From contig NZ_KQ949034.1 of NCBI RefSeq assembly GCF_001514285.1, positions 232,540 through 296,539 on the forward strand: a stretch of DNA of 64,000 nucleotides, given 5' to 3'. The position numbers and the translations under genes are program-made. The notes below the pieces were generated by a model. That model had not been told where the DNA came from. It was given only the letters and a program-made list of their open reading frames with translations, and searched no databases. Positions 1 to 64,000 of this stretch are shown here, in pieces; within the stretch, counting starts at the first letter, position 1; every line of letters starts with the position of its first letter. The DNA comes from Streptomyces sp. DSM 15324. GTDB lineage: Bacteria; Actinomycetota; Actinomycetes; Streptomycetales; Streptomycetaceae.

Positions 1-36
1 TTTCCGTCCGTACGCCCCGAGGGAGACGCCCCGAAG

Positions 37-741
37 ATGCCCGGCAGCATCGGCAACGGCGCCGTGACGCGCAGCACCCTGCGGCAGCAGATCGCCGACG
101 CGCTCCGCGACGAGGTGCTGGCGGGGCGGCTGCAACCCGGGCAGGAGTTCACGGTCAAGGAGATCGCCGAGCAGTACGGCGTCTCGGCGACCCCGGTCCG
201 CGAGGCGCTGGTGGACCTCTCCGCGCAGGGCCTGCTGGAGGCCGACCAGCACCGCGGGTTCCGGGTCCACGAGTACTCGGTGGAGGACTACCGGGGCATG
301 ATCGAGGCCCGCTCGCTGATCATCGAGGGCATGTTCCTGCAACTGGAGGACGGCCGGGAGTCCGTCCGCGAGTACGGCTCCCCGGAGCGGGTCGCCGCCG
401 CCATCAACGGGGTGCGCCGGCGCGGCGAGGAGGCCCAGCGGGCCGCGGCCGCCGGTGACCTGACCGTCCTCATCGGCTACGACCTGCGCTTCTGGCGAGA
501 GCTCAGCGACTTCTTCGGCAACCCCTATCTCGCCGACTTCCTGCACCGGCTGCGGGTGCAGAGCTGGGTGTGCGCGGTACAGCACCTGCGCCGGATCACC
601 GATCTGCGCGGACATCTGTGGTCCGGCCACACGGATCTCGTCGACGCCCTGTACCGGCGCGACACCGCCGCGGCCCGCCGGATGCTCGCCGAGTACAACG
701 CCCACTCCGTCGCCCTGGTCGAGCGGCTGGCGGCCCCGTGA
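37..741 (+). CDS. GntR-family (FCD-type) transcriptional regulator
   Basis: A 234-residue protein with an N-terminal winged helix (about residues 14-78; LRQQIADALRDEVLAGRL, then VSATPVREALVDLSAQGLL, the hallmark GntR helix-turn-helix) and an all-helical C-terminal half starting at EARSLIIEGMF, which fits the FCD effector-binding domain. FCD-type GntR proteins are usually repressors released by a small organic acid or similar ligand; the ligand cannot be read from sequence. The ATG at 37 follows GGGAG at about ten bases. The stop codon overlaps the GTG start of the glycosyltransferase gene, so the two genes are translationally coupled. The promoter lies at or beyond the window edge. Confidence 0.9.
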   Translation: MPGSIGNGAVTRSTLRQQIADALRDEVLAGRLQPGQEFTVKEIAEQYGVSATPVREALVDLSAQGLLEADQHRGFRVHEYSVEDYRGMIEARSLIIEGMFLQLEDGRESVREYGSPERVAAAINGVRRRGEEAQRAAAAGDLTVLIGYDLRFWRELSDFFGNPYLADFLHRLRVQSWVCAVQHLRRITDLRGHLWSGHTDLVDALYRRDTAAARRMLAEYNAHSVALVERLAAP

Positions 742-3131
742 CGGCGACGGCCACCGACCGGGAGACCCGGGAGGCCGAGACCGTCGCCCTGTCCGTGGTC
801 GTCCCGGCCCGGGACGAGGAGCGGCGGCTCGGGCCCACCCTCGACGCCCTGGTGGACCATCTCGAACAGACCGGGGAGCCCTGGGAGATCGTCGTCGTCG
901 ACGACGGGTCCACGGACGCCACCGGGGACCTGGTCGCCGCCCGCCGCGACCCGCGTGTGCGGGCCGTCACCGGCGAGGGCCGGGGCAAGGGGCACGCGCT
1001 GCGGCTCGGGGTGGCCGCCAGCCGGGGCCACCGCATCCTCGTCACCGACGCCGATCTCGCCACCCCCGTGGCCGAGCTGGCACGGCTGGAGCAGGCGCTC
1101 GCCGCGGGCCATGCGGCGGCCGTGGGCTCCCGCGCCGTGCCGGGCGCCACCCTGGGCGACCGCCAGCACCGGGCCCGCGAACTCCTCGGCAAGGCCGGCA
1201 ACCGGCTCATACGGGCCACCGCCGTGCGCGGGATCCGGGACACCCAGTGCGGGTTCAAGCTGTTCGACGGCGACAAGGCGCGCGCCGCGTTCGCCGCCTC
1301 ACGGGTCGACGGCTGGGCGATCGACGTGGAGGTGCTGCGGCACTTCCAGCAGGCCGACTGGCCGGTCGCCGAGGTGCCGGTGCACTGGTCGCACCGGCCC
1401 GGCTCGAAGGTCCGCCCGCCGGACTACCTCCGCTTCCTGCGCGACCTGGCCCGCCTGCGCCGCGCCGACCTCCTGGCGGTCCTGCTCTTCCTGGCCTTCT
1501 CCGTCACCCTCTACTCCGGCCGCGTCCTCGACCCCGCGCACCGCTATCTCACGGACTCGCTCCAGGACCAGAACCAGTGGGAGTGGTTCTTCGCGGTGAC
1601 GGCGGACAACGTCAGCCATCTGCGCAACCCCTTCTTCAGCGACCTCCAGGGCTATCCCGACGGCGTGAACCTCATGGCCAACACGACCATGCCGGGTCTC
1701 TCCGTGCCGCTGACCCCGCTGACGCTGCTGTTCGGCCCGGCCATCACGCTCAGCCTCGTGATGACCCTGGGCCTGGCCGCGACCGCCGCCGCCTGGTATT
1801 GGCTGATCGTGGGGCGCCTCACCCCGCACCGGGGCGCCGCCTTCGCCGGAGCCGCCCTGGCCGCCTTCGCGCCGCCCTTCGTCAGCCACGCCAACGCGCA
1901 CCCCAACTTCGTCGTCCTCTTCATGATCCCGCTGATCATCGACCGCGCCCTGCGGCTGTGCACGGGCGCCCGGGTCGGCCGGGACGCCGTGATCCTCGGC
2001 CTGATGACGGCCTACCAGTGCCTCCTGGGCGAGGAGGCACTGCTGCTCGCGGCGCTCGGCATGCTCCTGTTCGCGCTCGGCTACACGGCCGTACGCCCCA
2101 AGGAGGCCGCGGCGGCCGCAGGCCCCCTGCTGCGCGGCCTGGCGATCGGCGCGGCCGTCTGCCTCCCCCTCCTCGTCTACCCGCTGGCCTGGCAGTTCTC
2201 CGGCCCGCAGTCCTACGACGGCATCGACCACGGCACGGCCCCCGGCACCGCCAACTCCCTGCGCGCCCTGCTGACCTTCGCCGAACGCTCCCTGCTCGCG
2301 GGCGACGCCGGGACCGTCCGCACCCTCTCCCTCAACACCACCGAGCAGAACGCCTTCTACGGCTGGCCGCTCGCCCTGCTGGCCCTGGCCGTCACCGTGC
2401 TGCTGTGGCGGCGGCACCCGGTCGTCCGGGCCCTGGCGGCGACGGTCCTCGGAGCGGCCGTCCTGTCGATGGGCCCCCCTGGCCCCTGGGCCCTCCTCGA
2501 CGGGCTGCCCCTCTTCGAGTCGGTGATCGAGAGCCGGGTGGCGATGGTCTGCGGCCCGGTGCTGGGCATGCTCGTCGCGCTCGCGATCACGGAACTGACC
2601 GGGACCCGGCCCCCGCTGCGCCACGCCGGACTGGCCGCCGTCCTCCTGGCGCTGCTCCCCCTGGTCCCCGCTCCCCTGCGCTCCGAGCCGCGCGCCGAGG
2701 TGCCGGCCTTCTTCACGGACGGGACCTGGAAGGCGTACGTCCGCGACGGCGAGACGCTGGTGCCGGTGCCGCTCGCCGAGCCCGGCGCCGCCGAGGCCCT
2801 GCACTGGCAGACCGTCACCGGGCTCGGTTTCCGGATGCCGGGCGGCTACTTCAACGGGCCGTACGGCGACGGCGACCGCACCGGCGTGTACGGCGTCCCG
2901 CTCCGCTTCACGGCGAATCTGCTGCAGGAGGCCCAGTTCACGGGGATCGTCCCGGTGATCGACACGGCCGCCCGGGAGGCGGCGGCGCAGGACCTGGCGT
3001 ACTGGCGGGCGGGCGCACTCGTCCTGGCCCCGCAGCACCACGCGGGCGCCCTGCGTGAGACCGTGGACAAGTTGTTGGGCCGACCCGGTAGGCGGGTGGA
3101 CGGAGTGTGGGTATGGGACCTGCACGACTGA
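738..3131 (+). CDS. Membrane protein with N-terminal family 2 glycosyltransferase domain
   Basis: Start taken as the GTG at 738, overlapping the upstream stop (GTGA); this gives 797 residues. Residues about 18-235 are a GT-A domain of the dolichyl/polyprenyl-phosphate sugar transferase type: VVVPARDEERRL, DDGSTD, GRGKGHALRLG, the metal-binding VTDADLATP and DTQCGFKLF. From about residue 250 onward come ten or more hydrophobic segments, then a periplasmic or cytoplasmic C-terminal domain of about 150 residues ending VDGVWVWDLHD. The likely role is to charge a polyprenyl phosphate with a sugar and pass it to an envelope acceptor. The fusion of transferase and membrane part in one chain is seen in actinobacteria; the acceptor is unknown. 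Confidence 0.85.
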   Translation: MTATATDRETREAETVALSVVVPARDEERRLGPTLDALVDHLEQTGEPWEIVVVDDGSTDATGDLVAARRDPRVRAVTGEGRGKGHALRLGVAASRGHRILVTDADLATPVAELARLEQALAAGHAAAVGSRAVPGATLGDRQHRARELLGKAGNRLIRATAVRGIRDTQCGFKLFDGDKARAAFAASRVDGWAIDVEVLRHFQQADWPVAEVPVHWSHRPGSKVRPPDYLRFLRDLARLRRADLLAVLLFLAFSVTLYSGRVLDPAHRYLTDSLQDQNQWEWFFAVTADNVSHLRNPFFSDLQGYPDGVNLMANTTMPGLSVPLTPLTLLFGPAITLSLVMTLGLAATAAAWYWLIVGRLTPHRGAAFAGAALAAFAPPFVSHANAHPNFVVLFMIPLIIDRALRLCTGARVGRDAVILGLMTAYQCLLGEEALLLAALGMLLFALGYTAVRPKEAAAAAGPLLRGLAIGAAVCLPLLVYPLAWQFSGPQSYDGIDHGTAPGTANSLRALLTFAERSLLAGDAGTVRTLSLNTTEQNAFYGWPLALLALAVTVLLWRRHPVVRALAATVLGAAVLSMGPPGPWALLDGLPLFESVIESRVAMVCGPVLGMLVALAITELTGTRPPLRHAGLAAVLLALLPLVPAPLRSEPRAEVPAFFTDGTWKAYVRDGETLVPVPLAEPGAAEALHWQTVTGLGFRMPGGYFNGPYGDGDRTGVYGVPLRFTANLLQEAQFTGIVPVIDTAAREAAAQDLAYWRAGALVLAPQHHAGALRETVDKLLGRPGRRVDGVWVWDLHD

Positions 3132-3149
3132 CGACTGGAGGAGCCTTCT

Positions 3150-3800
3150 TTGGCCTGTGACCTGTGGCTGGTACCGCTCGTCGACGTGTTGTGCCACACC
3201 CCCGACAACCCGTTCGCCGACGAACTCGCGCAGTACAACAAGGTGCTGGCGGAGGCGGGACTGCCGCCGGTGCCGGTGTTCCAGTACATGCCGGGGCTGT
3301 CCGGGGAGGTCGCCCCGGTGGCCGGCTTCGACTACGACGCGCTGCACTTCCTGCGCCGCGCCTATCTGCTCCAGGTGTGCGGGCTGCCGGTGACCCCGGT
3401 CGACGAACTGGGCGGCGACTACGAACAGCTCCTGGAGATGTTCGAGTCCACCGCCCAGCAGTCCCACCTGGTCTGGCACTACGACCACGCGGGCGCGTAC
3501 GTCCCGGTCGACTTCCCGCACCCGCTCTCGAACGACGACCTCCTCGCCGGAGGCGGCCCCCTGGGTTCCTCCCACTCCCTGCTCCGGGAGCTGGAGTTCG
3601 TCGCCCCCTCGATCGGCATCGACCCGGCGAACCCGCCCGCACCGCCCCAGGCTCCCACCGCGCCCACGGAACTGGAGGAACCGGCCGTGCCCGCGCCGTA
3701 CGATCCCAGCCCCTTCGCCCGCGAGCGGCACGTGTGGCTGGGGCTGCACGCGGCGGCGACGCGGAGTCTGGCGCAGGGGTCGATGATCGTGTTCAGCTGA
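3150..3800 (+). CDS. Conserved hypothetical protein
   Basis: A 216-residue soluble protein starting at a TTG (3150) that is preceded by GGAGGAG at seven to eight bases, which decides the start. It opens with CDLWLVPLVDVLCH and has no signal peptide or membrane segment; the middle is acidic and rich in aromatic residues, followed by a Pro-rich linker (about 152-180) and a C-terminal helix ending LAQGSMIVFS. It lies 18 bases after the glycosyltransferase gene and is probably cotranscribed. I do not recognise a domain with known function. Confidence 0.75.
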   Translation: MACDLWLVPLVDVLCHTPDNPFADELAQYNKVLAEAGLPPVPVFQYMPGLSGEVAPVAGFDYDALHFLRRAYLLQVCGLPVTPVDELGGDYEQLLEMFESTAQQSHLVWHYDHAGAYVPVDFPHPLSNDDLLAGGGPLGSSHSLLRELEFVAPSIGIDPANPPAPPQAPTAPTELEEPAVPAPYDPSPFARERHVWLGLHAAATRSLAQGSMIVFS

Positions 3801-3821
3801 CGCCGACGCCGACGCCGGAGG

Positions 3822-4124
3822 TCAGCGGCCGAGCCGGGAGAGCCCCTTCTGGACGTCCTCCTTGTTCATCACGGGTGTGTAGCTGATGTCGGCACCCAGT
3901 TCGAGGAAGAACGGCTCGCTGATCACCGGCATGTCGGAGGGGTCCGCCATGTCGAAGAACATGTAGGCGGTCCGGCGTCCGCCGTCCGCCGTGAAGTAGG
4001 CCGCCTCGGGCTTGATCTGCTCCATCGACTCCTGGAGCAGCTTCCCGAGGGTCCCGTTCCGGATGAGCTCGTTGGCCCTCTCCGTGTCCATGGACGCCCT
4101 CATCATCATGCGCATCGCGGTCAC
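3822..4124 (-). CDS. Small conserved protein, probable alpha-beta barrel dimer fold
   Basis: A 100-residue protein, MTAMRMMMRASMDTERANEL at the start, with a later in-frame ATG at 4112 also possible. The pattern is a beta strand (MRMMMRASM), helix (ERANELIRNGTLGKLLQESM), strand (AAYFTADGGRRTAYMFFDM), helix with a SDMPVISEPFFLELGADI stretch and a final strand. This matches small ferredoxin-like alpha-beta barrel proteins in actinobacteria whose function is unknown. It converges with the upstream plus-strand gene, leaving 21 bases between the stops. Confidence 0.65.
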   Translation of the reverse strand: MTAMRMMMRASMDTERANELIRNGTLGKLLQESMEQIKPEAAYFTADGGRRTAYMFFDMADPSDMPVISEPFFLELGADISYTPVMNKEDVQKGLSRLGR

Positions 4125-4181
4125 CTTCTTCGGCTCTTGGGCGGACGCGCGCGGATGGCGCTTTCAGGATATGCCCGGGCG

Positions 4182-4215
4182 CAGGGGGGCGCCCCTGGTC
4201 GGGGGCGCCCCCCTG
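4182..4215. terminator. Strong hairpin, 14-bp stem
   Basis: Perfect inverted repeat CAGGGGGGCGCCCC / GGGGCGCCCCCCTG with a 6-base loop. It lies just downstream of the minus-strand gene ending at 4283 and upstream of the next minus-strand start, so it most likely terminates the former. There is no U tract, as is usual in Streptomyces. Confidence 0.6.
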
Positions 4216-4282
4216 ACTCACGGCTGTTCGACGATACGAATGGTCCGGACGCCGGTCCCCCGGTAGCGCGTCGGCGTCCTGG

Positions 4283-4903
4283 TCAGGACGGGACGGCCGT
4301 GCGGCCACTCGACAGTCGGGCACCGAGGGTGAGCCCCGGGTGCGTCCGGCCGAGGGAGCCGAGAAAGCGAGCAGCAGCCGCCGTCCGCTCACTCGGCTCG
4401 GGCTCCTCCGACTCCTGCGGCTCCTGCGGCTCCTCCGGCCCCGCCGTCCCCTCCCGCTCCGGATCCGGATCCGGCGGGGACGGCGGGGTGGGAGGTTCTT
4501 GTTCCACCGTCATTTCGCCCGAAGGGGAAGCACCCTCGGCCACGTCTCCCGACTCGCCGGAGGCCCGCTTTCCGACTTTTTCGAGTTCACCCGCCGGGGG
4601 TTCGTCCTCGTACGGAGTATCGAAAACCTCGTACACCGTGGAGAACTGACGCGTCTGCGGATCCTGCCGCACCACCCGCCGCAGATACCGGGATTCCTCC
4701 AGCTCATGCAGGGCGGACGCGATCCGCGCCCGCCCCTCCTTGCGCTGCTCGGCGAGGGTTCGGATCGTGGCGCGGGCGCCGTTCGGAAGGCTGAGGAGGT
4801 ACGTCAGTACGCCTACCGCGCACCAGGAGAGACTCCGGTCGCGAAGAAGGGCGTTGGAGAAGACGGAAAAGGCGCGGGTGGGCGTCGTACGATGAATGCG
4901 CAT
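4283..4903 (-). CDS. Winged-helix DNA-binding protein with acidic Pro-rich tail
   Basis: A 206-residue protein. Residues 1-75 resemble a winged helix of the replication-initiator / helix-turn-helix type: LLRDRSLSWCAVGVLTYLLS, then ATIRTLAEQRKEGRARIASALHELEESRYL. Residues 95-180 are a low-complexity tail rich in Pro, Glu and Ser, probably disordered. Such proteins are common in several copies per Streptomyces genome; a role in gene regulation is inferred, with no known target. Start ATG at 4903. A strong hairpin lies just beyond the stop. Confidence 0.65.
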   Translation of the reverse strand: MRIHRTTPTRAFSVFSNALLRDRSLSWCAVGVLTYLLSLPNGARATIRTLAEQRKEGRARIASALHELEESRYLRRVVRQDPQTRQFSTVYEVFDTPYEDEPPAGELEKVGKRASGESGDVAEGASPSGEMTVEQEPPTPPSPPDPDPEREGTAGPEEPQEPQESEEPEPSERTAAAARFLGSLGRTHPGLTLGARLSSGRTAVPS

Positions 4904-5060
4904 CAGGAGCTCCGCTTTGGTGTTGGAGCTGACGCTCCTTATGCCGTGCCCCCGGGTGTTGGCGCACCGCGGGGGTTTGTCTGCTGGCGTGACTCTATGG
5001 GTACACAGAGCGACGAACGCAAGCCGAACGTGGGTTTTCCTGGGCGGGAGTTCTCGCTTT

Positions 5061-5273
5061 TCACTCGCCGGAGTGAAGTACGGTGCGGAGCAGCAGCGTG
5101 TGGACGAAGCGGTCGGGGGCCGTGGGGCGGTAGCGCCAGCCGAACGGCCAGGTCATGCCGTCCAGCGCCGGGACCGGAATGAACCACTCCTTGTCCGGGC
5201 CGCTGGTCAGACGGGTGACGTCCGGGGGCCAGGCCAGGTGGGCCGTACTGCCCGGCGGAACCAGGAAGTACAC
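5061..5273 (-). CDS. Short hypothetical protein, probably 5'-truncated
   Basis: A 70-residue frame beginning with GTG at 5273, sequence VYFLVPPGSTAHLAWPPDV at the start and ending LLLRTVLHSGE. Codon usage is typical of a real gene, and the compact Trp/Pro-rich sequence looks like a genuine protein rather than noise. No convincing ribosome binding site precedes the GTG. The frame also runs on upstream without an ATG, and a plus-strand gene fragment lacking its own start begins at the same spot. I read it as the 3' part of a small conserved gene; it could still be a complete short gene. No known domain. Confidence 0.4.
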   Translation of the reverse strand: MYFLVPPGSTAHLAWPPDVTRLTSGPDKEWFIPVPALDGMTWPFGWRYRPTAPDRFVHTLLLRTVLHSGE

Positions 5274-5279
5274 GCACCG

Positions 5280-5540
5280 GCGTCCGCTCGCCGTCCGATC
5301 GGGGACTTCGCCCCCGACGACCCCACCGCCGGGCTGGACCTGTCCGACGGACTGGTCACGGACCTGTACCGGTGGGCGGCGGACTTCAACGCCGGTATGG
5401 AGCGCTACCTGAAGGACAGGGACGACGAGGCGGACGACGCACGTCGCCTGGAACTGGATCTGCGGGGCCGGGCACTTGCGGAACGCGTCGCCCGAGAGGC
5501 GGGTCCGGGTAGGACCGTGACCTACGGGGGGCTTGCCTGA
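5280..5540 (+). pseudogene. 5'-truncated hypothetical gene
   Basis: The plus-strand frame carries a coherent helical C-terminal sequence (LDLSDGLVTDLYRWAADFN, then ELDLRGRALAERVAREAGPG) ending at 5540, but there is no ATG, GTG or TTG near the start of the homologous-looking part. Frame upstream of 5280 is non-coding in character because it is the antisense of the neighbouring minus-strand gene. The simplest reading is that a deletion joined two gene interiors head to head here. The fragment ends just before the purA terminator. Confidence 0.4.
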
Positions 5541-5560
5541 TCTTGGCCGGTCGGCCGGGG

Positions 5561-5594
5561 CGAGGGCCCGCACTCGGCCGAGTGCGGGCCCTCG
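5561..5594. terminator. Perfect 34-bp palindrome after purA
   Basis: Two 17-base arms (CGAGGGCCCGCACTCGG and its complement) with no spacer. It lies between the convergent ends of the plus-strand fragment and purA, and probably serves as a bidirectional terminator. Confidence 0.7.
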
Positions 5595-5625
5595 TTCGTC
5601 CGGGCTCGTGCCGGAGGTCCGCTCC

Positions 5626-6909
5626 CTACAGGAACGAGTTGATCTCGATCGTCTCGTCGCGGCCCGGGCCCACGCCGATCGCGGAGATCGGGGCGCCGGA
5701 CATCTCCTCCAGGGCCTTGACGTAGGCCTGCGCGTTCTTCGGGAGGTCGGCGAACGACTTGGCCTTGGTGATGTCCTCCGACCAGCCCGGGAGGTTCTCG
5801 TAGATGGGCTTCGCGTGGTGGAAGTCCGTCTGGGAGTACGGGAGTTCCTCGACGCGCTTGCCGTCGATCTCGTACGCCACACAGACCGGGATCTGCTCCC
5901 AGCCCGTGAGGACGTCGAGCTTGGTGAGGAAGAAGTCGGTCAGGCCGTTCACGCGGGTCGCGTAGCGGGCGATGACCGCGTCGAACCAGCCGCAGCGCCG
6001 GTCACGGCCCGTGGTGACGCCGCGCTCGCCGCCGATCCGGCGCAGCGCCGCGCCGTCCTCGTCGAACAGCTCGGTCGGGAAGGGGCCGGAGCCGACGCGG
6101 GTCGTGTACGCCTTGAGGATGCCGATGACCCGGCTGATCTTCGTCGGGCCCACGCCGGCGCCGGTGCAGGCGCCGCCCGCGGTCGGGTTGGAGGAGGTGA
6201 CGAAGGGGTACGTGCCGTGGTCGATGTCGAGCAGGGTGCCCTGGCCGCCCTCGAACAGGACGACCTTGTTCTCCTCCAGGGCCTGGTTCAGCACCAGGAC
6301 CGTGTCGGTGACGTACGGGGCGAGCTTCTCCGCGTAGCCGAGCAGCTCCTCGACGACCTGGTCGACGGCGATCGCGCGGCGGTTGTACAGCTTGGTGAGG
6401 AGCTGGTTCTTGGCGTCGAGCGCCGCCTCCACCTTCTGCGTGAGGATCGACTCGTCGTAGAGGTCCTGGACGCGGATGCCCACGCGGTTGATCTTGTCCG
6501 CATATGTCGGACCGATCCCGCGCCCGGTCGTGCCGATCTTGCGCTTTCCGAGGAAGCGTTCCGTCACCTTGTCGACAGTGACGTTGTACGGGGTGATGAT
6601 GTGCGCGTTGCCGCTGATCAGGAGCTTCGACGTATCCACGCCGCGCTCGTTCAGACCGCTCAGCTCGGAGAGCAGGACCGACGGGTCGACGACGACGCCG
6701 TTACCGATGACCGGCGTACAGCCGGGCGACAGGATTCCGGAAGGGAGGAGGTGGAGTGCGTACTTCTGGTCACCGACGACGACCGTGTGGCCGGCGTTGT
6801 TGCCGCCCTGGTAGCGCACTACGTAGTCCACCGAGCCGCCGAGTAGATCGGTGGCCTTTCCCTTGCCTTCGTCACCCCACTGAGCACCGAGCAGCACAAG
6901 TGCGGGCAC
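5626..6909 (-). CDS. purA: Adenylosuccinate synthetase
   Basis: A 427-residue protein of normal length for the family. It ligates aspartate to IMP with GTP, the first committed step from IMP to AMP in the cytoplasm. Visible marks are the N-terminal [16 protein letters not shown] loop (catalytic Asp, phosphate-binding), [17 protein letters not shown], the [17 protein letters not shown] loop, and [13 protein letters not shown]. It starts with ATG at 6909 and is transcribed alone. The 224-bp region shared with the divergent neighbour contains two 13-base direct repeats and a hairpin, described separately. The product assignment is secure. Confidence 0.98.
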
Positions 6910-6985
6910 GCGCGTACACCCCTTCCGGGTGGGGCATGTCCAAGGTCAGGGGCGTACGCGGAGGCTTTTTCCACCACCGCGTGCA

Positions 6986-7091
6986 CCGCGACCGTCGTTG
7001 GCCGCAGTTCCGCGACCGTCGTAGGTCGCACACCGTCGGACCCGGATGCCCCGGAATAGACGAAGCCCCTGGCGCAATAGCGCAAGGGGCT
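6986..7091. promoter_or_regulatory. purA upstream region: direct repeats and hairpin
   Basis: Two exact copies of CCGCGACCGTCGT (6986-6998 and 7010-7022) lie 24 bases apart, close to two helical turns. They are followed at 7064-7091 by a hairpin with 12-base arms (one mismatch) and a 4-base loop. These lie between the purA start and the divergent plus-strand gene, so they could bind a regulator of purA or form part of a leader. Function is inferred from position only. Confidence 0.35.
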
Positions 7092-7133
7092 CTTGCACAA
7101 AGATGCTACCCGAGGAAGCGAGGCAGGACCGAG

Positions 7134-7982
7134 GTGGCGACTTTCGCGACGCCGGACCAGCTGCTGGTGATCATCGATCCGATTGCCCGGAGGGCCGACG
7201 GGGAGTCCGTACGGATCGCGAAAGACGTGCTCAGCGCGGGCGCGGCGAGTACGAAGGTGTGTCTTCCGGAGGGGCCGGAGGAGTTCGCCCGGGTCCTGGC
7301 GCGGCGGGGTTCGCGGCGGCCGGTTGTGATCGGTGACGACCGTGCGCTGACCCGGACGGTGTCGCTGCTGCACCGGCAGCGGGAGCTGGCCGGATGTGTG
7401 CTGTCGATGGTGCCGGTGGGGCCGGTGCTGGGCGTGGCGCACGCCCTGGGGATCCCCACGGGGGCCGTCGCGGCGGCGCGGGCCGTCCTCGACGGCGCCG
7501 AGCGGCGGCTGGACCTGCTGGTGGACGACAGCGACGGGGTGGTGCTGGGGGCGCTGCGGATCCCGCCGCTCCAGCAGCTCGCCGCCCAGGAGGAGGCCGT
7601 GGGGGTCACGGGGCGGCCCTGGCTCCAGTCCCTCGTCCGCACCCTCGTGCCCTCGCGGCCCACGCGTCCCCTCTCCGCCCCTGTCCCGCCGGGTCCGGCC
7701 CGGCTGCGGGTGGAGGTGGACGGGGTGACCCTGGTCGACCTCGACCAGCCGGTGGAGACGGTGTCGGTGACCCCGGGGACGTCCGGGGAGGCGGAGGTGG
7801 TGGTCCGGCCCCTGTCGGTGGGTGCGGAGGCGGCACCGCTCCAGGCCTGCGGGCGCACGGTGACCGTGTCCGGCGCGGACTTCCGCTACCGGGCGGACGC
7901 GGGGGTGATGGGGCCGGTGCGGAGGCGGACGTGGACGGTGCGGGAGGGGGAGTTGGGGTTGGTGTTGCCGACGGTTTCCTGA
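7134..7982 (+). CDS. Diacylglycerol-kinase-like protein, degenerate active-site motif
   Basis: A 282-residue protein; start taken as GTG 7134, preceded by GAGG and closest to the first conserved strand. The order of elements follows the diacylglycerol/lipid kinase catalytic domain: an N-terminal phosphate-loop-like strand (LLVIIDPIARRADGESV), a central VVIGDDRALTRTVSLLHR, then VGPVLGVAHALGIPTGA and a C-terminal beta-rich half ending in the DFRYRADAGVMGP stretch. The canonical GGDGT motif is replaced by IGDDRA, so kinase activity is doubtful. The gene is divergent from purA, an arrangement I believe is conserved in Streptomyces. Confidence 0.65.
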   Translation: MATFATPDQLLVIIDPIARRADGESVRIAKDVLSAGAASTKVCLPEGPEEFARVLARRGSRRPVVIGDDRALTRTVSLLHRQRELAGCVLSMVPVGPVLGVAHALGIPTGAVAAARAVLDGAERRLDLLVDDSDGVVLGALRIPPLQQLAAQEEAVGVTGRPWLQSLVRTLVPSRPTRPLSAPVPPGPARLRVEVDGVTLVDLDQPVETVSVTPGTSGEAEVVVRPLSVGAEAAPLQACGRTVTVSGADFRYRADAGVMGPVRRRTWTVREGELGLVLPTVS

Positions 7983-7983
7983 G

Positions 7984-8607
7984 TCAGGACTCCTCCACGT
8001 CATCCGGCCCCTCTTCGGGGAGCTGGATGCCGGAACTGTCGAGAATGCAGTCGAACGGCGCGGGGATGGGGAGCTTCTCGCCGATCGGCATCGAGCAGCT
8101 TGACCTGTAGCCCCGTGCGGTGGGCGTCCAGTAGACGGTGGCTTGCTGCTTCTGCATGTCCAGGACCAGGTAGACCTGGACACCTGCCTTGCCGTAGACC
8201 TCGACCTTCTCTGTCAGGTCGGCGTCGCGGGTGGAAACGGACGTCAGCTCGGCGACAAAGGAGAGGCCCTCGCCGTCCAGGCGATTGCTGGTGGTTCGGT
8301 AAGCACCACGGTGGCCTGCATGGATGTCGGGACCGTAGGCGCGTTCAGCCCCAGGGAACACGAAGAGGTAAGGGGTGGTGCTGATGCGGTGCCCCTCCGG
8401 GAGACGAGGGCGCAGCTGATCGCAGACCAACTCGATCAAGTCTTCGTAGTACCCCTTGGACCACGGCGACACGACGATGTTCCCCCTGACGATCTCGGCC
8501 TTGTAGCCGTCGGGCACGTTCAGCTCATCGAGCAGGTCCAACTGACCCTCGAAGTCGCTGCGAGGCGTGGTCCCGCTGATCACCGGTCGCTCTGCCATGA
8601 GTGTCAT
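7984..8607 (-). CDS. Uma2-family (DUF820) PD-(D/E)xK nuclease-like protein
   Basis: ATG at 8607 chosen because GGGGAGGG lies seven bases upstream; an in-frame GTG at 8628 is also possible. The 207-residue protein has the Uma2 pattern: YKAEIVRGNIVVSP near the N-terminus, GPDIHAGHRG (catalytic Asp), FVAELTSVSTRD and KVEVYGKAGVQVYLVLDM. Uma2 proteins have a restriction-endonuclease-like fold and occur in many copies in Streptomyces and cyanobacteria; their targets are not known. The stop is one base from that of the convergent kinase-like gene. Confidence 0.85.
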   Translation of the reverse strand: MTLMAERPVISGTTPRSDFEGQLDLLDELNVPDGYKAEIVRGNIVVSPWSKGYYEDLIELVCDQLRPRLPEGHRISTTPYLFVFPGAERAYGPDIHAGHRGAYRTTSNRLDGEGLSFVAELTSVSTRDADLTEKVEVYGKAGVQVYLVLDMQKQQATVYWTPTARGYRSSCSMPIGEKLPIPAPFDCILDSSGIQLPEEGPDDVEES

Positions 8608-8641
8608 GATGCGCCCTCCCCTTGCCACGGACCAGCCGCAC

Positions 8642-9454
8642 TCAGAGTAGCGGAGCGATTACACCATCGGTGTCGATCTCGTCCTTGAGCCCCACCCCCG
8701 ACTTCCCCAGCTCCCGGGCCCTGCCCAGGAGGGCGGCCAGTTTGCCCGCCGCCACCTCGTACGACAGCCCCAGCGGCGGCCGGATGTTGGACAGGCAGTT
8801 GCGGTCGGCGTCGGTCGTCACGCCGGGCACGGGGCGGTGGGTCAGGTACGCGCCCAGCGAGTCCGCCGCCGACATGCCGGGGCGTTCGCCGATCAGGACG
8901 ACCACCGCCGTCGCGCCCATCGCCGTCGCCACGTCGTCACCGAGGGCCACCCGGGCCTGTTCGGCGAGGACGACGGGGGCCACGTTCCAGCCGGGCAGGC
9001 GCTCCACCGTCGCCCGCACCACCGCCGCCGCGTGCTCGTGCACGGCCCGGCTGGAGAGCCCGTCCGCGACGAGGAAGACGACGTCCCAGTCGCCGGCCGG
9101 GAGGTGCGCCCGGTCCACGGCCTCCAGTCGGCGGCCCAGGTCGGGGCGCTGGAGGTAGGTGAGCCGGTCGGGGGCGGCGCTGCGGACCCGTACCGTCGCC
9201 AGGCCCGGCAGCGCGGCGGCCACCGTGTCCGGGGCGAACGGCGAGTGCACCGCGTCCCGGGCGGCGGCGTGCGCGGCCTGGAGTTCCAGCCGGTGCCGGG
9301 TGGGGAGCGCGGCGCCGACCCGGCCGAGGCCGATGCGGGCCTGGGTGCGGCGGCGCAGGGCGGGCCACAGCTCACCGCCCACCGGGGATACGCCCTTCAC
9401 GCCACTTGCGTCCGTCACATCCGCCACATCCGCCACATCCGTCGTATCCGTCAT
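8642..9454 (-). CDS. eutC: Ethanolamine ammonia-lyase small subunit
   Basis: A 270-residue protein, start ATG 9454 overlapping the eutB stop (ATGA). It forms the adenosylcobalamin-dependent complex with EutB that splits ethanolamine into acetaldehyde and ammonia. Diagnostic stretches are DYVVFLVADGLS-like WDVVFLVADGLSSRAV, VVVLIGERPGMSAADSLG and DRNCLSNIRPPLGLSYE. The first 12 residues are a short Asp/Val/Ala repeat (DVADVADVTD), encoded by 9-base DNA repeats near 9415-9450, and are not part of the conserved fold. No microcompartment shell genes are nearby, so the reaction probably runs free in the cytosol. Confidence 0.95.
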   Translation of the reverse strand: MTDTTDVADVADVTDASGVKGVSPVGGELWPALRRRTQARIGLGRVGAALPTRHRLELQAAHAAARDAVHSPFAPDTVAAALPGLATVRVRSAAPDRLTYLQRPDLGRRLEAVDRAHLPAGDWDVVFLVADGLSSRAVHEHAAAVVRATVERLPGWNVAPVVLAEQARVALGDDVATAMGATAVVVLIGERPGMSAADSLGAYLTHRPVPGVTTDADRNCLSNIRPPLGLSYEVAAGKLAALLGRARELGKSGVGLKDEIDTDGVIAPLL

Positions 9455-10845
9455 GCCGCGAGCTCCCGTCCGATCGCCGTCAAGGGGTGGGCCGTGCCGG
9501 AGAGCTCGCGGATGCCGCCGCGGTCGTCCAGCAGCCCGATCGAGTCCAGCCAGGTCTCGAACTCCGGCGCCGGGCGCAGCCCCAGCACCTCCCGCAGGTA
9601 GAGCGCGTCGTGGTACGAGGCGGACTGGTAGTTGAGCATGATGTCGTCGCCGCCGGGCGTGCAGATCACGAAGGACGCCCCGGCCACACCGAGCATGGTG
9701 AGCATGGTGGCGATGTCGTCGTCGTCCGCGTCGGCGTGGTTGGTGTAGCAGATGTCCAGGCCCATGGGCAGGCCGAGGAGCTTGCCGCAGAAGTGGTCCT
9801 CCAGGGCGGCGCGGAGGATCTGCCGGCCGTCGTACAGGTACTCCGGGCCGATGAAGCCGACGACCGTGTTCACCAGGAGCGGGTCGTAGCGGCGGGCGAC
9901 CGCGTACGCCCGTGCCTCGACCGTCTGCTGGTCGACCCCGTGGTGGGCGCCGGCCGACAGGGCGCTGCCCTGGCCGGTCTCGAAGTACAGGACGTTCCGC
10001 CCGACGGTTCCCCGGTCCAGGGCGAGGGCGGCCTCGTACGCCTCGTCGAGCAGGCCGAGGGTGACGCCGAAGGAGGCGTTGGCCGCCTGGGTGCCCGCGA
10101 TGGACTGGAAGACGAGGTCGACGGGCGCCCCGCGCTCCATCAGGTCGAGGGTCGTCGTGACATGGCTCAGGACGCAGGACTGGGTGGGGATGGAGTAGCG
10201 GCCGATCACCCCGTCGAGCAGCTCCAGCAGATCGCGGACGGCCTTCGGGCTGTCGGTGGCCGGGTTGATGCCGATCACCGCGTCGCCGGAGCCCAGCAGC
10301 AGACCGTCCAGGAGGGCGGCCGCGACGCCCGCGGGGTCGTCCGTGGGGTGGTTGGGCTGGAGGCGGGTCGCGAGGCGGCCCGGCAGTCCGATCGTGGAGC
10401 GGAAGGCGGTCACCACGCGCACCTTGCGCGCGACCGCGACCAGGTCCGCGTTGCCCATCAGCTTCGACACCGCGGCGACCATCTCCGGGGTCAGGCCCGG
10501 CGCCAGCGCGGTCAGCGCGGCCGTGTCGGCGGCCTCGGACAGCAGCCACTCGCGCAGTTCGCCGACGGTCATCGAGGCGACCGGCGCGAAGGCGGCCGAC
10601 TGGTGGGTGTCGAGGATGAGCCGGGTGACGTCGTCGTCCTCGTACGGGATCAGGGGCTCGGTGAGGAAGTCGGTCAGGGGGACGTCCGCGAGCGCCCAGC
10701 GCGCCGCGACCCGCTCCCTGGCGGTACGGGCCGCGAGGCCGGCCAGGCGGTCGCCGGAACGTTCGGGGCTCGCGGCGGCCAGCAGGCGGGCGAGGGAGCC
10801 GAAGCGGTGCCGTTCACCGCCGAGGACGGTCGTGTAGACGCTCAT
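9451..10845 (-). CDS. eutB: Ethanolamine ammonia-lyase large subunit
   Basis: A 464-residue protein of usual family length. EutB carries the active site and cobalamin-binding barrel of ethanolamine ammonia-lyase. Characteristic sequence includes DAVIGINPATDSPKAV, GAPVDLVFQSIAGTQAANAS, ETGQGSALSAGAHHGVDQQT and NTVVGFIGPEYLYDGRQI. It is the first gene of a two-gene operon with eutC and is divergent from a permease gene across a 160-bp spacer, consistent with a small ethanolamine uptake and catabolism unit. Start ATG at 10845. Confidence 0.96.
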   Translation of the reverse strand: MSVYTTVLGGERHRFGSLARLLAAASPERSGDRLAGLAARTARERVAARWALADVPLTDFLTEPLIPYEDDDVTRLILDTHQSAAFAPVASMTVGELREWLLSEAADTAALTALAPGLTPEMVAAVSKLMGNADLVAVARKVRVVTAFRSTIGLPGRLATRLQPNHPTDDPAGVAAALLDGLLLGSGDAVIGINPATDSPKAVRDLLELLDGVIGRYSIPTQSCVLSHVTTTLDLMERGAPVDLVFQSIAGTQAANASFGVTLGLLDEAYEAALALDRGTVGRNVLYFETGQGSALSAGAHHGVDQQTVEARAYAVARRYDPLLVNTVVGFIGPEYLYDGRQILRAALEDHFCGKLLGLPMGLDICYTNHADADDDDIATMLTMLGVAGASFVICTPGGDDIMLNYQSASYHDALYLREVLGLRPAPEFETWLDSIGLLDDRGGIRELSGTAHPLTAIGRELAA

Positions 10846-11005
10846 GGCGGCGACCGTACGAGCCGGGTGTTTCCCTCAGATTTCTAAAGGTCTGGTTGAC
10901 AAACATTTAACGCCCCGGCCCCCCTGCCGGACTCATTCCGACTGAAGAGTTCCGGTCCAGCACACCTCTGGACGGATCTACGGAAAACAGGAGAGGGGCC
11001 ACCCG

Positions 11006-12514
11006 ATGGCAGTGGACGAGGGCATCGCCCCGGCGGCGCAGACGAGCGAGGCAGGCACGGTTCACCGGCTCAAACCGAACGCCGTGGGCCTGCTGGGCGT
11101 GGTTTTCATGGCCGTCGCGACGGCCGCGCCGATCACCGCGATGACGGGCAACGTGCCCTTCATGGTGTCCGCCGGGAACGGCATCGGCGCCCCGACGAGC
11201 TATCTCGTCGCAATGGTCGTCCTGGCGATCTTTTCCGTCGGCTTCACCTCGATGGCGAAGCACATCACCTCCACGGGAGCCTTCTACGGCTTCATCTCCT
11301 ACGGCCTCGGCCGCTCGATCGGTCTCGCCTCCGGGCTGCTCGCGACCTTCGCGTACGTCGTGTTCGAGCCGGCGCTGATCGGCATCTTCTCGACCTTCGC
11401 CACCACGACGCTGAAGGACCAGACGGGACTGGACGTCCCGTGGTGGGCGTTCGCGGTCCTGATGCTCGCGGTCAACGCCACCGGCACCTGGTTCGGCGTC
11501 TCGGTCGCCGAGAAGCTGCTGGTCGTGCTGCTGGCCACCGAGGTGACGATCCTCGCCGCGATGGCGGTGTCCGTCGCCCTGCACGGCGGCGGCCCCGACG
11601 GCTTCAGCCTCGACCCGGTCAACCCGGTGAACGCCTTCAAGGGCACCTCGGCCGGCCTCGGGCTCTTCTTCGCCTTCTGGTCGTGGGTCGGCTTCGAGTC
11701 GACGGCGATGTACGGCGAGGAGTCCCGCAACCCGAAGAAGATCATCCCCAAGGCCACGATGATCTCCGTGCTCGGCGTCGGCGTCTTCTACGTCTTCGTC
11801 TCCTGGATGGCGATCACCGGCACGGGCGACTCGCGGGCCGTGAAGGTCGCCACCGACGACCCGCTGGCCCTGTTCTTCGGCCCCACCGAGCAGTACGTCG
11901 GCCACTGGGCGGTCGTCGTCATGCAGTGGCTGATGATCACCGGCTCGCTCGCCTGCGGCATGGCCTTCCACAACTGCGCCGCCCGCTACATGTACGCCCT
12001 GGGCCGGGAGGGCGTCCTGCCCTCGCTCCAGCGCACGGTGGGCCGCACCCACGCCCGGCACGGCTCCCCGCACATCGCGGGCCTCGTCCAGACGATCGTC
12101 TCGGCGGTCCTGATCGGCGCGTTCTGGGCCGCCGGCAAGGACCCGTACACCGGGACGTACGTCCTGCTCGCGATCCTCGGCACCATGGCGATCCTGGTCG
12201 TCCAGGCGGTGTGCTCGTTCGCCGTGCTGGTGTACTTCCGCTCGCACCACCCCGAGAGCCGGCACTGGTTCCGCACCTTCGCCGCGCCGCTGACCGGCGG
12301 GGTGGCCATGCTCGCCGTGGTGGCGCTGCTGGTGTCCAACATGGGCGTCGCGGCCGGTACGGAGTCGGGTTCGCTGGTGCTGAAGGCGACCCCGTGGCTG
12401 GTCGCGCTGATCGCCCTGGCGGGCATCGGCTACGCGCAGTACCTCAGGCGGCGCGCGCCCGAACGCTATCTGCTGCTGGGCCGGACGGTCCTGGAGGAGA
12501 CCAAGGAGCGCTGA
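11006..12514 (+). CDS. APC-family permease, probable ethanolamine transporter
   Basis: A 502-residue protein with about twelve membrane segments and the amino acid-polyamine-organocation pattern: GLLGVVFMAVATAAPITAM at helix 1, ITSTGAFYGFISYGLG, and FAFWSWVGFESTAMYGEESR NPKK around helices 6-7. Position, divergent from eutBC, points to ethanolamine or a related amine as substrate; the sequence alone only fixes the family. GGAGAGG lies upstream of the ATG at 11006. The cytoplasmic C-terminus is basic and short. Confidence 0.85.
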   Translation: MAVDEGIAPAAQTSEAGTVHRLKPNAVGLLGVVFMAVATAAPITAMTGNVPFMVSAGNGIGAPTSYLVAMVVLAIFSVGFTSMAKHITSTGAFYGFISYGLGRSIGLASGLLATFAYVVFEPALIGIFSTFATTTLKDQTGLDVPWWAFAVLMLAVNATGTWFGVSVAEKLLVVLLATEVTILAAMAVSVALHGGGPDGFSLDPVNPVNAFKGTSAGLGLFFAFWSWVGFESTAMYGEESRNPKKIIPKATMISVLGVGVFYVFVSWMAITGTGDSRAVKVATDDPLALFFGPTEQYVGHWAVVVMQWLMITGSLACGMAFHNCAARYMYALGREGVLPSLQRTVGRTHARHGSPHIAGLVQTIVSAVLIGAFWAAGKDPYTGTYVLLAILGTMAILVVQAVCSFAVLVYFRSHHPESRHWFRTFAAPLTGGVAMLAVVALLVSNMGVAAGTESGSLVLKATPWLVALIALAGIGYAQYLRRRAPERYLLLGRTVLEETKER

Positions 12515-12520
12515 CCCCGG

Positions 12521-13051
12521 TCAGTCGCCGAAGAGCTGCTCCCGGTGGACCCGCCAGCGTTCCATCATGGTCAGCAGCTCGCCCTCGATGAACTCGAAGA
12601 AGGCGAGGGTCTCGGCCATGCGCAGGCCGGCGGGGGTGTCGGGGCCGAGGCTCTCGACACCCTCGCGCAGGGCGCCCTCCCAGCGCCGGATGACGGCGTC
12701 CCGGTTGGTCAGGGCGGTGTACCACTGGTCGCCGTGCACCCGGTAGCGCTCGCGGCGCGAGCCCGGCTCCCGCTCGCGCGCCACCATGTGCGCCTGGGAC
12801 AGATAGCGCACCGCGCCGGAGACCCCGGCGGGGCTGATCCTGAGCTGTTCGGCGAGTTCGGCGGAGGACATCGCGCCCTCGTCGGAGGAGAGCAGCGCGG
12901 CGAAGACGCGGGCGGCCATGCGCTGCATCCCGGCCTCGACCAGCTGGGCCGCGAACGTCTCCACGAACCTCGACACGGCCTCCGGGTCCCGGGCTGCCCC
13001 GCTCATGCGCTGCATCGCTCCATCACTCCATCCTAGCGCTGCTTCACTCAT
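12521..13051 (-). CDS. GbsR/MarR-type winged-helix repressor
   Basis: Up to 176 residues from ATG 13051 (AAGGAA lies almost against this ATG); ATG codons at 13015 and 13006 are possible alternatives. The winged helix spans about residues 45-115: VFAALLSSDEGAMSSAELAEQL, then SPAGVSGAVRYLSQAHMV and a wing REREPGSRRERYRV. A helical C-terminal part (FFEFIEGELLTMMERW) would form the dimer interface. The gene is divergent from an ABC exporter operon, 45 bases away, with a palindrome in the gap. Local repression of itself and the exporter is the natural inference. Confidence 0.85.
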   Translation of the reverse strand: MSEAALGWSDGAMQRMSGAARDPEAVSRFVETFAAQLVEAGMQRMAARVFAALLSSDEGAMSSAELAEQLRISPAGVSGAVRYLSQAHMVAREREPGSRRERYRVHGDQWYTALTNRDAVIRRWEGALREGVESLGPDTPAGLRMAETLAFFEFIEGELLTMMERWRVHREQLFGD

Positions 13052-13060
13052 TTCCTTAAC

Positions 13061-13076
13061 TTCACAAATTTCTGAA
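13061..13076. promoter_or_regulatory. Palindromic operator candidate for the GbsR/MarR-type repressor
   Basis: TTCACAAATTTCTGAA: the arms TTCA/TGAA and the AAATTT centre are self-complementary, only the flanking C/C pair breaks the 16-base symmetry. It sits in the 45-bp gap between the divergent repressor and exporter genes, an AT-rich spot in otherwise GC-rich DNA. Confidence 0.55.
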
Positions 13077-13096
13077 AGAAGCGTACGTTCGGAGCC

Positions 13097-14056
13097 ATGA
13101 CGAAGGCCATCACGGTGTCCGGGCTCCACAAGTCCTTCGGCCGCACCCGCGCGCTCGACGGCCTCGACCTGGAGGTCGAGCAGGGCGAGGTGCACGGCTT
13201 CCTCGGCCCCAACGGCGCCGGCAAGTCCACCGCCATCCGCCTCCTGCTGGGCCTGCTGCGCGCCGACTCCGGCGCCGCGCGGATCCTCGGCCGCGACCCG
13301 TGGTCGGACGCCGTGGAGGTGCACCGCAGGATCGCGTACGTCCCCGGGGACGTCAGCCTCTGGCGCAACCTCTCCGGCGGCGAGGTCATCGACCTCTACG
13401 GCCGGCTGCGCGGGCGTCTGGACCCCGCCCGCCGCGCCGACCTGATCGACCGCTTCGAGCTGGACCCGGCCAAGAAGGGCCGGACCTACTCCAAGGGCAA
13501 CCGGCAGAAGGTCGCCCTGGTCGCCGCGTTCGCCTCGGACGTCGACCTGCTCATCCTGGACGAGCCGACCTCGGGCCTGGACCCGCTGATGGAGGAGGTC
13601 TTCCAGCGCTGTGTGCGGGAGGAACGCGACCGGGGCCGGACGGTCCTGCTGTCGTCCCACATCCTCAGCGAGGTCGAGGAGTTGTGCGACCGGGTCAGCA
13701 TCATCCGCAAGGGCCGCACCGTGGAGAGCGGCTCGCTCGCCGACCTGCGCCATCTGACCCGGACCAGCGTCACGGCCGAACTCGCGGGCCCGCCGAACGG
13801 GTTGACCGCCCTGCCCGGCGTGCACGACCTCGACGTCCAGGGCAGAAGGGTCCGCCTCCAGGTCGACACCGACCGACTCGACGCCGTCCTGCGGTCGTTG
13901 ACGGACTCGGGCGTACGGTCGCTGACCTCGACCCCGCCCACCCTGGAGGAACTCTTCCTGCGCCACTACCAGGAGGACACCGCCGACCCCGCCACCACCG
14001 CCACCGCCGACGCGGGCGACGCGGGCGACGCGGGCGACGAGGTGGCGGCCCGATGA
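13097..14056 (+). CDS. ABC transporter ATP-binding protein
   Basis: A 319-residue nucleotide-binding subunit. Walker A GPNGAGKS (about residue 38), a variant signature [15 protein letters not shown] in place of LSGGQ, Walker [15 protein letters not shown] and switch [17 protein letters not shown] are all present. The YSKGN signature is usual for the exporter subfamily linked to polyketide/antibiotic ABC permeases. The C-terminal 25 residues include a [10 protein letters not shown] repeat. The last bases overlap the permease start (ATGA). Together with the permease and the divergent repressor it forms a likely inducible efflux system. Confidence 0.93.
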
Positions 14057-15621
14057 GCACGCTCACCGGCACCGGCGTCCTGGTCCGCTTCGCGCTGCGC
14101 CGCGACCGGGTGCTGATCCCCGTCTGGGTGGCCGTGAACACCCTGATGGTGCTCACCATGCCGAACACCCTGAAGAGCCTCTACGGCACCCCGGCCGACC
14201 GGGCCGACCTGCTCCACCAACTCGACACGAACGCCTCCCTGCGCGCACTCATCGGCCCCGTCTTCGACGACTCCCTCGGCGCGCTCACCGCCTGGCGGGT
14301 CGGCGTGTACGCAGGTGCGCTCGCCGCCGTCACCGCCCTGCTGATCGTCGTACGGCACACCCGGGACGAGGAGGAGAGCGGGCGGCAGGAGCTGCTCGCG
14401 TCCGGCGCGGTCGGCCGGCGGGCCTCGCTGACGGCGGCGCTGCTCGCGGCGGCGATCGCGAGCGCGGTCCTCGCGCTGCTGGTGGCGGGGGGCCTGGCCG
14501 GGCAGGGGGCGGCGGGGGCGGTCGCGTTCGGCCTCGGGCTGGCCGGGGTCGGGATGGTGTTCGCCACCATGGCGGCGATCGTCGCGCAGCTCACCGAGAG
14601 CGCGCGGCTGGCCCGGGGCCTGACGGCGGCGGTCCTGGGCGCTGCCTTCGTCCTGCGGGCGGCGGGCGACTCGGCGACCGACGACGGGGCCTCGGTGCTG
14701 ACCTGGGTGTCGCCGCTGGGCTGGCTGGAGAACCTGCGGGCGTTCGCGGACGAACGGTGGTGGGTGCTGGGCCTGTTCGCGGGCGCTGCGGCGGTCCAGG
14801 CGGCCGTGGCCTACGGGCTCGCGGGGCGCCGGGACGTCGGCATGAGTTTCCTGCCGGCCCGGCCGGGACCCGCTGACGGCGGGCCGGCCTCGGCGGGCGC
14901 GCTGGCCCTGCGCCTGCAACGGGGCGCGGTGCTGGGCTGGAGCGTGGGTTTCTTCCTCGCCGGGGTCGTCTACGGCGGGCTGACGGACGGCGCGGCCGAC
15001 CTCGTCGGCGACAACGCCAAGGCGCGCGAGATCGTCGAGCGGATGGGCGGCCAGTCGGCACTGACCGACGCCTTCCTCGCCGCGATGATCGGCATGCTGG
15101 GCCTGATCGCCTCCCTGTACGTGGTCGCCTCGGTGCTGCGGCTGCACGGCGAGGAGACCTCGGGGCGGGCGGAACCGGTGCTGGCGAACGCGGTGGGCCG
15201 GCTGCGCTGGGCCGGCGGCCATCTGCTGATCGCCTTCGGTGGCGCCGCCCTGATCATGCTGCTCGCCGGGCTCGGCTTCGTCGTCGGGTACGGCAAGGAG
15301 GCGGGCCCCATCCTTGCCGCGTGCCTGGTGCAGCTCCCCGCGGTGTGGGTGGTCGGCGGGCTCGCGGTCCTCCTGTACGGCACGGCCCCCCGGCTGGCGC
15401 CCGCCGCGTGGGGAGTGGCGGGCGCGGTCCTGCTCCTCGGCTGGATCGGACCGGCTCTGGACGCCCCGCAGGTCGTCCTGGACCTCTCCCCCTTCGGCCA
15501 CCTGCCCAAGCTGCCGGGCGGCGGGATGAGCTGGGGGCCGGTGGGGGTGCTGGGCGCACTGGCGGGGGCGCTGGTGGCCGGGGGGCTGGCGGGGTTGCGG
15601 CGCCGGGACATGATCACCTGA
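14053..15621 (+). CDS. ABC transporter permease, 12-helix exporter type
   Basis: A 522-residue membrane protein in two similar halves, each with about six hydrophobic segments, the first beginning [17 protein letters not shown] and the second [22 protein letters not shown]. Repeated [18 protein letters not shown] and [19 protein letters not shown] stretches, one per half, are typical of this ABC-2 related permease family. Start ATG 14053 overlaps the ATPase gene by four bases. The substrate is unknown; a hydrophobic drug is common for the family. Confidence 0.9.
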
Positions 15622-15630
15622 CGAGACCGG

Positions 15631-15903
15631 GTGCGGCCCGGGGAAACCGGCTGCGGCCCGGGGGCGTCCTCCGTGGGCATGGGACAACGTGCGCAGGCGG
15701 CCTGCGGATGTCTGACCGCGGCCCTCGGGGCGGGCGCGGGCCTCGCGGTGTGGGCGATCGACGTCCGCTCCCGGCTCCGGCGCTTCGAGCAGGCCCCCGA
15801 CCTGAGTGTCCTCTACCTGGAGCTGCCGCTCGCGCTGCTGGCCGGCACGGCGGCGGAGCTGGTCCTGTGGGCCGTGACCGGCCGCCTCGCCGGGCGCCGC
15901 TGA
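15631..15903 (+). CDS. Small membrane protein, unknown function
   Basis: A frame of up to 90 residues with two hydrophobic helices (AACGCLTAALGAGAGLAVWAI and LYLELPLALLAGTAAELVLW) separated by a charged loop with RSRLRRFEQAP. The GTG at 15631 and the ATG at 15679 are both possible starts; neither has a good ribosome binding site. It lies ten bases behind the permease and may be cotranscribed. No recognised family. Confidence 0.45.
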   Translation: MRPGETGCGPGASSVGMGQRAQAACGCLTAALGAGAGLAVWAIDVRSRLRRFEQAPDLSVLYLELPLALLAGTAAELVLWAVTGRLAGRR

Positions 15904-15938
15904 GGCCGGGTAGTGGCGGGTCAGGCGGGTCAGGCGGG

Positions 15939-17156
15939 TCAGAGGGTGACGCTCAGACCCTCCAGGCCCCGGATCACGAAGTTCGGCTTCCGCTTCGGCT
16001 CCTCCGCGAGCGCCAGTGTCGGGGCCTTCTGGAGGAGGGCCGTCATCGAGGCGGCCAGTTCGATGCGGGCCAGCGGCGCGCCGATGCAGTAGTGGATGCC
16101 GGCGGAGAACGAGATGTGCGGGTTCTCCGTCCGGGTGAGGTCCAGCCGCTCGGGGTGCGCGAACACCGCCGGGTCGTGGTTGGCGGAGCCGAAGAGCAGG
16201 GCGACCTCGGCGCCCCGGGGGATCGTCGTCCCGTCGATCTCGATGTCGTCCAGCACCCACCGCTCGAACAGCTGGAGCGGGGTGTCGTAGCGCATGAGCT
16301 CCTCGACCGCGGCGGGGACGAGCGTGTGATCGGCCCGGAGCGCGGCGAGCTGCCCGGGGTTGCGGAAGAGGGCCGACCAGCCGTTGACGGTGGCGTTGAC
16401 GGTCGCCTCGTGCCCGGCGTTGAGCAGCAGCACGGCAGTGGAGATCATCTCCTGCTCGGTGAGCCGGTCGCCCTCGTCGTGTGCGGCGATCAGCCCGGAG
16501 ATGAGGTCGTCGCCGGGCTTCTCGCGGCGGGCGGCGATCAGCTCCCGCAGGTAGGCGGAGAACTCGACGGAGGCCCGCACCGCACGGGCGGCGGTGTCCT
16601 CGGACGGGTTCAGCTCGTACATCCCGCAGATGTCCGCCGACCAGGGCCGCAGCGGCGCGCGGTCGGCCTCGGGTATGCCGAGCATCTCGGCGATCACGGC
16701 GACGGGCAGCGGTTCGGCGACCTCGCTCAGCAGATCGCCCCCGCCCGCCTCCACCAGCCGGTCCACCAGCTCCCCGGCGAGCGCGGTGACGTACGGCTTG
16801 AGCTGCTCGACCGTGCGCGGGGTGAACGCCTTCGACACCAGCCGCCGGATCCTGGTGTGGTCCGGCGGTTCCAGGTCCAGCATCCCGTGGTCGTTGAGCG
16901 TGTGGAACGGCTCGTGCTCGGCCGGCGGTGCCGTCCGCCCGAAGTCCTCATGGGTGAAGCGGTGCTGATACGTCCGCCCCAGCCGCCGGTCCCGCAGCAG
17001 CGCCGACACGTCCGCGTGATGCGGGACGAGCCACTGGTCGGTCGCGGCGTAGTGGATCACCCGCCCCCGCTCCCGCAGCTCGGCGTAGGCGGGGTAGGGA
17101 TCGGCGAGGAACGCCGGGTCCCACGGGTCGAAACGGAGGTCGTCAGCTGCTGCCAT
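15939..17156 (-). CDS. Cytochrome P450
   Basis: A 405-residue soluble bacterial P450. The heme loop FSAGIHYCIGAPLAR carries the cysteine ligand; the I helix reads LLNAGHEATVN; the K-helix ExxR is in EELMRYDTP. Bacterial P450s of this type hydroxylate small or polyketide substrates with electrons from a ferredoxin, but no ferredoxin gene is adjacent. The partner and substrate are unknown. It converges with the small membrane protein and runs in the same direction as the two-component genes upstream, with a 145-base gap. Confidence 0.95.
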   Translation of the reverse strand: MAAADDLRFDPWDPAFLADPYPAYAELRERGRVIHYAATDQWLVPHHADVSALLRDRRLGRTYQHRFTHEDFGRTAPPAEHEPFHTLNDHGMLDLEPPDHTRIRRLVSKAFTPRTVEQLKPYVTALAGELVDRLVEAGGGDLLSEVAEPLPVAVIAEMLGIPEADRAPLRPWSADICGMYELNPSEDTAARAVRASVEFSAYLRELIAARREKPGDDLISGLIAAHDEGDRLTEQEMISTAVLLLNAGHEATVNATVNGWSALFRNPGQLAALRADHTLVPAAVEELMRYDTPLQLFERWVLDDIEIDGTTIPRGAEVALLFGSANHDPAVFAHPERLDLTRTENPHISFSAGIHYCIGAPLARIELAASMTALLQKAPTLALAEEPKRKPNFVIRGLEGLSVTL

Positions 17157-17301
17157 GCACGGACGCTAACCGCTGATCGACCGGCTGACCAGGGGTTGCC
17201 GCCCGACGAGGGGGTCGGCGGGGCGCCGGCTGGATGATCGACGGGCCGCCCCGTCATCGCCGCGGGGTGGGCCGTAGCGGCACCGGCGGGGGTCGTCCGG
17301 T

Positions 17302-17967
17302 TCAGCCCGGGGTCACCAGTCTCGCCTCGTACGCGAACACCGCCGCCTGGGTCCGGTCCCGCAGCCCCAGCTTGACCAGGATCCTGCTCACATGGGTCTT
17401 GATGGTGGACTCCGCGACCACCAGCCGGCCCGCTATCTCGACGTTCGACAGGCCTTGGGCGATCAGCACCAGGACCTCCGTCTCCCGCTCGGTCAGGTCG
17501 CCGTAGGCGGCCTGGGCCGCGCGGGGCAGCGCGGGGTTGTTCGACAGCTTCGAGAACTCGGTGATCAGACGCCGGGTGACGGAGGGCGCGAGCAGCGCCT
17601 CGCCGGCCGCCACCACCCGGACCCCGTCCGCGAGCTGACGGGCCGAGGCGTCCTTGAGGAGGAAGCCGGAGGCCCCCGCGCGCAGGGCCTGGTATACGTA
17701 CTCGTCGAGGTCGAAGGTGGTCAGCACCAGGACCTTCGCCGCGTCGTCCGCCGCCACGATCTCCCGGGTCGCCTCGATGCCGTTCAGCTCGGGCATCCGG
17801 ATGTCCATCAGGACCACGTCGGGGGACAGCTCACGGACCCGGTCCACCGCCTCACGGCCGTTGACCGCCTCGCCGACGACCTCGATGTCCGGCATCGCGT
17901 TCAACAGGACCGAGAAGCCCTCGCGCACCATCATCTGGTCGTCGGCTATGAGAACCCGGATCGTCAT
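17302..17967 (-). CDS. NarL/LuxR-type response regulator
   Basis: A 221-residue protein with a receiver domain (IRVLIADDQMMVREGF acidic pair; phosphoacceptor Asp in VVLMDIRMPELNG, about residue 54; LVLTTFDLDEYV) and a LuxR-type DNA-binding domain (LTERETEVLVLIAQGLSN, then STIKTHVSRILVKLGLRDR). Start ATG 17967 overlaps the kinase stop by four bases, so it is the partner of that kinase. Confidence 0.95.
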   Translation of the reverse strand: MTIRVLIADDQMMVREGFSVLLNAMPDIEVVGEAVNGREAVDRVRELSPDVVLMDIRMPELNGIEATREIVAADDAAKVLVLTTFDLDEYVYQALRAGASGFLLKDASARQLADGVRVVAAGEALLAPSVTRRLITEFSKLSNNPALPRAAQAAYGDLTERETEVLVLIAQGLSNVEIAGRLVVAESTIKTHVSRILVKLGLRDRTQAAVFAYEARLVTPG

Positions 17968-19322
17968 GCGCCACTCTCGCTCGCGGCCGGTACGGGCAGG
18001 AACACCGTGACCTCGTAGCCCCCGGCCGGGGTGGGCTCCGCGGTCATCTCGCCGCTCAGCATGGTCACCCGCTCGCGCATGCCGGTGATGCCGTGCCCGG
18101 CGCCGGGCGAGGACTTGACCAGGGCGGGGCCGGTCGGCGGGTCGTTGACCACGCGCAGACCCAGCCCGCCGAGCACATACCCGATCTCCACCCGGGCGCT
18201 CGCCCCGGGGGCGTGCCGCAGGGTGTTGCTCAGGGCCTCCTGGACGATGCGGTACGCCGACAGCTCCACACCCTGCGGGAGTTCGCGGGCCGCGCCCGTG
18301 ATCACCTTCTCGACGTCCAGGCCGGTCTCCCGCACATTGGCGAGGAGCGCGTCCAGGTCGGCGAGGGTGGGCTGGGGGGCGTCCGGCGCCTCGTAGTCCT
18401 CGGCGCGGACCACGCCCAGCACCCGGCGCAGCTCGGTGAGGGCCGCCACCGCGTTCTCCCGGATGGTGGCGAAGGCCTTCTCCAGCTCCTCGGGCGGGTT
18501 CTCCACCCGGTAGGGGGCGGCCTCCGCCTGGATGGCGACCACCGACATGTGGTGGGCGACCACGTCGTGCAGCTCGCGGGCGATCGTGGTGCGCTCCTCC
18601 AGGAGGGTGCGCCGGGAGCGCTCGTGGGCGGTGACGCTCTGCTGGGCCGTCACCTCCTGCTCGGCCTGCCGGCGTATGTGCCAGACCGTGACGCCCAGCA
18701 GGGCCAGCGCGGAGGTGACCAACATGGGCCCGACGTTCGTGCCGTAGTGGTTCCAGCCGAAGACCGTCTCGGCGATGAAGCCGTAGACGGCCGTGAACAC
18801 CCACATCCAGGCGGCCGTGCGCGGACGGGTGCGGATCGCCACGACCGTGAGCACGACCAGGTGGGAGATGAAACTCGGCGGCAGCCAGGGCCAGTTGCCG
18901 GACTGCTCGCCGAACAGGGCGACCAGCGCGGTCGAGGCGAGCGACGCCCAGAACGCGGCGGCCGGCCGGACCAGGGTCAGCAGCACCGGCACCAGGACCA
19001 GCAGTCCGCTCAGCACGGACACCGAGTCGCCTCCGGCGGGCATCACGGAGGCCAGCACCGCCACCGCGCCGGCCGCTCCGACCAGGATGTGCCGCGAGTG
19101 GGTCGCGTACTCGCGTCCGCGGCCGCGCAGCCCTTTCGTGAAGCGGCCCGTGGGCTCCTTCGGGGGCAGCGGGCGGTAGGCCAGTGCATCGTCGAACAGG
19201 TCTTGCCTCATCCCGCGCAGCGCGTCCATGGCCGCCCGGACCTCCGGGCTCTTCGGCTGGTAGGCGCCGTACGGGTCGTCCTGGGGCGGCAGGTGGGTCT
19301 GCGTCGTCTCGGTCACAGTCAA
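17964..19322 (-). CDS. Sensor histidine kinase (HisKA_3 type)
   Basis: A 452-residue kinase. The N-terminal half has four or five membrane segments from about residue 75, preceded by a cytoplasmic stretch with DPYGAYQPKSPEV. The dimerisation/phosphoacceptor box is ARELHDVVAHHMSVVAIQAEA, and the ATP-binding domain has RIVQEALSNTLRHAPG and GAGHGITGMRERV. It phosphorylates the downstream response regulator. It has no large extracellular sensor, so the signal is probably sensed in or at the membrane. Confidence 0.93.
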   Translation of the reverse strand: MTVTETTQTHLPPQDDPYGAYQPKSPEVRAAMDALRGMRQDLFDDALAYRPLPPKEPTGRFTKGLRGRGREYATHSRHILVGAAGAVAVLASVMPAGGDSVSVLSGLLVLVPVLLTLVRPAAAFWASLASTALVALFGEQSGNWPWLPPSFISHLVVLTVVAIRTRPRTAAWMWVFTAVYGFIAETVFGWNHYGTNVGPMLVTSALALLGVTVWHIRRQAEQEVTAQQSVTAHERSRRTLLEERTTIARELHDVVAHHMSVVAIQAEAAPYRVENPPEELEKAFATIRENAVAALTELRRVLGVVRAEDYEAPDAPQPTLADLDALLANVRETGLDVEKVITGAARELPQGVELSAYRIVQEALSNTLRHAPGASARVEIGYVLGGLGLRVVNDPPTGPALVKSSPGAGHGITGMRERVTMLSGEMTAEPTPAGGYEVTVFLPVPAASESGA

Positions 19323-19430
19323 AACGGTAGGCGGGGGGCGGGGTCGCGGTCGTCACCATGGAGAGGGGTTCCGGCGGGTCCCCCTCAAGTACTACGGGTC
19401 CGCCCGGGACCCTCCGGCGGCGCGCCCGTG

Positions 19431-20108
19431 TCAGTACCCGGAGGGCCGCACCAGCCCCGACTCGTACGCGAACACCGCCGCCTGGGTGCGGTCCCGCAGG
19501 CCCAGTTTCACCAGGATGCGGCCCACGTGCGTCTTCACGGTCTGCTCGGCGACGACGAGTTGCCGTGCGATCTCCGCGTTGGACAGGCCCTGCGCGATCA
19601 GGGCGAGCACCTCCGTCTCGCGTTCGGTGAGATCGCCGACGCGCTCCTTCTGCGGGGGCCGCGGGGTGCTGTTCAGCCGGGAGAACTCGGCGATCAGCTT
19701 GCGGGTGATGCCGGGGGCGAGCAGGGCGTCACCGGCCGCGACCACCCGGACGGCCTCCGCGAGCTGGTCCGCCGAGGCGTCCTTCAGCAGGAAGCCGGAC
19801 GCCCCGGCGGACAGGGCCTCGTACACGTACTCGTCGAGGTCGAAGGTGGTGAGCACCAGCACCTTGACGGCGGGGTGCGCGAGGGTGATGTGACGGGTGG
19901 CGTCGACCCCGCCGAGCTCGGGCATCCGGATGTCCATCAGGACGACGTCCGGGACGAGTTCGGCGACCTGGGCGATGGCGTCCAGACCGTTCACCGCCTG
20001 CCCGATCACCTCGATGCCGGGGTGGGCGTTGAGCAGCACGGTGAAGCCCTGCCGGACCATCTGCTGGTCGTCGGCGATCAGTACGCGGATGGTGCCGCCG
20101 CTCGTCAT
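19431..20108 (-). CDS. NarL/LuxR-type response regulator (second system)
   Basis: A 225-residue protein closely paralogous to the regulator ending at 17302: receiver with IRVLIADDQQMVRQGF, phosphoacceptor in VVLMDIRMPELGG, and a LuxR-type domain LTERETEVLALIAQGLSN. Start ATG 20108 overlaps the stop of its kinase gene. Tandem paralogy with the neighbouring system suggests a duplication of the whole pair. Confidence 0.95.
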   Translation of the reverse strand: MTSGGTIRVLIADDQQMVRQGFTVLLNAHPGIEVIGQAVNGLDAIAQVAELVPDVVLMDIRMPELGGVDATRHITLAHPAVKVLVLTTFDLDEYVYEALSAGASGFLLKDASADQLAEAVRVVAAGDALLAPGITRKLIAEFSRLNSTPRPPQKERVGDLTERETEVLALIAQGLSNAEIARQLVVAEQTVKTHVGRILVKLGLRDRTQAAVFAYESGLVRPSGY

Positions 20109-21673
20109 CGTTCACCTTTTTCTGACGGGGAACCGCCTGCCGGGAACCCGCCTGCCCGGAACCCGCCTGTCGGGGAACTGCCTCCCGGGGAACCGCCCGC
20201 CGGACATTCTCCTGCCGGGGCCTCTCCTGTCGGGGGCGGGTCGTCCGGGAAGACGAGTTCCAGGCCCTCCGGGGGCCCGAGGTCCGGCTCGGGGAGTGCG
20301 ACGCCGTCCCTCGGGAGGAACGCCACGACCGAGAAGCCGCCGTGCAGGGTCGGATGGGCCACGACATGGCCGCCGAGCATCGCCGCCCGCTCCCGCATGC
20401 CGAGCAGGCCGTGCCCCGCGCCCGGTGAGGGCCGGACGGGGCCGCCCGGGCGGCCGTTGGTGACCTCCAGGGACAGCCCCCGGGCCTGGTGGACGACCTG
20501 GACCCGGACCTGCGAACCCGGCGCGTGCCGCAGGGCGTTGCTCAACGCCTCCTGGACTATCCGGTACGCGGACAGCTGTACGCCCGGCGAGTAGGCGGGC
20601 GGCTCGCCCTCGACGACGGCGTCGACGTCCAGCCCGGCCGCCCGGGTGTTCTCCAGGAGGGCGTCGAGACGGTCGAGCGTGGGCTGCGGGGTGTCCGGGG
20701 CGCTGCCGGTGCCGGCCGCGCCGAGGCCGTAGGGGTCCTCGGGGTTCTCGGAGCGCAGCACGCCGAGCACCCGGCGCAGTTCGGTGAGCGCCTCCAGCGC
20801 GTTCTGCCGGATGCCGGCGAGGTTCTCCTTGAGTTCCTCGGACGGGTTCTCCACCAGGTGCGGGGCCACCTGGGCCTGGATGGAGATGACGGACATGTGG
20901 TGGGCGACCACGTCGTGCAGTTCGCGCGCGATGCGGTTGCGCTCCTCCAGGACGGTGCGCCGGGCCCGTTCCTCGGCGGTGATGCCGGCCTGCTCGACGA
21001 GCTGGGTGCGGGCCACGCGGCGGCCGCGCAGGGCGGTGCCGACGAGGGCGACGGCGGCGAACAGGACGACCGCGAGCATCCCGGTCGGGGTGTAGCTCGC
21101 GCCGCCCAGGACCCCTTGGACGAGGTAGGTGGCGAACGCCGTCAGGGCCAGCACCTCGACGGTGACCCGGGTGGGCAGCCGCAGCGCGAGCAGCAGCAGC
21201 ACCAGGCAGTGCGCGACCAGTCCGGGCGGGCCCCAGGGCCAGCCGGGGAGGTGGGTGGCCGTTTCCGGTCGGGGCGTGCCCCACGGCCATGGATGGGCTT
21301 CGGCATCGGCGAGCATCCGGCTGCGGGCGCCCAGCGCGGCCACCACGGTGACCGTCAGGGACAGCCACCACGCCGGTACCGGCCGCCACAGCGCCAGGGC
21401 CACCGCCGCGCCCTGCACCAGCGCGCACACCGAGCCGAACGCCATACCGAGCTGGTAACGGTCGATCAGCTGGTCGAAGTTGGCGACCGTGGTGCCGAAC
21501 GCGACCAGCAGGACCAGCCCGTGCGGCAGCCGGCGCAGCCAGACGGAGCGCGGCAGGGGATCCGCCCGAGCCGTCCACAGGTCCTCGCGCAGCGTCCGCA
21601 GTCCGCGGATCCCCCACTTCTGCACCCTGGTCAGCACCGTCTCCACCCCGTTCGTCCGCACCACCCTAGACAC
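20105..21673 (-). CDS. Sensor histidine kinase (second system) with repetitive tail
   Basis: A 522-residue kinase from GTG 21673. Membrane segments occupy about residues 45-215; the phosphoacceptor box is ARELHDVVAHHMSVISIQAQ and the ATP-binding part has RIVQEALSNALRHAPG and GAGHGLLGMRERAAML. The last 45 residues are a Gly/Pro/Ala/Ser repeat (GEAPAGECPAGGSPGGSS and so on) absent from the neighbouring paralogue. The start is three bases from the stop of the acyltransferase gene, so it belongs to a run of genes reading from 24083 to 19431. Confidence 0.92.
   Translation of the reverse strand: MSRVVRTNGVETVLTRVQKWGIRGLRTLREDLWTARADPLPRSVWLRRLPHGLVLLVAFGTTVANFDQLIDRYQLGMAFGSVCALVQGAAVALALWRPVPAWWLSLTVTVVAALGARSRMLADAEAHPWPWGTPRPETATHLPGWPWGPPGLVAHCLVLLLLALRLPTRVTVEVLALTAFATYLVQGVLGGASYTPTGMLAVVLFAAVALVGTALRGRRVARTQLVEQAGITAEERARRTVLEERNRIARELHDVVAHHMSVISIQAQVAPHLVENPSEELKENLAGIRQNALEALTELRRVLGVLRSENPEDPYGLGAAGTGSAPDTPQPTLDRLDALLENTRAAGLDVDAVVEGEPPAYSPGVQLSAYRIVQEALSNALRHAPGSQVRVQVVHQARGLSLEVTNGRPGGPVRPSPGAGHGLLGMRERAAMLGGHVVAHPTLHGGFSVVAFLPRDGVALPEPDLGPPEGLELVFPDDPPPTGEAPAGECPAGGSPGGSSPTGGFRAGGFPAGGSPSEKGER
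20120..20240. repeat. Short GC-rich repeats coding the kinase tail
   Basis: About eight degenerate copies of a 15-base unit with the core GGGGAACCGCC or a close variant. They encode the Gly/Pro-rich tail of the second kinase. Slippage at such repeats readily changes tail length; they have no sign of independent function. Confidence 0.5.
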
Positions 21674-21676
21674 GTC

Positions 21677-22918
21677 TCAGACTCCGCCCCGGACACCGTG
21701 GGCCTCGCGCCGGCCCGAAGGCCGCGGCGGCCCTCCGGCCCGCACCACACGCGTCCGCCCCCGGCCGGCTCCCCGCCCCCGGGCGCGCCCACGGCGTCGG
21801 ACCGGCGACTCGAAGCCGTGGAACGCCGCCCGGCACACCGTCAGCGCCAGCGCGAAGACCGGCAGCCACGGCAGCCGGGACGCGACCCAGTCCAGACCGT
21901 CGGGCCGGGTGTGCAGACCAGGGAGGCGGCCGGCCAGGAGGGCCGTCGCCGTGGTCGCCATCATCGCCGTCTGGTGCCACAGGAACACCGTCATCGCGGA
22001 GAGGTTGACCAGAGTCACCGCCGCCCAGGCCACCGGCCGCCGCAGGGCGCGGCGCAGCGGACCGCGCAGCAGCAGGGCCAGTCCGCACTGGGCGAGGCCG
22101 AAGGTGACGGCGGCCAGGGTCGGCGGGTCGAGGTTGGAGACCGCCGCGCCGGGCACGCCCACCATCGACGCCGGATAGCCCGCGAAGGCCACCAGGACCG
22201 CCGTCGTCGCGGCGCCCCCGAGGAGCAGGGTCCAGCCCGCGCGCGGGCGCTCCAGCTCGCCCCGGGACCAGGCCGCACCCAGGGTGTAGGGCACCAGCCA
22301 GCCGGCCGCCAGGTTCACCCAGCCGAGCCAGGACGGGCCGCCCAGGCCGAACCGCACCAGGTCGACGTGGAGGACGACCGCCAGCGGCCACAGCGGACTG
22401 AGCCGGGTCAGCAGCGGGGTCGCGGCCGTGAGCGCGGCGAACACCAGCAGGAACCACAGCGGGGACAGCGCCAGCTTCAGCATGGTGTGCACGGTGACGA
22501 AGGAGGCGCCGCCCAGCAGCAGGGCCGCCGTGGTCTCCGCCCACACCGCCAGGACGGCCGTGACCGGCAGGAACAGCCGGGACAGCCGGGCCCGCAGCCA
22601 GGTGCCGTAGGCCGTGCCGCGGGCGCGGGCCGAGGCGAGGCCCCGGGGCGCGACATGGCCGCCGACCATGAAGAACACCGCGAGGGTCTGGAACACCCAG
22701 GAGACGGGCGCCAGCCCGGGCAGGGTGCCGAGCGGGCTCGCCGCACGCAGGGTGTCGCCGTCGGCGACGAGGGCGGTGACCAGCCAGTGGCCGAGGACCA
22801 CCCCGAGGATGGCCAGCGCCCGCAGGGCGTCCACGGCGCGGTCGCGGTGCGGGGGCGTGCCGTCCTGGATCCGGGCGGCGGCACGCCGTATGCCCGAGGT
22901 GGCGCGGAGGTCAGACAC
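21677..22918 (-). CDS. Membrane acyltransferase (acyltransferase 3 type)
   Basis: A 413-residue protein with about ten membrane segments. The N-terminal RAVDALRALAILGVVLGHW contains the conserved Arg and His of acyltransferase 3 proteins, followed by FFMVGGHVAPRG. Members transfer acyl groups to sugars, peptidoglycan or antibiotics at the membrane. The acceptor is unknown. The C-terminal 35 residues are Arg/Gly-rich and basic. It overlaps the upstream hydrolase gene by eight bases and is three bases from the kinase start. Confidence 0.85.
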   Translation of the reverse strand: MSDLRATSGIRRAAARIQDGTPPHRDRAVDALRALAILGVVLGHWLVTALVADGDTLRAASPLGTLPGLAPVSWVFQTLAVFFMVGGHVAPRGLASARARGTAYGTWLRARLSRLFLPVTAVLAVWAETTAALLLGGASFVTVHTMLKLALSPLWFLLVFAALTAATPLLTRLSPLWPLAVVLHVDLVRFGLGGPSWLGWVNLAAGWLVPYTLGAAWSRGELERPRAGWTLLLGGAATTAVLVAFAGYPASMVGVPGAAVSNLDPPTLAAVTFGLAQCGLALLLRGPLRRALRRPVAWAAVTLVNLSAMTVFLWHQTAMMATTATALLAGRLPGLHTRPDGLDWVASRLPWLPVFALALTVCRAAFHGFESPVRRRGRARGRGAGRGRTRVVRAGGPPRPSGRREAHGVRGGV

Positions 22919-24083
22919 GGGTCACCTCCGTCGTCTCGCCGAGCACGATCCGGGCGAGGTTGGCCAGGGAGGCCGAGCCCGGGGAGAAGTAGTCGCTGTG
23001 GCCGCCGTCGCCGGCGCGGAAGACCCGGGCGCCGAAGGCCGGGGAGACCGGGTCGGTGCCGAAGCCGACCGTCGTGCCGAACAGGTCGGCCCTGACGTGC
23101 GGCACGTGCGCCACCCAGTCGTCGGCGCCCCGGGCCGCCCACACGCGCGCCCGGGTGTGCAGGCCGGCCACGGTGTCCGCGCCGGTGCCGGGGCTGCCGA
23201 GCAGGACGATGTCGTCGATGTCGACGTGCGCGGCGGAGCGGCCGCACACGACCGAGCCGTACGAGTGGCACAGGAGGGAGACATGGGTGTCCGGCCCGGT
23301 GACGGCGCGCAGCTCGCGCAGGAACTCACCGAGCCGCGGGGCGGCCTCCTCGGCGCGGGTCGGGGTGAGCACCGTCGTGCCGACCGTGGCCGGGGTGGTG
23401 TAGCCGAGCCAGGCCACGACGGCCGTACGGCTGCCGCCGTGCTGGGAGGAGAGCCGCTCGTACAGCGCCGAGGCGCCCGCGCGGAAGCGGCCGTAGGTGT
23501 CCAGTGAGGTGTCGGAGCCCGGGATCAGGACCGCGACCCGGTCGGCGTGCGCGAGATCCCCGAACACCTCCGTGGCCCGGCCCTCGCCCCGGCCGTCGAA
23601 GGCGAGCAGTCTGCGCGAGGGGGCTGCCATCTCCCGGTCGGCCGCCGCGCGGTGGTCGTCACCGTGGGCCGCGGCCGTCCGGGCCGCCAGGGCCGCGTTG
23701 GCCCGGTTGGCGGCGTAGGCCTCGTCGAGGGTCGCGGCCGTCAGCGGGGCGAGGTGGGCCGGAGCGGGCGCGGGGACGGCGGGCCGGGCCGCCGCGGTGA
23801 GCGGCACGACCACGGCGGCGGTGACCAGCACGGCCGGCAGCACCCGCAGCCGACGCCACCCGCGCGCCACCCGCTCTTCACGGCCCCGCCCGGCGCCCTC
23901 CTCCCGGTCACGGCCCCGCCCGGCGCCCTCCTCCCGGTCACGGCCCCGCCCGGCGCCCTCCTCCCGGTCACGGCCCCGCCCGGCACCCTCCTCACGGCTC
24001 CCCCCGGGAGCCGTCCCACGACCCCGCTCAGCACCGCCTTCACGGCCCCGCCCGGCGCCCTCTTCACGTCCCCACCCGTGCAT
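22911..24083 (-). CDS. DUF1023-type alpha/beta hydrolase, membrane-anchored, with repetitive N-terminus
   Basis: A 390-residue protein from ATG 24083. Residues 1-70 are a charged low-complexity region with REEGAGRGRD-type repeats. One membrane segment follows (LRVLPAVLVTAAVVVPLTA), then an extracellular alpha/beta-hydrolase domain: VAVLIPGSDTSLDTY, nucleophile elbow LLCHSYGSVVCG and GGHSDYFSP with the catalytic His. DUF1023 proteins are actinobacterial hydrolases without an assigned substrate. The repeat may have grown by slippage. It leads a run of four genes ending in the second two-component system. Confidence 0.85.
   Translation of the reverse strand: MHGWGREEGAGRGREGGAERGRGTAPGGSREEGAGRGRDREEGAGRGRDREEGAGRGRDREEGAGRGREERVARGWRRLRVLPAVLVTAAVVVPLTAAARPAVPAPAPAHLAPLTAATLDEAYAANRANAALAARTAAAHGDDHRAAADREMAAPSRRLLAFDGRGEGRATEVFGDLAHADRVAVLIPGSDTSLDTYGRFRAGASALYERLSSQHGGSRTAVVAWLGYTTPATVGTTVLTPTRAEEAAPRLGEFLRELRAVTGPDTHVSLLCHSYGSVVCGRSAAHVDIDDIVLLGSPGTGADTVAGLHTRARVWAARGADDWVAHVPHVRADLFGTTVGFGTDPVSPAFGARVFRAGDGGHSDYFSPGSASLANLARIVLGETTEVTRV
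23881..24071. repeat. 30-bp tandem repeat, coding
   Basis: Three exact 30-base copies lie at 23881-23910, 23911-23940 and 23941-23970. A degenerate copy lies at 23971-24000 and another at 24042-24071. They encode the 10-residue repeats of the hydrolase N-terminus. The unit begins CGGCCCCGCCCGGCGCCCTC. Confidence 0.9.
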
Positions 24084-24251
24084 GCCCGATGCCCGCCCCT
24101 CCGCGCCGGTTCGCCCGTCATCGGGCCTGCCAGGCTTGGAAGTTACGCATCGCCGCTCGTCGTCCGCGTCCCACTGCGGAGCTGTCCCGCGGCGTAGCTC
24201 TCAGGTATTACGGGTACGACAGGCGCGCCTCCTCCGGGTGGCGCGCCACGC

Positions 24252-25136
24252 TCACCACGCCAGCTGGGCGATCTCCTCCGCCACCACCGCGCAGGCGTCC
24301 GCCACCGGGTCGATCAGGGGGAAGTGGCCCACGTCCTCCAGCAGGGTCAGCCCCACCACCTCGCCCGCCTTGGCCGCCGCGTCCGCGTACGCCTCGGCGA
24401 CCGGCTCCGGCACGACCAGGTCCGTGCGGCCCTGGACGAGGGTCGTCGCGATACCGGTCGGGAGCAGCAGGGCCGGGTCGGCGTACGGCAGGCGTTCGGC
24501 GAACTGCTCTTCGCCGCCCAGGAGTTGCCGGGCCGCGCCCCCGCACACGTCCAGCTTCTCCGCGACCGTGAAGTCCGCGATCGGGGCGAGCGCGACGACC
24601 CCCCGCAGCGCGGTGGACCCGGCGGTGCGCCAGGGGGCGTCGGCGGGCAGGACGTGCCGGGCCGCCGCCCACAGCGCGAGGTGGCCGCCCGCGGAGTGGC
24701 CGGTGAGCACGGTCCGGCGGGCGTCGGCCTGCGGCAGCGCCTGCCGGGCGAGCGCGGGAAGCGCGTCGAGAGCCGCGGCGACGTCGTCGAAGGTGTCGGG
24801 CCAGCGCCCCGCGACCGGGGGTGTGCCCTGCCCGGCCGCCCCCTCCGCGCCCCGCCGGTACTCCACGTTGGCCACGGCGAACCCGCGGCGAGCCAGATAG
24901 TCGGCGAACGGCGTGATGTGCCGCCGGTCGTACGGCGCCCGCCACGCGCCCCCGTGCAGCACCACGACCAGGGGAACCGGGCCCCCCGGACCGACCTGTG
25001 CCTTCGGGGCGTAGAAGTCGATCACCTGGTCGGGGTGGTCGCCGTACGCGGCGGTGGCGTCGGGGTCGACGGGCGGGTGCGAGAAGGCCGACTCCTCCTC
25101 GGCAACGGCCCGGGCAGCGACGACGTCGTCCGGCAT
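24252..25136 (-). CDS. Alpha/beta hydrolase, probable arylformamidase (kynurenine pathway)
   Basis: A 294-residue protein. It has the HGG oxyanion motif (VVVLHGGAWRAPYD), the nucleophile TGHSAGGHLALWAA, an acid in LVQGRTDLVVP and a catalytic His in LLEDVGHFPLID. Such HGGxW esterase-like enzymes include N-formylkynurenine formamidase. Position beside kynureninase and tryptophan dioxygenase genes makes that the best assignment. GGTTGGAGC precedes the ATG at 25136. Family is certain, reaction inferred. Confidence 0.8.
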   Translation of the reverse strand: MPDDVVAARAVAEEESAFSHPPVDPDATAAYGDHPDQVIDFYAPKAQVGPGGPVPLVVVLHGGAWRAPYDRRHITPFADYLARRGFAVANVEYRRGAEGAAGQGTPPVAGRWPDTFDDVAAALDALPALARQALPQADARRTVLTGHSAGGHLALWAAARHVLPADAPWRTAGSTALRGVVALAPIADFTVAEKLDVCGGAARQLLGGEEQFAERLPYADPALLLPTGIATTLVQGRTDLVVPEPVAEAYADAAAKAGEVVGLTLLEDVGHFPLIDPVADACAVVAEEIAQLAW

Positions 25137-25359
25137 GCTCCAACCTCTCAGCGATGAAACGGTTTTGGACGGTACGGGGTGGCGGACCAGGTGAGAATTT
25201 CGGCCGTTGGCGGGGACGGTACCAGGCCCGTGACGTGCGCGGACACGCGGATGTCACGCTCGGTGAGGGTAAACGGTTCTCTACGCACCGCCCGCCCCGC
25301 CGCCCTGCCCCGTCGCGCCCCACCTCCGTACCCCGTGCCGCACCCCACCCCCATACGCA

Positions 25360-25397
25360 GCCGACCACCGGCTTCACTCAGCACACCGGTGGTCGGC
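25360..25397. terminator. Hairpin after kynureninase, 12-bp stem
   Basis: Perfect arms GCCGACCACCGG / CCGGTGGTCGGC with a 14-base loop, just beyond the kynureninase stop. Short direct repeats of GTCGAGGACC lie next to it (about 25411-25436). The rest of the 25137-25435 gap shows no gene. Confidence 0.6.
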
Positions 25398-25435
25398 ACA
25401 GAGGTTCGAGGACAGTCGAGGACCGTCGAGGACCG

Positions 25436-26620
25436 TCAGCCGAGGATCTCCCCCAGCACCCGGGCCGCCCGCTCGACGTCCGCGAAGCCGACGTACAGCG
25501 GGGTGAACCCGAATCGCAGCACGTCAGGGCGGCGGAAGTCGCCGACGACCCCGCGTTCGACCAACTGCCGCATGACGTCACCGGCGTCCGGGCAGCGCAG
25601 CGCCACCTGGCTGCCCCGCTGCTCGTGACGGACCGGAGTCAGCGACTCGACGCGCCCCTCGGGGACGTACTCCGCGACACACTCCAGGAAGAAGTCCGTC
25701 AGGGAGAGGGACTTGGCCCTGACCGCGTCGATCGAGACGCCCTCCCAGACGTCGAGTGCCGCCTCCAGGGCGAGCATGGACAGGATGTCCGGGGTGCCCA
25801 CCCGGCCGCGCACCGCCCCGTCCGCCGGCGCGTAGTCGCCGCGCATCCCGAACGGCTCGGCGTGCGAGTTCCAGCCGGGCAGCGGGGAGTCGAAGCGGTC
25901 CTGGAGACCGGCGCGCACATACAGGTACGCCGGTGAACCGGGGCCGCCGTTCAGGTACTTGTAGGTGCAGCCGACCGCGAGGTCCACGCCGTGCGCGTCC
26001 AGGCCGACCGGCAGGGCGCCCGCGCTGTGGCACAGGTCCCAGACGGAGACCGCGCCCGCCGCGCGCACGGCGGCGGTGAGCGAGGGCAGGTCGTGCAGCC
26101 GGCCGGTGCGGTAGTCGACGTGGTTGAGCAGGACGGCCGCCGTACGGTCCGACAGCGCGTCCGGCACCTGCGCGGGGAGGACCGGCCGCAGCGTCCGGCC
26201 GGTCATCCGGGCCGCCGACTCGGCGAGGTAGCCGTCCGTGGGGAAGGTGGTCGCGTCGACGAGGATCTCGTCCCGCCCCTCCCCCGCGATCCGCACCGCG
26301 CCCACCAGCGCCTTGAAGACGTTGACGCTGGTCGAGTCACCCACCACGACCTGCCCGGCCGCGGCGCCCACGAGCGGGGCGATCCGGTCGCCGATCCGCT
26401 CGGGCGCGGTCCACCAGCCGCTCTCGTCCCAGGAGCGGATGCGCAGCTCGCCCCACTGCCGGCGGACCACGTCCGCGACGCGTCCGGGGACGGCGGCGGG
26501 CAGCGCGCCGAGCGAGTTGCCGTCGAGGTAGACCGCCTCGTCGAGGACGAACTCGGCACGCTTGTCGGCCAGTCGGTCACCGGAGTCCAGCTCCCGTGCC
26601 TTGAGCGCGAGGTCAGACAT
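25436..26620 (-). CDS. kynU: Kynureninase
   Basis: A 394-residue PLP enzyme from ATG 26618-26620, overlapping the end of the dioxygenase gene by eight bases. It cleaves kynurenine to anthranilate and alanine. The PLP lysine is in GCTYKYLNGGPGSPAYLYV; YLDGNSLGALP near the N-terminus, VVGDSTSVNVFKAL and the WDLCHSAGALPVGL aspartate site also match. Anthranilate made here could enter catabolism or secondary metabolism. Confidence 0.96.
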   Translation of the reverse strand: MSDLALKARELDSGDRLADKRAEFVLDEAVYLDGNSLGALPAAVPGRVADVVRRQWGELRIRSWDESGWWTAPERIGDRIAPLVGAAAGQVVVGDSTSVNVFKALVGAVRIAGEGRDEILVDATTFPTDGYLAESAARMTGRTLRPVLPAQVPDALSDRTAAVLLNHVDYRTGRLHDLPSLTAAVRAAGAVSVWDLCHSAGALPVGLDAHGVDLAVGCTYKYLNGGPGSPAYLYVRAGLQDRFDSPLPGWNSHAEPFGMRGDYAPADGAVRGRVGTPDILSMLALEAALDVWEGVSIDAVRAKSLSLTDFFLECVAEYVPEGRVESLTPVRHEQRGSQVALRCPDAGDVMRQLVERGVVGDFRRPDVLRFGFTPLYVGFADVERAARVLGEILG

Positions 26621-27452
26621 ACGACCTCGCCGTCCACAGCTCCGGGAAGACGTTCTTCTGGGCGCGCTTCTCCAGCCAGGCCACGCCGGCCGAGCCACCG
26701 GTGCCCGCCTTGGCGCCCATCGCACGCCGGGTGGCGACCAGATGGTCGTTGCGCCAGCGCCACACCAGCTCGGCGACATCCGTCAACGCCTCGCCGAGAC
26801 GGGCGAGTTCGTCGGAGGCGTCACCGGCGTACAGGGCGGTCCACACGGCCTCCACCTCGGCGGAGGGCTCGTAGCGCTGCGAGACGTCCCGCGTCAGGAC
26901 GGAGTCCGGTACGGGATGGCCCCGGCGGGCCAGCAGCCGCAGCACCTCGTCGTAGAGGGACGGCTCGTGCAGCGCCTTCTCCAGCTCGGCGTGGACGCGC
27001 GGCGCGCCGCGGTGCGGGACCAGCATGGACGCGGACTTCTCGGCGAGCAGGAACTCCATCCGCCGGTACATCGCCGACTGGAAGCCGGAGCCCTCGCCGA
27101 GGGCGGCCCGGTAGGAGTTGAACTGGGCGGGGGTGAGCTGGGCCAGCGGCCGCCAGGAGGCGTTCAGCGCCTCCAGCTCCCGCACGGAACGCTTCAGCGC
27201 GTCGATCGCGACCTGCACGTCGTCCGCGCGCAGCGCCCCGGCCGCCGTCTCCCACTCGTGGACGATGACCGTGAACCACAGCTCCATGACCTGGGTCGTG
27301 ACCAGGAAGACCATCTCTCCGGGATCGTCGGAGAGGGTGTGCTGGAGGTGGGTGAGAACGTCTGCCTTGACGTAGTCCTCGTACGGCGTGGTGCCGTCGA
27401 AGTCGAGATGCGGGGTCTCGGGCTCCTGTGTTTCGTGAGCCTCATGGGACAT
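26613..27452 (-). CDS. kynA: Tryptophan 2,3-dioxygenase
   Basis: A 279-residue heme enzyme. ATG 27452 chosen because GGAGACAGC precedes it. It opens tryptophan's indole ring to N-formylkynurenine, the first step of the pathway served by the next two genes. Matching stretches are TPYEDYVKADVLTHLQHTL, EMVFLVTTQVMELWFTVIVHE, FNSYRAALGEGSGFQSAMYR and the C-terminal GTGGSAGVAWLEK. All are typical of the family, whose proteins are about 280 residues. Confidence 0.96.
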   Translation of the reverse strand: MSHEAHETQEPETPHLDFDGTTPYEDYVKADVLTHLQHTLSDDPGEMVFLVTTQVMELWFTVIVHEWETAAGALRADDVQVAIDALKRSVRELEALNASWRPLAQLTPAQFNSYRAALGEGSGFQSAMYRRMEFLLAEKSASMLVPHRGAPRVHAELEKALHEPSLYDEVLRLLARRGHPVPDSVLTRDVSQRYEPSAEVEAVWTALYAGDASDELARLGEALTDVAELVWRWRNDHLVATRRAMGAKAGTGGSAGVAWLEKRAQKNVFPELWTARSYV

Positions 27453-27674
27453 CGCTGTCTCCTGCTGTACTCCGGGTAGCGGTCCGCCCCTGCCGATGCC
27501 GACACGGGGGCCCCGGTCCCCACCCGCATCTTCCGCATCAGGAGCCGATCCCGCAAGGCCCGCCCGCATCCCGGACGGGCCCGTACACGGCAGAGTGTGA
27601 CTCTCGTCGCCGAGCCGCGACCTGCGTACGAGGGCTCGCGGGGCCCCAGTCGCAAGGGGCCCGGCGGCCGTCTG

Positions 27675-29123
27675 TCACCTGAGCACCGGCTCGATGTCGG
27701 CCGGGTCGAAGATCGGCCCGTTCGACGCGGGCTTGATGATGACCGCACGGAAGACTTCGAGGACGGCGGCGCGCTGCTGCTCGATCGTCAGTCCCTCCCA
27801 CCGCTCCCGTACGCCGATGGGGCCGACCGAGAAGGTCGCGGCCTCCGCACGGTGCACGGCTCGCTCCCGGTGCAGTTCCGCGATCTGCTTCTCCAGGTCC
27901 TCGGTGAGCGCGATGTAGCGGGCGGCCGACATGCGCTTCTCCTGCCACGCCTGCTTGAACTCGGCCATGTCCCGTTCCAGGGCGGCCAGTTCCTCTTCCT
28001 TGGCCCATTCCGGCACGCGCTCACGGAGGTTCGCGAGCGCCTTGTCCGAGCTGAGGAACACGGCGTTCCTGACGAGACGGTCGACCGGTTCACCCACTCT
28101 GGCCACTCCCCCACATCCCCCGTCGTTCTTACCGGGACACGCGTACTTGAACTGCGATGACGTCTTCGACTTGCGGTACGACGGGAACGCCCGCATCCTC
28201 GTGCCGCACCGCCCGCACCGGGCGATGCCGGAGAGCAGGTATTTGGTGGCGTTGTCCCGTGGGACACGTCCCTCGGACTCCCGCTTGACCTTCTCCATCA
28301 GCAGGTACCAGTCGTCGGGAGTGATGATCGGCTCCCAGTCACCGACGACGGGAGCACCGCTCTCGTCCAGGAACACCTCGCCCTGGTGCATCCGGTAGCC
28401 GCAGATCCGCGGGTTCACCAACATTCGCTTGATCTTGGAGTCGTCGAAGACGCCGCCGCTGTGCGACCTGACCCCCCTGTCCCGCCAGTCACGCGCGATC
28501 GAGGCCCAGCGGATGCCGCTGACAAAATCCCTCACCGCCTTGCGGAGGTTCTCGGCCTCTTCCGGCACCAGCGTCCGCCGGTCCTCGCGGTTCCAGCCGT
28601 ACGGCGCCCGGCCACCGGGGAGCTTGCCCTTCGTCGCCAGTTCCAGGTGCTTGCGCTTCGTCCGCTTCGACGTGTCCGCCGAGGTTTTGTTGGCGATGGC
28701 GACCTTGATCCGGGCGATGAAACGGCCGTTCTCCGTGGACAGGTCGATGTCCGTGGCCGACACGGAGTCGAAGACGAGGTGCCGCTTCCGGCGCTCTGCG
28801 TCCTCGTACTCGTCAATCCACGCCTCCAGTTCACGGGGCTGCCGCGTGAAGCGGTCGATGTCCCAGGCGACGACCCCGTCGATGCGGCCAGCCTTCAGAT
28901 CCTGGAGCATCTGCCGGAACTCGGGCCGCACCGTCCTGCGCTTGTACGCGGAGAGGTCGTTGTCCTCATAGACCTTGGCGACCTCCCACCCCCGGGCAGC
29001 GCAGTGCAGTCGGCAGTCCTCCTCCTGCCGTGCGACGCCCAGCCCCTCGGCCTCGTCGTCCTTGCTGATCCGGGTGTAGATGCCCACCCGAATGGCCCCG
29101 GAAGGCCCCCCTTGTGCCGTCAT
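27675..29123 (-). CDS. Large serine recombinase (phage/element-type integrase)
   Basis: A 482-residue protein. An N-terminal resolvase domain has the catalytic Ser in VGIYTRISKDD, then VVAWDIDRFTRQPRELE. A recombinase domain follows around YGWNREDRR to MLVNPRICGYRM. Next come a zinc ribbon (ARCGRCGTRM, then ACPGKNDGGCGG), a coiled coil with EELAALERDMAEFKQ, and EQQRAAVLEVF. These enzymes integrate phages and plasmids at specific sites. No other phage or plasmid genes adjoin it; it lies between the kynurenine operon and the DUF3151 gene, which suggests a remnant. No att sites could be identified by eye. Confidence 0.93.
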   Translation of the reverse strand: MTAQGGPSGAIRVGIYTRISKDDEAEGLGVARQEEDCRLHCAARGWEVAKVYEDNDLSAYKRRTVRPEFRQMLQDLKAGRIDGVVAWDIDRFTRQPRELEAWIDEYEDAERRKRHLVFDSVSATDIDLSTENGRFIARIKVAIANKTSADTSKRTKRKHLELATKGKLPGGRAPYGWNREDRRTLVPEEAENLRKAVRDFVSGIRWASIARDWRDRGVRSHSGGVFDDSKIKRMLVNPRICGYRMHQGEVFLDESGAPVVGDWEPIITPDDWYLLMEKVKRESEGRVPRDNATKYLLSGIARCGRCGTRMRAFPSYRKSKTSSQFKYACPGKNDGGCGGVARVGEPVDRLVRNAVFLSSDKALANLRERVPEWAKEEELAALERDMAEFKQAWQEKRMSAARYIALTEDLEKQIAELHRERAVHRAEAATFSVGPIGVRERWEGLTIEQQRAAVLEVFRAVIIKPASNGPIFDPADIEPVLR

Positions 29124-29245
29124 GCACCGGATCGTCGCACATCGCGATCAGGTACATCAAGCGCCATTCTCATGTCCACTTGGTCCGCGGCCGATAGGTC
29201 GCGGAGGCGTCCCGGACGCCCGTCCCCAAGTGGCAGACTGCTCAC

Positions 29246-29665
29246 ATGACGACGCACAAGAACCTGCTCGGCGGCCCGGACCCGACCTACCTGCAGGAGA
29301 ACGAAGAGGCGTACCGCCTGCTGAGCGAGGAGTCCCGGCCCCCGGCGGAAATCGCGGCGAAGCACCCCACGTTCTCGCTCGCCTGGGCGATGCTCGCGGA
29401 CGACGCCTTCGAGGCAGGGCGAGTGGTCGAGTCGTACGCGTACGCGCGGACCGGCTACCACCGCGGTCTGGACTCGCTGCGCCGGGCCGGCTGGAAGGGG
29501 CACGGCCCAATCCCTTGGGACCACCGGGCAAATCGCGGCTTCCTGCGCTGCCTCGCCGCCCTCGCTCGTGCCGCGGGTGAGATCGACGAGAAGGACGAGA
29601 CGGAGCGTTGCTGGCAGTTCCTCAAGGACAGCAGCGTCGAGGCGTACGCCGAACTGAAGCGATAG
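29246..29665 (+). CDS. DUF3151 protein
   Basis: A 139-residue protein matching the actinobacterial DUF3151 family: MTTHKNLLGGPDPTYL at the start, HPTFSLAWAMLADDAFE, AYARTGYHRGLDSLRRAGW and PIPWDHRANRGFLRCLAAL. It is all helical, cytoplasmic and of unknown function. In actinobacteria it is commonly found near fructose-bisphosphate aldolase, and fba is indeed two genes away here. Only 122 bases separate it from the start of the divergent serine integrase. Confidence 0.85.
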   Translation: MTTHKNLLGGPDPTYLQENEEAYRLLSEESRPPAEIAAKHPTFSLAWAMLADDAFEAGRVVESYAYARTGYHRGLDSLRRAGWKGHGPIPWDHRANRGFLRCLAALARAAGEIDEKDETERCWQFLKDSSVEAYAELKR

Positions 29666-29754
29666 TCACCACAGGTGACATGTCTGTGCCGCCGTCACTC
29701 GGACATCGGCGGCGGCACTAAATGCAGAAACGACATGATTACATCCAGTCTCGC

Positions 29755-31224
29755 TCACCCGAGCTCGCGGGGCGCCCGCCTCTCCCCCTCCAGCGGCGGA
29801 GCCGTCACACAGCAGTGGGTCCTGCACTCCGGGTGGTCGCAGTCCGGGGGCGGCCGGCGGACCGCGGTGAAGGCGAGGGCCGAGCCCACGACCAGGAAGG
29901 CCGCGCACCACAGCATGGAGCGCCTGAACGGTCCCTCGAAGGCGTCCGCCGAGCGGTAGGAGTCGGCGCCCATGCCGGTCAGCAGCGGCAGGGCGGCGAC
30001 CGCGACGAGCCCCGCCGCCCGCGCCGCCGCGTTGTTGATGCCGCTGGCGAGCCCCGCGCGGGTCACCTCCACCGACGCCAGCACGGTCGCGGTCAGCGGG
30101 GCGACCAGGGTGACCAGGCCGACCCCGAGCACCAGGACGGCGGGCAGCACGTCCGCGGCGTACGAGGCGCCCTCGCCGACCCGCAGCATCAGCAGCATGC
30201 CCGCCGCGCACAGCAGGGGCCCCACCGTGAGCGGGATGCGCGGCCCGATCCGCTCCGCGAGCTCTCCGGAGCGGGAGGAGAACAGCAGCATCAGCAGGGT
30301 CGTCGGCAGCAGGGCCGTACCGGCGCCGAGCGCGGAGTACCCGGCGACGACCTGGAGCTGGACCACCGAGAGGAAGAAGAAGCCGCCGAGGGCCGCGTAC
30401 ACGCACAGCGTGACCAGGTTGACGGCGGTGAACTGGCGGGAGGCGAAGATGTCCGGCGGCATCATCGGATCGGACCGGTGCCGCTCCACCGCCACGAACG
30501 CCACGGCGGCCGCGATCCCCGCGACGGCCGCCGCGACCACGAGGACGGAGCCCTCGTCCGCCTCGATCAGCGCGTACGTGACGAGCCCCAGCGCGAGCGC
30601 GCCCAGCGCCGCGCCCAGGACGTCGAACCGCCCGTGGGCGAGCGTGTCCCGGGACTCGGGCACATGCCGCAGCGCCACCGGGACGCAGACCACCGCCAGC
30701 GGCACGTTCAGCAGGAACACCCAGCGCCAGCCCGGCCCGTCCACCAACCAGCCGCCCACGAAGGGCCCCACGGCCGCCCCGATGCCCCCGAAACCGGACC
30801 ACAGGCCGACGGCCCGGCCCCGGTCCTCGCGGTGGAAGGACGCCTGGATCAGGGCGAGCGAGCCGGGGGTCAGCAGGGCGCCGCCGACCCCTTGCAGGGC
30901 GCGGGCCGCGACCAGCACGCCCGCGTTCGGTGCGAGGCCGCACAGCAGGGACGCGGTGGCGAACCACACCGCGCCCACCACGAACACCTTCCGGCGCCCG
31001 TAGCGGTCCCCCAGGGAGCCGCCCAGCAGGATCAGACCGGCCAGGGTCAGCATGTACGCGTTGACGGTCCACTGGAGCGCGGCGAGATCGGCGTCCAGGT
31101 CCTCCCCGATCCGGGGCAGGGCCACGTTGACGACGGTCGAGTCCAGCAGGGCCATGCTGGAACCGAGGACCGTGGTGAACACGATCCACTTGCCCTGGGG
31201 GGAGGCCAACCGGACATCGGGCAT
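29755..31224 (-). CDS. MFS drug exporter, DHA2 (EmrB/QacA) type
   Basis: A 489-residue protein with about fourteen membrane segments. ATG 31224 chosen because it starts directly before SPQGKWIVFTTVLGSSMALL. Marks are LDSTVVNVALPRIG (motif D1), GSLGDRYGRRKVFVVG (motif A) and GGWLVDGPGWRWVFLLNVPLA (motif C region). Such proteins expel hydrophobic drugs using the proton gradient. The C-terminus has a small HPECRTHCC cluster that could bind metal. It lies 59 bases downstream of fba behind a terminator-like hairpin, so is probably a separate unit. Confidence 0.9.
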   Translation of the reverse strand: MPDVRLASPQGKWIVFTTVLGSSMALLDSTVVNVALPRIGEDLDADLAALQWTVNAYMLTLAGLILLGGSLGDRYGRRKVFVVGAVWFATASLLCGLAPNAGVLVAARALQGVGGALLTPGSLALIQASFHREDRGRAVGLWSGFGGIGAAVGPFVGGWLVDGPGWRWVFLLNVPLAVVCVPVALRHVPESRDTLAHGRFDVLGAALGALALGLVTYALIEADEGSVLVVAAAVAGIAAAVAFVAVERHRSDPMMPPDIFASRQFTAVNLVTLCVYAALGGFFFLSVVQLQVVAGYSALGAGTALLPTTLLMLLFSSRSGELAERIGPRIPLTVGPLLCAAGMLLMLRVGEGASYAADVLPAVLVLGVGLVTLVAPLTATVLASVEVTRAGLASGINNAAARAAGLVAVAALPLLTGMGADSYRSADAFEGPFRRSMLWCAAFLVVGSALAFTAVRRPPPDCDHPECRTHCCVTAPPLEGERRAPRELG

Positions 31225-31240
31225 GCCCCCAGGTATACAG

Positions 31241-31268
31241 CGAGCCCGGCGCCGTGGCACCGGGCTCG
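31241..31268. terminator. Hairpin between fba and the MFS gene
   Basis: Perfect 9-base arms CGAGCCCGG / CCGGGCTCG with a 10-base loop, immediately after the fba stop on the minus strand. Confidence 0.55.
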
Positions 31269-31283
31269 ACCGCGTACGCCGGG

Positions 31284-32306
31284 TTACTTGATCTTCTGGC
31301 CCGCGGAGCGCAGGTTCTGGGTGGCCTCGACGACCCGCGCGGCCATGCTGGCCTCGGCGAGCTTGCCCCAGGTCCGCGGGTCGTAGGTCTTCTTGTCGCC
31401 GACCTCGCCGTCGACCTTCAGGACGCCGTCGTAGTTCTGGAACATGTGGGCGGCCACGGGACGCGTGAAGGCGTACTGGGTGTCCGTGTCGATGTTCATC
31501 TTGACGACGCCGTTCTCCAGGGCGGTCGCGATCTCCTGCTCGGTGGAGCCGGAGCCGCCGTGGAAGACGAAGTCGAACGGGGACTGCTTGCCGAACTTGG
31601 CGGCGACGCCGTCGTTCAGCTCCTTCAGCAGCTCGGGACGGAGGACGACGTTGCCCGGCTTGTACACGCCGTGGACGTTGCCGAAGGAGGCGGCCAGCAG
31701 GTAGCGGCCCTTCTCGCCCAGGCCCAGCGCCTCGGCCGTGCGGATCGCGTCCTCGACGGTGGTGTAGAGCGAGTCGTTGATCTCGTGCGAGACGCCGTCC
31801 TCCTCGCCGCCGGTCGGGGTGATCTCCACCTCCAGGATGATCTTCGCGGCGGCGGCGCGGGCCAGCAGCTCCTGCGCGATCGCGAGGTTGTCGGCGAGGG
31901 TCTCGGCGGAGCCGTCCCACATGTGCGACTGGAACAGCGGGTTGCGGCCGGCCTTCACGCGCTCCTCGGAGACGGCGAGGAGCGGACGGACGTACCCGTC
32001 GAGCTTGTCCTTCGGGCAGTGGTCGGTGTGCAGGGCGACGGTGACCGGGTACTTCTCGGCGACGATGTGCGCGAACTCGGCGAGGGCCACGGAGCCCGTC
32101 ACCATGTCCTTGCTGTACTGGCCGCCCAGGAACTCGGCGCCACCCGTGGAGATCTGGACGATGCCGTCGCTCTCCGCCTCGGCGAAACCGCGCAGCGCCG
32201 CGTGCAGGGTCTGGGTCGAGGTGACGTTGATGGCCGGGTAGGCGAACTTGCCTGCCTTCGCCCGGTCGAGCATCTCGTTGTAGACCTCGGGGGTTGCGAT
32301 GGGCAT
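31284..32306 (-). CDS. fbaA: Class II fructose-bisphosphate aldolase
   Basis: A 340-residue zinc aldolase of class II, which cleaves fructose 1,6-bisphosphate to the two triose phosphates. Zinc ligand and active-site motifs are VALHTDHCPKDK, EVEITPTGGEEDGV, GNVHGVYKPGNV, FHGGSGSTEQEI and KMNIDTDTQYAFT. The start ATG 32306 is family-typical (MPIATPEVYNEML). It follows pyrE on the same strand after 150 bases. Confidence 0.97.
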   Translation of the reverse strand: MPIATPEVYNEMLDRAKAGKFAYPAINVTSTQTLHAALRGFAEAESDGIVQISTGGAEFLGGQYSKDMVTGSVALAEFAHIVAEKYPVTVALHTDHCPKDKLDGYVRPLLAVSEERVKAGRNPLFQSHMWDGSAETLADNLAIAQELLARAAAAKIILEVEITPTGGEEDGVSHEINDSLYTTVEDAIRTAEALGLGEKGRYLLAASFGNVHGVYKPGNVVLRPELLKELNDGVAAKFGKQSPFDFVFHGGSGSTEQEIATALENGVVKMNIDTDTQYAFTRPVAAHMFQNYDGVLKVDGEVGDKKTYDPRTWGKLAEASMAARVVEATQNLRSAGQKIK

Positions 32307-32456
32307 CTGTCCGCTCCTTGGTATCTGCGGGTTGGCGATGTGCGTACACGCGTACGCGTAGTGCTACGGCCCTGACCTAGACCTTGGGTGCGACGTCATC
32401 GTCGTCCCCATCTTTCCAGAGATGCGCGGAAGGTCCATGCCTGGTCCAGGCGCTGG

Positions 32457-33011
32457 TCAGTCCAGACCGAGCTCGTCCTTCGAGAAGGCGAACAGATACG
32501 GCACACCCGCGCCCGCGCGGATCTTCTCGTCGGCGCCGGTCGCCCGGTCCACGATCGTCGCGACGGCCACGACCTCGGCGCCCGCCTCGCGCACGGCCTC
32601 CACGGCCGCCAGCGGCGAGCCGCCGGTGGTGGAGGTGTCCTCGACGACCAGGACCCGGCGGCCCTTGATCTCGGGGCCCTCGACGCGCCGCTGGAGGCCG
32701 TGCGCCTTCGCCGCCTTCCGGACGACGAAGGCGTCCAGCCGGCGGCCGCGCGCGGCCGCCGCGTGCAGCATGCTCGCGGCGACCGGGTCGGCGCCCATGG
32801 TGAGCCCGCCGACGGCGTCGAACTCCAGGCCCTCGGTGAGGTCGAGCAGCACCTGCCCGACCAGCGGGGCCGCCTCGCCGTCGAGGGTGACACGGCGGAG
32901 GTCGACGTAGTAGTCCGCCTCCAGACCCGACGACAGGGTCACCTTGCCGTGCACCACGGCCTTGTCCTTGATCTGTTGCAGCAGCGCGCCGCGTGCATCC
33001 ACGTCCGTCAT
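32457..33011 (-). CDS. pyrE: Orotate phosphoribosyltransferase
   Basis: A 184-residue enzyme joining orotate to PRPP to form OMP in pyrimidine synthesis. The PRPP-binding loop is RRVLVVEDTSTTGGSPL; the N-terminal KVTLSSGLEADYYVDLRR and GLTMGADPVA fit the family. Start ATG 33011. It follows the epimerase gene by ten bases on the same strand. Confidence 0.96.
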   Translation of the reverse strand: MTDVDARGALLQQIKDKAVVHGKVTLSSGLEADYYVDLRRVTLDGEAAPLVGQVLLDLTEGLEFDAVGGLTMGADPVAASMLHAAAARGRRLDAFVVRKAAKAHGLQRRVEGPEIKGRRVLVVEDTSTTGGSPLAAVEAVREAGAEVVAVATIVDRATGADEKIRAGAGVPYLFAFSKDELGLD

Positions 33012-33021
33012 GCCGAACAGC

Positions 33022-33813
33022 TTAGATGCGGGTCCAGGACCAGGTGGTCGTGGCCTCCAGCGGCTCCAGCGGCGTGACCAGCCGCGGCAGGGTGTTCAGC
33101 CCGTTCGGCGGGCCGGTCTGCGGCTCCACGCACACGGCCGCGTCCTGCTCGTCGTAGACGACGACCCACTTCTCCGGGCTGGTCACCCGCACCGCGAGCT
33201 GTCCCGGCCAGGTCAGGGTGACGTCGACCCCGCCGGGCATCCCGAAGCAGTCGTCCCAGGGGCCGGGCTTCGGCTCGACGCGGTTGCCGGTCGGCAGGTG
33301 GTCCTCGCCGCGCTCCTCCTGCCAGGCCGGCTCGAAGGCGACCTCGACGGCCGGGCCGCCGTCCAGGGTGCGGTTGAACCAGGGGTGCCAGCCGATCTGC
33401 GCCGGGAAGGACGAGCCGTGCGTCTCCACGCCCATGGTGAGCGTCAGCGAGTCCTCGGCCAGCCGGACGATCTGGGTGATCCGGCCGGGGTGGGGCCAGG
33501 GCTCCACCAGGTCGTACGTCAGGACGGTCTCGTCGGCCGTGACCCGTGCGACCTTCCAGGTGCCGTCGCGGGCGGTGCCGTGGATGGCGTGCGGGGCGGC
33601 GTTCAGCGGCATCTGGCGGACGGTGGCGCCGTCGAGGAAGCGGCCGTCGCGGATCCGGCCGCACCAGGGGACCATCGGGAAGCAGCCGAACCGCTCCCCC
33701 TGCCGCAGCAGCTGACGCCCGTCGACGCGCAGTCCACCGACCCGGCCGCCGTTGCCCGGCTGCACGGTCACCTCCGCGTCGCCCGCGGTCAGCGTGATCT
33801 CTTCGTCACTCAC
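33022..33813 (-). CDS. Aldose 1-epimerase family protein
   Basis: A 263-residue beta-rich protein of the galactose mutarotase fold. The stretches GGRVGGLRVDGRQLLR, GCFPMVPWCGRIRDG, HAIHGTARDGTWKV (catalytic His) and IGWHPWFNRTL match the family, and the C-terminal VCVEPQTGPPNGLN carries the usual Glu. It interconverts anomers of an unknown aldose or related sugar. It is followed closely by pyrE, likely cotranscribed. Confidence 0.9.
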   Translation of the reverse strand: MSDEEITLTAGDAEVTVQPGNGGRVGGLRVDGRQLLRQGERFGCFPMVPWCGRIRDGRFLDGATVRQMPLNAAPHAIHGTARDGTWKVARVTADETVLTYDLVEPWPHPGRITQIVRLAEDSLTLTMGVETHGSSFPAQIGWHPWFNRTLDGGPAVEVAFEPAWQEERGEDHLPTGNRVEPKPGPWDDCFGMPGGVDVTLTWPGQLAVRVTSPEKWVVVYDEQDAAVCVEPQTGPPNGLNTLPRLVTPLEPLEATTTWSWTRI

Positions 33814-33848
33814 GGGACGACCCTACTGGGCCGGTCGAGGGGGATTCG

Positions 33849-34781
33849 CTAGCGGCGGCGGCGCAGCGCCCGCCCCACGACGATCGCCGAGGCCACGACC
33901 AGCGCGGCGGCGGGGGCGGCCCAGCGCAGGGTGCTGTGCGGGGCGACGGTCTGCGGCGCGGGCACCGGCGCGTACCGCCCCCGCGGCGGCGCGTGATCGA
34001 CCTCCTCCGCACTGCGCCCGATCATCGTCCGCCGCGCGTGAGCGGCCTCGGCGGGGGGCTGTACGTCGTCGAGGGGTGCAGGGGCTTCAGGGGCCTCGGG
34101 CGCTTCCTGGGCTTCGGGAGACACGGGGGACTCGTCCGGTTCGCCGGGACCGTCGGGGCCGTCGGGGCCGTCGGGGCCGTCGCTCTCGAACAGGGGCGCC
34201 GCCGAGCCTTCGCCGGACACGGTGGGCCCTGCGGGCGCTTCGGACTCCTCGCCCCCTTCGGGCACCTCGGCCCCGGCCTGCCCCTCCGGCTCCACCGGCT
34301 CTGCGGGCTCTACCGGCTCCACCGGCTCTACCGGCTCCGGTACGGCGTCGGCCCCCGCCCCCAGGTTTTCCCCCAGGTTCTCCGCGAAGCGGCTCAGCAG
34401 GCGGGACACCGCCCCCCGTACCTGGTCCTCGGGGAGTTCGGTGACTCGGCCGGTCGCCGTGGCCGTGCCCTCGATGCGGAGGGTCGTGCCGGTGTCGGTC
34501 TCCCGGGGCCGGAGCACCAGCGCGAGGTCCACCGTGCCGCCGCCGCGGGCCTCGCTGGCGTCGCCCTCCACGGCGTACGTCCCGTCCTCGCGCGCGGAGA
34601 GCCGTACGGCACCCCGGTAGGTGATCGTGTGGCCGCCGATCCGGACCTTCAGCCGGCCGGCGACGGGCGCGGTACCGGCGTCCTGCTGGAGGCCGGGCAC
34701 CGCGCGGGCCACCTGGGCGGGGTCGGCGAGGGCCGCCCTCAGCCGCTCGGCGGGAACGGGAACGAACACCTCTTGCTCCAT
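33849..34781 (-). CDS. SRPBCC (CoxG-like) domain protein with disordered linker and C-terminal anchor
   Basis: A 310-residue protein from ATG 34781 (MEQEVFVPVPAERLRAALAD). Residues 1-145 form a SRPBCC/START-like lipid-binding domain, a family related to CoxG. Residues 150-265 are an acidic low-complexity linker of Glu/Pro and DGPDGPDGP repeats encoded by 9-base DNA repeats. Residue 285 onward is a membrane helix (AAPAAALVVASAIVVGRAL) ending in RRRR, so the domain is tail-anchored with its bulk in the cytoplasm. Role unknown. Confidence 0.8.
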   Translation of the reverse strand: MEQEVFVPVPAERLRAALADPAQVARAVPGLQQDAGTAPVAGRLKVRIGGHTITYRGAVRLSAREDGTYAVEGDASEARGGGTVDLALVLRPRETDTGTTLRIEGTATATGRVTELPEDQVRGAVSRLLSRFAENLGENLGAGADAVPEPVEPVEPVEPAEPVEPEGQAGAEVPEGGEESEAPAGPTVSGEGSAAPLFESDGPDGPDGPDGPGEPDESPVSPEAQEAPEAPEAPAPLDDVQPPAEAAHARRTMIGRSAEEVDHAPPRGRYAPVPAPQTVAPHSTLRWAAPAAALVVASAIVVGRALRRRR

Positions 34782-34874
34782 AGGGCCGGAGCCTACCCAG
34801 CGGTCGCCGGTGCGCACCCGCGAAACAGCGATTGGCCTTCAGTCCTGTCGGTGGCGCCGGTACCGGGGGTGGCG

Positions 34875-36479
34875 TCAGTACCGGGGGTGCACCAGCGTCG
34901 ACGGCGGCACGTCCGCCACCCGCGTCCGCCGTGCCGCCCGCGCGTCCGCCGCCAGGTCCGCCTGGGTGAGGCCGCGCAGCCGCACGCCGGGGTCGAGGCA
35001 CAGGGCGGGGCGGCTGCCGGGGGCGGCCAGGACGAACCCCCAGTCGGCGGGGGCGCGCTCGTGCCGGCCGGGGGCGTGGACGTCGATGCGGTAGGCGACG
35101 GTGTGCAGTCCGGCCGCCCGCAGGGTCGCCTCCACCGTCCAGAACGCCCGGTGCCGCCCGGCGACCGGCCCGGCGTGCACGGCGATCCGCCCACCGGGGG
35201 CGAGGGCGCGCCGGGCGAGGTCGTAGAACTCCTGGGAGTAGAGCTTGCTGCTGGCGGTGACGTCGGGGGCGGGCAGGTCCGCGAGGACGACGTCGTACCG
35301 CCCCGGGCGTGCCCCGCGCAGCCAGTGGAAGGCGTCGGCCGTGACGGCGTGGACGCGGGGGTCGTCGTAGACGTGGCCGTTGAGCCGGGAGAGGTCGGGG
35401 TCGGTGCGGGCGAGGCGGACCAGGCCGGCGTCGAGCTCGACGATGTCGACCCGGCGCACACCGGGGTGGGTGAGGGCCTCGCGGGCGGCGAGGCCGTCTC
35501 CGCCGCCCAGGACGAGCACGCGCGCGTGGCGGCCGTGCATCGCGGGGTGGACGAGGGCCTCGTGGTAGCGGCGCTCGTCGCCGCCGACCCGGAGCCGGCC
35601 GTCGAGGTAGAGGTCGAGGGGCCGGCCGTGGCGTCCGCCGGTCAGGACGACCTCCTGGACGCCGGTCCGCAGGGCGACCCGTACGTCGCCGCCGTAGACC
35701 GCCTGGCGCGCGGCCCGTTCGAAGTCGTCGACGAGGGCGGCAGCGGAGCCGAGGACGACGATCACGGCGATGCCGGCGGCCGGCAGCAGCCAGCGGGCGC
35801 GGCGGCCGAGGTCGCGCCGGAACAGGCCGAGGACCAGGGCGCCCCCGGCGACGACGTTGACCGCGCCGGTCAGCAGGGAGCTGGTCAGCTCGCCGCAGAA
35901 CGGCAGCAGCAGGAAGGGGAAGGCGAGGCCGCCGACGAGTCCGCCGACGTAGTCCGCGGCGAACAGGTCGGCGACGGCGCCGCCCGCGTCCTGGCGGCGG
36001 ACGCGCTGGATGAGCTCCATGAGGAGGGGGACCTCGGTGCCGATGAGCAGGCCGATGGCGAGGGAGAAGGCGACCAGGAGGATGCGCGGGCCGTCGGCCC
36101 ACAGACCGCCCCAGTCGCCCGTCCAGGCGAACACCGCGTACAACACCATCGCGCTGCATCCGCCGACCAGTGCGAGGACCACCTCCAGGGCGCCGAAGCC
36201 GGCCGCGGCGAACCGGCGCAGCCGTTTGGCCGCGAGGGAGCCGATGCCCATCGCGAAGACCATCACCGAGAGCACCACGGAGGCCTGGGTGACCGAGTCG
36301 CCCATCAAGTAGGAGGCGAGGGCGACCAGTTCCAGCTCGTAGACGAGACCGCAGGCCGCGCAGACGAACACGCACGCGAGGACCAGGAACCGCCCGACGT
36401 CCGGCCGGACGGGCAGCCGCGCGGGGCCGCGCCAGGGCGGTGGGGCGCCGGGCGGGGCCGGTGCGTGCGGTTCGATCAC
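34875..36479 (-). CDS. Spermidine-synthase-like aminopropyltransferase with membrane domain
   Basis: A 534-residue protein. The first 230 residues have about seven membrane segments ([21 protein letters not shown] first). The C-terminal half is a spermidine synthase domain with the decarboxylated-SAM-binding [29 protein letters not shown] and a [12 protein letters not shown] gate. Such fusions occur widely in actinobacteria; whether they make spermidine or another polyamine is not established. Start ATG 36479. Confidence 0.88.
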
Positions 36480-36547
36480 GGTGCGACGTTACGTCACGGG
36501 ACGGGGACGCAACGTCACCCACACGTGTGGAAGTCGGGCCTCAAACC

Positions 36548-37105
36548 TCACGTTCCGGCCGGGCTCCCGAGGCTCCCGGACGGGCCCTCCCGGCCGACGC
36601 CCGCCCGCACCCCGACCCGTGTCCTGGTCGCCACCAACTGCCCGTCCTGCGGGTACGCGTGCCAGGTGCGCCACTGGACGTGGTCCTCGTGGCGCTGGGC
36701 GAGAAGGGCGGTGAAGGCGTGCGGGCTGCCGGGGAAGACGCCGGCCAGGCCGTTGGGGTGGTCGGCGACCAGGGCGAGGAGTTCCTGGGCGCGGCCGGCG
36801 AACTGACCCGGTGTCAGTACTTCGACGCGGGCGGCGAATTCGTACTCCCACTCGCCCACACGTTTGGCCACCCCCAGAGGGAGTGGGGTGCTGCTGCCGG
36901 GCAGGCAGGCCACCGTTTCCGAACAACAGCCCTGCTCCGCCTCCAGCAGCACCTGGTGCGAGGCGCCGAGCAGTCTCAACTGGAGCTTGGCGCCGGACAG
37001 TTCGAGGTCGAGCGTGGCGAGGGCGGGCAGCGGCTCACGCCCCAGGGCCCAGGCGAGATCGGCCGCGCGCGTGTCGGTGTAGGAGGTGTTCAGGGTCGTG
37101 AGCAT
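36548..37105 (-). CDS. DUF2617 family protein
   Basis: A 185-residue cytoplasmic protein matching the Streptomyces DUF2617 family: MLTTLNTSYTDTRAADLAWAL at the start, LELSGAKLQLRLLGASHQVLL in the middle, EYEFAARVEVLTPGQF and HVQWRTWHAYPQDGQLVATR near the end. Function unknown. It precedes the spermidine-synthase-like gene by 69 bases on the same strand. Confidence 0.85.
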   Translation of the reverse strand: MLTTLNTSYTDTRAADLAWALGREPLPALATLDLELSGAKLQLRLLGASHQVLLEAEQGCCSETVACLPGSSTPLPLGVAKRVGEWEYEFAARVEVLTPGQFAGRAQELLALVADHPNGLAGVFPGSPHAFTALLAQRHEDHVQWRTWHAYPQDGQLVATRTRVGVRAGVGREGPSGSLGSPAGT

Positions 37106-37488
37106 GGATCGGCTCCGCGAAGACGCAAGGAGGGAGGGGCGGGTGACGCACCCCGGTAGACCTGGTCAGACCTCGTGGACCCGGTGGACACCGGGAGATC
37201 GGCCCCGGCCGGACCGGTCCGGGAGCGACGTCCTCACGGGACGTCCGTAGGGGTCCGAGGGGCTGCGTTGGTGATGTAGAGGGAATCATGAACGGTGGCG
37301 ACGCCACAGCGTTTTTACCCAACTTCGTGGGGTTTCCATCCCTCAGGGGGCTCCGCAGCTCAATTGTTCAACCACAGCGTGCCCCGAAAACCCGGAAAAA
37401 CATGGTGCGACCGCGGGGCGCGCCCTGGTCAGGGGCGGGCCCCGCGGTCCGGATGCGGCTCCCCCTCAGAGAGCTCAGCTGCCCCGTG
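37106..37488. other. Gene-free stretch with one hairpin
   Basis: No coding frame stands out. At 37409-37449 there is a hairpin with arms GACCGCGGGGC / GCCCCGCGGTC and a further internal pairing, probably the terminator of the minus-strand gene ending at 37489. The rest (37106-37400) should hold the promoter of the DUF2617 gene; no clear elements seen. Confidence 0.5.
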
Positions 37489-37872
37489 TCAGCTGCCTCC
37501 ACCGCATCCGCCGCCTCCTCCGCCGCACCCGCCGCCGCCCCCGCCGCAGGACGACCCGCCGCCGCACGACGAACCGCCACCGCAGGAGTGGCCCGAGTGG
37601 CCGCCGGAGTCACCCGAGTGGCCGTGGTGGCCCGAGTGGCCGCCGGACGACGAGCCGCTGTCGCCGCCGAACACCCACCAGCTCGTGGCGGCCGTGTCGG
37701 CTCCGCCGCCCGAGTCGCCGGACCGGCTGCCGGAGTGGCCGCGGCCCGCCGAGCCGCCGTGCGACCGCACCGGACGGCCGTAGGCGTGCCGGAGGCTCCT
37801 GCGGCGCGCGTTGACGACCAGCACCGTCGCGAAGAGCACGGCGATCACCGCCAGGATGATGCCCACGATCAT
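37489..37872 (-). CDS. Membrane protein with Gly/Ser/His/Cys-rich tail
   Basis: A 127-residue protein from ATG 37872 with AAGGAGGG upstream. One N-terminal membrane segment (IVGIILAVIAVLFATVLVV) is followed by a basic stretch and a tail dominated by Gly, Ser, His and Cys: SGGHSGHHGHSG, then alternating SCGGGSSCGGG. The His/Cys content could bind metal, but that is inference. Similar proteins lie in Streptomyces without known role. Confidence 0.75.
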   Translation of the reverse strand: MIVGIILAVIAVLFATVLVVNARRRSLRHAYGRPVRSHGGSAGRGHSGSRSGDSGGGADTAATSWWVFGGDSGSSSGGHSGHHGHSGDSGGHSGHSCGGGSSCGGGSSCGGGGGGCGGGGGGCGGGS

Positions 37873-38063
37873 GGCGTCACCCTCCTTCCGAATCCCCCGA
37901 AGCGGCCCCCCGTGGGCGCCTCGCGCAGCGCCCGAGCGCCTGCGTGAACGGGGGATGCCCGCCCGTCTCAGGTGCCAAAGCACACTTGAGGAAGTTCAGA
38001 GGGTTCTCCCGGAGCGACGGCCCCTGAGCTGCGAAGAAAGGCGTTTCAGGGGCCGCCCGGACG

Positions 38064-38792
38064 TCACTGGGCCGTCTGTGGGCCGTGATCTTCCTCCGAG
38101 ACGTGCCGGAACAGGGAATCGATGGCGCGCCGGGCACGCTCGCGGCTGTCGGGCATCAGGTGGGCGTACACCCGCAGCGTCAGCGCCGGGTCAGCATGCC
38201 CCATGTACTCACTGACGGCCTTGATGTTCTCGCCTGCGTCCAGCAACGCGGAGGCGTAGAAGTGCCTCAGGGCGTGCATGCCGTGCTCGCGCGCCGACTC
38301 GTACTTGCCGTCGTCGTCCGCCTCTGGGATGAGCCCAGCGGTCGCGAGAGCGGGCTTCCACTCCTTGCCGTTGAAGTTGCTCCGCCACACCATGCCCCCT
38401 TGCTCAGCCGTGAAGATCAGCCGGGCGGACACCTTCGGTCCTTCCGGCACGTCCCATGGCAACGTGACCGCCATGGGCTTGCAGGCGTCCATGTGCGCAC
38501 GGAGGGCTTCCGCCACGAAGTCGGGCAATGGGACGTCCCGCTTCTTGCCGCCCTTGGGCAGCGCGAACACCGGGTGCCCTTCCACCTGCTTGATCTGCCG
38601 GACCACGTGGAGCGTGCGGCCGTCGGAGTCGATAGCGTCCTCGGCAAGCCCGAACACCTCGCCCTGGCGCAGGCCGCATCCGGCCCCGACGTCGACCATC
38701 GCCTGGTACCGCTCATGAAGAGCCGCGCGAACGGCGAACACCTGAGCGGGCACCCACGGGACTACGGCGTGCGCGTCAGGCTTGGGTCGATG
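38064..38792 (-). pseudogene. Tyrosine-recombinase integrase, N-terminus lost to IS insertion
   Basis: The catalytic domain is intact: Arg in GCGLRQGEVFG, HALRHFYAS (His-x-x-Arg), the GHADP box and nucleophile Tyr in LRVYAHLMPDS. The frame continues in the minus direction through PKPDAHAVVPWVPAQVF with no start codon and stops making sense at 38793, the end of an IS256-family element. The N-terminal arm-binding and core-binding domains are missing, and the expected remainder is not found on the other side of the insertion, so flanking DNA has been deleted. It was probably the integrase of an actinomycete integrative element. Confidence 0.88.
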
Positions 38793-40201
38793 GCGTCCCT
38801 CGTCGTGGTGTAGCCGATCAAGGTGAGGGAGTGCGCCGGGGGCGTATGTCGATGGACATTCGCTCCCTGCCCGCAGGGTGGGCCATCGTGCAACTCTCCG
38901 TAGTGAACGGGCAGTTCAACGCGGGAGGTGCAGGATGGCCCTGTCTCAGCATGACTTACTCCGGCTGCTTGAGTCACTACGTTCGGCGGACGGGCTCGAA
39001 CTGATCCGCCATGTGGCCGAGCGGATGCTCCAGGAGCTGATCGAGGCCGAGGCCACGGTCCGGATCGGTGCGGAGTGGAACGAGCACACCGACACGCGCA
39101 CCGCGCTGCGCAACGGCCACCGCGACAAGACGCTCAGCACCCAGGCCGGCGACCTGGACCTCGCGATCCCCAAGCTGCGGTCGGGGAGCTTCTTCCCCGC
39201 GCTGCTGGAGCGACGCCGCCGCATCGACCAGGCCCTGTATTCGGTCGTCATGGAGGCTTACGTCCATGGCGTCTCCACGCGGTCGGTCGACGACCTGGTC
39301 AAGGCCCTCGGCGCGGACACCGGAATATCAAAGAGCGAGGTCTCGCGGATCTGCCAGGACCTGGACGGTCAGCTGACCGCGTTCCGTGCCCGGCCCCTGG
39401 ACCACGTCCGCTTCCCGTACGTCTATCTGGACGCGACCTACTGCAAGGCGCGGGTCGAGCACCAGATCGTCTCGCGAGCCGTGGTGATCGCCACCGGGAT
39501 CACCGAGGACGGCGGTCGGGAGGTACTGGGTGTGATGGTCGGCGACAGCGAGACCGAGGTGTTCTGGACCGAGTTCCTGCGTCACCTGCGCGAACGCGGT
39601 CTGACCGGGGTCCGGCTCGTCATCGGCGACCACCACCTGGGGCTGGTCAAAGCCATCCGCAAGGTCATGCTCGGCGCCGCCTACCAGCGCTGCAGGGTCC
39701 ACTTCCTGCGCAACGTGTTCAGTGTGATCAACAAGGAAGCGGCCGAGATGGCCGCCGCCACGATCCGCACGATCTTCGCCCAGCCCACCGCGGATGCGGT
39801 CCGCACCCAGTTCGACACCGTCGCCGACATGCTCGGCACACAGTTCCCCAAGGTCAAAGACATGCTGCTGGAGGCGAAGGACGACCTGACCGCCTTCGCC
39901 GCCTTCCCCGAGCGACATTGGAAGAAGATCCAGTCCACCAACCCGCTGGAGCGGATCAACCGCGAGGTCAAACGCCGCACCGACGTCGTCCAGGTCTTCC
40001 CCAACGACGACGCACTCCTGCGGCTGGTCACCGCCGTGCTCTTCGAACTGCACGACGAATGGATCGCCTTCCCCCGCCGCTACCTCCCCGAAGGCAGCAT
40101 GGACCAGCTCTACCCCGCCCAGCGCCCCGAAAGCACCCCCGCGCTACCCAACACCACCAACACGACCGCCGAATGATCGGCTACACCACGACAAGTGACA
40201 C
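38793..40201 (+). mobile_element. IS256-family insertion sequence
   Basis: A 1,409-bp element bounded by inverted repeats of 28 bases. The inner 19 bases (38802-38820 and the complement at 40174-40192) are exact, and the outer nine have three mismatches. One transposase gene fills it. The 8 bases flanking each end (GGTCGATG and GACCCTCT) do not match, so there is no target duplication, and recombination has removed DNA on one side. It cuts the tyrosine integrase. Confidence 0.88.
38935..40176 (+). CDS. IS256-family transposase
   Basis: A 413-residue DDE transposase from ATG 38935, preceded by GGGAGGTG. Acidic triad candidates are Asp in YVYLDATYCKARV, Asp in LVIGDHHLGLVKAI and Glu in NPLERINREVKRRT, in the right order. 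CRVHFLRNVFSV matches the family. Intact and of usual length, so the element may still move. Confidence 0.95.
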   Translation: MALSQHDLLRLLESLRSADGLELIRHVAERMLQELIEAEATVRIGAEWNEHTDTRTALRNGHRDKTLSTQAGDLDLAIPKLRSGSFFPALLERRRRIDQALYSVVMEAYVHGVSTRSVDDLVKALGADTGISKSEVSRICQDLDGQLTAFRARPLDHVRFPYVYLDATYCKARVEHQIVSRAVVIATGITEDGGREVLGVMVGDSETEVFWTEFLRHLRERGLTGVRLVIGDHHLGLVKAIRKVMLGAAYQRCRVHFLRNVFSVINKEAAEMAAATIRTIFAQPTADAVRTQFDTVADMLGTQFPKVKDMLLEAKDDLTAFAAFPERHWKKIQSTNPLERINREVKRRTDVVQVFPNDDALLRLVTAVLFELHDEWIAFPRRYLPEGSMDQLYPAQRPESTPALPNTTNTTAE

Positions 40202-40304
40202 GACCCTCTTCGGCGTTCCCCACAGTCGTCAGCATCCGCCACCCTCTTCTCTCTAAGAGCCGCACTGACCTGCGGTAATGCGCTCTTAGTAGCGGGGCTT
40301 GTGT

Positions 40305-40407
40305 GGACGCTGCGGACGCTGGTGGACGCTATACATTTTGTTTAGCGTCCACAGGGAAAGTGCAGGTCAGCGAGGCTCTGACACACTCGTTGGACGCTGC
40401 GGACGCT
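40305..40407. repeat. GGACGCT iterons
   Basis: Five direct copies start at 40305, 40314, 40324, 40392 and 40401; an inverted AGCGTCC lies at 40344. The third and inverted copies form a hairpin (GTGGACGCT / AGCGTCCAC). A sixth direct copy is at 40626. Spacing within the first cluster is nine to ten bases, about one helical turn. Confidence 0.7.
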
Positions 40408-40443
40408 GTTTTTCCTCAACTCTCTAGGGCGGGCGAAGAGGAC

Positions 40444-40502
40444 GGCTTTTCAGAGGGGGCGGGACGCGGTGTGAACGGCCGTCCGCCCTCCTCTGAAAAG
40501 CC
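40444..40502. repeat. 59-bp near-perfect cruciform
   Basis: The outer arms GGCTTTTCAGAGG / CCTCTGAAAAGCC pair perfectly over 13 bases. A further inner stretch pairs with three mismatches, giving 23-base arms around a 13-base loop. It is unlike local terminators in that it has AT-rich outer arms and no gene before it. Confidence 0.7.
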
Positions 40503-40630
40503 TTGGGTGCCCTCACGGCCGGAGCGGCCCGGCGGCATGTGCCCACTCCAGCCGTCTGCTCGCTGGAGGGCCCTCAAGACGGCATTCCAGGCGGGCCGTC
40601 GGCACAGGCTCTCGCTTGGAGCCGTGGACG

Positions 40631-40730
40631 CTACTGGGTAGTGGGGCGGAGCACCCCAGTAGACCCCCCAGTAGCGCGCTCACAGGTCTTCTACTGGGGT
40701 CTTTCTACTGGGGAACCCACTACCCAGTAG
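40631..40730. repeat. CTACTGGG/CCCAGTAG box cluster
   Basis: Six 8-base boxes in 100 bp: CTACTGGG at 40631, 40691 and 40705, and the complement CCCAGTAG at 40655, 40667 and 40723. Several pairs can form hairpins. No gene overlaps them. Confidence 0.7.
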
Positions 40731-40855
40731 CCGCCACCGTACGGGAGCTCCCATGGCGAGTGGGCACCCAAAGAACGCCCGCCCGAAGGGCGGTCCTTCT
40801 TGTCTCTCTTCCCACGCCGGCGGCTGCCAGCCCTTCCCCGCCGGCACCCGCATGT

Positions 40856-40964
40856 CTTGTCGCTTGTCGCCTTCAAGGAACGCCCCTGCGGTTGCGTGAG
40901 GGCGGAAACCCCGTCTGACTGCAACCCGACAAGTGACAAGACAAGCGACAAGCAGCACGACAAG
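40856..40964. repeat. GACAAG/CTTGTC box cluster
   Basis: CTTGTC at 40856 and 40863, and GACAAG at 40928, 40935, 40940, 40947 and 40959. The arm CTTGTCGCTTGTC at 40856-40868 is exactly complementary to GACAAGCGACAAG at 40940-40952, giving a 13-base stem. Confidence 0.65.
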
Positions 40965-41180
40965 CCCCGGTCGCGCCCGCTGCGGACCTTGAGTGTCAGG
41001 GATTGCGTACCACAGCCCCATCGCTGCTCATGGACGGATGATCTCACGCGAGTCGCCGCAGGCAGCCGCCACCGCTTATGCAGCAGGCAGTTTGATCACG
41101 ACTCAATACAGGCCCTAATTGCCCGCCATTCACTCGCAGGTCTGCGTGATGTGGCGACGGGCTAGGTCATCAGGAGAGGC

Positions 41181-41657
41181 CTACGCCTGGCTCCAATAGG
41201 GGTCCCGCCCACCAGTGCAGACGAGGACCGCTTCATTGAAGTTCTTCTGCGTGTTGCTGCTGAAACTCCCAGGGCTGATGGTCCCCACAGCGCGCCATTT
41301 ATCTGGAATTCCAGTCGACGTCCACAAAGTGGCCTTCACTGACGAATTGTTCACATACGAGTAGATGTAGTAGGGGTTGCCCGCCAGTTGGTAGCTGTAG
41401 AGCTGGAAGCACTCGTAGGTCTTTCCGGTCGTGAGCCTGGGAACGTTGAACTGTGTGCCGGCGTACAGGCAGAGGTTGCCGTCCGCGCAGCCTCCGGTAG
41501 CCGCTGATGCCGGACTTGCCGTTGCAAGCGCGCCCCCAGCCATGAGCGCCATTGATGCCAGCACCATGGCACCTCTCTTCCAGGATCTGGCTGCCGTACC
41601 AGAAGGCCCGGGTATCGAAGCGACGGTCGCCGCCTCCCTGGGGAGGTTCATGGTCAT
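41181..41657 (-). CDS. Secreted crystallin/peptidase-inhibitor I36-like protein
   Basis: A 158-residue protein from ATG 41657 (AGGA five bases upstream). A long signal peptide with twin hydrophobic part (MVLASMALMAGGALATASP) precedes SPASAATGG, giving a mature part of about 105 residues. The mature part GCADGNLCLYAGTQFN, YECFQLY, and NSSVKATLWT resembles small secreted inhibitor I36 or beta/gamma-crystallin-like proteins in Streptomyces. Four cysteines could form two disulphides. It lies in the mobile region, so is probably accessory cargo. Confidence 0.75.
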   Translation of the reverse strand: MTMNLPREAATVASIPGPSGTAARSWKRGAMVLASMALMAGGALATASPASAATGGCADGNLCLYAGTQFNVPRLTTGKTYECFQLYSYQLAGNPYYIYSYVNNSSVKATLWTSTGIPDKWRAVGTISPGSFSSNTQKNFNEAVLVCTGGRDPYWSQA

Positions 41658-41786
41658 GTAGTCCTACTCTCTGTTCAGCGTGCCTGAGTGAAGTGCTCGG
41701 GCTTCTGGTTCAGTACACGTTTCAGAGCGATCTCCAGACAGGCGGGTTTTGGTCAAGTTGATCTAAACGCGTGGCCTAATAAGCAT

Positions 41787-42106
41787 CTGAGAGGGCGGTA
41801 TGTAATTGCATAGGCGATTTGCCGTCACCTGAAGGTGTGGCAGCACGGTATCCCGGCCGGTCGGCGGGCTCGGGCGTGCTGGGCTGAGCACCGTGAGCGA
41901 GCGCAAGCCCTACAAGACCGACCTGTCCCAACATCAACAACACCCGCCTAAAGCTCAAGCGGCTCGCCCAGCGCGGGATCGTGGCCGAGACCGAGCAGGG
42001 CTTGTTCACCCAGCCGCGGCCGTAACCGCCAGGCGACGTCACCGCCGATCCGCACGCTCCTCCCGAAAGCGTGAAACGGACATCAAGTCACGTACCGCCC
42101 TCTCAG
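41787..42106. mobile_element. 320-bp non-autonomous element with 14-bp inverted ends
   Basis: CTGAGAGGGCGGTA at 41787-41800 and its exact complement at 42093-42106 bound the segment. Inside, from GTG 41893, twelve codons read SERKPYKTDLS, which is the usual start of an IS5-family transposase. The frame is then replaced by a different piece coding NINNTRLKLKRLAQRGIV and ending LFTQPRP, the tail of a winged-helix protein. It looks like an internally deleted IS that captured foreign sequence. No target duplication seen. Confidence 0.6.
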
Positions 42107-42147
42107 GCGCCTGTATCGGGCCGCTTCCAGGGTCTGCCCAGATGGCT

Positions 42148-42231
42148 CGCTAACCGCTAACGTGCTGGTCACCAATGGTTTTGGCCGCTAGCGGGGGCGC
42201 TAGCGTTAGCGGTCCCTGCCGCTAACGCTAG
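42148..42231. repeat. CGCTAACG palindrome cluster
   Basis: CGCTAAC at 42148, CGCTAACG at 42155, CGCTAGCG at 42186 and a strong inverted repeat (CTAGCGTTAGCGG at 42200-42212, complement at 42219-42231, 6-base spacer). The same core appears five times in 84 bases, so a regulator or replication protein may bind here. The remaining bases up to the aminotransferase start show no gene. Confidence 0.6.
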
Positions 42232-42404
42232 AGGCTCGTCGCGGCCCGGGGCCGGGCCGTCTGTGGGCCGTCCGAGAGCGGCCAACGACGACAGACGACG
42301 ACAGCTCTTCCTCTGCTCAGAGAGGGTGCGTTGGGTACCGTCGCAGGCGGAAAACTCCGAACGTGAGTTGAGGAAGTCCAGAGCTTCGGCGCAGGATGAC
42401 CGGC

Positions 42405-43592
42405 ATGGACTCCACCTCACGCCCCCTCCTCAACCGCCGTCTCGCCGAGTTCGGGACGACGATCTTCGCCGAGATGTCCGCCCTGGCGGTGGCGACCGGG
42501 TCGATCAACCTCGGGCAGGGCTTCCCCGACCGGGACGGCCCCGAGGAGATCCGGGAGGCGGCGGTGCGGGCGCTGCGGGACGGGCGCGGCAACCAGTACC
42601 CGCCGGGCCCGGGCGTCCCCGAGCTGCGCGCGGCGATCGCCCTGCACCAGTCCCGCCGCTACGGGCTGTCCTACGACCCCGACACCGAGGTCCTGGTCAC
42701 CGCGGGCGCCACCGAGGCCATCGCTGCCGCCCTGCTGGCCCTGCTGGAGCCGGGCGACGAGGTGGTGGCCCTGGAGCCGTACTACGACTCCTACGCCGCC
42801 TGCATCGCCATGGCGGGCGCCTCGCGCGTCCCGGTCACCCTGCGCCCGGACCCCGAGCGGGCCCGGTTCCGGCTCGACCTGGACGAGCTGCGCGACGCGG
42901 TCACGGACCGCACCCGGCTGCTGCTGATCAACACCCCGCACAATCCGACCGGCACGGTGCTCACCCGCGCGGAGCTGACCGCGATCGCCGAGCTGGCGGT
43001 GGAGCGGGACCTGCTGGTCGTCACGGACGAGGTGTACGAGCACCTGGTGTTCGACGGGGCGGAGCACATCCCGCTGGCCGGCCTGCCCGGGATGCGCGAG
43101 CGCACGGTGACGATCGGCTCGGCCGGCAAGACCTTCTCGTTCACGGGCTGGAAGGTCGGCTGGGTCACCGCGGCCCCCGGCCTGGTCGCGGCGGTGCGCT
43201 CGGCGAAGCAGTTCCTGACGTACGTGTCGTCCGGCCCGTTCCAGTACGCGGTCGCCGAGGCCCTGGCCCTGCCCGACACCTACTTCGACGCCTTCCGCGC
43301 GGACATGCTCGCCAAGCGCGACCTATTGGCGGCGGGGCTGGCGGAGGCGGGCTTCTCGGTCTTCAGTCCGGCCGGCACCTACTTCGTCACCACCGACATC
43401 CGGCCCCTCGGGGAGAGCGACGGCTTCGCCTTCTGCCGCGCCCTGCCGGAGCGCGCGGGCGTGGTCGCGATCCCCAACGCCGTCTTCTACGACCACAAGG
43501 ACGCGGGCGCGCCTTATGTCCGCTTCGCTTTCTGCAAGCGGACAGGCGTGCTGGAGGAGGCCGTATCCCGGCTCAAGTCGCTGGCCGCGTAA
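42405..43592 (+). CDS. PLP aminotransferase (class I/II), C-terminal tail replaced
   Basis: A 395-residue aminotransferase. ATG 42405 is chosen because AGGA lies eight bases upstream; ATG 42396 is also possible. It has INLGQGFPDRDGPEEI, the NTPHNPTG motif, VVTDEVYEHLVF and the PLP lysine in IGSAGKTFSFTGWKVGW. This group includes succinyldiaminopimelate/kynurenine-type aminotransferases; the actinobacterial dapC homologue is likely. Its 3' part (43164-43540) is repeated at 44480-44856. The last 17 residues (TGVLEEAVSRLKSLAA) differ from those of that second copy, so the present tail may come from the inserted DNA. Confidence 0.9.
   Translation: MDSTSRPLLNRRLAEFGTTIFAEMSALAVATGSINLGQGFPDRDGPEEIREAAVRALRDGRGNQYPPGPGVPELRAAIALHQSRRYGLSYDPDTEVLVTAGATEAIAAALLALLEPGDEVVALEPYYDSYAACIAMAGASRVPVTLRPDPERARFRLDLDELRDAVTDRTRLLLINTPHNPTGTVLTRAELTAIAELAVERDLLVVTDEVYEHLVFDGAEHIPLAGLPGMRERTVTIGSAGKTFSFTGWKVGWVTAAPGLVAAVRSAKQFLTYVSSGPFQYAVAEALALPDTYFDAFRADMLAKRDLLAAGLAEAGFSVFSPAGTYFVTTDIRPLGESDGFAFCRALPERAGVVAIPNAVFYDHKDAGAPYVRFAFCKRTGVLEEAVSRLKSLAA
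43164..43540 (+). repeat. 377-bp direct repeat, copy 1
   Basis: It matches 44480-44856 in the same orientation with a single mismatch (43514 T, 44830 C). It is part of the intact aminotransferase gene. Identity starts and ends abruptly. Confidence 0.97.
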
Positions 43593-43755
43593 CAGTACGG
43601 TCTGGGCTCGTCCGTGGACCTCAGCCCCGCATCGGAAAAGTCACGTGTCAGCAGACACCATCGCGACGCATGACCATGACGCCGGCAAGCGCTTCGGTGA
43701 CACGGAACTGCACATCGCCCTCCTCCGGCACAGTCTCCCCTCTCACTCCGGTCGG

Positions 43756-43791
43756 CCTGGCACCTGCATCGTCTGCGGTGCAGGTGCCAGG
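43756..43791. terminator. Hairpin between the aminotransferase and toxin-antitoxin genes
   Basis: Perfect 13-base arms CCTGGCACCTGCA / TGCAGGTGCCAGG with a 10-base loop, between converging genes. Apart from this the 43593-43845 gap holds a weak frame with CIVCGAGA and a CQEC pair, too uncertain to call. Confidence 0.65.
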
Positions 43792-43845
43792 TCCGCTCCG
43801 CCTTCTGGATCGGTGCTGGACATCATGACCGGATGCCAGGAGTGC

Positions 43846-44109
43846 TCAGGTGTCGTAGACGGTGGAGCGATGCCCGACGTGTACGACCCACACCACCAGC
43901 TCGCCGTTGTCGATTGTGTAGATCACGCGGTAGTCGCCAACCCGTAGGCGGCGCCGGTCGGGCTGGGAGACGAGGGCCGTGGTGCTGAACCCCATCGGGT
44001 CGCTCTCCAGCTCAGTCAGCTTGGCCAGAATGCGGAGGGCCATGTCTCGCGGGACCTTGCGGAGTTCGGCCTGAGCCTCGGCTCGGAAGACGGTGCGGTA
44101 CTCACTCAC
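43846..44109 (-). CDS. RelE/ParE-family toxin
   Basis: An 87-residue protein: YRTVFRAEAQAELRKVPRD, then ILAKLTELESDP, RRRLRVGDYRVIYTIDNGEL and VVWVVHVGHRSTVYD. This is the mRNA-interferase RelE fold with its basic RxRVGDYRVIY core and terminal HR-Y. It overlaps the antitoxin gene by eight bases, antitoxin first, the usual order for YefM-RelE pairs. It is inserted between two copies of the aminotransferase segment. Confidence 0.92.
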   Translation of the reverse strand: MSEYRTVFRAEAQAELRKVPRDMALRILAKLTELESDPMGFSTTALVSQPDRRRLRVGDYRVIYTIDNGELVVWVVHVGHRSTVYDT

Positions 44110-44371
44110 TGCGCGCCAGCGTCTCCCTCATGATGTCCTCGATCGGGATGCCGGGTGTCGGGTTGGTCATGCGCTCGTCGATGATCCGGTTGATCTCGCG
44201 CTCTTCCCACTCCTGGTATTTGCGCAGCACCTCGATGGACACCACGGCGGCGACCTGCTTGCCGCGCCGGGTGATCACGGTAGGCACGTCGTCCCGGTCG
44301 GCCCGCTCCACGACCTCGGCCAGGTGCGCCCGGACATCACGGATGGACTCTATGGGCATTGGTTGCGTCAT
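44102..44371 (-). CDS. YefM/Phd-family antitoxin
   Basis: An 89-residue protein from ATG 44371. The N-terminal MPIESIRDVRAHLAEVVERA and PTVITRRGKQVAAVVS are the Phd/YefM DNA-binding dimer, followed by a disordered helical part (WEEREINRIIDERM) that would wrap the toxin. It probably represses its own operon and neutralises the adjoining RelE-type toxin. Confidence 0.92.
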   Translation of the reverse strand: MTQPMPIESIRDVRAHLAEVVERADRDDVPTVITRRGKQVAAVVSIEVLRKYQEWEEREINRIIDERMTNPTPGIPIEDIMRETLARSE

Positions 44372-44477
44372 GCGCCCAAGGGTACCGAGTGTTCTATGTG
44401 TACACAACAGCTCACTGCCGCTCGGGGTGTAGACCTGTGGCCCGCACGCGAATGAGTGCGTGAACGAGGAGTCGCCT

Positions 44478-44911
44478 GAGTCACCGCGGCCCCCGGCCTG
44501 GTCGCGGCGGTGCGCTCGGCGAAGCAGTTCCTGACGTACGTGTCGTCCGGCCCGTTCCAGTACGCGGTCGCCGAGGCCCTGGCCCTGCCCGACACCTACT
44601 TCGACGCCTTCCGCGCGGACATGCTCGCCAAGCGCGACCTATTGGCGGCGGGGCTGGCGGAGGCGGGCTTCTCGGTCTTCAGTCCGGCCGGCACCTACTT
44701 CGTCACCACCGACATCCGGCCCCTCGGGGAGAGCGACGGCTTCGCCTTCTGCCGCGCCCTGCCGGAGCGCGCGGGCGTGGTCGCGATCCCCAACGCCGTC
44801 TTCTACGACCACAAGGACGCGGGCGCGCCCTATGTCCGCTTCGCTTTCTGCAAGCGCACCGAGGTACTGACGGACGCGACGGAACGGCTCCGCAAGGCAT
44901 TCGCGCACTGA
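44478..44911 (+). pseudogene. Aminotransferase 3' fragment
   Basis: Frame carrying the C-terminal third of the aminotransferase, without start codon or PLP lysine (the fragment begins after that lysine). It ends with TEVLTDATERLRKAFAH, plausibly the native tail of the chromosomal gene. It contains copy 2 of the 377-bp repeat. No ribosome binding site or start fits, so it is not expected to be expressed as a functional enzyme. Confidence 0.9.
44480..44856 (+). repeat. 377-bp direct repeat, copy 2
   Basis: Matches 43164-43540 with one mismatch. The 1,316-bp offset spans the alternative aminotransferase tail plus the toxin-antitoxin cassette. Confidence 0.97.
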
Positions 44912-45006
44912 CCGCTGTCATCCGGGGCCAAGTCGGCCCTTGATCTCTTGCGCCCCCACGCCAACAATGCACATGACAATATGGCCTGCAAGAGGGGACC
45001 CCCCAC

Positions 45007-45855
45007 GTGAGAAAGCCTCTCGTCGCCGCGATCTTCGCTCTGGCCGTCGCCGGGGCGGGCGCGGCGCCCGCGGTCGCTGCGCCCGTCGGCGCCGGGCCCG
45101 CGGCCACGGCGGCCGAGCCGACGCTCAAGGCCGTCAGCCTCGCCGGCACCGTGGCGCTCAGCAACTGCTCCGGCTCGCTCGTCCGCTTCCCGGACTCCGT
45201 GGACACCGACCCGGCGCTGGTGCTCTCCAACGGCCACTGCAGCCGGCTGATGGACCCGGGCGAGGTGATCACCAACCGGCCGGCCAACCGCCCGTTCGGC
45301 CTGCTCGACTCCTCGGGCGCTCAGGTCGCCACGCTGAACGCCGCCAAGCTGGCGTACGCAACGATGACCGACACGGACGTGGCGATCTACGAGCTCACCA
45401 CCACCTACGCGGCGATCAAGACCTCCTACGGGGTGTCGGCGCTGACGGTGCGGGACACGCACCCGACCGCCGGTACCGCCGTCACCGTGGCGTCCGGCGC
45501 CTGGAAGAAGCTCCTGGACTGCACCATCGACGGGTTCGTGCATCGCCTCAAGGAGGGCAGGTGGACCTGGAAGGACTCGGTCCGCTACACCTCCGCGTGC
45601 CAGACCATCGGCGGCACCTCCGGCTCGCCGGTGATCGACCAGGCCACCGGTGAGGTGGTCGCCGTCCACAACACGGGCAACGAGAACGGGGCGTCCTGCA
45701 CGGTGGACAACCCCTGCGAGGTGGACCAGGAGGGAAGCGTCACCGTCCGCAAGGGCATCAACTACGGCCAGCAGACCTACCAGATCCCGGCCTGCTTCGG
45801 GACCGGCAACCAGCTGGACCTCAGCGCCGCCGGGTGCACCCTGCCGAAGCCGTAG
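45007..45855 (+). CDS. Secreted trypsin-like serine protease
   Basis: A 282-residue protein with a signal peptide (MRKPLVAAIFALAVAGAGA). The catalytic triad reads His in LSNGHCSR, Asp in TDTDVAIYEL and Ser in GGTSGSPVID. Cysteine pairs include NCSGS, GHCSR, LDCTIDG and TSACQTIGG. It is a chymotrypsin-fold extracellular protease. Start ATG or GTG near 45007; GAGG lies upstream. It is transcribed away from the mobile region. Confidence 0.92.
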   Translation: MRKPLVAAIFALAVAGAGAAPAVAAPVGAGPAATAAEPTLKAVSLAGTVALSNCSGSLVRFPDSVDTDPALVLSNGHCSRLMDPGEVITNRPANRPFGLLDSSGAQVATLNAAKLAYATMTDTDVAIYELTTTYAAIKTSYGVSALTVRDTHPTAGTAVTVASGAWKKLLDCTIDGFVHRLKEGRWTWKDSVRYTSACQTIGGTSGSPVIDQATGEVVAVHNTGNENGASCTVDNPCEVDQEGSVTVRKGINYGQQTYQIPACFGTGNQLDLSAAGCTLPKP

Positions 45856-45885
45856 CGCCCGGCCCTCGGGTCCGGATCGATTCGC

Positions 45886-45931
45886 ACGTGTCCGTCCAGG
45901 AGCTCCTGACGTGTCCGTCCAGGAGCTCCTG
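45886..45931. repeat. Two 23-bp tandem copies containing a palindrome
   Basis: Exact copies at 45886-45908 and 45909-45931 between the convergent stops of the two protease genes. Each contains the palindrome CAGGAGCTCCTG. It may act as a terminator in both directions. Confidence 0.8.
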
Positions 45932-45950
45932 ACGGTGTCCGCCGTGACGC

Positions 45951-47597
45951 TCAGTTCACGTTGACCGCGCTCCAGGCCGCCGCCACCGTGGTGAACTCCG
46001 TGCCGCCCGCGCCGTAGAGGTCCCGGGCCGCGTTCAGGGTGGCGGTCCTCGCTCCCGCGTAGTTCGTGGAGGACGTCATGTAGACGGTCAGGGCGCGGTA
46101 CCAGATCGCGCCGAGCTTGGCGCGGCCGATGCCGGTGACGGTCGAACCGCCGTACGTCGGGGAGTCGTAGGTGACCCCGTTGATCGTCTTGGCGCCGCTG
46201 CCCTCGGCGAGGAGATAGGCGAAGTGGTTGGCGACCCCGGACGAGAAGTGGACGCTGAGGTTGGCGACCGAACTGTTCCAGTAGTCCGCCGAGCCGCCGT
46301 CCCTGCTCGGCCTGTCCATGTAGCGCAGGGCGTCCCGCCCGAGGCCGGGGCGGACGACCTTCTCGCCGATCAGGTAGTCGCCGGTGTCCTGCTCGTTCCC
46401 CGCGTAGAACTCGACCAGCGTTCCGAAGATGTCGGACGTGGCCTCGTTCAGGCCGCCGGACTCGCCCGAGTAGAGCAGTCCGGCGGTTCTCGAGGTCACG
46501 CCGTGGGACATCTCGTGGGCGGCCACGTCCAGCCCCACCATCGGTCCGAAATGGGTGCCGTTGCCGTCGCCGTAGGTCATGCAGAAGCAGTCGTCGTTCC
46601 AGAAGGCGTTGGAGTAGCCGGTGCCGTAGTGGACGCGGTTGTAGGAGCCCTTGCCGTCGTTGCCGATGCCGTTGCGGCCGTGGACGTTCTTGTAGTAGTC
46701 CCAGGTCACGTCGCTGCCGTACTGGGCGTCGACAGCGGCTGTCGAGCGGTCGGCGGTCGTGCCCGAGCCCCAGTGGTTGTCGTCGTCCGTGAAGAGGGTG
46801 ACGGGGGCGCGGCTGCTGCAGCCGCTGCGGGTGCACACGTCGGTCCTGTCGGCCGCGTCACCGGTGTAGGTGCCACCCCGCGTGGGGTCCTTGAGCTGGT
46901 ACGTCGACCCCGAGAGGGTCGTCTCCAGCGCGAGCGTGCCGCTGTAGAGGGACTGGCCGTCGCCGGTGGCCGTCTCGATGCCGTCCCAGGCGTCGATCCG
47001 GACACCGGTGCGGGCGTCGGTCAGCACCGCCCGGGCGACCGGGTTGCCGAGCGAGTCCAGCCCGGCGGCATGGGTGCGCCAGGCCAGTCTCGGGGCACCG
47101 TGCAGGGTGTCGACGACGAGCCGGGGCTGGGCCTTGACCTGCTGAAGCGTGTCGCCCGGGTGGGCCGCGCGCAGGGCGTGCACGGCGAGGTCGGCCGCCC
47201 TGGGGGCCGGCACCTTCGGGGTGGTGCTCGGCAGCGAGATCTCCGCCCTCGTCGCCCGGTCGGCGCCGCGGTATGTGCCGTCGGGGGCCAGGTGGACGAC
47301 GAAGTCACCGCCGAGGACGGGGAGTTGGTGGTAGGTACGGTCGTAGCGAACGTGCTGGGCGCCGTCCTTGTCCACGATCACGTCCCGCACGGAGGCCTCC
47401 TGCGCGGAGGTGAGGCCCAGGGCCGCGGCCCGGTCGGCGAGGACCGCCGCCGCGTTGTCGAGGGCGGTGGCGCGGGTCGGCCTGTCGGCCGCGTCGGCGG
47501 CCGGGGAGAGTAAGGCGGCCACGAGCGTGGCGGTGGTGGCGGCGATGCCGGCGGTGGCGAGACGGGAACCTCGGACATGCTGCCGTATCCGACTCAT
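45951..47597 (-). CDS. Secreted M4-family (thermolysin-like) metalloprotease
   Basis: A 548-residue precursor. ATG 47597 chosen as the first codon directly before a signal peptide (SRIRQHVRGSRLATAGIAAT, then hydrophobic core). An FTP/PepSY-type propeptide follows, then the catalytic domain with zinc site DVAAHEMSHGVTS and second Glu in GGLNEATSDIFG. The catalytic His is in SSGVANHFAYLL. It secretes as a zymogen that matures outside the cell. It converges with the serine protease gene. Confidence 0.95.
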   Translation of the reverse strand: MSRIRQHVRGSRLATAGIAATTATLVAALLSPAADAADRPTRATALDNAAAVLADRAAALGLTSAQEASVRDVIVDKDGAQHVRYDRTYHQLPVLGGDFVVHLAPDGTYRGADRATRAEISLPSTTPKVPAPRAADLAVHALRAAHPGDTLQQVKAQPRLVVDTLHGAPRLAWRTHAAGLDSLGNPVARAVLTDARTGVRIDAWDGIETATGDGQSLYSGTLALETTLSGSTYQLKDPTRGGTYTGDAADRTDVCTRSGCSSRAPVTLFTDDDNHWGSGTTADRSTAAVDAQYGSDVTWDYYKNVHGRNGIGNDGKGSYNRVHYGTGYSNAFWNDDCFCMTYGDGNGTHFGPMVGLDVAAHEMSHGVTSRTAGLLYSGESGGLNEATSDIFGTLVEFYAGNEQDTGDYLIGEKVVRPGLGRDALRYMDRPSRDGGSADYWNSSVANLSVHFSSGVANHFAYLLAEGSGAKTINGVTYDSPTYGGSTVTGIGRAKLGAIWYRALTVYMTSSTNYAGARTATLNAARDLYGAGGTEFTTVAAAWSAVNVN

Positions 47598-47792
47598 CAG
47601 TGTCTTCTGTCTCCTGGAGAAGGCGCCGTGGGGGCGCGTGGGGGGGTGGGCGCCCGGGGGATGGCACAGGAGGGGCACCGGGGAGCCGCGCCGGGGGCGG
47701 CGCTGATCTCGTCCTGGCATTCAAGAGGGCGCAGTCCTGTCATGTCCAGGTCTACCGCGCCGAAGTGTTCCTCGAAGGCGTGCGCGGGCTGC

Positions 47793-47847
47793 AAAAAAGG
47801 TAGGCGGGGCTTGCGTCCACAGTCTGTGGACGCAAGCCCCGCCTACC
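47793..47847 (-). terminator. 49-bp perfect hairpin with T tract
   Basis: Arms of 24 bases (47799-47822 and 47824-47847) around one base. Read on the minus strand it is followed by six T residues, a textbook intrinsic terminator for the YbjN gene and rare among the U-less hairpins elsewhere in the window. The arm starts GGTAGGCGGGGCTTGCGTCC. Confidence 0.85.
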
Positions 47848-47874
47848 GACGGGCTGACCTGCCGCGGGGGGGAC

Positions 47875-48411
47875 CTACTCGTCGCCCTCCCCGGGCTCGC
47901 CGTCCGTGCCGTCGACGTCCTTCTCCAGGCCCAGCTGCTCCACCAGCCACTTGTCGAACTCGATGGCGGCGCGCACCCAGCTCACCGTGGAGGAGACGAA
48001 CAGCTCGATGTTCACCCCGGCGCCGATCAGCAGCTGCGCCTCGCCGATGAGGCGGACGGTGCCGTCGTCGTGGGTGTGCGTGTAGACCTTGGGCCACAGG
48101 GTGCGCCGGTTCCAGTCGTCGATCGCCTCCAGCAGCGGCTGCTTGTCGTCGATCTGGTGCGGCCGGTCGTAGAACGTCCGCACCGAGTAGACCGCCTGGT
48201 CACCCTCGCCGCGGAACATGAAGTACGTGCGGAACTCCTCCCACGGCGCCGCGAGGTCACCCTCGTCGTCGACGACGTACTTCAGCTCCATCTGGTCGAG
48301 GAGCTGCTTCACGAGGTCCTGATCCGGGACTACGGGGCCCGCCGGTCCCTGGGGCTGCGGCTCGGGCTGCTGGCCCCCGAAGTTCGGAATCGAGGACGGG
48401 TCGATGCTCAC
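47875..48411 (-). CDS. YbjN-domain protein
   Basis: A 178-residue protein; GTG 48411 has AAGGGA seven bases upstream. The YbjN/type III chaperone-like domain covers about residues 30-165 (LVKQLLDQMELKYVVDDEGD, then YFMFRGEGDQAVYSVRTF and WVRAAIEFDKWLVEQLGL). It is thought to have a chaperone-like fold; function unknown. Acidic C-terminal tail. Located between protease genes and clpB. Confidence 0.85.
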   Translation of the reverse strand: MSIDPSSIPNFGGQQPEPQPQGPAGPVVPDQDLVKQLLDQMELKYVVDDEGDLAAPWEEFRTYFMFRGEGDQAVYSVRTFYDRPHQIDDKQPLLEAIDDWNRRTLWPKVYTHTHDDGTVRLIGEAQLLIGAGVNIELFVSSTVSWVRAAIEFDKWLVEQLGLEKDVDGTDGEPGEGDE

Positions 48412-48555
48412 CGAAATTTCCCTTCGTACGGATCCTGCCATCCTCCCCCATCCGGGGAGGGGGGTGGCAAGCCCCGCCCCCCAGGGTTCACCTCAGGTTG
48501 GGGCGATTCCGCTGAGAGCGTGGGGGCGGCGGTCGGGTGGTGCGATGATCCGCCC

Positions 48556-48669
48556 ATGGCCCTGAGACGAGAGATCCGCTGGCTGCTGTGGACGCTGTGG
48601 TGGGGGTGCCTGGTCTTCTCGCTGTGGTTCTTCTGGATGGTGTACGTCGTCTTCACGACCGACACCTGA
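48556..48669 (+). CDS. 37-residue single-span membrane protein
   Basis: Frame ATG 48556 to stop 48669: MALRREIRWLLWTLWWGCLV, then an aromatic hydrophobic span ending YVVFTTDT. A basic N-terminus and one helix rich in Trp and Phe fit a small integral protein, N-terminus inside. It is followed within ten bases by a strong hairpin. Codon bias and a downstream terminator support translation; conservation could not be checked. Confidence 0.5.
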   Translation: MALRREIRWLLWTLWWGCLVFSLWFFWMVYVVFTTDT

Positions 48670-48672
48670 GCG

Positions 48673-48703
48673 CGCCGGCCCCCGAGGGACACGGGGGCCG
48701 GCG
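48673..48703. terminator. Hairpin between the small membrane gene and clpB
   Basis: Perfect 11-base arms CGCCGGCCCCC / GGGGGCCGGCG with a 9-base loop. It lies between converging stops, 12 bases before that of clpB. Confidence 0.7.
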
Positions 48704-48714
48704 TCTGGGCGTGA

Positions 48715-51312
<2,598 letters not shown>

Positions 51313-51373
51313 GTTCGCTGTCTCCTCCTTGCGTCAGCCGTCTCCCTTGTCTGACTGTTCCAGCGTACACAAA

Positions 51374-51394
51374 GTTGAGTCTATTCCGCTCAAT
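51374..51394. promoter_or_regulatory. HAIR-type operator (HspR) upstream of clpB
   Basis: gTTGAGT, seven spacer bases, gCTCAAt: 12 of 14 arm positions match the HspR consensus CTTGAGT-N7-ACTCAAG. It lies 62 bases before the clpB start on the minus strand, the position expected for HspR repression. Direct match plus known HspR regulation of clpB in Streptomyces. Confidence 0.85.
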
Positions 51395-51552
51395 GTTGGG
51401 GGCAGGGCTTCGCCCGCGTGCGGTGAGGGCGGGAGGGGCGGAACGACGGGCCGGGGCTGATCCAAACCCGGCACCCGTGCCGTGCGGCGTTTTCCGGCCA
51501 CGGCACATGGGTTTCGACATCCGCAGAAACGCGGAAATGTCCCCCTGAAACT

Positions 51553-51593
51553 GCAGCGGCGTCACCGTGTTCAGGTCACGGTGACGCCGCTGC
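51553..51593. terminator. 17-bp hairpin before clpB
   Basis: Perfect arms GCAGCGGCGTCACCGTG / CACGGTGACGCCGCTGC, 7-base loop, at the 3' end of the minus-strand operon ending at 51638. It separates that operon from the clpB promoter. Confidence 0.75.
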
Positions 51594-51637
51594 GGGGGGA
51601 AGCGCCTGAGGCGATCTGTTACGACGGGGGAATCGCG

Positions 51638-51976
51638 TCAGGCACTGCGGGGGGTGGCTGAGATGGTGCGCGGGGCGGCCTGGGGAGCCGGCTCCGACAA
51701 CTGGTGGTCGCGCTGATCCAGGTTCACGAAGATCATTCCGTACCGGATCGCGCACCGGACGGGCTGCGGCGCCCCCCGGGGCCGCCGCAGGCACCGATAG
51801 GCCCGGACGTCGTCCTCCTCGTCCCGGGTGACGACCACCGGTTCTCCGAACACGGTCACCATCAACGAGTCACCACTGTGGGGGATGGCGGTGACCAGGT
51901 CGATGAAGTGCCAGCCGGAGCGGTAGGCGGTGGCCATCTCGCGGCGGAAGGAGCGGTCGTCGGGTGGTGTACTCAC
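51638..51976 (-). CDS. Rieske-oxygenase-like protein lacking cluster ligands
   Basis: A 112-residue protein from GTG 51976 with GGAG five bases upstream. The sequence WHFIDLVTAIPHSGDSLM, VFGEPVVVTRDEEDDVRAYR and then YGMIFVNLDQRDHQ resembles the start and the later strands of Rieske dioxygenase alpha-subunit domains. Where a CxH pair is expected it reads CLRRPRGA, and the second CxxH segment is absent, so it cannot bind a normal 2Fe-2S cluster. It is translationally coupled to the peptide gene upstream (TGA then CGTG). Family assignment is tentative. Confidence 0.6.
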   Translation of the reverse strand: MSTPPDDRSFRREMATAYRSGWHFIDLVTAIPHSGDSLMVTVFGEPVVVTRDEEDDVRAYRCLRRPRGAPQPVRCAIRYGMIFVNLDQRDHQLSEPAPQAAPRTISATPRSA

Positions 51977-51977
51977 G

Positions 51978-52175
51978 TCAGCTCCACGCGGTGTCTGCCG
52001 GGTAGACAGAAGCAACCTCGTCGCCACCGGCCGCGGCCGACCATGCCGTGTCGCGCTGCGGCTCGCTGGTCCCGCCGGACAGGCCGGTCAGCGCTCCGAA
52101 GGCCAGAACGGCGGAGAAGGCGGCGACAAGTACTGAGCGAAGCATTTTGTTCCGCATATTCGGCTTCGTCCTCAC
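51978..52175 (-). CDS. Small secreted peptide precursor with DTAWS repeats
   Basis: A 65-residue protein from GTG 52175 (GGGGA seven bases upstream). A basic start (MRTKPNMRNKMLR) and a hydrophobic stretch (SVLVAAFSAVLAFGALTGL) form a signal peptide. The mature part of about 30 residues contains two copies of DTAWS, the last ending the protein. Its stop is one base from the GTG of the Rieske-like gene, so the two are coupled. The gene is divergent from a LuxR-type regulator gene. No known family; it could be a signalling or antibacterial peptide. Confidence 0.6.
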   Translation of the reverse strand: MRTKPNMRNKMLRSVLVAAFSAVLAFGALTGLSGGTSEPQRDTAWSAAAGGDEVASVYPADTAWS

Positions 52176-52260
52176 TTGAAGTTCCCCTTTCCCCCGACGA
52201 GTAAGACGATGGCTCATTCGGGCACGTCATGGCCACACGATCGGTGCATCATGTTCCTGC

Positions 52261-53271
52261 ATGTTCAGGACCCTGGGGGGTGGAGATTTGGCAACGAATC
52301 GAATAAATGGGACACATCCCCACGCCATGACCGACCTGTGCGAGGAAGGAAGCCGCCTATACGCGGACGCACTTCGCACCGGACGCATCGCCCGCGTGGA
52401 CGTGGAGCCCGCCCCTTGCCTGATGGAGCTCGCTCTGTTGTACCCCGACGCCGATGACGCGAACTGGCTGCGTCCGGTTCCCCCTTCGATCGCCCTGGCC
52501 CAGCGGCTCAATCCCCTCGAACGCGAGATCACCGAGCGCCGACGGCTCTCCGTCGAGCTGGCCGAGGCGTTCGAACCGTTCATGGCGCTCAGCGCCCCGC
52601 CGACGACCTCCACCCCCTCGATCACCCTGCTCGAAGGCCTCGACCACATCAACGGGGCGCTGGACCTCGCCGCCTCGCAGTGCCGGAACGAGGTGCTGTC
52701 GATCCAGCCGAGCCACCGCCACCCGGAACGCAGGCTCATCGAGGCGCTGGAACGCGACAAGCCGCTGATCGAACGCGGCGTGCGGATCCGGACCCTCTAC
52801 CAGCACACGGCCCGCTACAGCCCCGAACGGCTCGCTTGGGTGGACCAGTTCGCCGACGGCAAGGCGGAGTACCGCACCATCGACGAACTGGTCGAGCGGC
52901 TGATCATCTGTGACGAGACAGTGGCGTTCATCCCGATCCGCGACGACCGCCAGGTCGCCCTGGAGATCCGCCACGCCGGACTGGTCCGCTACCTCATCAA
53001 GGTGTTCGAGTTCATGTGGAACCGGGCCGTCCCGCTGAGCGCCGGAGCGCCCTACGAGACCGCCCCCGACGGTCTCACCGACATCCAGCACTCCATCGCC
53101 AAACTCCTCGTCGAGGGCCACGTCGACGAGGCCATCGCCCGCCGGCTCGGGATGAACGTCCGCACCTGCCGCGCCCACATCGCCAAGCTCGCCACCGCCC
53201 TGGGCAGCGGCAGCCGGGCCCAGCTCGGCTACCTCATCGCGCAGTCGGGGATCCTGGACCGGGACGAGTGA
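52261..53271 (+). CDS. LuxR-type regulator with N-terminal sensor domain, paralogue 1
   Basis: Up to 336 residues from ATG 52261; a later ATG (52327, MTDLCEEGSRLYADALRTGR) is also possible. An N-terminal conserved segment has CEEGSRLYADALRTG and EPAPCLMELALLYPDADDANW. A middle domain reads LLEGLDHINGALDLAASQC and VLSIQPSHRHPERRLIEALE, like TrmB/PLD-type sensor parts. The C-terminal HTH is LTDIQHSIAKLLVEGHVDEAIARR then NVRTCRAHIAKLA. It lies divergent from the DTAWS peptide operon and is the first of four paralogues. Confidence 0.8.
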   Translation: MFRTLGGGDLATNRINGTHPHAMTDLCEEGSRLYADALRTGRIARVDVEPAPCLMELALLYPDADDANWLRPVPPSIALAQRLNPLEREITERRRLSVELAEAFEPFMALSAPPTTSTPSITLLEGLDHINGALDLAASQCRNEVLSIQPSHRHPERRLIEALERDKPLIERGVRIRTLYQHTARYSPERLAWVDQFADGKAEYRTIDELVERLIICDETVAFIPIRDDRQVALEIRHAGLVRYLIKVFEFMWNRAVPLSAGAPYETAPDGLTDIQHSIAKLLVEGHVDEAIARRLGMNVRTCRAHIAKLATALGSGSRAQLGYLIAQSGILDRDE

Positions 53272-53298
53272 GGTGACGGTCTCCCGAAGAGGGCGCGG

Positions 53299-54121
53299 AT
53301 GAGGAGCGAGGTGCACCACCCCACCGAAGAGGTGTGCGAGCCGGGACCGGGGCTCTGCGCCCACGCCCTGCGCGAGGGCCGGGTGCCCCGGGCCGAGGCC
53401 GGGCACACCCCCTGTCTGCTCGTCGCCCGGCTGCTGCGGCCGGACCGCGACGACGCCGGCCTGCGGAACCTGGCCACCCCGATGTACCCCGAGGCCGTGC
53501 GCCAGCAGGCCCAGAACGGTGTCACCCCCCGTCGGCGGGCCATCGCCGCCCTCCTCGTCGAGGGCCACACGGACACCGTCGTCGCCGACCGCCTCGGCAT
53601 GAACGTCCGCACCGCCCGCCGTCGCCCTGCACCGCGCGCTGCGGCCCCTCGCGGACCGCGTGGTGGACGAACGGCGGCACACGGCACGGCTGGTGGAGAC
53701 GTTCGAACCGCTGCCCCGGCTCGCCCCGGGCCCCGGGGCCGGACCGGAGGCGTCCGCCATCGGCGTCCTGAGCGGCCATGGCCGCATCAACGACGCCATC
53801 ACCTCTGGCGGGCATCCCGCAGCACTCCGGTACTTCGCCTCGGCCTTCGCACGTCTCCGGAACCTGGCCACCCCGATGTACCCCGAGGCCGTGCGGCAGC
53901 CGGCCCACGACAGGGTCACCCCCCGCCGGCGGGCCATCGCCGCCCTCCTCGTCGAGGGCCACACGGACACCGTCATCGCCGACCGCCTCGGCATGAACGT
54001 CCGCACCGCACGCGTCCACATCGCCGGACCCGCCGCCCGCCTCGGCAGCGAGAGCCGCGCCCAGCTCGGCCACCTCATCGCACGCTCAGGAATCCTCGAC
54101 CAGGAAAGAGACCCGACTTGA
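53299..54121 (+). pseudogene. LuxR-type regulator, rearranged and frameshifted (paralogue 2)
   Basis: Pieces of the paralogue sequence occur in the wrong order. An N-terminal piece (HALREGRVPRAEAGHTPCLL) is followed by an HTH segment (ATPMYPEAVRQQAQNGVTPRR, to about 53622). Then comes a frame shift to the second frame, a middle piece (HTARLVETFEPLPRL), loss of the sensor core, and a second HTH that runs to the stop. The two HTH segments (53459-53622 and 53857-54013) are about 165-bp imperfect direct repeats. No functional product is expected. Confidence 0.75.
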
Positions 54122-54200
54122 CATCCTCCTCGCCCTAAAGGACGGGGATTCCTGGCTCACGTTGGCTGGGGACCAGCGGTCCGCCAGCTCTTACACGATC
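54119..54200 (-). ncRNA. Predicted omega RNA (TnpB guide RNA) 3' region
   Basis: In IS605 systems the guide RNA overlaps the end of tnpB and the right end. The AATCCCCGTCCTTTAGGGCG sequence at the element end, read on the minus strand, fits this terminal structure. The guide would start just outside, in the end of the regulator pseudogene. Only position is used here; length is approximate. Confidence 0.4.
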
Positions 54201-55382
54201 AGCACCAGCCGGGTTGAGACCAGCCCGGACCAGCATCACGCGGGCGGAGTTCTTGTCCCGGGGGGACACGGCTCCGCACGCGGTGCACAGGTAGGTACGT
54301 TCCGAAAGAGGTAGTGCGTGCTTGGTTCTCGCTCCGCACTGCGCGCAGTCCATGGTGGTGTGCGCGGGATGCACGAGACGGATGTCCCGCCCATGCTTGC
54401 GGCCCATCTCGATCAGGGCCGTCCTGGTGGCGCCGATCGCCGCGTCGGCGGCCTTGCGGGCCATGGTGGACTTCGCGAGGAACTTCGGGCGAAAGTCCTC
54501 CACCGCGATGGCGTCGTGGTCGCGCACGACGGTCTTGGCCCACTTGCGGGCGGTGTCCTGCCGCTGCCGGGCGACCTTCTTGTGCAGCTTCGCGGTCTGC
54601 GCCTGGGCTTGCCGATAGCCGTTGGACGCGGCCTGTCCGGGCGATGGCTTCCGGCGGGCCATCATCCGCTGGTACCGGGCGAGTTTCTGCGCGGCGGTCT
54701 TCCCGTGTTGCGGGTGGGGGAGGTCGTGGGCGTCGGATGTGGTGGTGGCGGTTTCCTTGACGCCCCAGTCCACGCCGAGCACCCGCCCGGTGGCGGGGAG
54801 CGGCTGTACCTGGGTGGCGACGACGAACGAGGCGTACCAGTGGCCGAGGCTGTCGCGGTACACGCGCACGCTCGACGGCGTGGACGGCAGGTCGCGGGAC
54901 CACACCACGGTCAGCGCGATCCCGCCCGCCAGGTGCAGGCGGCCGTCCTTCAGCCGGAAGCCGCGGGTGGTGTAGTTCAGCGTGGGCAGCGCGTCCCGCT
55001 TGCGCTTGGTGCGGGGCATCCCGGCGCGCTGCCGCACCGGCTGCTTCGCCTTGATGTCCTTGAGCGCCTTGGCGCGGGACTTGGCGAAGTCGCGGATGGT
55101 CTGCTGCTGCGGCACCGACGCGCCCTCCCGCAGCCAGGCCATCGCGCCCCGCGCATCGGTCAGCAGCTTGTCCAGCTGCGCCGGACCGCACGTCACTTTG
55201 TCGTCCGGGTTGGCGCGGTTCGCGGCGTGGACCTTGCGGGACATGGCCACGCACTCGTTCCACACCCACCGGCAGCGCGCCCACTCGGCCATGAGGCCCG
55301 TGCGGGCGGCCGACGACACGCGAAGCCGGTAGGTGTACCGGGCGTGCCCGGCATCCCCCACAACTTCCTGTCGTGTCGTCAT
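54135..55382 (-). CDS. tnpB: TnpB (IS605 OrfB) RNA-guided nuclease
   Basis: A 415-residue protein. The N-terminal half has RYTYRLRVSSAARTGLMAEW and CRWVWNECVAMSRKV. The RuvC-like domain has Asp in GRVLGVDWGVKET, Glu in AIAVEDFRPKFL and Asp in SPRDKNSARVML, with a zinc ribbon (MDCAQCGARTK, then YLCTACGA) before the last. TnpB proteins cut DNA guided by a RNA encoded at the 3' end of the element. That RNA would overlap the end of tnpB and run leftward past 54119. All catalytic residues are present. Confidence 0.94.
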   Translation of the reverse strand: MTTRQEVVGDAGHARYTYRLRVSSAARTGLMAEWARCRWVWNECVAMSRKVHAANRANPDDKVTCGPAQLDKLLTDARGAMAWLREGASVPQQQTIRDFAKSRAKALKDIKAKQPVRQRAGMPRTKRKRDALPTLNYTTRGFRLKDGRLHLAGGIALTVVWSRDLPSTPSSVRVYRDSLGHWYASFVVATQVQPLPATGRVLGVDWGVKETATTTSDAHDLPHPQHGKTAAQKLARYQRMMARRKPSPGQAASNGYRQAQAQTAKLHKKVARQRQDTARKWAKTVVRDHDAIAVEDFRPKFLAKSTMARKAADAAIGATRTALIEMGRKHGRDIRLVHPAHTTMDCAQCGARTKHALPLSERTYLCTACGAVSPRDKNSARVMLVRAGLNPAGADRVRAGGPLVPSQREPGIPVL

Positions 55383-55410
55383 GACACCACCGTATCACTA
55401 CAATTGGGGC

Positions 55411-55572
55411 ATGAAACATGAAGAAGTACGCATCACGCTCCGCCTGCCCGCAGACATCCACGCGTGGCTCGTTGCCGCCGCCAAGCGCGACCGGCGGTCC
55501 CTCAACTCCGAGATCGTCCACCGGCTGGAGGTCGGGCGCGACAACGCCCCGGCAGACGACCAATCGCCCTGA
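55411..55572 (+). CDS. Arc/ribbon-helix-helix DNA-binding protein
   Basis: A 53-residue protein from ATG 55411: EEVRITLRLPADIHAWLVAA, then RDRRSLNSEIVHRLEVG. This is the Arc-type ribbon-helix-helix fold. It is divergent from tnpB with 28 bases between the start codons, so it would bind between them and control both. A hairpin (CAATCGCC / GGCGATTG, 55561-55581) overlaps its stop and probably terminates transcription. Confidence 0.85.
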   Translation: MKHEEVRITLRLPADIHAWLVAAAKRDRRSLNSEIVHRLEVGRDNAPADDQSP

Positions 55573-55640
55573 CGGCGATTGCTCTATCCCATGCCCCGCT
55601 ACGCGGGAGCTTCGCTTCCTCCCCGGCCTGAAGGCCGGGG
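55561..55640. terminator. Hairpins at the end of the Arc gene and the element
   Basis: CAATCGCC / GGCGATTG with a 5-base loop overlaps the Arc stop. Farther on, CCCGC/GCGGG (near 55592) and the perfect palindrome CCCCGGCCTGAAGGCCGGGG (55621-55640) form the other end of the TnpB element. The GTG of the next regulator follows 19 bases later. Confidence 0.6.
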
Positions 55641-55659
55641 CATCCTCGAAGGAAACACG

Positions 55660-56667
55660 GTGAACGCGCCGCCGCACCCCCCTCACGGCGTGGCCGAACT
55701 CTGTGCCCAGGGCAGCCGTCTCTACGAACTGGCCCTGCGCGAGGGCCATCTGACCGCCGGTGACGCCGAGTCGGCCCCCTGTCTGCTCGACCTCGGCCTC
55801 CTGCACCCGGCCGTCGACGACCTGGGCCGGCTGGAGCCCGTCGCCCCCGCCGTCGCCCTGCACCGCCGGCTGCACGCCTCCGCGGCCCGCATCGCCGAGG
55901 AACGGCGCCACGAGGAGCGGCTGGTCACGCTCTTCGAACCCCTCATGCGGCTCACCGGCAGCCACACCGCCCCCGCGGAGTCCGCCGCCCTGCGCATCCT
56001 CAGCGGCAACGAGCAGATCAACGAGGCCATCACCGAGGCCATGGACGAGATGCGCGAGGAGCTGCTCTGCATCCAGCCGCGGACCGGCCTCGACACCGAA
56101 CGGGCCGCCGCCGCCATGGAGATCGCCCGTCGGCGCGACCAGGCGGTGCTCGACCGCGGCTGCCGCATCCGCACCCTCTACCAGCACACCACCCGGCACA
56201 TCCACGTCATCATCGGCCACTACGAGCTGCTGAGCGGCGACGCCGAGGCGCGCGGCCTCGACGAGGTCACCGATCGCCTGATCGTCGTCGACCGCACGGT
56301 GGCCTTCCTCCCCGCCAACGAGGACGGCACCCTCGCCCTGGAGATCCGGCAGCCTGCCCTGATCTCCTTCCTGGCCACCGCGTTCGACCGGCTGTGGCGG
56401 CTGGCCACCCCGATGTACCCCCAGGCGGTCCAGCGCCCCTCGCTCAACGGCGTGACCCCCCGGCAGCGGGCCATCGCCGCCCTCCTCGTCGAGGGCCACA
56501 CCGACTCCGTGATCGCGGCCCGCCTCGGCATGAACATCCGTACGGCCCGTGTCCACATCGCCAAACTCGCCGCCGGCCTCGGCAGCGAGAGCCGCGCCCA
56601 GCTCGGCTACCTCATCGGCCGGTCGGGGATCCTCGACCAGGAAGCGCATCCGGAAGCACCTCGGTAA
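55660..56667 (+). CDS. LuxR-type regulator, paralogue 3
   Basis: A 335-residue protein from GTG 55660 (AAGGAA upstream). N-terminus CAQGSRLYELALREGHL and ESAPCLLDLGLLHPAVDDLG, middle LRILSGNEQINEAITEAMDE and CIQPRTGLDTERAAAAM, then RTLYQHTTRHIHVIIGHYEL. The C-terminal HTH has RQRAIAALLVEGHTDSVIAA and NIRTARVHIAKLAAGLGS. Its 3' end overlaps the next convergent gene by 56 bases. Paralogous to the genes at 52261 and 56612. Confidence 0.85.
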   Translation: MNAPPHPPHGVAELCAQGSRLYELALREGHLTAGDAESAPCLLDLGLLHPAVDDLGRLEPVAPAVALHRRLHASAARIAEERRHEERLVTLFEPLMRLTGSHTAPAESAALRILSGNEQINEAITEAMDEMREELLCIQPRTGLDTERAAAAMEIARRRDQAVLDRGCRIRTLYQHTTRHIHVIIGHYELLSGDAEARGLDEVTDRLIVVDRTVAFLPANEDGTLALEIRQPALISFLATAFDRLWRLATPMYPQAVQRPSLNGVTPRQRAIAALLVEGHTDSVIAARLGMNIRTARVHIAKLAAGLGSESRAQLGYLIGRSGILDQEAHPEAPR

Positions 56668-57904
56668 CCCCGGCACCGGGCCCCGGCCCGGACACCTGGG
56701 CCGCCCCGAAGACCTGGGCCGGCCCGGACACCTGCCCCGACCCGGAAACCTCGGCCGACCCGGACACCTGCCCCGACCCGGAAACCTCGGCCGACCCTGA
56801 CACCTGGGCCGCCCCCGAGACGGGCCCCGGCCCGGACACCTGCCCCGGCACCACGCCCGCCGCCGCACCGCGCACCGCGCCCGCCGCCGGAGCGACGGGC
56901 CCGCCCGGCTCCACCGGACCGTCCAGTCCGACCTGCGCGATCCGCACCCCCAACTGGGTCCGGCTCGCCGCGCCCAGGGTCTCCGAGAGCCGGGCGATGT
57001 GGGCGCGGCAGGTACGGACGCTGATCCCGAGGCGCTCGGCGATCACCGCGTCCTGGTGCCCCTCCGCCAGCAGCGCGGCGATGGACTGCTCGCGGTGCGA
57101 GACGCCCTCCACGCGGGTCTCCGGGAGCTGCGCGCCCAGGGGGACCGCCAGCCGCCACAGCCGCTCGAAGACCGTCACCAGATAGGCCACCAGGGCCGGG
57201 TGGCGCAGCTCCAGCGCCATCGTGCGGTCGGCGTTCGCCGGGATGAAGGCCACCTTGCGGTCGAAGAGGATGAGCCGGTCGACGACCTCGTCCAGGGTGC
57301 GGGCCTCCACCGCGTCGCCCATCAACTCCAGGTAGTTCAGCAGGCCCTGGCCGTGCCGGGCCACGTGGTTGTACAGATCGCGCATCCGCACGCCCCGGCC
57401 GCGCAGCTCCAGCGCCCGGTGCAGGCCCTCCGACAGTTCGTGCTCGCGCCGGATGCCGCCCGGCTGCACCGTCAGCACCTCGGTCGTGCACGCCTCGGTC
57501 GCCTGGTCCAGCGCCGCCTGGATGCGCGAGGGGCCGTCCAGGACCCGGATCGCCGCGCCCTCCTGGGCCCGCGCGCCCGGCGTGGGGCCGCCGAGACCGG
57601 CGTACCACTCGAAGGCGGCGACGGCCGAACCCATGCGCCGCTCACTGGCGCTCACCTCGTCGTGCAGCCCGCGCAGCAGCCGGGTCATGACCTCCTGCGG
57701 GGAGGTCGGCACCAGCCACTCCATGTCGTCGGGATCGGGGTGCAGCAGGGCCAGCTCCAGCAGACAGGGGACCTGCTCGGCGTCGCAGCGCGGCACACGT
57801 CCGCGCCGTACGGACCGGGAATACACGCGATCCCCGGCCTCGCACAGTCGGTCAGCACCGTGAGGATGCTCCTCCGTCCCGTGCCCGGCCATCGCCCATC
57901 CCAC
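56612..57904 (-). CDS. LuxR-type regulator with repetitive C-terminal tail, paralogue 4
   Basis: A 430-residue protein; ATG at 57904 or 57892. The domain order is as in the other paralogues: CEAGDRVYSRSVRRGRVPR, then LLELALLHPDPDDMEWL, VLTVQPGGIRREHELSE, DLYNHVARHGQ and HTH REQSIAALLAEGHQDAVIAE with RTCRAHIARLS. A tail of about 90 residues made of VSG, SGS and AEVSG repeats follows, encoded by two exact 36-base copies (56725-56760 and 56761-56796). It converges with paralogue 3, overlapping by 56 bases. Confidence 0.82.
   Translation of the reverse strand: MGWAMAGHGTEEHPHGADRLCEAGDRVYSRSVRRGRVPRCDAEQVPCLLELALLHPDPDDMEWLVPTSPQEVMTRLLRGLHDEVSASERRMGSAVAAFEWYAGLGGPTPGARAQEGAAIRVLDGPSRIQAALDQATEACTTEVLTVQPGGIRREHELSEGLHRALELRGRGVRMRDLYNHVARHGQGLLNYLELMGDAVEARTLDEVVDRLILFDRKVAFIPANADRTMALELRHPALVAYLVTVFERLWRLAVPLGAQLPETRVEGVSHREQSIAALLAEGHQDAVIAERLGISVRTCRAHIARLSETLGAASRTQLGVRIAQVGLDGPVEPGGPVAPAAGAVRGAAAGVVPGQVSGPGPVSGAAQVSGSAEVSGSGQVSGSAEVSGSGQVSGPAQVFGAAQVSGPGPGAGVTEVLPDALPGRGSPTGR
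56725..56796. repeat. Two 36-bp tandem copies, coding
   Basis: Exact copies at 56725-56760 and 56761-56796, with a partial third. They encode the Val-Ser-Gly repeat in the tail of paralogue 4. Confidence 0.9.
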
Positions 57905-58244
57905 CCCCGCCTGACACCTCTTTCCGACGCGCCTTCCGGGACGCCACTATGCGCGGCGCGGACCCGCTCCGCAACACGGCTCCCCCGGCCAAGGCAGCGG
58001 AAAACCCCTTATATGGCAGGGTTTCTCCCGGCCTCCGCCCCTCGCACTGCAACAAGCTGATGGTGGCGCGGGCCCGAAGAGGCGGGCATCGTTGATTCCA
58101 CTTCCCCCCGGGTGCACCGCCCGGGTCGGTCCGGCCGGACGACGGGGGAGCCCGGCCGGACCCGGGGAAATCCCTTGCGGAGGCGTGCGTTCCCGGAAAC
58201 CACGGGGTGATCGCGCTGTTACGTCCCGCACTTAACGTCAGGCC
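57905..58244. other. Intergenic region between divergent genes
   Basis: This gap separates the regulator (minus) and the ATP-grasp gene (plus). The clearest element is an 11-bp inverted repeat GGTCCGGCCGG / CCGGCCGGACC (58128-58138 and 58152-58162). Promoters for both directions are expected here; I see no other element. Confidence 0.5.
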
Positions 58245-59792
58245 ATGGCGGACATATTTGACGCATACGCGTTGGCCGACGCGTGGGACGAGATGTTCGA
58301 ACGGCCGGGTGAGGTCAGGACCGCCTACGAGCCGGTACTGGCGGCGCTCCAGCCCATCGAACCGGGGGAACTGCGCTTCCGCGCGGAGCAGATGGCCCGG
58401 TCGTTCACCGACAGGGGGGTGACCTACGCCTTCGCGGGCGAGGAGCGGCCCTGGCCGCTGGACCTCGTACCGAGGATCCTCGACGCACTCGAGTGGGATT
58501 TCATACAACGCGGGGTCGCCCAGCGGGTCAGGGCCCTGGAGGCCTACCTCGCCGACGCCTACGGGCCCTGCCGGGCCTTCGAGGACGGGGTCGTCCCCTG
58601 GCGCCTGCTGCTGACCTCCCCGCACTTCCACCGCGCGGCGCACGGCGTGGAGCCGCCGAACGGGGTCCGCATCCATGTCGCGGGCATCGACCTGGTGCGC
58701 GACGAGGCCGGGGACTTCCGGGTGCTGGAGGACAACGTCCGGGTACCCAGCGGGGTGTCGTACGTCATCGAGAACCGGCGCGCGATGACCCGGGTGTTCC
58801 CCTCACTCTTCGACGGACAGCACGTCGTGCCCGTCGACGGCTACCCGGCCCGGCTGCTGGCCGCGCTGCGGGCCGCCGCGCCCGACCGAGTCGCCGACCC
58901 CCGGGTCGTGGTCCTCACCCCGGGCCCCAGCAACGCCGCGTACTTCGAACACGCGCTGCTGGCCCGGCTGATGGGGGTGCAGCTGGTGGAGGGGCACGAC
59001 CTCGTCTGCCGTAACAACCGGGTGTGGATGCGCACCACGCGCGGCGAGGTGCCCGTCCACGTGGTCTACCGGCGGCTCGACGACGACTTCCTCGACCCGC
59101 TCCACTTCCGCCCCGACTCGGTGATCGGCTGCCCCGGCATCCTGAGCGCGGCCACGGCCGGGCACGTCACCCTCGCCAACGCGGTCGGCAACGGCGTCGC
59201 CGACGACAAGCTGCTCTACACCTACGTCCCGGACCTGATCCGGTACTACCTCGGCGAGGAACCCGTCCTGCCCAACGTCGAGTCGTACCGGCCCGACGAA
59301 CCGGGCCAGCTGGAAGCCGTCCTCGACCAGATCGACCGGCTCGTCGTCAAGCCGGTCGACGGCGCGGGCGGGCAGGGCATCGTCATCGGCCCGAAGGCCG
59401 ACGCGAAGACCCTGGAGAGGACACGCAGAGCAGTCGCCGCCGACCCGCGCGGCTTCATCGCCCAGCGGCCCGTCGCCCTGTCCACCTCCCCCACCCTCGC
59501 GGGCGAACGCATGGCCCCCCGCCACATCGACCTGCGCCCGTTCGCCGTCAACGACGGCGACGAGGTCTGGGTCCTGCCCGGCGGGCTGACCCGGGTCGCC
59601 CTCCAAGAGGGCAACCTGATCGTCAACTCCAGCCAGGGCGGCGGCTCCAAGGACACCTGGGTGCTCGCCGAGGGCCCCCTCGAGGGTCCCGCCCACGGCG
59701 CCGGGGAGGGCGCGCTCCCGCCCGTCGTCCCCCGCCAGCTCGGCCCCGACGGAACCCCCACCCTCCTACCGGAAGGGGCACAGCAGCAGTGA
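58245..59792 (+). CDS. Circularly permuted ATP-grasp type 2 protein (DUF404/DUF407)
   Basis: A 515-residue protein matching the DUF404/407 ATP-grasp: FAGEERPWPLDLVPRILDAL, FRVLEDNVRVPSGVSYVIEN, VYRRLDDDFLDPLHFRPDSV and LVVKPVDGAGGQGIVIGPKA. It is followed by an overlapping alpha-E gene and a transglutaminase gene, a combination predicted in bacteria to make or attach small peptides by ATP-dependent amide ligation. The product and acceptor have not been defined. The 340-bp leader contains a hairpin at 58128-58162. Confidence 0.92.
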   Translation: MADIFDAYALADAWDEMFERPGEVRTAYEPVLAALQPIEPGELRFRAEQMARSFTDRGVTYAFAGEERPWPLDLVPRILDALEWDFIQRGVAQRVRALEAYLADAYGPCRAFEDGVVPWRLLLTSPHFHRAAHGVEPPNGVRIHVAGIDLVRDEAGDFRVLEDNVRVPSGVSYVIENRRAMTRVFPSLFDGQHVVPVDGYPARLLAALRAAAPDRVADPRVVVLTPGPSNAAYFEHALLARLMGVQLVEGHDLVCRNNRVWMRTTRGEVPVHVVYRRLDDDFLDPLHFRPDSVIGCPGILSAATAGHVTLANAVGNGVADDKLLYTYVPDLIRYYLGEEPVLPNVESYRPDEPGQLEAVLDQIDRLVVKPVDGAGGQGIVIGPKADAKTLERTRRAVAADPRGFIAQRPVALSTSPTLAGERMAPRHIDLRPFAVNDGDEVWVLPGGLTRVALQEGNLIVNSSQGGGSKDTWVLAEGPLEGPAHGAGEGALPPVVPRQLGPDGTPTLLPEGAQQQ

Positions 59793-60721
59793 ACGACGTG
59801 ATCCTCTCCCGCATCGCCGAGGCGCTGACCTGGACCGGCCGCTACGTCGAACGGGCGGACGCCACCGCGCGGATCCTCGACGCCTACCTCCACCGCATGC
59901 TGGAGGATCCCTGGCGCGACGAGGACCTGGCCTGCCGCTCGCTGTACGCGATCCTCGGCATGGACGCGGGCCGCGCGCCGGTCGACATGCAGCAGGTCCT
60001 CGACCAGCTGGCGTTCGACGCCCGCTCGACCGGCTCGATCGAGGGTGCCCTGGGCGCCGCCCGGCTCAACGCGCGCAGCGCCCGCGAGGCCGTCTCCTCG
60101 GCCATGTGGGAGTGCCTGAACGCCACCTGGCACGCCCTCGCCGACCAGCGCCGCGCCTCCCGCCGCACGGGCCCGTACGGCTATCTGGAACTGGTCCGCA
60201 GCCGCGCCGCGCTCTTCTTCGGCCTGGCCGACTCCACGATGAGCCGGGACGACTCCTGGCGGTTCGTCGTCCTCGGCCGGAGCCTGGAGCGGGTGGACAT
60301 GACCGTACGGCTGCTGTCGGTGCGCGTCCTGGACGCCGCGCACGCCCCGGACTGGCCGACGCTGCTGAGCGCGTCCGGCGCGGACGAGGCGTTCGCACGG
60401 GTCCGCGGCGGCTTCGGGGACAGCGCGCGCGTGGCCGAGTTCCTGCTGCTCGACCGGGACTTCCCACGCTCGGCCCTGCACGCGCTGACCACGGCGGAGG
60501 AGTGCCTGGCCGCCCTCGGCCGGCCCCGCCAGGACCCGGCCCGCCGCCCCATCGGCGGGCTGCGCACCCGTCTGGAGTACCTCGACACCGAGGGCCTGGA
60601 GGAGCAGTTGCCGCTGCTCCTGCGGGATCTCCAGACCGCGTGCATGGCCTCGGCGGAGGCGGTCGCCGAGCGGTTCTTCCCGTACCAGGGGCCCGTCGTG
60701 TGGGCCCAGGAAGGAGTGTGA
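59789..60721 (+). CDS. Alpha-E domain protein
   Basis: A 310-residue all-helical protein from GTG 59789, overlapping the ATP-grasp stop by four bases (GTGA). It contains the repeat-like ALTWTGRYVERADATARILD and LYAILGMDAG, then WRFVVLGRSLERVDMTVRLL. The alpha-E domain always occurs with the DUF404-type ATP-grasp and transglutaminase; it is thought to be a scaffold or catalytic partner of the ligase, but its role is unproved. Confidence 0.92.
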   Translation: MNDVILSRIAEALTWTGRYVERADATARILDAYLHRMLEDPWRDEDLACRSLYAILGMDAGRAPVDMQQVLDQLAFDARSTGSIEGALGAARLNARSAREAVSSAMWECLNATWHALADQRRASRRTGPYGYLELVRSRAALFFGLADSTMSRDDSWRFVVLGRSLERVDMTVRLLSVRVLDAAHAPDWPTLLSASGADEAFARVRGGFGDSARVAEFLLLDRDFPRSALHALTTAEECLAALGRPRQDPARRPIGGLRTRLEYLDTEGLEEQLPLLLRDLQTACMASAEAVAERFFPYQGPVVWAQEGV

Positions 60722-60723
60722 GC

Positions 60724-61566
60724 ATGGCCCGCAGGCTCCGCATCGAGCACACGACCCGCGTCTCCTACGCGCAGGCGGCGGTCTCCTCGCACAACGAGGT
60801 CCGGATGACCCCCCTGACCCTGCCCGGACAGACCACCCTGGACTCCCGGGTGACCATCCGTCCGGCGGCCTCCACCTGGTCGTACTGGGACTACTGGGGC
60901 ACTCAGGTCACCGCGTTCGAGCTGATGGACCCGCACGCCGATCTCACCATCACGGCCTCCAGCCTGGTCGAGACCGCCCCGCCGGACGAGCTGCCCCCGG
61001 CCCCCGGCTGGCCGGAGATCGCGGCCCGGGTCGCCGGCTCCCGGCTGCTGGAGTTCGCCGCCCCGACGGTCCGTACGACGGTCCCGCCGAAGCTGGTGAG
61101 GAAGGCGCGCAGGGCCGCGGCCGGTCTGGACCCCCATGCCACGGCGGTGACCGTCTCCGGCCTGGTCGCCGACCGGGTCGCGTACCTCCCCGGCACCACG
61201 GGGGTGAACACCTCGGCCGCGGAGGCGTGGGAGCAGAGAGGGGGCGTCTGCCAGGACATCGCGCACGTGTCGATCGCGCTGCTGCGCGGCCTCGGACTGC
61301 CCACCCGGTACGTCTCGGGCTATCTCCACCCCGAGCGGGAGGCGGAGCTGCACCGTCCGGTGGCCGGGCAGAGCCACGCCTGGATCGAGTACTGGGCGGG
61401 CGACTGGTACGGCTACGACCCGACCAACCGGACCCGCGCCGACGAGTCCCACGTGGTGGTCGGCCGGGGCCGCGACTACGACGACGTCACCCCGCACAAG
61501 GGGGTCTACCGCGGGGTGGCCGGGGGCCCGCCGGAGGTGACGGTGGAGTTCACGCGGGTGGCGTGA
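60724..61566 (+). CDS. Transglutaminase-like cysteine protease/ligase
   Basis: A 280-residue protein from ATG 60724, two bases after the alpha-E stop. An N-terminal beta domain (LRIEHTTRVSYAQAAVSSHN, EVRMTPLTLPGQT) is followed by a papain-like transglutaminase core: Cys in QRGGVCQDIAHV, His in SHAWIEYWAG and Asp in GYDPTNRTRADE. In this conserved triad it may trim or crosslink the peptide made by the ATP-grasp enzyme. Confidence 0.94.
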   Translation: MARRLRIEHTTRVSYAQAAVSSHNEVRMTPLTLPGQTTLDSRVTIRPAASTWSYWDYWGTQVTAFELMDPHADLTITASSLVETAPPDELPPAPGWPEIAARVAGSRLLEFAAPTVRTTVPPKLVRKARRAAAGLDPHATAVTVSGLVADRVAYLPGTTGVNTSAAEAWEQRGGVCQDIAHVSIALLRGLGLPTRYVSGYLHPEREAELHRPVAGQSHAWIEYWAGDWYGYDPTNRTRADESHVVVGRGRDYDDVTPHKGVYRGVAGGPPEVTVEFTRVA

Positions 61567-61579
61567 CGGGTCAGGGTCA

Positions 61580-61611
61580 CGGCGGGCGCCCTCGCAAGGG
61601 GGCGCCCGCCG
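61580..61611. terminator. Bidirectional terminator hairpin
   Basis: Perfect 12-base arms CGGCGGGCGCCC / GGGCGCCCGCCG with an 8-base loop, between the convergent transglutaminase and sugar-binding genes. Confidence 0.75.
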
Positions 61612-61627
61612 GAGCGCGTCCCGGCGG

Positions 61628-62737
61628 CTACCTCAGGTTGATGGCGGCGCAGGCGGCCTTGTACTGCGGGGTGCAGATGTCGGAGACCTTGTAGATGCCG
61701 TCCGCGATGACGGTCGACTTGATGTTGCTCTTGGTGAGCGCGACCACGGTGACCAGCTTGGCCGGGATGCCCTTGGTGGTGGGGCTGTCGACCTTGTCGC
61801 GGGTGAGCGCCTCGAACTGGAGCTCACGGCCCTGGACCTTGGCGACGGCCGCCTCGGCCGCGGCCTCCGCCTCACCGGCGTACGGCTTGTAGACCGTCAT
61901 GTACTGCTCGCCGCTGACGATCCGCTGCACGGCCGACAGCTCGGCGTCCTGGCCGGTGATGGGGGGCAGGTTGCTGCCGCTGACGCCCGCGGCCTCCAGG
62001 GCCTTGATGATGCCGCCGGCCATGGCGTCGTTGGCGGAGTAGACGGCCGAGATGTTGTTCTTGCCGATCTTCTCGATCGCCTTGGTCATGCTGGCCTCGG
62101 CGACCTCCGGCTTCCAGCCGGCGGTGTCGTAGGTCGCGGCGATGGTCACGCGGCCGTTGAGCTCGCTCATCGCCCCGTTCTTGAACTGGGCGGCGTTCGG
62201 GTCGGTGGGCGAGCCGTTGATCATGACGATCTGGTCCGTGGTGTCGGCCGTGCCGAGCGCCTCGGTGATGGCGCGGCCCTGCACCTCGCCGACGAGTTCG
62301 TTGTCGAAGGAGACGTACGCGTCGATCGGGCCCTCGGCGAGCCGGTCGTAGGCGATGACCGGGATGTTCGCCTCCTTGGCCTTCTTCACCATGGGCGCGA
62401 TCTTGTGGGAGTCGACGGCGTCGAGCAGGATGCAGTCGACCTTGTCGTCGATCATCTTCTGCATCTGGGCGTTCTGCTTCTTGACGCTGGATTCCGCGTT
62501 GGCGTAATCGGTCTTGCCCTTGTTGCCGGTGAGGGCCGCGATCTTCTGCTTGATGATCGGGTAGTCGAACTCCGCGTACCGGGTGTTCGTGGTCTCCGGC
62601 ATCAGCACGCCGACGGTGATGTCGTTCGTCCGGGTCGGTGCCGCTGAGCTGCTGTCCTCCGAGGCCCCCAGCATCCCGCATCCCGCGAGCGAGAGAGACA
62701 TCGTGGAGGCGACCACAGCTATGGCGATACGACGCAT
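61628..62737 (-). CDS. Sugar ABC transporter substrate-binding lipoprotein, xylose type
   Basis: A 369-residue lipoprotein. ATG 62737 fits the signal (RRIAIAVVASTMSLSLAGCG; lipobox LAGC). A periplasmic-binding fold follows: DITVGVLMPETTNTRYAEFD, IIKQKIAALTGNKG, VDCILLDAVDSHKIAPMVKK, IPVIAYDRLAEGPID, SANDAMAGGIIKALEAAG and GQDAELSAVQRIVSGEQYMT. These match xylose-binding proteins. No ATPase or permease genes are next to it in the window. Confidence 0.9.
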   Translation of the reverse strand: MRRIAIAVVASTMSLSLAGCGMLGASEDSSSAAPTRTNDITVGVLMPETTNTRYAEFDYPIIKQKIAALTGNKGKTDYANAESSVKKQNAQMQKMIDDKVDCILLDAVDSHKIAPMVKKAKEANIPVIAYDRLAEGPIDAYVSFDNELVGEVQGRAITEALGTADTTDQIVMINGSPTDPNAAQFKNGAMSELNGRVTIAATYDTAGWKPEVAEASMTKAIEKIGKNNISAVYSANDAMAGGIIKALEAAGVSGSNLPPITGQDAELSAVQRIVSGEQYMTVYKPYAGEAEAAAEAAVAKVQGRELQFEALTRDKVDSPTTKGIPAKLVTVVALTKSNIKSTVIADGIYKVSDICTPQYKAACAAINLR

Positions 62738-63047
62738 GGAGGGGCTCACTTCAGGTGCGTTCCGGTACCTGGGTACTACATGTGACCCAGTTGTCCCAAA
62801 AGACAACGCGGCGGCAGCCGCCCGAGTCAAGCTGAGCCGCTTAACGAAGTAACAACATCACCCTCCGCCTAGCGTGTGAAGACGCATGGAGACGGAGCGA
62901 AGAGGGTACGGAGCATGTTTTGCGCTCTCTCCCCAAGCGGGCTTCACGCACCGGCAAAGAGCCGTACAACCAAGGCCAGTTCCCACGAGTCGTGATCACG
63001 ACAGACGGATTCCCGTAGCCGTCTGCCCTTCCCGACCGGAGGACCGA
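62738..63047. promoter_or_regulatory. Divergent intergenic region with inverted repeats
   Basis: GTTGTC / GACAAC (62791-62808, 6-base spacer) and a TGGGT / ACCCA pair just upstream (62771-62790) lie before the lipoprotein gene on the minus strand. They may bind its regulator. No gene seen in the 310 bp. Confidence 0.4.
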
Positions 63048-64000
63048 ATGAAGCCGGCCAGACTCGCGACGGCCGTGGTGCTCGCCACGACCGGCGGTCT
63101 CCTCACCGCCCTCGCCACCACGCCCGCCTCGGCGGCGGCGAGTTGCACCTCTCCGGCATACAAGCGTCAATTCTTCGCGAACACCACCTTTTCGGGCACA
63201 CCGCAGAAGACCGACTGCGACACGGCGGTCAGCGAGAACTGGGGGACGGGGGCCCCCGCGTCCGGCCTCCCTGCGAACAACTTCGGGGTGCGCTGGACGG
63301 TGACCCGCGACTTCGGCTCCGGCGGCCCCTTCACCTTCTCGGTGTCGGCCCAGGACGGCGTCCGTGTCTATCTCGACGGCGTCCGCAAGCTCGACGTCTG
63401 GAGGAACGTCTCCACGACGGTGAAGAAGAACGTGAACCTCACGGTCCCGCAGGGCAGCCACACCGTCCGCGTCGACTACGTGAACTGGACCGGTGGCGCG
63501 AACGTCAAGTTCGCCTACACACCCCGCACCTCCGTCACGGTCGACAAGGTGGCCCCGCTCACCCCGACGGGCCTCGCGGTCGCCTACGACGGCGCGACCG
63601 GCCACGCCCGGCTGAACTGGACGCGGAACAAGGAGATGGACCTCGCGGGCCACCGCGTCTACCGGCGCCCCGCCGACGGCTCCACCTGGACCCGGCTGGC
63701 CTCCACCACCTCCACCACGTACACCGACACCACGCTCCCGCTGACGGGCGCGGCCTACGTCTACACGCTGCGGGCCTACGACACGGCCGGCAACGAGTCG
63801 GCGGGCACAGCCCCGAGGACCGTCAGCACGGCGGACCGGACGGCCCCCGCCGTGCCCCAGGACCTCGACGTGCGCAACGGGTTCACGAGCCTGAACGTCA
63901 GCTGGACCGCGGTCGCGGACGCCTCGTCGTACCGCGTCCTCCGGGCGATGGGCGCGAACGGCACGTACACCGCCGTCGCCACCGTGACCTCGCCCGCGTA
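63048..64000 (+). CDS. Secreted PA14-like / fibronectin type III protein (cut by window end)
   Basis: ATG 63048, GGAGGA upstream, 317 residues visible before the window ends. A signal peptide (MKPARLATAVVLATTGGLLT) is followed by a PA14-like beta domain with NFGVRWTVTRDF and GGPFTFSVSAQDGVRVYLDG, carrying two cysteines before it, and two fibronectin type III domains (TPTGLAVAYDGATGHARLNW, then VPQDLDVRNGFTSLNVSW). Such proteins are extracellular, often glycan-binding. The catalytic part, if any, lies beyond the window. Confidence 0.9.
   Translation, partial: MKPARLATAVVLATTGGLLTALATTPASAAASCTSPAYKRQFFANTTFSGTPQKTDCDTAVSENWGTGAPASGLPANNFGVRWTVTRDFGSGGPFTFSVSAQDGVRVYLDGVRKLDVWRNVSTTVKKNVNLTVPQGSHTVRVDYVNWTGGANVKFAYTPRTSVTVDKVAPLTPTGLAVAYDGATGHARLNWTRNKEMDLAGHRVYRRPADGSTWTRLASTTSTTYTDTTLPLTGAAYVYTLRAYDTAGNESAGTAPRTVSTADRTAPAVPQDLDVRNGFTSLNVSWTAVADASSYRVLRAMGANGTYTAVATVTSPA

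Follow-up and report, generated by a model that had tools for sequence, protein, structure and literature searches.

Gene content and distribution of the locus

The window analysed here, i.e., the whole stretch of 64,000 nucleotides of DNA, derives from a Streptomyces genome of 9.4 Mb. In it, a small operon on the minus strand, comprising a peptide precursor gene and a gene for a Rieske-like protein, diverges from a facing regulator gene on the plus strand:

51638-51976, minus strand: Rieske-like gene, 112 aa, truncated and ligand-less, ending in ATPRSA
51978-52175, minus strand: precursor gene with GTG start, 65 aa, leader resembling a signal peptide, DTAWS in two copies
51981-51995, minus strand: DTAWS core copy 2, precursor residues 61-65, C-terminal
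52038-52052, minus strand: DTAWS core copy 1, precursor residues 42-46
52245-52283, no strand assigned: near-invariant intergenic box, probable operator
52327-53271, plus strand: regulator, probable peptide receptor, 314 aa
Regulator residues about 99-233: TrmB/PLD-like domain, holding the putative specificity residues 123, 132, 140 and 144
Regulator residues about 250-307: C-terminal LuxR-type HTH
About 53299-54121 (also given as 53299-54138), plus strand: broken, frameshifted regulator paralogue
54135-55382: TnpB-type IS605 OrfB gene, within the regulator array after the frameshifted paralogue
55660-56667, plus strand: regulator paralogue without its own peptide gene, with a variable pocket unmatched to the host peptide
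56612-57904, minus strand: conserved convergent regulator paralogue with the invariant pocket V123, G140, A144

Re-reading of the CDS at 51978-52175 (minus strand) gave the same 65-residue precursor of secreted type as the original prediction, with two copies of DTAWS, one of them C-terminal. The TGA-C-GTG coupling that it had proposed is likewise seen in the sequence: a single C (a 1-nt gap) separates the TGA of the precursor from the GTG of the Rieske-like CDS, and among relatives this distance ranges from -4 to +8 nt. The divergent gene at 52327-53271 (plus strand) indeed encodes a LuxR-type regulator, with a C-terminal LuxR-type HTH that gives a weak match to PF00196 (GerE), and the three paralogues expected downstream are all present, the first being frameshifted and broken. 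In this strain the C-terminal tail of the convergent paralogue (56612-56900, minus strand) consists of VSGSGQVSGSAE-type repetitive sequence.

The absence of cluster ligands that had been noted for the Rieske-like protein holds as well. The protein has a weak Pfam Rieske match (E 0.023) and its fold remnant matches oxygenase alpha subunits. When aligned with PDB structures of ring-hydroxylating oxygenase alpha subunits, Arg64 takes the place of the first Cys and Pro66 that of the first His, the segment with the second ligand pair is missing, and the CxH and CxxH ligands that a Rieske [2Fe-2S] cluster requires are not provided. C62 and C75, which we considered as retained ligands, were discarded because in this alignment the first pair falls on Arg64 and Pro66. 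The proteins end in an invariant ATPRSA, behind a linker that differs in length as well as sequence; a docking tail would be expected to look like this.

The Rieske-like gene is carried by 244 of 296 Streptomyces genomes and was not found outside Streptomyces in the family and phylum samples. Among the Streptomyces of a class-wide sample, the 20 that carry this gene all have the orthologous regulator, and the two lacking it have neither. About 190 loci were read for gene arrangement; every scored locus has the divergent regulator and in every locus read the precursor lies between the regulator and the Rieske-like gene, those of two loci (L175 and L203) having been missed by the script and found by direct translation of the region. 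The leader and position of the precursor were the same in the loci inspected, and genes for YbjN and ClpB adjoin the locus in 73 of 73 long loci. Lack of conservation of the peptide beside regulators of this kind had been named as a ground for abandoning the original prediction, but peptide and regulator occur together at every inspected locus. Since the three-gene arrangement is common to all of these, the 39-nt box is near-invariant and control DNA contains 0.01 such peptides per 4 kb, this arrangement is not due to chance.

The tetrapeptide word and the facing regulator

The precursors of the Streptomyces loci share a conserved, hydrophobic leader, beyond which they are variable save for 1-18 copies of a tetrapeptide word, [D/E/N]-x-x-W. 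We found 41 types of this word (e.g., DSTW, DSSW, DSGW, EPSW, DVGW, DTGW, DTAW), and a single one is used throughout in 127 of the 136 multi-copy precursors. Among the copies within one precursor, amino-acid identity is 99-100% inside the word, 67% at the residue after Trp and about 26-45% in the spacers, whereas between different precursors core positions 2 and 3 are only 22-31% identical. At these same two positions the codons of 31-44% of copy pairs differ synonymously. It follows that selection on the protein sequence, and not recent duplication, maintains the identity of the word; the synonymous differences also count as evidence, drawn from codons, that the frame is translated. The last word stops one residue short of the stop codon in 48 of 171 distinct precursors, as DTAWS does here, which suggests that the mature signal is a pentapeptide and that DTAW is probably read as DTAWS. 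On inspection, no textbook cleavage site was seen in the conserved Streptomyces leader.

A Foldseek search with the AlphaFold model of the regulator retrieved TrmBL2 (E 8e-14), with PLD nucleases next, the best PDB fold matches being 5box, 3qph and 2f5t (TrmB/TrmBL2). The sole HTH found is the GerE-like one at the C-terminus, and there is no N-terminal winged helix of TrmB type. Pfam scans of 63 members of the regulator family detected GerE, no autoinducer-binding family and no TPR family. Site 123 is located in a strand (122-127), residues 130 and 132 in the loop that follows, and sites 140 and 144, separated by one turn, on the next helix (133-149). It is plausible from the model that sites 123, 132, 140 and 144 form a single pocket. 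Phage copies of the regulator were not found.

Changes of the word and of all variable sites of the regulator and the Rieske-like protein were mapped on a tree and changes on the same branch were scored, significance being assessed by 4000 permutations with correction for all variable sites of both proteins; a second tree was built without regulator residues 100-199. Site 123 and core position 2 share 17 of 21 changes, against an expectation of 2.1, and 20 of 22 on the second tree. Both this pair and site 140 with core position 3 reach a family-wise p<1/4000. Site 132 also follows core position 3 (p 0.03 with the first tree; score unreached in 4000 permutations with the second). At core position 2, Ser occurs with Met123 (79/79), Thr with Val123 (42/42), Pro with Leu123 (17/17) and Ile with Val123 (11/11), while Phe pairs with Ala123, so that a bigger peptide side chain tends to face a smaller pocket residue. 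All 121 regulators that face a core-2 Ser or Thr carry Asp144, and none of the 46 facing other residues does, which would suit hydrogen bonding to the hydroxyl group, although few evolutionary changes lie behind this table and the tree test for site 144 is not significant family-wise. Arg132 never occurs where core position 3 is Lys, Arg or His. In all, only a few of the variable regulator sites covary with the core, and a receptor-ligand pairing of regulator and peptide is strongly supported by this pattern.

The Rieske-like protein behaves differently. Among all of its variable sites, none covaries significantly with the word in the tree-based test, and we have rejected it as a receptor or specificity factor for want of any such site. 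Since it does not track the word, we would guess it to be an accessory protein that touches a constant partner, be it the regulator, the precursor leader or a protease. The central role implied for it at the outset is not upheld, the protein being confined to Streptomyces and not covarying with the peptide.

The several regulator paralogues per genome serve as internal controls. The convergent paralogue was present in 73 of 73 loci with a median identity of 86%, and V123, G140 and A144 were found in 69 of 69 loci, irrespective of the peptide. It is perhaps the receptor for a constant, genus-wide ligand. No peptide gene of its own was seen near it. In the tandem paralogues the pocket varies without clear relation to the word of the host. 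The idea that the adjacent paralogues are further receptors of the same word was dropped, their pockets being either invariant or unmatched.

Related pairs and the proposed signalling circuit

Related pairs occur in other actinomycete genera, at other Streptomyces loci and on plasmids. The original prediction had suggested searching for small genes ending in D-T-[AVT]-W beside this regulator family. For the broader pattern [D/E/N]-x-x-W, 17 of 50 distant regulators have a tiny peptide of secreted type within 500 nt (control 0.01 per 4 kb), while about two thirds are without a recognisable peptide neighbour. In these pairs, which were not used to derive the rule, Met123 occurs in three of three DSSW pairs and in none of 13 Thr-type pairs. 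The one distant DSLW pair (L288) has Val at this site, so that among pairs this distant the Ser-Met rule is not without exception; with this pair included, the association gives a Fisher p of about 0.006. One further actinomycete family has an AxA-like signal-peptidase site directly before the word (e.g., SPAHA-DTSWG). The regulators on plasmids match at 32-39% identity, with peptides ending in ...CDDTSWGG (Kitasatospora sp. NBC_00039), ...GDSAWG (Streptomyces sp. NBC_00467) and ...CDTSWGG (Streptomyces sp. NBC_00048), and those of Streptomyces sp. NBC_00523 and W1SF4 carry the words DDQW and DDRW. No Rieske-like gene is annotated in the plasmid pair stretches, and no extra gene is common to the distant pairs. 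In W1SF4 (L298:2941-3933) and NBC_00523 (L299:2792-3715) the pair adjoins an AfsA-related gene and a 4'-phosphopantetheinyl transferase gene. As AfsA-related proteins are of the gamma-butyrolactone synthase type, these two plasmids may combine signalling by peptides with signalling by butyrolactones.

The 39-nt box between the divergent genes reads CCACCCCCCAGGGTCCTGAACATGCAGGAACATGATGCA on the minus strand, with the palindrome TCCTGAACATGCAGGA. It is near-invariant in most loci and lies 55 nt from the regulator start, a diverged form being found mainly in the EPxW/DPxW clade. Its conservation and position make it a likely operator, which would imply autoregulation. In searches of the own genome with a 17-mer and a 14-mer, no site other than that of the locus stood out clearly from the background; we therefore see no wider regulon and have set aside the notion of a multi-gene one. 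A thermolysin-type M4 metallopeptidase is encoded near the locus (45951-47720, minus strand). It was considered as a linked processing protease and rejected, being absent from the other 73 long loci; neither a protease nor a permease shows linkage to the locus.

Sequence comparison shows that the arrangement is genus-wide, that the tetrapeptide is under selection and that two core positions covary with the regulator, position 2 with sites 123 and 144 and position 3 with sites 140 and 132. We consider it probable (roughly 80%) that the locus encodes a peptide-signalling pair, in which an exported, species-specific word is recognised by a cytosolic TrmB/PLD-like LuxR-HTH receptor that exerts control at the 39-nt box. 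From known systems we infer, by analogy, export, trimming, re-import and a release or gain of DNA binding. The small gene would give rise to an exported precursor with one to many copies of the species-specific [D/E/N]-x-x-W, from which proteolysis would free a short peptide. An oligopeptide permease would take this peptide back into the cell, where it would be bound by the regulator in its TrmB/PLD-like domain. The regulator would then release or gain DNA binding and, with its LuxR-type HTH on the 39-nt box, control the peptide/Rieske-like operon. Binding at the box, the sign and the output of the regulation and an accessory function for the Rieske-like protein are parts that we likewise infer. 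The original prediction had offered a peptide signal with a dedicated receiver as one of two readings, and it is this one that gains strong support from a word that covaries residue by residue with the facing regulator only and by the independent peptide-regulator pairs elsewhere.

The site of binding deserves consideration, since covariation is silent on where it takes place. Prior to export, or in place of it, the precursor could be bound by the regulator inside the very cell that makes it and report export capacity or envelope or protein stress, with no signal passing between cells; word diversity could then merely prevent cross-talk between the paralogous pairs of one genome. The several regulator paralogues per genome, the linkage to clpB in 73 of 73 loci and the lack of a linked permease or protease would fit such a role. 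However, multi-copy precursors with free spacers have the design of released peptides, AxA-like sites immediately precede DxxW in distant relatives, and the peptide-less tandem regulators vary freely in their pocket, as would listeners to foreign words. We therefore regard binding within the same cell as unlikely.

The other reading offered originally, a modified peptide natural product (RiPP), would have enzymes mature the precursor into a bioactive compound and the regulator act as that of the cluster. Some RiPP families have repeated cores in variable copy number, and the translational coupling to a redox-protein-like partner points in the same direction, but this partner is without cluster ligands, the distant pairs share no extra gene and a plain cluster regulator is not expected to match its peptide at the residue level. 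No RiPP-type maturation enzyme is linked to the locus, the conserved neighbours being YbjN, ClpB, the Rieske-like protein and the regulators only. Lacking a conserved modifying enzyme, this reading finds no support and seems to us very improbable. It is even harder to credit that the covariation reflects inherited linkage without contact, i.e., that whole cassettes swapped between species carry correlated residues along. Adjacent genes could travel together in this way, yet the few covarying sites change on the same branches and make chemical sense, whereas other regulator sites, the Rieske-like protein and the adjacent paralogue do not covary, and the Ser-Met rule is true in three of four distant Ser pairs.

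Comparison with known signalling systems

Signalling in Streptomyces is known mainly via small molecules such as gamma-butyrolactones. In the literature searched, outside of which most subscription papers and preprints fall, we found no description of a genus-wide, species-specific peptide channel in Streptomyces, in line with the original statement that neither of its two readings had been described; novelty is, therefore, provisional. It seems likely to us that actinomycetes at large use peptide languages of this type, with exported [D/E/N]-x-x-W words, TrmB/PLD-type LuxR-HTH receptors, a simple residue code, words particular to the species in most Streptomyces, and peptide-less receptors that are possibly eavesdropping on other words. 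If true, this would give inexpensive access to communication, to development and perhaps also to the making of antibiotics in Streptomyces, readily testable with one genome-predicted synthetic pentapeptide per species, and the receptor-peptide pairs would constitute a natural data set of single-residue specificity changes.

For S. coelicolor, a 655-Da extracellular peptide taken up by the BldK oligopeptide permease is, as far as the account in PMC9640686 goes, a presumed signal for aerial growth, and strains may use different peptides. The signal proposed here would similarly be a small extracellular peptide with permease uptake, and a link between the 655-Da peptide and the Streptomyces locus is possible. 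As clpB of S. coelicolor is SCO3661 (PMC2687793), gene order suggests SCO3662-3664 as the peptide-regulator locus and, by gene order only, SCO3664 as the regulator. An insertion mutant of SCO3664 (“regulator”) showed actinorhodin raised more than 50-fold (PMC6585502).

With the LuxR receptors of AHLs the Streptomyces regulator shares the C-terminal LuxR/GerE HTH and a quorum-type logic, but it gives no hit to an autoinducer-binding domain, its proposed ligand is a peptide and no LuxI-type synthase was seen at the locus. The PLD-like effector domain is a likeness to the archaeal regulators TrmB and TrmBL2. TrmB, however, senses sugars and has its winged helix at the N-terminus, whereas the Streptomyces regulator carries a C-terminal HTH and is matched to a peptide ligand. 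Identical copies of a word between variable spacers are reminiscent of the alpha-factor precursors of yeast, a likeness of convergent design only, since the present system is bacterial, with a tetra- or pentapeptide and a putative intracellular receptor.

A close parallel in logic is provided by the RRNPP systems of the Bacillota (Rgg/SHP, PlcR/PapR, ComR/XIP, NprR, PrgX, AimR), in which an exported precursor is encoded beside a cytosolic DNA-binding receptor and short linear peptides form strain- or species-specific pairs. In the inspected Streptomyces loci and the distant pairs a precursor with what looks like a secretion-type leader adjoins the regulator gene, and the pairs are species-specific, with export and a linear ligand presumed for the Streptomyces locus. 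RRNPP receptors combine an N-terminal HTH with TPR repeats, whereas the Streptomyces regulator has a TrmB/PLD-like domain followed by a C-terminal LuxR HTH and no TPR. The host phylum, Actinomycetota, and the multi-copy tetrapeptide word with its invariant Trp are further differences. The Streptomyces locus would thus work like the RRNPP systems but, judging from the modelled fold of its regulator, is not a member of them.
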